Of a stretch of DNA of 32,272 nucleotides, positions 1-32,272 are shown piece by piece. The DNA is from Candidatus Dadabacteria bacterium (GTDB lineage: Bacteria > Desulfobacterota_D > UBA1144 > Nemesobacterales > Mycalebacteriaceae). Both the position numbers and the translations under genes were made by a program. The notes under the pieces are model-generated. The model made no database searches. It was not told the origin of the DNA and saw only the letters and a program-made list of their open reading frames with translations. How positions within the stretch are numbered: the first letter of the stretch is position 1; each line of letters begins with the position of its first letter. The stretch lies in contig JAPOUR010000005.1 in NCBI GenBank assembly GCA_026708565.1, forward strand, positions 1-32,272, written 5' to 3'.

Positions 1-39
1 AAGGTGCGGCTTGCCTCTCTCAAATTTCGCTTTGGACAT
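1..39 (-). CDS. tuf: Elongation factor Tu, N-terminal 13 codons only (partial)
   Basis: The reverse strand opens with ATG at 39 and reads MSKAKFERGKPHL before the window ends. This matches the conserved start of EF-Tu (MSKAKFERTKPHxNVGT...), the GTPase that carries aminoacyl-tRNA to the ribosome. A strong Shine-Dalgarno (AGGAGG) lies about 8 nt upstream. It follows four tRNA genes in the order Thr-Tyr-Gly-Thr, the same context as E. coli tufB, which supports the call despite the short visible length. Probably co-transcribed with the tRNAs from the promoter at 517-544. Confidence 0.88.
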   Translation of the reverse strand, partial: MSKAKFERGKPHL

Positions 40-93
40 CTTTTATCCCTCCTTTGTCACGAAAAGAATGTTTAAAGACGGTCAGATTTTCAC

Positions 94-166
<73 letters not shown>

Positions 167-179
167 AGTGTCGCTTGCC

Positions 180-253
180 AGCGGGAGACGGGACTCGAAC
201 CCGCGACCCTCAGCTTGGAAGGCTGATGCTCTAGCCAACTGAGCTACTCCCGC
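180..253 (-). tRNA. tRNA-Gly (anticodon TCC)
   Basis: The 74-nt reverse-strand cloverleaf has acceptor GCGGGAG pairing with CTCCCGC, anticodon loop CTTCCAA (TCC) and T-loop GGTTCGAGTCC. The discriminator is T, and CCA is not encoded. It lies 13 nt from the next tRNA, so both are processed from one precursor. Confidence 0.95.
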
Positions 254-269
254 AAATTGCCCGAGCCTT

Positions 270-352
270 TGGGGAGAGTAGGATTCGAACCCACGTAGGC
301 TCACGCCGGCAGATTTACAGTCTGCTGCTTTTGACCGCTCAGCCATCTCCCC
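270..352 (-). tRNA. tRNA-Tyr (anticodon GTA)
   Basis: An 83-nt class II tRNA with a long variable arm. Acceptor GGGGAGA pairs with TCTCCCC, the anticodon loop is CTGTAAA (GTA) and the T-loop is GGTTCGAATCC. The discriminator is A, and CCA is not encoded. Confidence 0.95.
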
Positions 353-402
353 TTGTCTATCACGCGCAACAAACATAACAAAAACCCTCCGCAAGCTCGG
401 AC

Positions 403-475
403 AGCTGGCGAAGGGATTCGAACCCCCGACCTGCTGATTACAAATCAGCTGCTCTGCCAACTGAGCTACGCCAGC
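403..475 (-). tRNA. tRNA-Thr (anticodon TGT)
   Basis: The 73-nt cloverleaf has acceptor GCTGGCG pairing with CGCCAGC, anticodon loop TTTGTAA (TGT, reads ACA/ACG) and T-loop GGTTCGAATCC. CCA is not encoded. It is the first tRNA of the operon; the predicted transcription start is about 35 nt upstream. Confidence 0.95.
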
Positions 476-516
476 GGTAAGACTTCTAAATTCAAACACT
501 ACCGACCAAGGCGCGA

Positions 517-544
517 ATTATATACAAAAGAGAATCTGTGTCAA
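517..544 (-). promoter_or_regulatory. Consensus sigma70 promoter of the tRNA-tuf operon
   Basis: On the reverse strand a perfect -35 TTGACA (539-544) and a perfect -10 TATAAT (517-522) are separated by 16 bp. The discriminator that follows is GC-rich (TTCGCGCC), the type known to make stable-RNA promoters sensitive to ppGpp. The promoter begins 12 bp after the fabZ stop. Confidence 0.85.
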
Positions 545-555
545 ATCAAAACCGG

Positions 556-996
556 TCAGACAAAAGATGCCGTTATGGAAGCGTCGGCAACTTTCAGCCC
601 GTCCGCGGTCGCACGACCGGCAAACACCATGATTCTGCCCCTTTTCCTCTCAAGGCTTACCGAAAGAGTCAGTTGCTCTCCCGGCGGCACGGGTTTGCGA
701 AAGCGGCAACTGTCAAGTCCCATCAGATAGGCGTTTGAAAACCCCTGCTCTTTTATCTCCTCCGCAAAAGAAGCGCCGATAAGCACCCCGCCCGCCTGAG
801 CAAGCGCTTCCGTGATGACCACGCCGGGAACAATGGGGTTTCCCGGAAAATGCCCCTGAAAGAAAAACTCATCAGGACTGAAGGTTTTCAGGGCGCTTAT
901 GCTCACCCCCCTTTCCATCCCGGCGACACTGTCCAGAAACAAAAAAGGCTCTCTGTGCGGGATGAACTCTTTGATCTGTTCTTTGTCAAAGACCAC
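556..996 (-). CDS. fabZ: 3-hydroxyacyl-[acyl-carrier-protein] dehydratase FabZ
   Basis: Cytoplasmic hot-dog-fold enzyme that dehydrates 3-hydroxyacyl-ACP to trans-2-enoyl-ACP in type II fatty-acid synthesis. The 146-aa length is normal for FabZ. The active-site segment GHFPGNPIVPG gives catalytic His49, and TEALAQAGG gives Glu63. The N-terminal IPHREPFLFLD segment is also typical. The start is GTG at 996, two bases after the ompH stop; no clear Shine-Dalgarno is visible and an in-frame stop lies just upstream, so translational coupling to ompH is likely. In many proteobacteria lpxD lies between ompH and fabZ and lpxA follows fabZ; both are absent here. It is the last gene of the lysS operon. 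Confidence 0.95.
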   Translation of the reverse strand: MVFDKEQIKEFIPHREPFLFLDSVAGMERGVSISALKTFSPDEFFFQGHFPGNPIVPGVVITEALAQAGGVLIGASFAEEIKEQGFSNAYLMGLDSCRFRKPVPPGEQLTLSVSLERKRGRIMVFAGRATADGLKVADASITASFV

Positions 997-998
997 TT

Positions 999-1544
999 TC
1001 AGTATTTACGGTCATGCAGTTCTATGACCTTCTCTGTTATGTCAACGCCGTCAGAGACAAACAGCACGCCGGACTTGGCAAGTATGACTGAGTAGCCCTC
1101 CGCCTTCCCGATTTCATTGACAACATTCTGTATTTCCTTGGAAAACTTCAGCCTCATATCTTCCTGATTCCTTCTTAGGTCATCGGAAAAATCCTCTCTT
1201 TCACGGACAAGTTGCTTCTTGGTGGACTCAAGTTCCTTGCTTTTCTGTTTGAGGGTGTCCTCGTTCATTACGGAGAGGTTCTTTGTGAGTTCCTTTTCCA
1301 TTCTCTCGAATCGCCTGCTTTTCTCGTCAAGGATTTGTTGCTTTTTCTTGAACTCTTTTTCAAAAGACTCTCGCGCCTTTTTGCCGGCTTTGGACTGCAG
1401 AAGAACCCGCTGTATGTCAACTATTGCAACGCGTCCCTGTTGTTGCGCGTCCGCCGGGGCGCAAAGCGCAAAGGACGAGAATATCAGCGCGGCCGCCGCA
1501 AGCGGCAGACTGAAAAAATTGAAACCGGAAATGTTTCGTTTCAT
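999..1544 (-). CDS. ompH: OmpH/Skp-family periplasmic chaperone
   Basis: 181 aa. The N-terminal signal peptide has basic MKRN, a hydrophobic core and a probable cleavage near CAPADA-QQQ (about residue 33). The mature protein begins with the typical beta strand GRVAIVDIQRVL, followed by a long charged coiled coil (about residues 55-135, rich in K/E/R/Q) and a C-terminal beta segment with GYSVILAKSGVLFV. Known Skp trimers hold unfolded outer-membrane proteins in the periplasm and deliver them to BamA, encoded 29 bp upstream. The ATG at 1544 has a good Shine-Dalgarno (AAGGAG). The hydrophobic-core and coiled-coil assignments are by eye. Confidence 0.93.
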   Translation of the reverse strand: MKRNISGFNFFSLPLAAAALIFSSFALCAPADAQQQGRVAIVDIQRVLLQSKAGKKARESFEKEFKKKQQILDEKSRRFERMEKELTKNLSVMNEDTLKQKSKELESTKKQLVREREDFSDDLRRNQEDMRLKFSKEIQNVVNEIGKAEGYSVILAKSGVLFVSDGVDITEKVIELHDRKY

Positions 1545-1573
1545 GTTGTTTTACTCCTTTCTCAGAGGCTGCG

Positions 1574-3853
1574 TCAGAATGCGGCTCCTATTGAGAAGTT
1601 GACTTGCCTTCTCTCTTCAAAGGGCCGCCTGTCTATCGGATAGCCTACCTCAATCTTGACCAGACCCAAAGGTGAGCGCCACCAGAACCCGTAACCAAAA
1701 TCCTTCCGGAGATTGGACGGATTGACGGAAAGCGGCTCTCCCCTGCCAGAGTCAAAGACATTGCCCATATTGTAGAATAAAACTCCGTATATACCAAGAG
1801 GTTTTAAGAGCGGCACTATAAGGTCGTTCTTGGCGTAAATTCTCTCCGTTCCGCCCCCGCCGCCAACGGTCAACTCCCTGTAATCAAACCCCCTGAGGTC
1901 CGAAGCTCCTCCCAGGTAGAGCAGTTCATCAACCGCGTGTGAATTGCCCTCCCCGCGGAGGAACACCCTGTCATACCTTATCTTCATGGCGAAAAAAGCC
2001 CCTTTGAAGACCGGTATCCACATGTTTGTTTCAAACACCAGTTTGCTCAAGTCAGTGTCGCCGCCGAAGGGGCCGGAGTGTTCGTAAAGCAGTATCGTCC
2101 TGTAACCGCTGGTCGGAAACTGGTAGTTGTCGCGGTTATCCCAGCTGATGTCCGCCCCTATGCCGCTTATGATTCCGGTTGACTCCACAATGCCCTGTTG
2201 TTGCGCGGCCTCGGAGGGGTTGGATATCTCAAGATTTTCCCACCGGTAGTAAACGCGCCCCCAGAGTTGTCTGTAGAGAGACTTTCCTATGCCGATTGTG
2301 GTTCCGGTGGTCAGCGAGTCATAGTCCACATAGTCTCTCTCAACCCGGGCGAGGGAGAGGTCAAAAGTCCAGTCGGTGTCAAAGAAGTTTCTGTCGCTGT
2401 ATCTGAGGCTGTAAGTGTCCGTGATATTGCCGAAGTTTGCGCTGGCCTCCACGGTTTTGCCTGTGCCGAAAAGGTTTGCTTCTCTGATTGAACCGAAGAA
2501 GATGAAATCTTCAACGGAACTTATGCCCGCGCCCAGATTGAATTGCGCCGTTGACGCCTCGCTCAGGGTGATGTCCACGTCAAGTTCGTTCTCCCTGTCT
2601 TTTGACAACTCGTTCGTCACTTGAAGGGAGTCCGGGTCAAAAAATCCCAGACGACCGACAAGGGGTCTGATAGCCGCAATATCCCCCGACTTGTAAATGT
2701 CGCCTTCAACTATGGGAATCTGCCGCCTTATCACTTTGTCCACGGTTTTGTCATTGCCTAAAATGTTTATCCTGCCTATGCGGAAAACCCCGCCTTTCTC
2801 AATGGTGAACAAGACGGCCACTCCCGGTTTGCCGTCTTCGGTGGTTTGCTTCGTTACAGACGGCTCAACGTTGACATTGGCGTAACCCTGATTGGTGTAA
2901 AGAGCGGTGAGGAAATTGATGGCGGATGTCATCTTGCCGTTTCCGTAGGGCTCGCCCTTCTTTAGCGCTATCTTGTAGAGAACCTCATCCCTGTTCACTT
3001 CCGGCGGCGCGGAGTCCAGCCCGTCAAACAATATGTCGGCCACAAAATACTTTTCCCCCTCCTGAACATTGAACAGAACGGCATAGGATTTCTCTTCCTC
3101 GTTATATTCAATCTGAGGAGTGGACACCTTCACATCCAGATACCCCTCGCCGAGATAAGCGAACTTTATGCGCTCGGTGTCTTTTTCCACCTCTTCCAGT
3201 ATAAAGAGCCCTCTCTGCCCCAAAGAGTAAAAACGGCGCGGCGAACTGAATATCCGTTTTTTGAGGGTCTTGGTTTTGATATCTTCATTGCCCGATATCC
3301 GCACCGATGAAATGGTGTCTCTGGGACCTTCCTTCACCTTGTATGTAACGTTTATACCGGCGTCCGCTTCGGGCTCAATGTTGTATGAAACCTCCGCCCC
3401 GCTGTGGCCCTTGGCGGCATACAGTTGCCTTATTCTCTTTGAGCCCTCATGGAGATCTCCCGTGCCGACCATTGTGTTTTCTTTAATGCCGACCCCTTCC
3501 TCAAGGTCGCTGTCCTCAATTTTTTTGTTTCCACTGAAAGACAGGTCAACAAGCACCGGATTTTCCAACAGGTTATAAGTAAGCGCCACACCCGAGGGCA
3601 GGGTCTCTTTCTCCACCGAGATGTCGTAAAACTTTCCCGTGGCATACAGTTTTCTGATGTCTTCCGCGACCTTGTCCTCATCGTACGGCGCTCCGGCCCT
3701 TTGAGAAACAACCGTCTCCACAAAGTCATCCGTTATTCTGCTGTTGCCCTCAATGCGTAATTGCGAGACAACAACCTCTTCCTGAGCCGCGACCGGGGCG
3801 GCAAAAAACAGCGCGACCCCGCAGAGAATAAGCAAGATTGCCCTGTTAAGCAT
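1574..3853 (-). CDS. bamA: Outer-membrane protein assembly factor BamA
   Basis: 759 aa from the chosen ATG at 3853; an in-frame GTG at 3868 is less likely because MLNRAILLILCG starts a proper signal peptide (cleavage near APVAAQ). Five POTRA domains follow (about 27-100, 101-180, 181-272, 273-362 and 363-441), each with the strand-helix-helix-strand pattern (for example LRIEGNSRI, INILGNDKTV). The C-terminal 16-strand barrel (about 442-759) contains the loop-6 motif in the form LRGF (family VRGF) and ends in Phe (SIGAAF), the recognition signal for outer-membrane proteins. BamA folds and inserts beta-barrel proteins, so all three large adhesins in this window probably depend on it. Its start overlaps the lolD stop by 8 nt. 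Confidence 0.96.
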   Translation of the reverse strand: MLNRAILLILCGVALFFAAPVAAQEEVVVSQLRIEGNSRITDDFVETVVSQRAGAPYDEDKVAEDIRKLYATGKFYDISVEKETLPSGVALTYNLLENPVLVDLSFSGNKKIEDSDLEEGVGIKENTMVGTGDLHEGSKRIRQLYAAKGHSGAEVSYNIEPEADAGINVTYKVKEGPRDTISSVRISGNEDIKTKTLKKRIFSSPRRFYSLGQRGLFILEEVEKDTERIKFAYLGEGYLDVKVSTPQIEYNEEEKSYAVLFNVQEGEKYFVADILFDGLDSAPPEVNRDEVLYKIALKKGEPYGNGKMTSAINFLTALYTNQGYANVNVEPSVTKQTTEDGKPGVAVLFTIEKGGVFRIGRINILGNDKTVDKVIRRQIPIVEGDIYKSGDIAAIRPLVGRLGFFDPDSLQVTNELSKDRENELDVDITLSEASTAQFNLGAGISSVEDFIFFGSIREANLFGTGKTVEASANFGNITDTYSLRYSDRNFFDTDWTFDLSLARVERDYVDYDSLTTGTTIGIGKSLYRQLWGRVYYRWENLEISNPSEAAQQQGIVESTGIISGIGADISWDNRDNYQFPTSGYRTILLYEHSGPFGGDTDLSKLVFETNMWIPVFKGAFFAMKIRYDRVFLRGEGNSHAVDELLYLGGASDLRGFDYRELTVGGGGGTERIYAKNDLIVPLLKPLGIYGVLFYNMGNVFDSGRGEPLSVNPSNLRKDFGYGFWWRSPLGLVKIEVGYPIDRRPFEERRQVNFSIGAAF

Positions 3854-4520
3854 CGGCAACCCCGCCACCGCTTACAACAACTGTTCTGTCAAACATTCCG
3901 GATAGTTCCCCGCTGTGAGTTGCCACAACAAGTGCCGCGCCCGTTTTATCCCTTGCCGAAAGCATCACCCGCGCCACCGTGTCCGATGTTTTCGGGTCCA
4001 GATTTCCCGTGGGCTCATCGGCAAAAACCACATCGGGCTCGCAAACAAGCGCGCGCGCTATTGCAACCCTCTGCCTCTGCCCCGCGGAAAGTTCGCCCGG
4101 AAGCCTGCCGGACAAGCCCTCAAGTTCCATAAGGGCTAACATCTCACGCGCCTTTTCACGGGAGCGGGCTTTGGTGAGCCCTGATATGAGGCCGGGCATT
4201 GCCGCATTTTCAAGGGCGGTGAACTCGTCAAGCAGGTTATGGGATTGGAAAACAAAGCCCATTCTTCTCCTGAGCCGGGCGCCCCGGTCACCGCCCGCCG
4301 CCGCATAGGGCTCGCCCTCAAAAAACAACTCCCCGCGGGTGGGGGCTTCAAGAGCGCCGAGCATGTTCAGCAGGGTTGTTTTTCCCGACCCGGATTTGCC
4401 GTTTATGGCAACGCTCTCGCCATGGGCGACAACAAAGTCCGGAACGCAGACGGCTCTGACCGAACCGCCGCCGCCCGCATACTCTTTCTCCAGATTTTTC
4501 GCCTCTATAAGCGTGCTCAT
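3846..4520 (-). CDS. lolD: Lipoprotein-releasing ABC transporter ATP-binding protein LolD
   Basis: 224 aa from the ATG at 4520, which overlaps the lolC stop as TGATG; a longer in-frame start at 4592 would run into lolC and is rejected. It has Walker A GKSGSGKTT (41-49), signature LSAGQRQRVAIARAL, Walker B VVFADEPTGNLD and the switch His in VVATHS. This is the MacB/LolD type of ABC ATPase. With the LolC-type permease it releases outer-membrane lipoproteins from the inner membrane to LolA. A MacB-like or FtsE-like role cannot be excluded from sequence alone, but the lolC-lolD-bamA context favours LolD. Confidence 0.93.
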   Translation of the reverse strand: MSTLIEAKNLEKEYAGGGGSVRAVCVPDFVVAHGESVAINGKSGSGKTTLLNMLGALEAPTRGELFFEGEPYAAAGGDRGARLRRRMGFVFQSHNLLDEFTALENAAMPGLISGLTKARSREKAREMLALMELEGLSGRLPGELSAGQRQRVAIARALVCEPDVVFADEPTGNLDPKTSDTVARVMLSARDKTGAALVVATHSGELSGMFDRTVVVSGGGVADA

Positions 4521-5770
4521 CAAACCTTCAACTTTGCGGCGGGGTTGCCGGAACGCGCGCAATACGCCGGGTAAAAGGCGGATATAACGCAAAGCAACTG
4601 ACTCGCTACTCCAATGATGAAGAAATACAGGGGTTCTATAGTAACAGGGAATTTTGATATTCCATAAACATCGGGGTCAAACGGAATGAGACCCGCGACC
4701 GCCTGACTGTCGGCAAGCAGGTAACACACAAAGAGCGAGGCCGCAGTTCCGGCAAATGTCCCCGCAAATCCGAGCGCGGCCCCCATGATAACAAACACCG
4801 CTCCAACCTGCCGACCCGTTGCGCCTGCGGCGCGCAGTATCGCTATGTCCCTGCTCTTTTCAATCATCATCATAAGAAGGGCGCTCATCACGCTCAGCGA
4901 GGCAACCACCACTATAAAGCCCAGAAAAACCGTGATGCCTAATTTCTCCAGACGAATGGCGGAGAAGAGACGCGCGTTTGCCTCCTGCCAGCTTTGCGCG
5001 ACAAACGGGAAGCCGAGCGCATTCCCAACCGCCCCCGCCGTCATATCCGCTTTCATCGGGTCTTCAACCAGAACTTCAAAAGAGACCGGCGCGGAGTGTT
5101 CAAAAAACCTGTTGGCATCCTCTATATGAACATAAGATGCGGCCGAATCAAACTGGGCGAGGCCGTATTTGAAAATCCCCGCAACGCGCATGTTTTCCGT
5201 TCTCAAGTGTTTCCGTAGATTTCCACCGATTGGTTTTTGCGTATTGCGCGGGGAAACAAAGGTGACAACATCCCCCTCCGCCACGCCAAGGGATTCCGCA
5301 AGCGAGCGGCCAAGCAGTATGGGGGTTTCCCCCTGAATGACACTCCCGTGCTCAAGTAGCGGAAATACCCGCCCGCCCGTTTCGGGAACTCGCGCCGGAG
5401 TTGTGCCGGAGTGCGTGGCCGGGTCAACTCCCGTTACGCTTGTCCACCGGGATGATGTCTGTGAAATCAGCAGCCCCATTCCGTAAACAACCGCAGACGC
5501 GCTTCCAACTCCGGGGATCGCCTCTATTTTTTCCGCAACCCGCGCTGCGGGCTCCGTATTGCCGCCGTAACTTGAAACAAGCACGTGGGGGGATGCCCCC
5601 AAGATGGTCTTGCTGAGTTCGGTTTGAAATCCCGACATCACGGCAAGCACCGTATTGAGCGAGAAAACGCCCACGCTTATCCCGAAAACGGATATGACGG
5701 CGGTGGACAGCACCGCCCCGGCTTTTTTTTGCAAACGCAGATATCTGAACGCAACCAGAAACTCAAACAT
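4520..5770 (-). CDS. lolC: Lipoprotein-releasing ABC transporter permease, LolC/LolE family
   Basis: 416 aa with FtsX/MacB-like topology. There is one N-terminal membrane segment (about 18-45), then a large periplasmic domain (about 46-265), then three C-terminal membrane segments (about 272-300, 318-350 and 375-405). The cytoplasmic loop EKSRDIAILRAAGAT is the coupling-helix motif of this family. There is a single LolC/E gene, so a homodimeric permease working with LolD is likely, as in many non-enteric bacteria. The ATG at 5770 directly abuts the lysS TAA (no spacer), so translation is probably coupled. Confidence 0.92.
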   Translation of the reverse strand: MFEFLVAFRYLRLQKKAGAVLSTAVISVFGISVGVFSLNTVLAVMSGFQTELSKTILGASPHVLVSSYGGNTEPAARVAEKIEAIPGVGSASAVVYGMGLLISQTSSRWTSVTGVDPATHSGTTPARVPETGGRVFPLLEHGSVIQGETPILLGRSLAESLGVAEGDVVTFVSPRNTQKPIGGNLRKHLRTENMRVAGIFKYGLAQFDSAASYVHIEDANRFFEHSAPVSFEVLVEDPMKADMTAGAVGNALGFPFVAQSWQEANARLFSAIRLEKLGITVFLGFIVVVASLSVMSALLMMMIEKSRDIAILRAAGATGRQVGAVFVIMGAALGFAGTFAGTAASLFVCYLLADSQAVAGLIPFDPDVYGISKFPVTIEPLYFFIIGVASQLLCVISAFYPAYCARSGNPAAKLKV

Positions 5771-7240
5771 TTAAGACGGTCTCATGTGGGGGAAGAACAA
5801 AACTTCCCTGATGGATGTTGAGCCGGTAAGGAGCATGACAAGGCGGTCTATGCCTATTCCCGCGCCCGCCGTGGGCGGCATCCCGTGCTCAAGGGCGGCG
5901 AGAAAATCCTCATCCGTGTCGTGAGACTCGTCATCCCCCTCTCTCTTTCTTTCGGCCTGAGCCGCAAACCTTTTTCTCTGCTCTTCGGGGTCGTTCAACT
6001 CCGAAAAAGCGTTGGCTATTTCCCATCCGTTTACATACAACTCAAACCTGTCGGCGATTTCCGGCCTTGAGTCGGACGCGCGCGCAAGGGGTGAAACATC
6101 CAGCGGAAAGCCGAACACAAACGCGGGATCTTTTAACTTTGCGGCAACGGTCTCCTCAAAGATTCCCGCAATTGCTTTGCCTCTCACATTGTCGTGCCCC
6201 ACGCCGAGCGCGTCCGCTTCCTTGAACAGCGCGGCGTCATCCGACAATATGCCCTCGCCGTATTTTTCCCGCAGAGAGTCGTGAATGTCTATCCTCTTCC
6301 ACGGCGGGGTAAAGTCCAGTTCGTTCCCGTCAAAACTTATCTTCATTCCTCCGCTGACGGCGGAGACAAGAGCGGGCAGCATCTCCTCCATAATTGCCAT
6401 CATGTCGCCGTAGTCGGCGTATGCCTGATAAAACTCAACCATGGTAAATTCGGGGTTGTGCCTTGTTGAAACGCCCTCGTTTCTGAAAACTCTGCCTATC
6501 TCATACACCCTCTCCAGCCCTCCGATGACAAGGCGTTTCAAGTAAAGTTCCGGCGCGACTCTCAGGAAAAGGTCCATGCCGAGGGCGTTGTGGTGTGTTA
6601 CAAACGGCCGCGCCGCAGCGCCTCCCGCAACCGGATGCAGCACAGGGGTCTCCACTTCAAGAAAGCCTCTTTCGTCCAGAAACTTCCTGATGAACCTTAT
6701 GCACGCCGACCGCAGAACAAAAGTCTCTTTTACGCCGGGATTGGCTATTAAGTCCAGATAACGTTTTCTGAATCTGGTCTCAACCTGTTTGAGCCCGTGC
6801 CATTTTTCCGGCAGCGGGCGGAGGGCTTTTGTCAGTAGCGCGGCGTCTTCCGCTTTGACGGTCAGTTCCCCGGTTCTTGTGGTGAACACTGAGCCCTCAA
6901 CCCCTGCGAAATCGCCGGTGTCCAAGTGTTTCTGCACGGTTTCAAACCCGTTTTCGGAGGTGTCCGACTTGCTTGCGTAGCACTGGATTTTCCCCGAAGA
7001 GTCAGCAACATCAAAGAACACGGATTTGCCGAAACTTCTTTTGGAAAGAACCCTGCCGGCAATGGAGAATTTTTCAGGCTTCTCCCCGTCTGCGGAAAGG
7101 ACATTCTCAATCAAAACGGATGGCTTGAAGGTGTTTGAGTAAGGGTTCGCGCCGCCGGAGCGAATCTCGCCCGCTTTGCGTTTTCTGAGTGTGTATTCGC
7201 TACTTTCTCCGCCGCCGGTTTCTTGCGGTTTGTCGCTCAT
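5771..7240 (-). CDS. lysS: Lysine--tRNA ligase, class II
   Basis: 489 aa from the ATG at 7240, which is preceded by a GGAG Shine-Dalgarno; a TTG at 7255 is rejected because it falls inside that ribosome site. An N-terminal OB-fold anticodon-binding domain (about 50-160) is followed by the class II catalytic core. The core shows motif 2 (FRNEGVSTRHNPEFTMVEFY) and motif 3 (GAGIGIDRLVMLLTG), and ends with FFPHMRP. It charges tRNA-Lys with lysine in the cytoplasm. It is the first gene of the operon leading into lolC-lolD-bamA-ompH-fabZ, an arrangement seen in deltaproteobacteria. Confidence 0.96.
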   Translation of the reverse strand: MSDKPQETGGGESSEYTLRKRKAGEIRSGGANPYSNTFKPSVLIENVLSADGEKPEKFSIAGRVLSKRSFGKSVFFDVADSSGKIQCYASKSDTSENGFETVQKHLDTGDFAGVEGSVFTTRTGELTVKAEDAALLTKALRPLPEKWHGLKQVETRFRKRYLDLIANPGVKETFVLRSACIRFIRKFLDERGFLEVETPVLHPVAGGAAARPFVTHHNALGMDLFLRVAPELYLKRLVIGGLERVYEIGRVFRNEGVSTRHNPEFTMVEFYQAYADYGDMMAIMEEMLPALVSAVSGGMKISFDGNELDFTPPWKRIDIHDSLREKYGEGILSDDAALFKEADALGVGHDNVRGKAIAGIFEETVAAKLKDPAFVFGFPLDVSPLARASDSRPEIADRFELYVNGWEIANAFSELNDPEEQRKRFAAQAERKREGDDESHDTDEDFLAALEHGMPPTAGAGIGIDRLVMLLTGSTSIREVLFFPHMRPS

Positions 7241-7267
7241 GCGTGGTAACTCCAAAGGAATGGCGAC

Positions 7268-7296
7268 ACTATACTTTTATTGGCGGTTTTTAACAA
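7268..7296 (-). promoter_or_regulatory. sigma70-type promoter of the lysS-lolCD-bamA-ompH-fabZ operon
   Basis: On the reverse strand -35 TTGTTA (7291-7296) and -10 TATAGT (7268-7273) are 17 bp apart. The expected start near 7261 gives a leader of about 20 nt before the lysS ATG. An 8-bp inverted repeat (ACAAGCGG at 7293-7300 and its complement at 7323-7330) overlaps the -35 and the hicB stop; its function is unknown. Confidence 0.7.
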
Positions 7297-7329
7297 GCGG
7301 CGGGGACAAACACCGGAGATGCCCGCTTG

Positions 7330-7548
7330 TCAGGCGTTCACTTCCACTTGAACAAAATCGCAATGCGGGGCGGGAGTCTGCTCGCCCTGCTCTTCCAAAC
7401 CTTCAAGGTGAAACTCTATCGCCTCTTGGATAAGAGAGAGGGCTTCCTCTTTTGTCTCTCCCGCCGCTATACATCCGGGAAGGTCGGGAACGAAAGCCCC
7501 GAAACCGGATTCGCCTCTTTCAAGGACAACTGTGTATTTCATTTTCAT
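7330..7548 (-). CDS. hicB: HicB-type antitoxin (short form)
   Basis: 72 aa. It matches the HicB/UPF0150 pseudo-RNase H fold: a KYTVVLERGESGFGAFVPDLPGC strand-turn segment, then the GETKEEALSLIQEAIEFHLEGL helix. Known HicB proteins block the HicA ribonuclease and often repress their own operon. This one ends after the RNase H-like domain, with no HTH or ribbon-helix-helix domain at the C-terminus, so DNA binding by HicB itself is doubtful. It starts four bases after hicA with an AAGAG ribosome site; Met3 is an alternative start. The last gene of the hicAB pair. Confidence 0.88.
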   Translation of the reverse strand: MKMKYTVVLERGESGFGAFVPDLPGCIAAGETKEEALSLIQEAIEFHLEGLEEQGEQTPAPHCDFVQVEVNA

Positions 7549-7552
7549 GCTC

Positions 7553-7738
7553 TTATTTTAACCCCGCTTGCCTCAAAGCGCTATTCAAAGTGCCTTTTGG
7601 AATGTCCACACCGGGCTTTCCCGACACGGTAACCGCCCCGGATTTGGTCGGGTGTTTATAATGTCTGTGGCTTCCCCGAACTCTCACTTGAAACCAGCCA
7701 TCTTCTTCAATCATCTTAATCAACTCCCTGACCTTCAT
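7553..7738 (-). CDS. hicA: HicA-type mRNA interferase toxin
   Basis: 61 aa with the HicA dsRBD-like fold. It has an N-terminal helix (KVRELIKMIEEDGW), the strand with catalytic His in GSHRHYKHP, and the closing VDIPKGTLNSALRQAGL segment. Known HicA toxins cleave mRNA independently of ribosomes and are neutralised by HicB, encoded next. The ATG at 7738 has no Shine-Dalgarno, and a perfect -10 hexamer ends 7 nt upstream, so the mRNA is probably leaderless. The gene lies 7 bp downstream of the MFS stop. Confidence 0.9.
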   Translation of the reverse strand: MKVRELIKMIEEDGWFQVRVRGSHRHYKHPTKSGAVTVSGKPGVDIPKGTLNSALRQAGLK

Positions 7739-7744
7739 TGAGAA

Positions 7745-7772
7745 ATTATATCAGTTTGGCATTGCGGGGCAA
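7745..7772 (-). promoter_or_regulatory. Probable hicAB promoter giving a leaderless mRNA
   Basis: Reverse strand: -35 TTGCCC (7767-7772), 16-bp spacer, perfect -10 TATAAT (7745-7750). The -10 overlaps the MFS stop codon. The expected start falls at or next to the A of the hicA ATG (7738). Confidence 0.6.
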
Positions 7773-8930
7773 AGATGTTAGCAACGGGCGGGCGCGGACA
7801 AACCCCGCAAATCCGGCAAATGAGACTGCGGCAAGCGCCGCATACATTGCGGAATACCCCGCCATATCCGCAACAATGCCGGAGGCAAAAGTGCCGAGCA
7901 TTCCGCCGCCGGTAAAACACGCGCTGCAAAAGGCAAACACCTTTGCCTTTGCCCCGCCGCCGGAATGCTCCATGGCAAGAAGGTAAAGAGACGGATATGT
8001 AAACCCGTGAGATATTCCAAAGAGCGCTCCCGATGAGGCAAGCATGTAGGGAACATGCGACACGGACAGAGCGAAAACGGAAAGAGAGGCGAGAAGAAGG
8101 AACGGCGGGCAGACAAACCCGATGCCGTATCTGTCGGGAATCCAGCCCAGAAAGATTCGCACAAACAGAACCGCGCCGGTGAAGGACACAAAGAAGATAT
8201 AAAAATCTTCAACGCCCGCCGCGCGCGCGGTCAGGGAAACGAAGGAAAACTGCGAGAGAAAAACCCAGCCCGAAACAAACAGAACCGCCCCGCAAATGAC
8301 AAGCGGCGCTGAAAACGGCGGCAAAAATCCCGGCGGGGCTGAATCATCCCGCTCCGCCGAGAAAGTGTCCCGAACGAAAAGCGAGAGAATGATTCCAAAA
8401 AAGCACACCAGCGAAACCAGAGAGAAAAGTGTGGAGAAGCCCGCAAGGTCAACAACATGCTTGCCTATGTATGGGGCAACCGCATAGCCGACTATGGTGA
8501 ACATTCCGTATATGCCCATTGCCTGAACCTTGTTTCCTTCGGGGGCTGTTTCAGTAACAACCGCCCCGGCGGCGGTAAAGAACAGCGAAAACGCCGCGCC
8601 CTGAAGCATTCTCAGGGCGTAAACAGTCCAGTCCAGGGCGGTGAGAAAAACAAATCCCGCGCATGTCAGAAACAGGGCGGCAAATCCGGCAACGATAAAA
8701 ATCTTCCTTCCGAACCTGTCCGCCATCGCGCCGGAGAGCGGGGTAAAGAGCAACATGCTCACTCCTGAGATTCCCATAATGAAGCCGGTTTCAGACGGCC
8801 CGCCGCCGAGTTCTTGAATCCTGAGCGGGAGAAGCAGGAATGAATGAAAGACAAAAAAGAAAAGCGCCGCCGAGGCGGTGGGTAGGACAAAACCGGAAGA
8901 GAGGAAAAATCTGAAGGACGGGTTTTTCAT
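7746..8930 (-). CDS. Major facilitator superfamily transporter
   Basis: 394 aa, very hydrophobic, consistent with about 12 membrane segments. Motif A between segments 2 and 3 reads GAMADRFGRKIF, the hallmark of MFS drug and sugar efflux proteins (family GxxxDRxGRR). The ATG at 8930 is preferred over a TTG at 8948; neither has a good Shine-Dalgarno. The substrate cannot be told from sequence; an arabinose-efflux/multidrug-like exporter is the closest general class. Codons about 3-19 are nearly duplicated at 12929-12979. A terminator lies just upstream (8955-8981), so the gene needs its own promoter or read-through. Confidence 0.88.
   Translation of the reverse strand: MKNPSFRFFLSSGFVLPTASAALFFFVFHSFLLLPLRIQELGGGPSETGFIMGISGVSMLLFTPLSGAMADRFGRKIFIVAGFAALFLTCAGFVFLTALDWTVYALRMLQGAAFSLFFTAAGAVVTETAPEGNKVQAMGIYGMFTIVGYAVAPYIGKHVVDLAGFSTLFSLVSLVCFFGIILSLFVRDTFSAERDDSAPPGFLPPFSAPLVICGAVLFVSGWVFLSQFSFVSLTARAAGVEDFYIFFVSFTGAVLFVRIFLGWIPDRYGIGFVCPPFLLLASLSVFALSVSHVPYMLASSGALFGISHGFTYPSLYLLAMEHSGGGAKAKVFAFCSACFTGGGMLGTFASGIVADMAGYSAMYAALAAVSFAGFAGFVRARPLLTSLPRNAKLI
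8874..8924 (-). repeat. 51-bp direct repeat, copy 1 (5' end of the MFS gene)
   Basis: This 51-bp stretch matches 12929-12979 with 3 mismatches in the same orientation. It encodes NPSFRFFLSSGFVLPTA at the N-terminus of the MFS transporter. The two copies bracket the first YadA-type gene. Confidence 0.85.
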
Positions 8931-8946
8931 TGAGGGAAAGGGTATC

Positions 8947-8981
8947 AAAAAAAAGCGGCTCCCGAAAGAACCGCCTTTTTT
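8947..8981 (-). terminator. Rho-independent terminator (symmetrical) after the YadA-type gene
   Basis: Hairpin GCGGTTC (8974-8968) and GAGCCGC (8961-8955), 7 bp with one G-U pair and a 6-nt loop, followed on the reverse strand by eight Ts. The other side also carries a T-run, so it could act in both directions. It lies between the YadA-type stop (9030) and the MFS start (8930). Confidence 0.75.
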
Positions 8982-8984
8982 CTT

Positions 8985-9027
8985 CCCGTCATTCCTTGCC
9001 CTGACAAGGAATCCAGAGGGGTCGGGG
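8985..9027 (+). repeat. Palindromic dispersed repeat, copy 1
   Basis: Core ATTCCTTG-N6-CAAGGAAT (8991-9012) inside a longer unit that runs from CCCGTC to CCAGAGGGGTCGGGG. It begins 3 bp beyond the stop of the YadA-type gene. The same 42-bp unit occurs inverted at 12831-12872. The form resembles the neisserial dRS3 type (ATTCCC-N8-GGGAAT) but the sequence differs. Confidence 0.85.
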
Positions 9028-9029
9028 AT

Positions 9030-12000
9030 TTACCATTGGAAGTCAATCCCTGATTTGATTGCCTTCTCGTCAAATCCGGTATCGGATGCTCCGCTAAAGT
9101 GGACTTGAATCCGCTCATTGATACGGACACCGAAACTTGCGCCTATGCCGTGTTGTCCGCGATACCCGGCATGAGACAATCCGAACCTTGCCCGCCGGTC
9201 TCTGTCAACGGCTATGAACTGTTGAGCCATAGACATTGCGACCGCTTTGCTCAAGCGGGTGTTTGTTGTGTCAAGACCGGATTGGAAACCGTTAATGTTA
9301 TTGCGGAGATTGCCAATTTCAGTGTTCATTGCGCCGATGTCATAAGCGCCGATTTTCACGTCGGTAAGTCTTTCCGCACCGATAGCAATTTGGGCTTGTC
9401 TGCCTTGAGTAGTTATGTCACGCCCGATTGAGATAAAGTCCCCTGCTTCCGCGACCGCGCCATTACCTATAGCTACTCCGCTTGACCTAGCGCCGTATCC
9501 GATAGCCGTTCCGCCAGTTCCGGTAACTTCCGCACCGACACCTATCGCTACTGCTCTTGAAAATCCTCCGTCTGTTGCGCCAGCGGAGTTAAGAGAGTCT
9601 ATGTCTCTATGTAAACCACCAGCCGCCGAAACAACCGGACTTTCCGCCTTTGCCTCCGCGCCTCTTACAACAGCGGAAGCGGGGCTAATTCCGGCGGGAG
9701 AAGGTGTTCTTGGGGGGGATTGTTGAGGGAACTGGTCTGCAAACAGTGCTCTCAAGTCATACCTTCCAATCCGCACATCAGACTGATTGACATTGCCAAT
9801 GCGGATTTGCCCATGATGAGGGGAAAACAAATCTCGTCCAGCAGACACATCCCGCCCTATGGCAATTGCATCTGTGTATGTTACTGACGCTCTACGCCCT
9901 ATGGCAATTCCTCCAATGCCACCAGTGCCGCCTCTGCCTACCCTTGCATCCGCTCCAATGGCAACGGCGTCTTTTTGTCTTACTATTGCCAAGTGACCGA
10001 TCGATACATTGTCATTGCCTTCTATAATTCCCCCTCTACCGACCGCTGCTGAGTTTATGCCTCGCGTCGTTATTAAATGACCTACTACCGTTGAGTTCGC
10101 CCCCAGTGCTTTTGCGTCTTGCCCTACAACTGTCGCATATTGTTTGCTTGCGTTTGCCCCCATGCCAACTGCGGTTGAGGCATCACCTATTGCATAAGCC
10201 GCCTGACCTACCACTGTTGCTAGGTAACCAGCATTTGCTTTGTGTCCAATTGCCGTTGACCTTGCTCCGGCTACTGCTCCCTGACCTATTGCTGTTGCAC
10301 TATCATGTGGTGTAAATGCTCCTTGTCCAATTACCGTTGAATTATGACCATTAGATTTTGCGCCTTGACCTACTGCCGTTGAAGCATTTCCTCTTGCTAC
10401 CGCATATTGACCAAAAGCAGATGAGTCAATCTTACTTGCTTGTGCAAATCCACCGACCGCCGTTGAACTAATTCCTGTCGCTAAAGATTGCCTGCCAACT
10501 GCAGTAGCACTATCTGCTGTTGCGCGTGCAATCTGACCTATGGCAGTTGATGCCCCACCTGATGCTACCGACCCTTGACCAAAGGCAGATGAAGCACCCC
10601 CGGTTGCTTTGGCATTTTCTCCTACTGCCGTTGAAGTAGACTGTGCTACTGCTCCTTGACCGACCGCCGTTGACCATTGGATATTCGCAACAGCCCCCTG
10701 TCCTATTGCGGTTGAATTTGGTCCGCTCGCAACAGCTCCCTGACCTACTGCCGTTGAGTTTGTCTGTATCGCTCTCGCTCCCTGCCCGACTGCCGTTGAC
10801 AGCCGGACTGCACGAGAACCCTGTCCGACCACAGTTGAACTGTCGCCCGTTGCCTCAGACCCTTGACCTATTGCCGATGAATTAGAGCCATATGCCCTCG
10901 CATGTTGACCAAAAGCAGATGAGTCAATCTGACTTGCTTGTGCAAATTCACCGATTGCCGTTGACATATTTCCTCTCGCTGAAGATTGCCTGCCAATTGC
11001 AGTAGCACTATCTGCGGTTGCGCGTGCAATCTGACCTATGGCGGTTGATGCCCTACCAGATGCTACCGACTGTTGACCAAAGGCAGATGAAGCAGTCCCG
11101 TTTGCTTGAGATCTCTCTCCTACTGCCGTTGAAGTATGCTGTGCTACTGCTCCCTGTCCGACCGCCGTTGACCATTGTATATTCGCAACAGCCCCCTGTC
11201 CTACTGCGGTTGACCTTAGTCCGCTCGCAACAGCTCCCTGACCTACTGCCGTTGAATTTGCCCGTGTCGCTTTCGCTCCCTGCCCGACTGCCGTTGACAG
11301 CCGGACTGCACGAGAACCCTGTCCGACCGCAGTTGAACTGTCGCCCGTTGCCTCTGCGTCTTCACCTACGGCGGACGAGTTTATTCCGAGGGCGAAAGCA
11401 TAACGACCTAACGCAGTTGCGTTAACCGCCCTCGCTTCCGCCCCCTGTCCGACCGCCGTTGTGTGTGCCTCTCCCGCAAGCGTTGCCTGCCCTACCGCCG
11501 TTGCGGAAGGTGTGCTTGCGTTTGCACCTTGACCGATTGCGGAACCGTTAGCACCGGCAAGGGAATTGACCCCGATTGCCGTTGAAAACACACCGTCCGC
11601 CTTTGCCCCGTTACCGAAAGCGGCGGCGTTGTATCCTCTTGGCTCTCTTGTGTAGCCGACCGCTTTTTTAATGGCTTCTTCGGCATTCAGGATTTCCGCT
11701 ATGCGTTTTTCGTGTTCTTGCTGTTGCTTAATCTGTGCGGCGTTGACCGAGGCTTTTCCCGCAAAATCACTCAAAGAGTAATTGCCGATAGTTACATCAT
11801 CTATGGTGTAATGACCTATGCGGATTTGTCCGGCGTTGGCGGAAATACTATTCCCGATTGCTATAGAACCTATACCTGCGGCACTCGCTCCGCCACCGAT
11901 TGCTATGGCTCCGTTTGCTGTGGCGGTTGAAAGGCGACCAACCGCTAAGGCTTCCCATGCGGAAGCGTTTGAATAACTACCGATTGCTATGGAAGCCGAC

Positions 12001-12683
12001 CCAAATGCGCCGGAGTGTCTGAGTGTATATTGTTGTGTCTCCGGGTCTCTAAATACGAGCTCACCACCCTGACCAATGGCTATTGCTCCCCATGCGGTAG
12101 CCCTTGCCTGAGTGCCGATAGCCATTGCAGACTGAGCCGTGCTCCTTGCAGAACTTCCGATAGCAGTTGATAAACGACCCGTGCTCCTTGCAGAACTTCC
12201 GATAGCAGTTGATGAATGACCCGTGCTACTTGCAACCTCTCCGATAGCAGTTGAATGATAACCCGTGCTATTTGCAGAAATTCCGATAGCGGTTGAAAAA
12301 TTAATCGCATTCGTCCTAAAGCCGATAGCAATTGAGTCTTCGGCTGCGCTTGTCTCAAAGCCGATAGCAGTTGAATAACCATTAGCGCTACTTCCGCTAC
12401 CGATAGATGTTGACCGTCCTCTCGCGCTTGACCTATAGCCCAAGGCGGTTGAGTCATGAGCGATTTCGTTATAGTCGTCATCATCAAGAAAACTGCTATT
12501 TGTGCTTGCTTCAAATCCCAAAGCGGTGGAGTTATAACCCACTACGCTCGCATTCTGACCTATGGCAAGCGAATGGTTCGCCGCATCTTCACTGAAAGGC
12601 AATGTCTGCCCTCCCGCTTGTGATACCACTCCGACAATCAGAAAAGCCGCCGTTAAAAAAGTTTGTGTCAATGATTTTGTCAT
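9030..12683 (-). CDS. YadA-type trimeric autotransporter adhesin (complete)
   Basis: 1217 aa. A signal peptide (1-25, cleaved near SQAGG) is followed by a long beta-roll head of about 14-residue units with the STAxGxxAxA pattern (about 30-285 and 350-950). Connectors follow the form QIRIGxxxxxDVxIGxYxL (near 286, 959 and, diverged, 1104). A short predicted coiled coil with GYTREPRG lies near 313-350, and a Pro/Ser/Ala-rich linker near 985-1040. The C-terminal YadA anchor (about 1130-1217) has LSKAVAMSMAQQF, then four beta strands ending in FQW. Known proteins of this type form trimeric surface fibres for adhesion, using the anchor as their own export pore. ATG at 12683 with AAGGAG. A 498-bp segment is tandemly duplicated inside. 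Repeat identity makes its exact length prone to variation. The ligand is unknown. Confidence 0.93.
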   Translation of the reverse strand: MTKSLTQTFLTAAFLIVGVVSQAGGQTLPFSEDAANHSLAIGQNASVVGYNSTALGFEASTNSSFLDDDDYNEIAHDSTALGYRSSARGRSTSIGSGSSANGYSTAIGFETSAAEDSIAIGFRTNAINFSTAIGISANSTGYHSTAIGEVASSTGHSSTAIGSSARSTGRLSTAIGSSARSTAQSAMAIGTQARATAWGAIAIGQGGELVFRDPETQQYTLRHSGAFGSASIAIGSYSNASAWEALAVGRLSTATANGAIAIGGGASAAGIGSIAIGNSISANAGQIRIGHYTIDDVTIGNYSLSDFAGKASVNAAQIKQQQEHEKRIAEILNAEEAIKKAVGYTREPRGYNAAAFGNGAKADGVFSTAIGVNSLAGANGSAIGQGANASTPSATAVGQATLAGEAHTTAVGQGAEARAVNATALGRYAFALGINSSAVGEDAEATGDSSTAVGQGSRAVRLSTAVGQGAKATRANSTAVGQGAVASGLRSTAVGQGAVANIQWSTAVGQGAVAQHTSTAVGERSQANGTASSAFGQQSVASGRASTAIGQIARATADSATAIGRQSSARGNMSTAIGEFAQASQIDSSAFGQHARAYGSNSSAIGQGSEATGDSSTVVGQGSRAVRLSTAVGQGARAIQTNSTAVGQGAVASGPNSTAIGQGAVANIQWSTAVGQGAVAQSTSTAVGENAKATGGASSAFGQGSVASGGASTAIGQIARATADSATAVGRQSLATGISSTAVGGFAQASKIDSSAFGQYAVARGNASTAVGQGAKSNGHNSTVIGQGAFTPHDSATAIGQGAVAGARSTAIGHKANAGYLATVVGQAAYAIGDASTAVGMGANASKQYATVVGQDAKALGANSTVVGHLITTRGINSAAVGRGGIIEGNDNVSIGHLAIVRQKDAVAIGADARVGRGGTGGIGGIAIGRRASVTYTDAIAIGRDVSAGRDLFSPHHGQIRIGNVNQSDVRIGRYDLRALFADQFPQQSPPRTPSPAGISPASAVVRGAEAKAESPVVSAAGGLHRDIDSLNSAGATDGGFSRAVAIGVGAEVTGTGGTAIGYGARSSGVAIGNGAVAEAGDFISIGRDITTQGRQAQIAIGAERLTDVKIGAYDIGAMNTEIGNLRNNINGFQSGLDTTNTRLSKAVAMSMAQQFIAVDRDRRARFGLSHAGYRGQHGIGASFGVRINERIQVHFSGASDTGFDEKAIKSGIDFQW
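10370..11365 (-). repeat. Tandem 498-bp duplication inside the YadA-type head
   Basis: Two successive blocks of about 498 bp (166 codons) share the same order of head units, for example GQGSRAVRLSTAVGQGA...ANIQWSTAVGQ...STAIGQIARATADSA. Matching points include 10663 and 11161. Block limits are approximate because every unit resembles its neighbours. Confidence 0.75.
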
Positions 12684-12700
12684 TGCTCAATTCTCCTTTG

Positions 12701-12725
12701 ACCCGATACCTTGTCGGCATCGGGT
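12701..12725 (-). promoter_or_regulatory. 5'-UTR hairpin next to the YadA-type ribosome site
   Basis: A perfect 7-bp stem ACCCGAT/ATCGGGT with an 11-nt loop (GCCGACAAGGT on the reverse strand) ends only a few bases before the AAGGAG site. Its position suits translational control or mRNA protection. The second adhesin gene shares the ribosome site but not this hairpin. Confidence 0.5.
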
Positions 12726-12733
12726 CTTTGATT

Positions 12734-12768
12734 AGGGAAAGTGTTAGGAGACTTCCCCTTTAAGTCAA
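12734..12768 (-). promoter_or_regulatory. Probable promoter of the YadA-type gene with overlapping inverted repeat
   Basis: The -35 TTGACT (12763-12768) is good; the -10 is weak (AACACT or TAACAC, about 12740-12746). A 9-bp inverted repeat AGGGGAAGT-N8-ACTTTCCCT (one mismatch, 12734-12759) covers the spacer and the -10. A weak -10 covered by a palindrome is the usual layout of a regulated promoter. Confidence 0.5.
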
Positions 12769-12830
12769 GAGGTCATCTCAAAAATTATTTAATTGCCTCT
12801 AACTCTCCGGCGAGCATAAAACACATAAAG

Positions 12831-12872
12831 CCCCACCCCTCTGGATTCCTTGTCAGGGCAAGGAATGACGGG
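12831..12872 (-). repeat. Palindromic dispersed repeat, copy 2 (inverted relative to copy 1)
   Basis: The full 42-bp unit including the CCAGAGGGGTGGGG tail, on the opposite strand to the copy at 8985-9027. Core palindrome at 12845-12866. With copy 1 it forms an inverted pair around the YadA-type gene. Confidence 0.85.
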
Positions 12873-12883
12873 AGGAAGGAATT

Positions 12884-12911
12884 GGATTCCTTGTCGGAGC
12901 AAGGAATGACG
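12884..12911 (-). repeat. Palindromic dispersed repeat, copy 3
   Basis: Core ATTCCTTG-N6-CAAGGAAT at 12886-12907 plus the GTC flank, in the same orientation as copy 2 but without the GAGGGGTGGGG tail. The 312-bp gap between the two adhesin genes (12684-12995) holds this, copy 2, the MFS fragment and the promoter region, but no gene. Confidence 0.8.
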
Positions 12912-12928
12912 GGGAAAGCGGGTTCATT

Positions 12929-12979
12929 GGCGGTGGGTATTACAAAACCGGAAGAGAGGAAAAATCTAAAGGACGGGTT
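12929..12979 (-). repeat. 51-bp direct repeat, copy 2 (duplicated MFS 5' fragment)
   Basis: 48 of 51 bases match the 5' end of the MFS gene at 8874-8924. In the corresponding frame it would read NPSFRFFLSSGFVIPTA, but no transporter follows. It lies 17 bp downstream of the Ig autotransporter stop. It may be a relic of insertion or rearrangement, or a dispersed repeat that the MFS gene has absorbed as its start. Confidence 0.8.
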
Positions 12980-12995
12980 CACCGGAGACGGGCGG

Positions 12996-15900
12996 TCAGA
13001 ACTCTCTGCTGAACCGCAGGTAGCCACGGTGCTCCGACTGGCTGGTTAGGCGTGAGACGGCTTCATAACCTGCGGTAAATCCGCCTGCCGTTTTCACATC
13101 CACACCGCCGGATTTGGAGGTTGCCGTTCCGCCTTCCATCTCACTGCGGGCAAAAACGGTCATTATTGAGCCATCAACAAGCGGAACGCCGTAGCCCGCT
13201 TCAATATCGTAACGCCGCCTGTCGCTTTCGGCGGAATCAATCTCCGCTATGCCCTGCTCCCACAACTCATCGCGCTTGTCATTGGTTGCGCCCCACTGCG
13301 GGCTGAAATTAACATAAGGCCCCGTTCCCCCGCTGTCGTAAGACCACGCTATGTGGCCCGAAAAGCCGTATTCATCCACACTGTCCGTGCCGGAAACAAG
13401 CGCCCGGCCGTTTGCATTTATGCGCAAGCCCGACCCCGGTATGTTGAAATTAATACCGACTCCGGATTCAAGACCGTCCCCGCTCCCCGAGTCTCCGAAA
13501 TCGTAGCGGTATGCCAGAGATATGTCGCCACTGAAACTGCCAGACAAACCCACTTGCCTGCCGTAGCTGAAATCAAGCCCCCAACGCGCTGTTCCGCCGT
13601 CCGTCTCAAAACCACCGACGGAATCGCTTTCCAACATACGCACAAGCGCTACATCACCCGCCATATCTATGCTTATTTGTCCGTCGCCAACTTTTATGTT
13701 GCCCAAAAGCACACTCCCGCCGCCGCCGCCGGTGATGAGATTTATGTCGCTTTTGAGGCATTCATTCCCCAAAGGCCCGCAACCGCCGCCCTCCTTTGCA
13801 ACCTCAACATCGCCCAATCCGTAACCCGCAGTTACCCAAAGAACTACGCGGGAGGAAGGTTGCCACCCCAGATACGGATGGAGGCTCCACGCCTCGGTCC
13901 TGTGCGGCAACACGGGGTCGCCGGGTTTGTGAAAATCTATTTTAGAACTAAACAGATTTGCCGACACGCCCAACAGCAGGCCGGGCGTTATCAGTGTGTC
14001 AACACCGACAATTCCACCGGTAACGCTGCCGTCAATGTCCGCCTCTCCGCTGCTTGTGTTAAGATTGCGTTGGTATCCGCGCCCCCAAGTCCTGAAACCT
14101 ACTGACAAACCGCCGGTTTCATAATACGGGTCATCCCAATCCGATGATGCAACCGAAAAAGCAAAATCCGCCAAATTAATCTCCGGCATTTCCCCCCGCT
14201 CATTTTCACGGGACACCTCGGCGGCTAAAAACTGTCTCCAATCTCCGCCCTTTACGGAGAATGCGTTTCTTACGCCGCCCGAGAACGCTCCTCTGATGCT
14301 GTCCTGCAACGCGCCGGTCACGTCAGAGGCGATTGCCCGCGCAACCCTCGGCAATGTTTCCTCATTCGCCTCGGTAACAGTCTCCGTGACTGTGGTGGCT
14401 CCAAAAACCGCAAGGGTGAAGTTCATCGTATCCGTATCGCCGTCCGCATCGGTGGCGGTAACGGTGTATTCGGCGCTTGCGCTCGCAACGGTTGGTGCGC
14501 CGAGAATTCTATCGGGAGCGTAGTAGCGCAACCCGTCGGGAAGAGAGGGCGTTACCTCATAGGTTAATTTACCGTTGCCGCCAATCGCTTCGGGCAGGAT
14601 GACAAAATCATACTCGCCAACATTGAATTCAAAATTGATTGCGGACGGCGCGTCAAAGGCGGGTTGTGTATCCTCCTCAACGGTAATGTAAAAAGAAAAC
14701 ACCTCCGTATCCCCGTCGCTATCTTGTACAGTCAGAGTGTGTCCGGTTCTCTCTTGAGCGGTGGTCGGCGAGCCGCTGACAGTGCGTGTATCAGGGTCAA
14801 AACTCAGACCGGCGGGCAGAGTGGCCGCATAGGTCAGAGCCCCGTCTCCGCCGGTCGCTTCGGGCAGTTGGAAGGCGGTTATCTCCGCGCCGACAATGAA
14901 CACCTTGTCAATCGGGGTTGGCGAGCCAAAGTCCGGCGTGGCGTCCGCATCGTGCGGCGGTGAATCCAAAACTGTCAAACTAAAAACCATTGTGTCTGTG
15001 TCCCCGTCTTCATCCGTTGCCGTCAGAGTGTATGAGGTTCGCGCTTGAGTGGCGGTCGGAGTTCCACTGATACTGTGAAGGGACGTAACAAACCTCAAGC
15101 CCGCAGGAAGAGAGGGGGTTATTGTGTAGGTCACCGCGCCGTTGCCGTCATCCGCAAGTGGCAACGAAGCCCTGCCGAATCCATCACGGACAAACTCCAT
15201 ATCCGCAGTTTGCGAGCCAAAATCGGGTTGTGTGTCCGCAACGGCAATGTGGAAAGAAAACTCTGCCGCTTGCCCGTTTTCGTCTTCCGCCCTCAGGGTG
15301 TATTGGGTTCTTGACTGCACGACCGGAAAGTCTCCGCCGCAATTAGGACATTGGACAACGGCGCGCCGTTCAGCCTCAAATACTAACCCCGAAGGCAGAG
15401 AAGGACTTAATGAGTAAATCAAACGCCCCGTGCCGCCCGTCGCTTCGGGCAAGGGTAATCCGTCCGCTATGTTCCCAAGAGTGAATGTCCGGTCAATCGC
15501 GGCGGTCGAGCCAAATGTCGGTTGTGTGCTTGGATTCACAACCGTTATGTAAAAATAGTAAGTCCCACTGTTGCCGTCTCCGTCAACCGCCGTCAGGGTG
15601 TAGAGGGTTCTTGCCTGTGTGGCGGTCGGCGTTCCGCTAACCGCACGGGTGGCAGGGTCAAAAGCCAGCCCCGTGGGCAGAGTATTTGTTGAGTAAGTCA
15701 AAACTCCGTCACTGGTCGCTTCGGGCAGTTGAAAAGCGGTTATCTCCGTGCCAGCAACAAATGTCCTGTCAATTAAGGGCGAATAAGCAAAAGCAATGCC
15801 ATCAATTGTGATGTGGAAAGTAAATTCCGCCGTATCACCGTTTCTGTCCGTCGCGGTCATGACAAGTCGGGTTTTTTCCTGCCCGCTGACCGGAGTTCCG

Positions 15901-18797
15901 CTGATTGTGCGCGATAAGGTGTTAAAGACCAGCCCCGGAGGCAGCGTGCCGGAGGTTATTGTATAACCAATCAAGGGCCTGTTGCCGCCGGTCGCTTCCG
16001 GCAGTTGGATGGGAGATATTTCCGCGCCGGGAGAAAATGTCATGTCAATTTCACTCACCGCACTGAAGTCGGGAGTTGTGTTTTCCTCTACGGTAAGGTG
16101 AAAAGTCCATGTTGCCGTATCGCCGTCCGCATCGGTTGCAGTCAGGGTGTATTGGGTTCTTGTCAGCATGGCTGGTGAATCAATGCCCAGCAAAAGGTCA
16201 TGAGCCTCAAAAAACAATCCATCGTGCAGATGATGAGGAAAAGGATGAAAAGGGAAAGGCCCTGATCTCAAATCGGGCAGGGAAGTGCTACTCACCTCAT
16301 AGGTTATTGCTCCGTTGCCCAACGCTCGCGGCAAGAAAATGATGTCCTCCTCACCGTATTGTCTGGGGCGGAGACCACTAATAAACACCGAGTCAATCGG
16401 GGGCGGTGTGCCAAAGTCCGGTTCTATGTCCGTAACCGTAATGTGGAAAGCCCATGTTGCCTGATCTCCGTTTTCATCGGTCGCTGTCAGGGTGTATCGG
16501 GTTCTCGGGAGTGCGGCTGGAAAGTTGACAGTAGTGCGAGCATACCTGTTGTCAGAAAGACCGAGGGACGGGTTTTGAGCATTAAAATTTAACCCCACAG
16601 GCAGGGCGGGGTTCACTGCATAAGTCAAACGCCCCGTGCCACCCACCGCTTGGGGTAGGAACAGACCGCCACTGATATTCTCAGGAGTGAATGTCCAGTC
16701 AATCGGAGCAGTTGAGCCAAAGGTTGGCCGCGCGCTTTCATTTACAACCGTTATGTAAAAATCGTAAGTCGCCCTGTTGCCGTCTCCGTCAACCGCCGTC
16801 AATGTGTATCCGGTTCTTGCTTGTGTGACGGACAGAGTTCCGCTAATTCGGCGGGTGGACGGTTCAAAAGCAAGTCCCGTAGGCAGAGCAGTTGTTGTGT
16901 AAGTCACACTCCCCACTCCGCCGGTCGCTTCGGGCAGTTGAAAAGCCGTCACACCCGCGCCGACAACAAACAACTTATCAATTACGGGCCAAGCAAAGGT
17001 GAGGTTTTCCACCGCAATATAAAAATCGAAGGTTGCTGAATTCACCCCGTCCGTTGCTGTAAGGATGTATCTGGTTCTCGTCTGCCGGGTAGTCGGCGTT
17101 CCGCTAATGCGGCGGGTGGTGGAGTCAAAAGTCAGTCCTACAGGCAGAGCGGTTGTTGAGTAAGTAAGAACTCCGCCACCGGTTGCTTCGGGCAACTGAA
17201 AAGATGTTATCTCCGTGCCGACAATAAATGTCCTGTCAATTACAGGCGACCGAGCAAAGACAATACCCTCAACCGTTATATGGAAATCAAAGGTCGCCGA
17301 ATTAACGCTGTCCGTTGCCGTAAGCGTATAGACGGTTCTTTCCTGCGGGGTATTTGGCGTTCCGCTAATGCGGCGGGTGTCGGGGTCAAAAGTCAGCCCT
17401 ATGGGCAGAGCGGTTGTTGTGTAAGTCAAAGTTCCGGCGCCTACGATTGCAGAGGGCAGTTGCAGAGGCGGAATTATTTCCGAACCAACGGTATATGTAA
17501 CATCAATTTCAGGCAGCGAGCCAAAGGTAACACCCTCAACCGTTATGTAAAAATCGTAAGTCCCGCTGTTGCTATTTCCGTCAACCGCCGTCAGTGTGTA
17601 GCGAGTTTTTGCTTGCACAGCAACCGGTGTTCCGCTAACCGTGCGGGTGTCGGGGTCAAAAGTCAGACCTACGGGCAGAGCGGTTGTTGAGTAAGTCAAA
17701 GTTCCGGCGCTGACGCTTGCAGAGGGCAGTTGCAAAGGCGGAACTATTTCCGAACCGACGGTATATGTAACATCAATTTCAGGTGGTGAGCCAAAGGTGG
17801 GTGGCGAGCCAAAGGGGACACTCTCAACCGTTATGTAATAATTAAATGTTGCCGTATCCCCGTTGTAATCCTTCGCCGTCAAGGAGTATTGAGTTCGCGG
17901 TTGCACGGTAGTCGGAATGCCGCTAATGCGACGGGTGCGGGCGTTGAACCGCAATCCGCCGGGCAGAGCGGTCGTTGCGTATTCCAATGTCCCGTTGCCG
18001 TTGTTTGCCGCAGGAAGTTGTGTGTGGGGTATTTCCCCGCCAACGGTGAATTTCAAGTCAACTTCGCTTGCCGAATCAAAGTCAGGGTCTATGTCTTCCT
18101 CAATCGTAAGGTGGAAAGTATATGTGTCCGTATCCCCGTCGGCATCTGTTGCTGTCAGAGTGTAGGCGGTCCTTGGCTGCAAGGTGTCCAGCGGTTGATA
18201 GCTAAAAGCATAAAGATAAGGGGAGTGGTATGGACGAGGATCCCTAAACAACAGATTGTTAGGTAGAGGGCTTATTGTGTAGTTTATCGCGCCATTGCCA
18301 TCGGTTGCTTCGAACAACTCAATCCTGTCGCTGAAACCGAATGCATCGCCAAGAAACAATATCTTGTCAATCGCGGTCGGTGTGCCAAAGTCAGGGGTTC
18401 TGTTCTCAACCGTAATATGAAAATCCCATCCTGTTTGATCCCCGTTTTCATCCGTTGCCGTCAGGGTATAGGCGGTTCTTTCTATGGTAGCCGGGAAAGC
18501 AACACCGGAAGACTTTTCAATGCGAAGGTTTCCGGCATCCAAACTCAACCCATGAGGCAATTCAGGGTCTATGCCATAAGTCAAACGCCCCGTGCCACCC
18601 ACCGCTTGGGGCAGAGGCAAACCGTCCGCTATGTTTTCAAGAGTGACTGTATGGTCAATCGGAGTCGGAGAATTAAATGTCGGAAATGACCCTGTCTGCG
18701 CCCTTGCCTCTTGCCCGCCCGTTCCCGCAACAACGGAGAGCAGGACAGCCGCCACAAGACACCGGAACAAGAAAGACAAACTCATTTTCTCTCTCAT
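12996..18797 (-). CDS. Giant autotransporter with about 15 putative Ig-like (He_PIG-type) repeats
   Basis: 1933 aa from the ATG at 18797. Met at 18785 is an alternative; a TTG at 18857 is excluded because it is the promoter -35 box. The signal peptide has MREK, a hydrophobic run and cleavage near EARAQ. About 15 repeats of 85-110 aa follow (about 35-1455). They carry signatures ID..F..G, LPEATGG.G.LTY, LP.GL.FDP.TR.ISGTP and YTLTATD.DGD.....F.ITV, the putative-Ig/cadherin-like fold. An alpha-helical linker (VARAIASDVTGALQDSIRGAF) leads to a 12-strand-type autotransporter barrel (about 1560-1933) ending in terminal Phe (RFSREF). Known proteins of this build display repeats on the surface for adhesion or aggregation. 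No protease motif was seen. Repeat 12 carries an unusual CPNCGG, and a barrel loop has a second Cys pair. Confidence 0.9.
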   Translation of the reverse strand: MREKMSLSFLFRCLVAAVLLSVVAGTGGQEARAQTGSFPTFNSPTPIDHTVTLENIADGLPLPQAVGGTGRLTYGIDPELPHGLSLDAGNLRIEKSSGVAFPATIERTAYTLTATDENGDQTGWDFHITVENRTPDFGTPTAIDKILFLGDAFGFSDRIELFEATDGNGAINYTISPLPNNLLFRDPRPYHSPYLYAFSYQPLDTLQPRTAYTLTATDADGDTDTYTFHLTIEEDIDPDFDSASEVDLKFTVGGEIPHTQLPAANNGNGTLEYATTALPGGLRFNARTRRISGIPTTVQPRTQYSLTAKDYNGDTATFNYYITVESVPFGSPPTFGSPPEIDVTYTVGSEIVPPLQLPSASVSAGTLTYSTTALPVGLTFDPDTRTVSGTPVAVQAKTRYTLTAVDGNSNSGTYDFYITVEGVTFGSLPEIDVTYTVGSEIIPPLQLPSAIVGAGTLTYTTTALPIGLTFDPDTRRISGTPNTPQERTVYTLTATDSVNSATFDFHITVEGIVFARSPVIDRTFIVGTEITSFQLPEATGGGVLTYSTTALPVGLTFDSTTRRISGTPTTRQTRTRYILTATDGVNSATFDFYIAVENLTFAWPVIDKLFVVGAGVTAFQLPEATGGVGSVTYTTTALPTGLAFEPSTRRISGTLSVTQARTGYTLTAVDGDGNRATYDFYITVVNESARPTFGSTAPIDWTFTPENISGGLFLPQAVGGTGRLTYAVNPALPVGLNFNAQNPSLGLSDNRYARTTVNFPAALPRTRYTLTATDENGDQATWAFHITVTDIEPDFGTPPPIDSVFISGLRPRQYGEEDIIFLPRALGNGAITYEVSSTSLPDLRSGPFPFHPFPHHLHDGLFFEAHDLLLGIDSPAMLTRTQYTLTATDADGDTATWTFHLTVEENTTPDFSAVSEIDMTFSPGAEISPIQLPEATGGNRPLIGYTITSGTLPPGLVFNTLSRTISGTPVSGQEKTRLVMTATDRNGDTAEFTFHITIDGIAFAYSPLIDRTFVAGTEITAFQLPEATSDGVLTYSTNTLPTGLAFDPATRAVSGTPTATQARTLYTLTAVDGDGNSGTYYFYITVVNPSTQPTFGSTAAIDRTFTLGNIADGLPLPEATGGTGRLIYSLSPSLPSGLVFEAERRAVVQCPNCGGDFPVVQSRTQYTLRAEDENGQAAEFSFHIAVADTQPDFGSQTADMEFVRDGFGRASLPLADDGNGAVTYTITPSLPAGLRFVTSLHSISGTPTATQARTSYTLTATDEDGDTDTMVFSLTVLDSPPHDADATPDFGSPTPIDKVFIVGAEITAFQLPEATGGDGALTYAATLPAGLSFDPDTRTVSGSPTTAQERTGHTLTVQDSDGDTEVFSFYITVEEDTQPAFDAPSAINFEFNVGEYDFVILPEAIGGNGKLTYEVTPSLPDGLRYYAPDRILGAPTVASASAEYTVTATDADGDTDTMNFTLAVFGATTVTETVTEANEETLPRVARAIASDVTGALQDSIRGAFSGGVRNAFSVKGGDWRQFLAAEVSRENERGEMPEINLADFAFSVASSDWDDPYYETGGLSVGFRTWGRGYQRNLNTSSGEADIDGSVTGGIVGVDTLITPGLLLGVSANLFSSKIDFHKPGDPVLPHRTEAWSLHPYLGWQPSSRVVLWVTAGYGLGDVEVAKEGGGCGPLGNECLKSDINLITGGGGGSVLLGNIKVGDGQISIDMAGDVALVRMLESDSVGGFETDGGTARWGLDFSYGRQVGLSGSFSGDISLAYRYDFGDSGSGDGLESGVGINFNIPGSGLRINANGRALVSGTDSVDEYGFSGHIAWSYDSGGTGPYVNFSPQWGATNDKRDELWEQGIAEIDSAESDRRRYDIEAGYGVPLVDGSIMTVFARSEMEGGTATSKSGGVDVKTAGGFTAGYEAVSRLTSQSEHRGYLRFSREF

Positions 18798-18827
18798 GCT
18801 TGCCACCATAAACAAGACATTGCCGTT

Positions 18828-18857
18828 ATTGTATGTGGATACGGGATTTCTTGTCAA
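18828..18857 (-). promoter_or_regulatory. Strong sigma70 promoter of the Ig-repeat autotransporter
   Basis: Reverse strand: perfect -35 TTGACA (18852-18857), 18-bp spacer, -10 TACAAT (18828-18833, 5 of 6). The expected start near 18821 gives a leader of about 24 nt before the ATG at 18797. The -35 coincides with the furthest possible upstream start codon (TTG), which would mislead automatic start prediction. Confidence 0.8.
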
Positions 18858-18865
18858 GTTTCACC

Positions 18866-18901
18866 CCGGACCTTCACGGACTTGCACGGACAATTACGGA
18901 C
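18866..18901 (-). promoter_or_regulatory. Four-copy, 10-bp-periodic repeat array upstream of the autotransporter promoter
   Basis: On the reverse strand GTCCGT occurs at 18901, 18891 and 18881, and GTCCGG at 18871 (5' ends), each followed by four variable bases. The exact 10-bp spacing puts all copies on one face of the helix, ending 8 bp upstream of the -35. This is the layout of a tandem activator site, for example OmpR/PhoB-type regulators that bind direct repeats. The regulator is unknown. Confidence 0.6.
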
Positions 18902-18909
18902 GGGCGGGT

Positions 18910-20193
18910 TCATTCCGAACTAAACTTCACCACCCCGCCAACAATCGTCCATTTCACCACACCCTTCATCTTCCACCCGTCAAACGGCGTGCTTCTCCCT
19001 TTGGAATAAAACCCCTCCGCATTTATCACCCGCTCCTCTTCAGGGTCAAACACCACCACATCGGCGGGAGCGCCCTCTTTCAGCATTCCCCCTCCCGTGC
19101 CGAGTATAAGCGCCGGAACGGTTGACATTTTCTCAACCATCCCGCTCAAGCTCAAAACCCCCTCATCCACAAGACGCAAGGAAAGAGAAAGGGCGGTTTC
19201 AAGCCCCACTATTCCAAAAGGCGCTTTGTCAAACTCAACATTTTTCTCATCATGAGAATGCGGGGCGTGGTCAGTGGCAATCGCGTCTATTGTCCCGTCC
19301 GCAAGCCCCTTCCAAATCGCGTTTATATCTTTTTGCGTCCGGAGCGGCGGGTTCATTTTCGCGTTTGTTTTGTAACCCCGCACGGCTTCGTCCGAAAGCG
19401 TGAAATGATGCGGCGTCGCCTCGGCCGTTACCCTGACACCCTCCTTTTTCGCCCGCCGGACAGCGGCAACCGAACCCGCCGCCGAAACATGCGCAATGTG
19501 CAAAGGTGCGCCGGTCAGGCGCGACAACGTGATGTCTCTGGAAACACAGATTTCCTCGGACTCCGCCGGTATGCCCCTGAGACCCATCAGGTTTGACACA
19601 TACCCCTCGTTCATCACACCGTCCGCGGAAAGCGACATGTCTTCACAGTGCGATATGACGGGAACGCCAAACGGTTTTGCATATTCCATCGCACGCCGCA
19701 AAATTGCGGAATCAACCACGGGAAAACCGTCATCCGATATGGCCACACAACCGGCTTCACACATTTCCCCGATGTCCGCCATGGATTTCCCTTCCTCGTT
19801 TTTCGTGATCGCCCCTATGGGAAAAACCCGCGCCGAACCCTCCGTTCTCGCCTTCATCAGAATGTATTGAGTTACCGCCGCATTGTCATTGACGGGCCTG
19901 GTGTTGGGCATGCACGCAACGGCGGTAAACCCTCCGGCAACCGCGCTCAAAGTTCCCGTCTTTATGGTCTCCTTGTGCTCAAAACCCGGCTCGCGCAAGT
20001 GGACGTGCATGTCAACCAAGCCCGGAGCCGCAACCATGCCGCGCCCGTCTATGACCTTTATGCCGGGAAGTTTTTCCGCGCGCGGCGGAGGTTTGCGGAT
20101 CAAGCCGCCCTCAATAAAAATCCGCCCCGTTTTGCTTCCGTCCCGGCTTGAAGCGGGGTCAACTATTCTCGCCCCTTTGATGAGTATCTTCAC
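18910..20193 (-). CDS. pyrC: Dihydroorotase (type I)
   Basis: 427 aa from the GTG at 20193, which overlaps the pyrB stop as GTGA and has a strong GGGAGG six bases upstream; the longer in-frame start at 20220 is rejected. Zn-binding amidohydrolase motifs are present: HVH at 63-65 within DMHVHLREPG, then ISHCEDM, LHIAHVSAAGS, and the Asp-containing ATDHAPHSHDEK. The enzyme reversibly cyclises carbamoyl-aspartate to dihydroorotate, the third step of UMP synthesis. The pairing with catalytic pyrB upstream is common, as some type I dihydroorotases act in complex with aspartate carbamoyltransferase. Confidence 0.95.
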   Translation of the reverse strand: MKILIKGARIVDPASSRDGSKTGRIFIEGGLIRKPPPRAEKLPGIKVIDGRGMVAAPGLVDMHVHLREPGFEHKETIKTGTLSAVAGGFTAVACMPNTRPVNDNAAVTQYILMKARTEGSARVFPIGAITKNEEGKSMADIGEMCEAGCVAISDDGFPVVDSAILRRAMEYAKPFGVPVISHCEDMSLSADGVMNEGYVSNLMGLRGIPAESEEICVSRDITLSRLTGAPLHIAHVSAAGSVAAVRRAKKEGVRVTAEATPHHFTLSDEAVRGYKTNAKMNPPLRTQKDINAIWKGLADGTIDAIATDHAPHSHDEKNVEFDKAPFGIVGLETALSLSLRLVDEGVLSLSGMVEKMSTVPALILGTGGGMLKEGAPADVVVFDPEEERVINAEGFYSKGRSTPFDGWKMKGVVKWTIVGGVVKFSSE

Positions 20194-21128
20194 GAGTTGC
20201 CTCCCGACCGCCTTGCGCACAGCAGATACAGTATCGCCATCCTCACAGATATTCCGTTTGCCACCTGCTCCAGCACCTCGGAGCCGGGCCCGTAAGCCAC
20301 TTGAGAGGTCAGTTCAACGCCCCTGTTTATAGGCCCCGGATGCAGGACGGCGAGCCCCGGCGGCGCAAGTTTGATGCGCTCTTCCGTAAGGCCGAAAAAC
20401 TTGAAATACTCTCTGAGCGAAGGGAAATAGCGGTCGCTCTCCCTTTCAGACTGCACCCTCAGCATGATAACAACATCCGCGCCGGGCAGGGCTTCCTCCA
20501 TTGAGTGAAATATGTCCACCCCCATCGCCGAAAATTCCGCCGGCAGCATTGAGCAGGGACCCGCAATGCCGACGGACGCCCCCAGTTTCAAAAGCGCGTG
20601 TATGTTTGACCGCGCAACCCTGCTGTTGAGTATGTCGCCCACAATTACAACCCTGAGCCCCTTGATGCGCCCCTTCGCCCGCCGGATTGTAAGCATGTCA
20701 AGCAACGCCTGACTCGGATGCTCATTCGCGCCGTCTCCGGCGTTCACAACGGAAACCCCTATCTGCCGGGCAAGAAGGTGCGGCGCGCCGGACATGCCGT
20801 GCCTGATGACTATCACCTCCGCCCCCATCGCCTCCAGATTTTTCGCCGTGTCCAGCAGACTCTCGCCCTTTGCCACACTGCTCTGGGAGACGGAAAAGTT
20901 CAACACATCGGCGCTCAGCCGTTTCTCCGCAATTTCAAATGACGCCTTGGTGCGCGTGCTCGGCTCAAAGAAAAGGTTTGCGACCGTTACTCCCCTGAGC
21001 GCGGGAACTTTCTTCACCTTGCCCCCGGTGGACTCCTTCATTGAAGACGCGGTCTCAAGAATAAAGTTGATTTCCTCCGCCGAAAGGTCCGCTATTCCCG
21101 TCAAATCTTTTTTGTCAAAACCGGTCAT
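20190..21128 (-). CDS. pyrB: Aspartate carbamoyltransferase, catalytic subunit
   Basis: 312 aa, the usual length. The carbamoyl-phosphate binding motif FFEPSTRTK has STRT at 57-60. Other landmarks are VNAGDGANEHPSQALLD, MLRVQSER (aspartate side) and VLHPGPINRGVE. It makes N-carbamoyl-aspartate from aspartate and carbamoyl phosphate, the committed step of pyrimidine synthesis. The ATG overlaps the lepB stop as ATGA, so lepB-pyrB-pyrC are translationally linked. No pyrI regulatory subunit is seen nearby. Confidence 0.96.
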   Translation of the reverse strand: MTGFDKKDLTGIADLSAEEINFILETASSMKESTGGKVKKVPALRGVTVANLFFEPSTRTKASFEIAEKRLSADVLNFSVSQSSVAKGESLLDTAKNLEAMGAEVIVIRHGMSGAPHLLARQIGVSVVNAGDGANEHPSQALLDMLTIRRAKGRIKGLRVVIVGDILNSRVARSNIHALLKLGASVGIAGPCSMLPAEFSAMGVDIFHSMEEALPGADVVIMLRVQSERESDRYFPSLREYFKFFGLTEERIKLAPPGLAVLHPGPINRGVELTSQVAYGPGSEVLEQVANGISVRMAILYLLCARRSGGNS

Positions 21129-21841
21129 TTAATCTCTGAAAAAATTCTCTCCCACCTCACCTTCGGAAGAAGGGAGTTTTTGAAACTCCACGACCAGTGA
21201 ACAATAACGGCTTTCCCCACCACATCGCGCCCGGAAACCGTTCCCCACAAACGGCTGTCCTGACTGTTGTCGCGGTTGTCGCCCATAAGAAAAACATGCC
21301 CCTCCGGAACGCGGAACGCGGACGAGGCAATTCCCTTGTAGGTTGAGGAAAGCCCCTTGCGGTAAATCACGTTGACGCTCTTTTCCCCGAACCTCTGCAA
21401 ATAGCGCTCAAACGCCGCGCCGCCGTCCGCCGTGTGAGAGCCCGCGTAAGACTGCGTTACCTTGGAGCCGTTCACAAATATATCCCTGCCCCTCACCTGA
21501 ACCGCATCACCGCCGGTGGCGACAACCCTTTTGATGAAATAGTTTTTCTTTCTTTCTCCGGGGCGCTCCGCTCTTTTGAAAACCACAACATCCCCGCGCT
21601 TAATTGCGCCGCCGTCAAAAATTTGTATGCCGGAAAAGGGAATCCGCGTTCCGTATGCGAATTTTTTGACGACTATGTAGTCTCCCACGAGAAGCGCGGG
21701 CTCCATTGAGGAGGACGGTATCTTAAAAGGCTGGAAAATAAACGCCCTGACCGTGAAGGCGAGCAGGAGCGCCAGAAGAACTGATTCCACATTCCGCCGC
21801 AAGGACGATTTGGAATCTTTGCTTAAAAAAAAACCGGACAT
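21125..21841 (-). CDS. lepB: Signal peptidase I
   Basis: 238 aa with one N-terminal membrane anchor (about 19-37). The catalytic Ser45 sits in IPSSSMEPAL and Lys104 in NYFIKRVVATGGD. The family box MGDNRDNSQDSR is near the C-terminus. It removes signal peptides from secreted proteins on the periplasmic side of the inner membrane, including the three adhesins here. It starts 33 bp after the spoT stop and overlaps pyrB by 4 nt. Confidence 0.95.
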   Translation of the reverse strand: MSGFFLSKDSKSSLRRNVESVLLALLLAFTVRAFIFQPFKIPSSSMEPALLVGDYIVVKKFAYGTRIPFSGIQIFDGGAIKRGDVVVFKRAERPGERKKNYFIKRVVATGGDAVQVRGRDIFVNGSKVTQSYAGSHTADGGAAFERYLQRFGEKSVNVIYRKGLSSTYKGIASSAFRVPEGHVFLMGDNRDNSQDSRLWGTVSGRDVVGKAVIVHWSWSFKNSLLPKVRWERIFSEIK

Positions 21842-21874
21842 ACGCCGCCGCCGGACTGTTACCCTAACCGTTTG

Positions 21875-24040
21875 TTACCTGAGCGCAAGAGCCCTTCCGC
21901 ATCTTTCAACGGACACAACCCCCTCAAGCAGTGAAAGCGAATCAATAACCTTTTCAAGCAACCCTATGTTTTCCACCTTCAACAGAAAGCCGTACCGTCT
22001 TCCCTCTTCACGCCGGGTGAGTTTGCCCGTTACCTTTTCCGCGCCGAGAGACGCCACGGTTTCCTCAACCTCCGCCGCCACATCATCGCTGTCGGCGCAT
22101 ACAACGGAAAGCCCCGTTGTCGCCTTGCCCTTGAAGTCATCCCGCCACTCCACGCGCACGGCGGTTTCGCCCTCCCCCGCGCCGCTTCCGCCCTCCTCGC
22201 ACGCCGATGAGTGAACAACCACCCCGCTCCCCCGCGTTATGCGCCCCACTATGGCTTCGCCCGGCACGGGAAGACAGCACGCCGGAAAGCGGGTAATCAC
22301 GTATTCGTCTTCAACCGATATCATTTTTCTGCTTTCAGGGTCGGCGACCTTTTCAAGAATTTTCTCTATTCTTCCCATCTTTTCGGGCTCAATCTCAAAG
22401 CCGGGGTCAAGGATTTCCAGCAGACTTCTCGCCGAGGCGGCGCCGTAGCCGACCATGCGGAAGAAATCATCCGGGGTCCGGTGGCCGAGTTTTTGAAGCG
22501 ATTTGTCAATCTCTCCGGACGCTACCATCTCGGAGAGATTTTTGCCTATTGCGGCAAGCCGCCTCTCGCATATATTGCGCCCTATGTCCAGAGAGCGCTC
22601 CCGCTTCATTCCGGACAGGTATTTTCTGATGCGCCTTTTCGCCTCCGGAGTTACCACCGCGTCAAGCCACTCCTCACATGGGCGCGCGTCCGGCGAGACC
22701 TTTATCTCAACTATGTCGCCTGTTTTGAGAGGTTTGAGCGGCGATGACGGCCGCCTGTTTACAATCGCCTCCAGACAGCGGTTGCCGATGTCGGTGTGGA
22801 TTCTGTAGGCGAAGTCAAGCGCGCTTGAGCCCACGGGGAGTTCTATGAGTTCCGCCTTGGGCGTGTAAACGTATATGACGCTCGGCTCAAGTTCCGCCTT
22901 CAGGGAATTTATAAAGTTTGCCGGATGAAACGAGTCTTCCGAACCCGCAAGGTCGCCTATTCGCGAGAGGCTGTTTCCCGCCGCCGTGTCGGGGTTCGGT
23001 GAGTTGTCCTTGTATTTCCAGTGCGCGGCTATTCCCTTTTCGGCAAACTCGTGCATGGAATGCGTTCTTATCTGTATCTCCATCTGCTCTCCGTCGGGAA
23101 GCATGACGGCGGTGTGAAGAGACCTGTAGCCGTTGCTCTTGGGAAGCGATATGTAGTCTTTAATTTTCCCCGGCACGGCTCCCCAGAGCGCGTGAGACTC
23201 GCCCAACGCGAGATAGCAGTCGCCCTCTGAGTGTGTTATCACGCGAAGGGCGATGATGTCATGAAGTTCGGCAAACTCCAGATTCTGCCACCTCATTTTG
23301 CGGTATACGCCGTAGATGTTTTTCACCCTGCCCGAAACTTCGCAGTTGATTTTCGCGGCGGAAAGCCGCTCTTGCAGGCTCTTCCTTGTTTGCTCCATCT
23401 TGCGCTCGCGCCCCCTTTTTCCCTTGCTCATCTTCCGCTCTATTCTTGCGTATTCGCGGGGGTTGAGGAATTTGAAAGAGAGGTCTTCAAGTTCCGATGC
23501 AAGCCACCCGATGCCGAGCCGGTGCGCCAGCGGGGCGTATATGTCCATGGTTTCCCTCGCGATTCTTTTCCGCCTTTCGTAGGGAAGAAACTCAAGCGTT
23601 CTCATGTTGTGAAGGCGGTCTGCAAGTTTTATCAGGACAACCCTCACGTCCCTCGCCGTTGCAAGAATGAGTTTTTTAAAATTCTCCGCCTGCCGCTCCT
23701 CGCTGCTTGAGTGCGACAGTTTGGTCACCTGGGTGGTTCCGTCAACAAGGCGCGATATTTCATCGCCGAACATCTCCCTGATGTCCTCCTGGGTGGCGAG
23801 GGTGTCTTCAACCGTGTCGTGAAGCAACCCGGTTGCTATGGTGTGGGTGTCAAGCCCCAGTTTTGCGAGGATAAGGGAAACCTCAAGCGGGTGGCTGAGG
23901 TACGGCTCTCCGGAAGACCTTTTCTGCCCCGCGTGAACTTTGGCGGAATACACATACGCTTTGTTGATGAGGCCAACGTCCGGTATGGACAATTCGCGGG
24001 ATGCTCCCGCCTCATCTATTATGTCGCCCAGCCGTATCAT
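21875..24040 (-). CDS. spoT: Bifunctional (p)ppGpp synthetase/hydrolase, RelA/SpoT family
   Basis: 721 aa, full length for a long RSH protein. The N-terminal HD hydrolase has His50 (YLSHPLEV) and His74-Asp75 (GLLHDTVEDT), all intact. The synthetase domain (about 245-355) has DIIALRVI and the nucleotide loop KIKDYISLPKSNGYRSLHT. KIKD is the basic form (RxKD-like) found in bifunctional enzymes, not the acidic form of RelA. A TGS domain (about 395-455) and a C-terminal ACT domain (about 645-721, diverged) follow. It makes and degrades the alarmone ppGpp in response to starvation. It lies 24 bp downstream of gmk, whose product acts on GMP in the same guanylate pool. Confidence 0.95.
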   Translation of the reverse strand: MIRLGDIIDEAGASRELSIPDVGLINKAYVYSAKVHAGQKRSSGEPYLSHPLEVSLILAKLGLDTHTIATGLLHDTVEDTLATQEDIREMFGDEISRLVDGTTQVTKLSHSSSEERQAENFKKLILATARDVRVVLIKLADRLHNMRTLEFLPYERRKRIARETMDIYAPLAHRLGIGWLASELEDLSFKFLNPREYARIERKMSKGKRGRERKMEQTRKSLQERLSAAKINCEVSGRVKNIYGVYRKMRWQNLEFAELHDIIALRVITHSEGDCYLALGESHALWGAVPGKIKDYISLPKSNGYRSLHTAVMLPDGEQMEIQIRTHSMHEFAEKGIAAHWKYKDNSPNPDTAAGNSLSRIGDLAGSEDSFHPANFINSLKAELEPSVIYVYTPKAELIELPVGSSALDFAYRIHTDIGNRCLEAIVNRRPSSPLKPLKTGDIVEIKVSPDARPCEEWLDAVVTPEAKRRIRKYLSGMKRERSLDIGRNICERRLAAIGKNLSEMVASGEIDKSLQKLGHRTPDDFFRMVGYGAASARSLLEILDPGFEIEPEKMGRIEKILEKVADPESRKMISVEDEYVITRFPACCLPVPGEAIVGRITRGSGVVVHSSACEEGGSGAGEGETAVRVEWRDDFKGKATTGLSVVCADSDDVAAEVEETVASLGAEKVTGKLTRREEGRRYGFLLKVENIGLLEKVIDSLSLLEGVVSVERCGRALALR

Positions 24041-24064
24041 AGCGCCCGCCGCCGTTTCGGGCTC

Positions 24065-24667
24065 TCACCCCGAATACTCCTTCTTCACGTTGTCTATGCG
24101 CTCCTTGCGCGTTCTGAAAATCTCTATCGCGGACTCTATCTCCCTTTGCGAATCCTCAATTGTGTTGTTAACGATTATGTAGTCGTATTGGTCTATGACC
24201 GAAAGTTCCTCTCGCAGAGAGGCAAGCCGCTGAGATATGCTTTCGTCCGTCTCTGTGTTTCTTCTTTTCAGGCGGTTTTTGAGTTCGTCAATGCCCGGCG
24301 GAACGACAAAGATAAGAACCGCTTCGGGAAACCTTTCCTTTATGTTTTGGGCTCCTTTCACATCAACATCCAGAATCACGTCCGTAGTTCCCCCGGAGGT
24401 TGAAGACGCCTTGTTGATCTGATTCCACGGAGTTCCGTAGAAATTGCCGTGAACGTCCGCCCATTCGGCAAAGTAGCCCTCCTGCACGCGGCGCTCAAAG
24501 GTTTCGCGGTCAACAAAATCGTAGTCGTGCGCGTCGTTTTTGTCTTGCGGTCTCTCCGGGCGGGTGGTGCAGGAGATGGAAAACTCCACCTCCGGCATAA
24601 CATTCCTCACATGTTGAACCAGTGTGGTCTTTCCGCTTGCCGAGGGGCCTGAGATTACAAATATCAT
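24065..24667 (-). CDS. gmk: Guanylate kinase
   Basis: 200 aa, normal length. The P-loop is GPSASGKTT (7-15). The GMP-binding region has SCTTRPERPQD, YDFVDRETF and the family motif FYGTPW, followed by ILDVDVKGAQNIK. It phosphorylates GMP to GDP. The usual partner rpoZ (RNA polymerase omega) is not next to it; spoT follows directly. The ATG at 24667 has no Shine-Dalgarno, and a perfect -10 ends 10 bp upstream, so the mRNA leader is at most a few bases. Confidence 0.95.
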   Translation of the reverse strand: MIFVISGPSASGKTTLVQHVRNVMPEVEFSISCTTRPERPQDKNDAHDYDFVDRETFERRVQEGYFAEWADVHGNFYGTPWNQINKASSTSGGTTDVILDVDVKGAQNIKERFPEAVLIFVVPPGIDELKNRLKRRNTETDESISQRLASLREELSVIDQYDYIIVNNTIEDSQREIESAIEIFRTRKERIDNVKKEYSG

Positions 24668-24677
24668 TACGGGCGCA

Positions 24678-24706
24678 ATTATATAGCAAGAGCGGCGGAC
24701 TTAAAA
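24678..24706 (-). promoter_or_regulatory. Probable gmk promoter giving a near-leaderless mRNA
   Basis: Reverse strand: perfect -10 TATAAT (24678-24683), 17-bp spacer, weak -35 TTTTAA (24701-24706) overlapping the stop of the HAD gene. The expected start at about 24671 leaves 3-4 nt before the ATG. The discriminator is GC-rich (TGCGCCC). Confidence 0.55.
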
Positions 24707-25378
24707 AGAAGCCAGAACGGCGGCGTTCAGTTGAAGGGCGGAGTCAACCGCCATATCCGCGCCCGAAAGCATTTCGCGGGGATGGGAATTTGCCACCGCA
24801 ACACACCTCATTCCCGCCGCCGCCGCCGCCTCTATCCCGTGAACCGAATCCTCTATAACGAGGCACTCTCCGGGCATGGCAGGCTCATCAAGCGCCCTGC
24901 TCAGGTTAATCCCCCTTAAGGCGCGAACAAACGGTTCGGGGTCGGGCTTGCATTTTTCGCAATCCTCGGCGCTCACAATGCACGGGAAAAACCCAAGCAG
25001 CCCGGCGTGTGAAAGCACGGCCTCTATCTCTTTCCTCAAAGCCCCGGACGCAATCGCAAGGGTGAAACCTTCGGACGCGAGAGACCTTATGAGCGCGTCC
25101 ACCCCTTCAAACAGTTCGCACCGGGCAATTTCGTTTTCCGTCAGGAGAGACTTCTCCCGCACCAGCGCGGAGACGGTTTCCCCGCGCGCGTCCTTTCCGT
25201 TTTCAGCAAGCAGGGTTTCAAAGAAGGCTTTGTCATCAAGGGCGAGATAGCGGGAGAAATAGTTTTCGTCCGAAAAACTGATTCCCAAAGGGGCAAGCGT
25301 CTTGCGGAAGGCTTTCATGTGGATTGCCTCGGTGTCGGCAATAACGCCGTCAAAATCAAAAATTACGATCTTTGCCAT
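24701..25378 (-). CDS. HAD-superfamily hydrolase, phosphatase/beta-phosphoglucomutase-like
   Basis: 225 aa. HAD motif I is FDFDGVIADTEA (nucleophile Asp8, acid Asp10), motif II is AIASGA, the Lys of motif III is in CKPDPEPF, and motif IV is VIEDSVHGIEAAAAAGM. A helical cap (about 16-85) follows motif I, the C1 cap class of phosphoglycolate phosphatase and beta-phosphoglucomutase. The substrate cannot be assigned; a sugar-phosphate or house-cleaning phosphatase is likely. The ATG at 25378 has GGAG about 9 nt upstream. It is divergent from the DUF2723 gene. Confidence 0.9.
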   Translation of the reverse strand: MAKIVIFDFDGVIADTEAIHMKAFRKTLAPLGISFSDENYFSRYLALDDKAFFETLLAENGKDARGETVSALVREKSLLTENEIARCELFEGVDALIRSLASEGFTLAIASGALRKEIEAVLSHAGLLGFFPCIVSAEDCEKCKPDPEPFVRALRGINLSRALDEPAMPGECLVIEDSVHGIEAAAAAGMRCVAVANSHPREMLSGADMAVDSALQLNAAVLASF

Positions 25379-25442
25379 AGAATTACTCCGCCTGTTCCCG
25401 CCCGGAAAGAATACACGGTAAAATGTCCGCTACCGGTCTGAT

Positions 25443-27497
25443 ATGGCAACATCAAAAAGACAGAGAGACAAAACCGCCGAAACCGCCGCTCCCTCCGGAA
25501 TGCGGAAAGAGTTGCCGTTTGCGGTTGCGATTGCCGCCGCCGTGTTTGCGGTTTACGCCCTCACCGCGCCGCAAACCGTTACCTTTGAGGATGACGGCCT
25601 GTTCATTATGGCAAGCGTTGACGCCGGTGTGGCGCACCCGCCCGGATACCCTCTTTACACCCTGCTGGGTCATATTTTCTCCCACCTGCCGTTAGGCTCT
25701 CCGGCGTTGCGGATACACCTGCTCAGCGGACTGCTGGGGGCGCTTGCGTGCGCGACACTGTTCCTTGCGGCGAGACGGACGGGAGCGCCGCGCCTGTTTG
25801 CGGTTGCGGCGGCGGCGGCCTACGGGGTGTCCGAGCATTTCTGGTCTCAGGCAATCATCGCCGAGGTTTACACCCTGAACGCGCTGCTGACCTTTGCCGT
25901 ATTGCTCTTCTGCCTGAGGGCGGCGGAGAAAGACGGGAAGCCGGAACGCGAGCTCAGTTTTGCCGCCTTGTGTTTTGGTTTGGGGCTGGCGAACCATTTG
26001 CATTTGATGACGCTTGCCTTTCCCGCTTTTGCCATACTGCTGCTGCCCCGGTGGCGGCTTGTGGCGGGCGGTCTGCCGCGCCTGCTGGCGATTGCGTTTT
26101 GCACAGCGGGCGCGCTTTACCTGTGGATGGTCTGGCGTTCATGGCAGCCGGGGCTGATTGCCTCCTACGGCCCCGTCGGCAGTCTTGAGGATTTCTGGTA
26201 TTACATCAGTCGGCAGGGTTACGGCAGTGTGGACGCCAGCCCCAGCGCGGGTTTGGCGGACAAGGCGGGGTTTGCGTGGTATTTCCTGAAGGAATGTATT
26301 TTCCTTTTCACCCCAGCGGGCGCTTTGCTTGCGCTTGCCGGAATTCGCCGACTTTACCGCGAGGGGAGAAAAACTCTGATTGCGGCGACCGTCTGGATTT
26401 TCTTCGCCCACAGTTTGCTGCTTATTCTCGCCCTCGGCATTGACTACGATTACATACGGCTCGCCATCTTCCGCCCCTATCCTCTTATCGCCTACGGCGT
26501 CATGGCTTTGTGGATGTGCCACGGCCTTGTTTATATCCGGGATGCGGTTGTTCATCCTCTTGTCCGAACCCTGCCCGCGCTTGCCCTGTTAATTCCCGTG
26601 TTTGTTCTGCACAAGAATCTGGACGTCAACAACCGCAGTCAGGACCGCTTTGCCGATACCTACGGCAGGATGATACTGGGGGGTCTTGAGCCCGGAGCCG
26701 TGTTGTTTGTGGTGGGCGATAATGACACCGCCCCTCTGGGTTATCTTCACCACACCGAGGGCGTGCGTCCGGATGTGGAACTCATCAACACTCAGGGGCT
26801 AATTTTTCCAAACCGCCTTTTCATTCCCACCACAACCACCGAGCGCAAGAAGAAGGAATCTTTCCAAACATTTATGCGCGGCAACACCCGCCCCGTTTAC
26901 ACCGTTACCCGGAGCAAAGACATACCCAATCCGGGCGGCATAGCCCATTTTGGTTTTTACCGGAAATTAAACACTCAAAAGCCGCCGGGCACGGTTACCC
27001 TGAACGGTCTTTTTGACAGGCGTGTTGCCGATTATTTTAATTCCATTTCCCTCAGTCCCCCGCCGCAAGACCGCTGGAATCGCGCCCAGCACGGCATACT
27101 AATGGGGCAATACGGTTATTTTCTGGGCTACGCCATGCTGTCTCAAGACCCGGCGACAAAACGCGCGGTTGCGGAAAAAATTAAAAGTCTGGAGAGGCAT
27201 TATCAGGGTCTTGCCGCCGCGGCTGAGGTGTTGATAAAGAATGCGGGCGACACCGGGCAACTGGCAATGGCGCGGGAGTTGCTGGAGCGGGCGGAACTTT
27301 CCGTTGATGAGACGCTTATCACGGAAATGCAGGGGCGGCGTTATTACCGCCTCGGCCTACTTGCACACCGTCAGGGTGATAGCGCGGAGGCGCGGAGGCA
27401 GTTTGCCAAATCTCTTGAGGTTTATAACCATCCGGCCAATCCTTCGCTTGACCGGGAAGCGTTGAAAAGATTCAGGCCGATTCCGGCGGGGAATTAA
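25443..27497 (+). CDS. DUF2723/GT117-type membrane protein, probable glycosyltransferase
   Basis: 684 aa. The first membrane segment (about 25-42) is followed by the acidic loop TFEDDGLFIMA and HPPGYPLYTLLGH, the conserved N-terminal signature of the DUF2723 family (GT-C fold). Roughly 8-10 further membrane segments extend to about residue 395. A soluble C-terminal part (about 400-684) ends in a short TPR-like stretch (YRLGLLAHRQGDSAEARRQFAKSLEVY). Characterised DUF2723 proteins in Bacteroidetes are protein O-mannosyltransferases; whether that holds here is inference. It is the only plus-strand gene upstream of the second adhesin, which makes surface-protein glycosylation plausible. The ATG at 25443 has no Shine-Dalgarno; a possible -10 TAAAAT lies at 25419-25424. 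Confidence 0.85.
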   Translation: MATSKRQRDKTAETAAPSGMRKELPFAVAIAAAVFAVYALTAPQTVTFEDDGLFIMASVDAGVAHPPGYPLYTLLGHIFSHLPLGSPALRIHLLSGLLGALACATLFLAARRTGAPRLFAVAAAAAYGVSEHFWSQAIIAEVYTLNALLTFAVLLFCLRAAEKDGKPERELSFAALCFGLGLANHLHLMTLAFPAFAILLLPRWRLVAGGLPRLLAIAFCTAGALYLWMVWRSWQPGLIASYGPVGSLEDFWYYISRQGYGSVDASPSAGLADKAGFAWYFLKECIFLFTPAGALLALAGIRRLYREGRKTLIAATVWIFFAHSLLLILALGIDYDYIRLAIFRPYPLIAYGVMALWMCHGLVYIRDAVVHPLVRTLPALALLIPVFVLHKNLDVNNRSQDRFADTYGRMILGGLEPGAVLFVVGDNDTAPLGYLHHTEGVRPDVELINTQGLIFPNRLFIPTTTTERKKKESFQTFMRGNTRPVYTVTRSKDIPNPGGIAHFGFYRKLNTQKPPGTVTLNGLFDRRVADYFNSISLSPPPQDRWNRAQHGILMGQYGYFLGYAMLSQDPATKRAVAEKIKSLERHYQGLAAAAEVLIKNAGDTGQLAMARELLERAELSVDETLITEMQGRRYYRLGLLAHRQGDSAEARRQFAKSLEVYNHPANPSLDREALKRFRPIPAGN

Positions 27498-27510
27498 TTT
27501 TTGCTTTTCC

Positions 27511-27537
27511 GTCATTCCTTGCTCAGACAAGGAAACC
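27511..27537 (+). repeat. Palindromic dispersed repeat, copy 4 (degenerate)
   Basis: TTCCTTG-N6-CAAGGAA (27515-27534) with GTCA before and ACCAG after; the outer base pair and the GAGGGG tail are lost. It lies 13 bp beyond the DUF2723 stop. Confidence 0.75.
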
Positions 27538-27549
27538 AGTCCCTTTCTC

Positions 27550-27592
27550 CTGTCATTCCTTGCTCTGACAAGGAATCCAGAGGGGGTGGGGT
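27550..27592 (+). repeat. Palindromic dispersed repeat, copy 5
   Basis: Core palindrome at 27555-27576 with the full tail CCAGAGGGGGTGGGG. It has the same orientation as copy 4. The gene-free stretch 27498-27837 holds these two repeats, then a promoter and a structured leader for the second adhesin. Confidence 0.85.
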
Positions 27593-27644
27593 TTTTGCGG
27601 TTTCGGGTTTGTAAAAGCGGGATGTGAAATGTTCCGGTGTGAAC

Positions 27645-27672
27645 TTGACAGGTTGACGGGTAGCCGTAAAGT
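27645..27672 (+). promoter_or_regulatory. Promoter of the second YadA-type adhesin
   Basis: -35 TTGACA (27645-27650), 16-bp spacer, -10 TAAAGT (27667-27672, 4 of 6). The expected start is at about 27679, which leaves a leader of about 159 nt. A 10-bp sequence GTGAACTTGA overlaps the -35 (27639-27648) and recurs at the start site (27680-27689). Confidence 0.6.
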
Positions 27673-27679
27673 AGTCGCC

Positions 27680-27794
27680 GTGAACTTGAAGCAGGAAAAC
27701 GTAGTTTCCTGTCGGGTCTCTGTTACTGATAGAAGACCTTTAGACGGGGAAAAGGTGCAGACCTTCTCTTACTACGTATTTGCAGAAAGTTCAC
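27680..27794 (+). ncRNA. Candidate structured leader RNA with pseudoknot, upstream of the second adhesin
   Basis: Three perfect helices and one loop-to-strand pairing are visible. P1: GUGAACUU (27680-27687) with AAGUUCAC (27787-27794). P2: CAGGAAA (27692-27698) with UUUCCUG (27705-27711), loop ACGUAG. P3: ACCUUU (27736-27741) with AAAGGU (27751-27756), extended by AGAAG/CUUCU (27731-27735 with 27763-27767). The whole P2 loop is complementary to CUACGU (27772-27777), a 6-bp pseudoknot extendable to 7. P1 starts at the predicted transcription start and encloses everything. The layout is that of a cis-regulatory RNA or riboswitch aptamer. It does not match any riboswitch consensus I know. Covariation is untested. 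Confidence 0.5.
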
Positions 27795-27837
27795 ACGGCC
27801 CGGCGCCGAGAGCGTCAGACCGAAGGAGAATTGACCA

Positions 27838-30800
27838 ATGAGAAAATCATTCGCACAAACTTTTTTGACGGCGGCTTTTCTGGTTGTCGGGATGGTTTCG
27901 CAAGCGGGGGCGTATAAAGCGGGGGAAGGCGCTCACGAAGGCGGGGACAAGACAACAGCGGTCGGAGATAATGCGAATGCGAGCGGTGCAAAATCATCGG
28001 CCTTCGGCGAGGATGCGGTTGCCAATGGGACAAAATCCACTGCTATAGGTAGAGGTGCGGGGGCTTATGGCGATTTCTCAACGGCTTTGGGTCAGATTGC
28101 GCGGGCAACTCAAGTGGGTTCAACCGCTATAGGTCAGGACGCAAAGGCAACTGGAGCAAGATCAACCGCTATCGGCAGTAGCACAAGAAGCGAGGGTCAT
28201 TCTTCAATTGCTCTGGGCTATGGGGCAATGGCGACTGGTGTGAGAGCAATCGCCATAGGGAATGGTGTTACTGCCGGAGCAAACCAAATCAGGATAGGCG
28301 ACTCGTCTATGACCGATGTTGAAATCGGCAATTACGATTTGAGCAAGTTTCAGAACGCCGATGATGTTTCATCTGCAATCAGCACAGGTGTGGCGGACGG
28401 CGGAACGATTGACAGGGCGATTGATGATGTAATCAGCACAGGTGTGGCGGACGGCGGAACGATTGACAGGGCGATTGATGATGTAATCAGCACAGGTGTG
28501 GCGGACGGCGGAACGATTGACAGGGCGATTGATGATGTAATCAGCACAGGTGTGGCGGACGGCGGAACGATTGACAGGGCGATTGATGATGTAATCAGCA
28601 CAGGTGTGGCGGACGGCGGAACGATTGACACGGCAATTGACAGTGTGGTTGGCAGGGAGTTGTCGGCATATGGTAGAGGCGCGGGTTCGTTTTCAACCGC
28701 ACTGGGTTATCAGGCAAGTAGCGTAGGTCGGTATTCCTCGGCAATTGGACATGGAGCGCAGGCAGTCGGGGCGTTTTCAACAGTGGTCGGCTCTCAAGCA
28801 AGTGCAAGCCACGAGGGGGCAACGGCTCTAGGTCAGGACGCACAAGCAAACGCAGTGGCTTCTACTGTTGTGGGTCAGGGAGCGAAGGCGCCGGGGGCAA
28901 ACTCAACGGCTATAGGTCAGGGAGCGGAGGCGGGGAAGATTGATACTGAGATTGTTATTACTGATATTAGAGACGAGTATATCTATACTACTTCCGGTAG
29001 CACGGGGTATTGGCATAAAAGCGGCAACACTTTAACTTTTACGCGTACTGATTTAATACCAAGAACAAACGCAACGGCTGTGGGTCAGGAATCAAAAGCG
29101 CACGCGGATGACACTGTGGCACTGGGTCATTTGGCAACCGCAAGTGCAACCTCCGCAACCACCGTAGGCGCGAATTCATCGGCAAGTGGTCTTAATTCAT
29201 CCGCATTCGGTTATGGCACATTGGCGAGCGGAAACGATTCCTCGGCAGTAGGGCAAGGGGCGCAGGCAATCGGGGAGTTTGCAACAGCGGTCGGGCAAGG
29301 CGCGAAATCCGCCGAAAGTTCCACGTCCGTAGGTCAGAATGCGGTGGCAATCGGGGCATTTTCAACGGCGGTTGGCCGAAACTCGTTTGCGGGTGACTTT
29401 GAAAGTTCTGCATTTGGTTACTTGGCAAATGCGTCAAGAAGAGATGCCGTTGCCGTTGGAGCAAGGGCAACGGCGGGCGGTGAAAGGTCAACCGCCCTCG
29501 GCGGGCTTGCCAATGCGGTAGAGTTTTCAACGGCTGTCGGTTACGAAGCAACAAGCGGTATAGGGGCAACGGTCTTAGGGTCAGGCGCAACTGCCGCAAC
29601 GGGAGCCATAGCAATCGGCAACGGCGTGGAAGCAGGAGCGGGGGAAATTCGGATAGGCAACTCGTCTATATCCGATGTTGAGATTGGCGAATATGATTTG
29701 AGCGAGTTTCAGACCGGCGATGATGTTGAAACGGCAATTATCGATGCTGTCGGCAGTCAGTTGCCTTTCACTCATGATGCGTCAGATGGTCTGATTGCCA
29801 TTGGGGAGAACGCGAGCGTGTTCGGGTTTAATTCCACCGCCGTGGGTATTGGGGCAGAGGCGAGTGATTGGGGGGCTTTATTTACTGTTTCAGGTTCAAC
29901 AGCTCTGGGTGCTTATGCAACCGCGCGTAGAAGTTCAACGGCTGTGGGTGCTTATGCAACAACAGGTACGAGTGGGGGATCAACAGCTTTGGGCTCTCAT
30001 GCAAATAGCGCGGGTGGTAGCTCAATTGCTATCGGCCATAGAGCCACTGCTTCTGCATTTACAGCCATTAACATTGGCGGCGCCTCTTTTTTATCAACTT
30101 TACTTAATAGGCAATTAGGTGCATCAGCACAAGATGCCATAGCCATTGGCTACTTGTCAGCCGCTTCCGCAAACGGGGCCATTGCCCTCGGTGGCGGGGC
30201 GAACGCTACAGGCGTAAACTCCATAGCAATCGGGAAAGATATTGTTGCCGGTGACGGTTCGGACGGTAACGGCGCTATCCGCATTGGCGACCGTAACATC
30301 AGTGATGTAACAATCGGCAAATACTCTTTGGGCGATTTAGCGGAAATCCGCAATGCCGCCGAAAAGAACTGGCAGGAAGAAATTGACAGAGCGATCGGCT
30401 ACACAAGAGAGCCAAGAGGCACAAACGCCGCCGCATTTGGAAACGGCGCGACTGCGCTGGGCAAGTTTTCAACCGCTCTTGGTGTTGACTCAAGAGCGGG
30501 CAACTACTCAACCGCAATAGGACAGGCGGCGAATGCGAGCGGTGAAAACTCAACCGCTCTGGGCCATAAAGCAAATGCTACCGGTGTGAGAGCAATCGCC
30601 ATAGGGGATGGTGTTACTGCCGGAGCAAACCAAATTCGGATAGGCAACTCGTCTATATCCGATGTTGAAATCGGCAAATACGATCTGAGCGAGTTTCAGA
30701 CCATTAGCCAATCGTTGCCTTTCTTTCAGGATGCGTCAAAGGGTTTGCTTGCTGTTGGGAAGAACGCGAGCGTGTTCGGTTATAACTCCACCGCTGTGGG

Positions 30801-32272
30801 AATCGGGGCGAGGGCTAATAGCAGTTGGATAGACTGGTATTATGGCACAGAATACCACTATGGCACAACCGCCTTTGGTTATGGCGCAAATGCTGATTCC
30901 GGAGGGACGGCTGTCGGTTTTAGGGCAAGTAGCGCGGGTATTCGTTCAACTGCGTTGGGTTTTAAAGCAAGTAGCGCGGGTGGGAATTCAACCGCTCTGG
31001 GCTCTAGGACAAGTAGTGCGGGTGATTGGTCAACTGCTCTGGGCTCTAATGCAAGGAGCGCGGGTAGGTATTCAACCGCTCTGGGCTCTAGGGCAAGTAG
31101 TGCGGGTGATTGGTCAACTGCTCTGGGCTATATTGCAAGTAGCGCGGGTATTCGTTCAATTGCTCTGGGCTCTAGGACAAGTAGTGCGGGTGATTGGTCA
31201 ACTGCTCTGGGCTCTAATGCAAGGAGCGCGGGTAGGTATTCAACCGCTCTGGGCTCTTGGGCAGGTAGCGCGGGTGATTATTCAACCGCTCTGGGCTATA
31301 GGGCAGGTAGCACGGGTGGGAATTCAACCGCTCTGGGCTATAGGGCAAGTAGCGCGGGTAGGAATTCAACCGCTCTGGGCTATAGGGCAAGTAGCGCGGG
31401 TAGGCATTCAACCGCTCTGGGCTATTTTGCACGGAGCGGGGGAGATTCTTCAACCGCTCTGGGCTATAGGGCAAGGAGCGGGGGAGATTATTCAACCGCT
31501 CTGGGCTATAGTGCAAGGAGCGAGGGAGATTATTCAACCGCTCTGGGCTATTTTGCACGGAGCGCGGGTGAGTATTCAATATCTATAGGCAGTGCGGGCG
31601 CAATTGCGGCGGGCGCAACTGCGCAAGACTCCATAGCAATCGGCTACTATTCAAGCGCGACCGCCCAAGGGGCCATATCTCTCGGTGGCGGTGGCGGACG
31701 ATATTGGAATTCTGTTTCAAGGTCTTACACATATGGAGGTGCGCACGGGGAAGAATCTGTAGCAATCGGTTATCTGTCAAACGCCGCCGCAAATGGAGCC
31801 ATAGCCCTCGGTGGCGGAGCGCGTTCCATAGGCGTAAACTCCATAGCAATCGGCAAAGATATGTTTGCCAATGCCGGACAAATCCGTATCGGCTCTAACT
31901 CCATAAAGGATGTAACCATCGGCAACTACTCTTTAGGGAGATTTGCTAATGCCGCCGAAAAGAACTGGCAGGAAGAAATTGACAGAGCGGTCGGCTACAC
32001 AAGAGAGCCAAGAGGCACAAACGCCGCCGCATTTGGAAACGGGGCAACTGCGCGAGGCAAGTTTTCAACCGCTCTTGGTGTTGACTCAAGAGCGGGCAAC
32101 TACTCAACCGCAATAGGACAGGCGGCGAATGCGAGCGGTGAAAACTCAACCGCTCTGGGCCATAAAGCAAATGCTACCGGTGTGAGAGCAATCGCCATAG
32201 GGGATGGTGTTACTGCCGGAGCAAACCAAATTCGGATAGGCAACTCGTCTATATCCGATGTTGAAATCGGCA
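27838..32272 (+). CDS. YadA-type trimeric autotransporter adhesin, second paralog (partial, 3' end beyond window)
   Basis: The frame is open from the ATG at 27838 (GAAGGAGAA ribosome site) to the window end: 1478 codons, no stop. The signal peptide MRKSFAQTFLTAAFLVVG is nearly that of the first adhesin (MTKSLTQTFLTAAFLIVG). Head units of 14 residues (STALGxxAxSAGxx) alternate with connectors IRIGxxxxxDVxIGxYxL near residues 151, 602, 813, 931 and 1350. GYTREPRG modules lie near 853 and 1386. A five-copy 18-residue repeat spans about 180-269. Non-repetitive inserts interrupt the roll (about 365-410 and 1282-1305). The C-terminal anchor is not in view, so secretion by the YadA route is inferred from the paralog. 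It reads in the opposite direction to the first adhesin. Confidence 0.9.
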   Translation, partial: MRKSFAQTFLTAAFLVVGMVSQAGAYKAGEGAHEGGDKTTAVGDNANASGAKSSAFGEDAVANGTKSTAIGRGAGAYGDFSTALGQIARATQVGSTAIGQDAKATGARSTAIGSSTRSEGHSSIALGYGAMATGVRAIAIGNGVTAGANQIRIGDSSMTDVEIGNYDLSKFQNADDVSSAISTGVADGGTIDRAIDDVISTGVADGGTIDRAIDDVISTGVADGGTIDRAIDDVISTGVADGGTIDRAIDDVISTGVADGGTIDTAIDSVVGRELSAYGRGAGSFSTALGYQASSVGRYSSAIGHGAQAVGAFSTVVGSQASASHEGATALGQDAQANAVASTVVGQGAKAPGANSTAIGQGAEAGKIDTEIVITDIRDEYIYTTSGSTGYWHKSGNTLTFTRTDLIPRTNATAVGQESKAHADDTVALGHLATASATSATTVGANSSASGLNSSAFGYGTLASGNDSSAVGQGAQAIGEFATAVGQGAKSAESSTSVGQNAVAIGAFSTAVGRNSFAGDFESSAFGYLANASRRDAVAVGARATAGGERSTALGGLANAVEFSTAVGYEATSGIGATVLGSGATAATGAIAIGNGVEAGAGEIRIGNSSISDVEIGEYDLSEFQTGDDVETAIIDAVGSQLPFTHDASDGLIAIGENASVFGFNSTAVGIGAEASDWGALFTVSGSTALGAYATARRSSTAVGAYATTGTSGGSTALGSHANSAGGSSIAIGHRATASAFTAINIGGASFLSTLLNRQLGASAQDAIAIGYLSAASANGAIALGGGANATGVNSIAIGKDIVAGDGSDGNGAIRIGDRNISDVTIGKYSLGDLAEIRNAAEKNWQEEIDRAIGYTREPRGTNAAAFGNGATALGKFSTALGVDSRAGNYSTAIGQAANASGENSTALGHKANATGVRAIAIGDGVTAGANQIRIGNSSISDVEIGKYDLSEFQTISQSLPFFQDASKGLLAVGKNASVFGYNSTAVGIGARANSSWIDWYYGTEYHYGTTAFGYGANADSGGTAVGFRASSAGIRSTALGFKASSAGGNSTALGSRTSSAGDWSTALGSNARSAGRYSTALGSRASSAGDWSTALGYIASSAGIRSIALGSRTSSAGDWSTALGSNARSAGRYSTALGSWAGSAGDYSTALGYRAGSTGGNSTALGYRASSAGRNSTALGYRASSAGRHSTALGYFARSGGDSSTALGYRARSGGDYSTALGYSARSEGDYSTALGYFARSAGEYSISIGSAGAIAAGATAQDSIAIGYYSSATAQGAISLGGGGGRYWNSVSRSYTYGGAHGEESVAIGYLSNAAANGAIALGGGARSIGVNSIAIGKDMFANAGQIRIGSNSIKDVTIGNYSLGRFANAAEKNWQEEIDRAVGYTREPRGTNAAAFGNGATARGKFSTALGVDSRAGNYSTAIGQAANASGENSTALGHKANATGVRAIAIGDGVTAGANQIRIGNSSISDVEIG
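28375..28644 (+). repeat. Five tandem 54-bp repeats within the second adhesin
   Basis: The unit encodes (V/A)ISTGVADGGTIDRAIDD. Copies start at 28375, 28429, 28483, 28537 and 28591. The middle copies are identical at DNA level; only the first codon of copy 1 and the end of copy 5 (TAIDS) differ. All steps are in frame, so copy-number change would lengthen or shorten the fibre without frameshift. Confidence 0.95.
30352..30676 (+). repeat. 325-bp near-identical block, copy 1
   Basis: It matches 31948-32272 with about five mismatches at an offset of 1,596 bp (532 codons). It covers the NAAEKNWQEEIDRAIGYTREPRG module and the following head units up to the IRIG connector. The second copy is cut by the window end, so the match may extend. 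Confidence 0.9.
30919..31590 (+). repeat. Sixteen tandem 42-bp head repeats in the second adhesin
   Basis: Sixteen 14-residue units of the form (F/S/Y)xAxSAGxxSTALG. Units 3-4 (31003-31086) and 7-8 (31171-31254) are identical over 84 bp, which points to recent duplication of a four-unit, 168-bp block. Confidence 0.92.
31948..32272 (+). repeat. 325-bp near-identical block, copy 2 (runs to the window end)
   Basis: Second copy of the block at 30352-30676. Differences are concentrated in a few bases near the GYTREPRG module (GATC to GGTC, CGCG to GGCA, CTGG to CGAG). Confidence 0.9.

Follow-up and report, generated by a model that had tools for sequence, protein, structure and literature searches.

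The 5' leader of the second adhesin gene in the analysed window (32,272 nucleotides from a 1.57-Mb draft genome of Candidatus Dadabacteria) is a conserved RNA structure with a pseudoknot supported by covariation. The reading that we favour, with reasonable though not high confidence, is that this leader belongs to a new, pseudoknotted class of RNAs that is a sister to sRNA-Xcc1 (Rfam RF02221), and that it would control its own gene in cis.

The leader is situated between a candidate promoter (27645..27672; -35 box TTGACA at 27645-27650, 16-nt spacer, -10 box TAAAGT at 27667-27672) and the start codon (27838..27840) of an ORF that contains YadA-head repeats and is at least 1,478 codons long. 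This ORF is of the trimeric autotransporter type and runs off the window end. All features of the leader are on the forward strand. Its closing helix P1 has eight outer pairs (27680..27687 with 27787..27794) and seven inner pairs (ACGTAGT, 27699..27705, with ACTACGT, 27771..27777) in the window copy, and 16-19 bp in most members. Enclosed by P1 are strand b (GUCGGGUC; GTCGGGTC at 27711..27718), helix P3 (TCTGT, 27719..27723, with GCAGA, 27757..27761) and, between the strands of P3, a conserved internal loop (GAAUAYAANA/GAAAUAA) with the P4 arm (27724..27756; consensus GAAUAYAANA-CCC...GGG-AAAUAA). Just 3' of P1 there is strand c, GRCCCGRC (GGCCCGGC at 27797..27804), which pairs with b across P1. 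The b:c helix is a pseudoknot, since its two strands are separated by the 3' strand of P1. Strand c is also the 5' half of a c:d hairpin (27797..27821) adjoining the ribosome-binding site AAGGAGA (27823..27829).

The window copy folds far more stably than its shuffled versions (z = -5.3; none of 200 shuffles was as good). Its lowest-energy fold is another, nested structure, the loop departs from the consensus, and an upstream strand a found in most relatives is almost absent. There is no obvious state of the window leader that sequesters the ribosome site, and a search of this leader for a terminator found none.

The first-pass annotation had assigned the element to positions 27680-27794, with an 8-bp closing helix at the two ends that begins at the predicted transcription start. 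This helix is indeed present at 27680-27687/27787-27794, and the promoter ends 7 nt before it, placing the start at 27680 and not downstream of 27700. The interval itself is too short, as strand c and the c:d hairpin fall outside. A pseudoknot had been proposed between the loop of a perfect 7-bp hairpin and a downstream strand. The hairpin, CAGGAAA-ACGTAG-TTTCCTG at 27692-27711, and the complement of its loop at 27772-27777 exist as sequence, but the hairpin is absent from every relative, and the loop and its complement are part of the inner helix of P1 (ACGTAGT/ACTACGT), which is nested, covaries and has four different sequences in four paralogs. A further proposal, pairing of UUCUC with GAGAA of the ribosome site as a switch, is not supported: paralogs B and C have the same ribosome site but lack UUCUC.

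It had also been claimed that the first adhesin has no such leader, and this is correct; the c:d hairpin is still found directly before its ribosome site. At 12671-12698 of the window (minus strand) and at G000:C32:7967-8031, two adhesin genes keep only the c:d hairpin and the ribosome site of the leader, and have their own TTGACT promoters. This suggests that the large RNA was lost or gained between promoter and c:d hairpin at these two genes. Palindromic repeats GTCATTCCTTGCTCNGACAAGGAATCCAG, often paired, occur near the adhesin genes (window positions 8988-9016, 12841-12910 and 27511-27580). There are five of them in the window, where none is expected, and they are also found upstream of paralog B and of C32:7967.

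The genome contains five full copies of the leader, A to E, copy A being that of the window. A search with the window region yielded B (C35:228), C (C35:18957) and D (C32:80939), and model R1, with A, B and C as the seed, recovered D and the fifth copy E independently. Copies A-D have a common fold outline with z from -5.3 to -7.9. The P1 strands of these four paralogs are GUGAACUU/AAGUUCAC, GUGAACAU/AUGUUCAC, UGUUAGUC/GGCUAACA and UGUCCAUU/AGUGGACA. The outer helix is completely paired in all four despite the sequence differences, and the outer and inner helices together are paired almost completely, with one mismatched cell, in copy A. By a weak Pfam match, the gene following D encodes a barrel protein of the outer membrane, and that following E is lipoprotein-like. 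Thus the likeness of the copies is not explained by duplication of adhesins.

The homologous leaders were tested for compensatory changes, and these are present. Among 22 members they occur in 24 of the 32 modelled pairs (raw counts, kinship ignored), and 95.7% of the cells are paired, compared to 73% after shuffling and 35-47% when the partners are slid. Helix P3, UCUGU/GCAGA here and UCCGU/GCGGA, UGCGU/ACGCA or UCCGC/GCGGA in relatives, has such changes at four of its five pairs in 22 members. The b:c strands, for example GUCGGGUC/GACCCGAC, GCCGGGGC/GUCCCGGC and GCCGGGUG/CGCCCGGC, are paired at 98.4% over 32 RNAs, including nine canonical RF02221 RNAs, whereas the best of 2000 shuffles reaches 89%; compensatory changes are seen at six of the eight positions. 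In most relatives strand b can also pair with strand a (ACCCG), which is found upstream in most Dadabacteria copies; a:b pairing is 97.5% in the seed set. Both a:b and b:c covary. The counts for a:b lean in its favour, as A10 was fitted to the R3 model (a:b), while b:c is not part of that model. Since strand c has an alternative partner in d, next to the ribosome site, the pairings compete. The seed alignments were hand-guided, with the register set by N padding, and the genomes are drafts.

Another candidate, the lowest-energy hairpin GGGUCU/AGACCC used in model R2, was judged weaker than b:c, because L052 and L037 break the hairpin and keep b:c. Only three sequences, copies A-C, bear on a kissing-loop reading of P3.

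The position of the RNA relative to promoters and genes is conserved as well. In 19 of 20 members (3.1 expected), the distance from the end of a -10 hexamer with at least four of six matches to P1 is 6-7 nt, and thus the RNA is predicted to start at +1. In 21 Dadabacteria members the start codon lies 22-57 nt past the 3' end of the RNA. The downstream proteins are usually lipoproteins or other exported proteins; inspection by eye shows a signal peptide, a lipobox or a membrane segment at the N-terminus. Not fitting this pattern are L029 and L061, with a DNA methyltransferase (directly after the RNA in L061), L034, whose downstream frame is broken, and degenerate copies. Judging from its place in the predicted transcription unit, the RNA forms the 5' end of mRNAs for many exported proteins in the little-known Dadabacteria.

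In total, covariance models identified about 30 further copies. These are spread over 15 of the 58 genomes of the phylum and a few from other phyla. Model R2, with the seed D-H, recovered A, B and C, which had been left out of the seed; its matches, L028 among them, are in 14 of 58 phylum genomes and in two genera only. Model R3 has matches in 15 of 58. When R3 was applied to 387 relatives (about 329 from outside the phylum), three genomes of other phyla were matched, G289, G168 and G210. Their RNAs have the same architecture with a longer P4, and a search of the relatives of G168 added two more. A strict pattern scan of genome contigs found one Dadabacteria contig only, which is due to the strictness of the pattern, and the same scan of viral contigs found none. 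No viral contig was matched when the adhesin served as a protein query.

Some members are unusual. The near-identical RNAs L067 and L070 of G289 are at the 3' end of P63C-domain (phage-type) genes and not before a gene. In L055/L061 (G001:C1:558055) P4 is enlarged by a long perfect hairpin AUGUGGG...CCCACAU.

At the gathering level, Rfam recognizes only tRNAs, and none of its riboswitch families matches. Below this level there is a relationship with RF02221. This model matches L035 with E = 8.7e-6 and has matches in many of 20 genomes, the best with 39.7 bits (E = 1.1e-5), and none reaching the gathering score of 53 bits; the window copy is not matched at E <= 10. Conversely, R3 recovers canonical RF02221 RNAs weakly (E from 0.0024 to 0.4). 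The closing stem, inner stem, loop and hairpin of RF02221 map onto b:c, P3, the conserved loop and P4. Indeed, the b:c stem surrounds the whole core in the new RNAs, and the inner stem, the AAUACAANA/GAAUAA loop and the CCC/GGG hairpin are all found, with the loop degenerate in the window copy. The local hairpin of RF02221 between P3' and strand c is absent, and the segment pairs upstream instead. The duplex of this segment with the upstream 30 nt has z from -4.6 to -9.6 in the new class, whereas the same test on eight canonical RF02221 RNAs gives -0.5 to 1.8. As neither the gathering score is reached nor the local hairpin formed, we consider these RNAs a sister class and not members of RF02221. 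Thus, of the suggestion of a new cis-regulatory RNA, the conserved pseudoknotted cis-leader is supported, but it is not wholly new, as the core is common to RF02221.

The genomic context of sRNA-Xcc1 itself deserves reconsideration. Inspection of canonical RF02221 RNAs from phages, E. coli prophages and a plasmid placed them on the same strand as, and just before, genes with the Pfam domains Bro-N, KilA-N, AntA (Ant), P22_AR or ORF6N. Of the further canonical copies inspected, one (from a plasmid) precedes an unassigned gene, one is inside an annotated anti-repressor frame, and two are in unannotated records. In Xanthomonas integron cassettes sRNA-Xcc1 is upstream of symE (PMC12444791). Xylella has seven copies, and in X. 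fastidiosa Temecula1 five copies are spaced by about 380 nt in one genomic island at 1,313,466-1,315,082 (PMC12189769). By analogy, each of the island copies may serve a small gene as its leader. The positions in phages and prophages suggest that sRNA-Xcc1 is mainly a leader of phage antirepressor and similar genes. A limited literature search found no statement of the antirepressor association, although one may exist. The RNAs described here are probably a new pseudoknotted, cis-regulatory sister class of this mislabelled family of leaders.

The mechanism could be as follows. Transcription would start at the first base of P1, as predicted from the promoter placement. P1 then closes the domain with P3, the conserved internal loop and P4, so that b inside the domain can pair with c just outside. 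Strand b may pair early with a, where this is present, or later with c; the other possible partner of c is d, next to the ribosome site. A factor binding at the conserved loop could choose between the folded pseudoknot and the combination of a:b and c:d, and this choice would change the expression of the surface protein or, in phages, of the antirepressor. A broader scheme is more speculative. Both branches, one of them with the crossing P1 pseudoknot, might form one family of cis-leaders sensing a common cellular signal via the loop, which in phages would govern the antirepressor decision (prophage induction) and in Dadabacteria would have been co-opted to set which surface proteins and lipoproteins are made. 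We regard this as tentative.

Several other explanations were considered. One is action in trans, by a stable small RNA cut or terminated from the leader, the position before genes being secondary. The Xanthomonas RNA is about 88 nt long and has mapped ends (PMC2996969), and sRNA-Xcc1 was described as trans-acting (Chen 2011, as represented in citing papers). However, in Dadabacteria the RNA has a fixed place, with the promoter before it and a start codon 22-57 nt after it, and many phage copies precede antirepressor-type genes. A trans-acting RNA should be indifferent to which gene follows it. For these reasons trans action seems unlikely.

The leader could also be a passive stabilizer, a helix at +1 shielding the mRNAs of abundant surface proteins from decay. 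The 5' stem-loop of ompA protects its mRNA in this way. As in ompA-type stem-loops, there is a helix at the 5' end of messages for outer-membrane proteins: P1 begins at the predicted +1, its sequence is free to vary as long as pairing is kept, and many targets are outer-membrane proteins or lipoproteins. However, both the internal structure and the sequence are far more conserved here. Stability alone explains neither the unpaired AAUA.AA.A / GAAAUAA, conserved across phyla, nor the b:c pseudoknot, and the phage RNAs keep the core without P1. This role, too, appears improbable.

The leader of locus L033 (1501-1626, G014) and that of L043 (1501-1626, G010), each with 14 nt following it, have 126 identical bases in two species, whereas the promoters are identical at 24 of 60 positions and the downstream genes are unrelated. 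Thus the RNA seems to have been exchanged as a unit from +1. This, along with the occurrence of sRNA-Xcc1 in Xanthomonas integron cassettes, might point to a DNA cassette that moves or recombines, in the manner of an integron or by copying itself, and whose fold serves DNA mobility and not gene control. However, the integron integrase (TIGR02249) is below the cut-off in 20 of 20 genomes, nearly all intact copies in Dadabacteria retain their orientation and position relative to the promoter and the gene, and conservation stops at the transcript start; we consider a cassette very unlikely. Finally, chance folding in repeated DNA upstream of adhesins, for which it can be said that the paralogs A, B and C each precede a related adhesin gene and hence their likeness alone proves little, is refuted by the compensatory changes, the unrelated downstream genes and the matches in other genera and phyla.

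Under the preferred reading of a cis-acting sister class, Dadabacteria, for which a limited literature search found no described regulatory RNA, gain a class of structured cis-leaders with a pseudoknot topology missing from the RF02221 model. Pipelines annotate sRNA-Xcc1, which is discussed as a trans-acting virulence sRNA; if it is mainly a leader, many annotated copies would read differently. Laboratory phages and reporters in E. coli then offer a direct way to test what the common loop may sense.

Riboswitch aptamers with H-type pseudoknots are compact leaders with a pseudoknot, a conserved unpaired core and alternative pairings near the ribosome site. These four traits are found here, in a conserved structured mRNA leader, and the comparison is one of a similar manner of working. 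In contrast to riboswitches, the targets share no common metabolic pathway, and no Rfam riboswitch matches. The closer relative is sRNA-Xcc1, with the same b:c stem, P3, AAUACAANACCC...GGGGAAU internal loop and CCC/GGG hairpin P4, followed by an A-rich spacer and the ribosome site of the next gene. However, canonical sRNA-Xcc1 starts at b, has the local hairpin between P3' and c, and lacks the upstream strand of P1, whereas in the new class the corresponding arm pairs upstream as the 3' strand of P1 (16-19 bp), creating the pseudoknot. The downstream genes also differ: those of the new class encode exported proteins, and those of sRNA-Xcc1, antirepressors or SymE.
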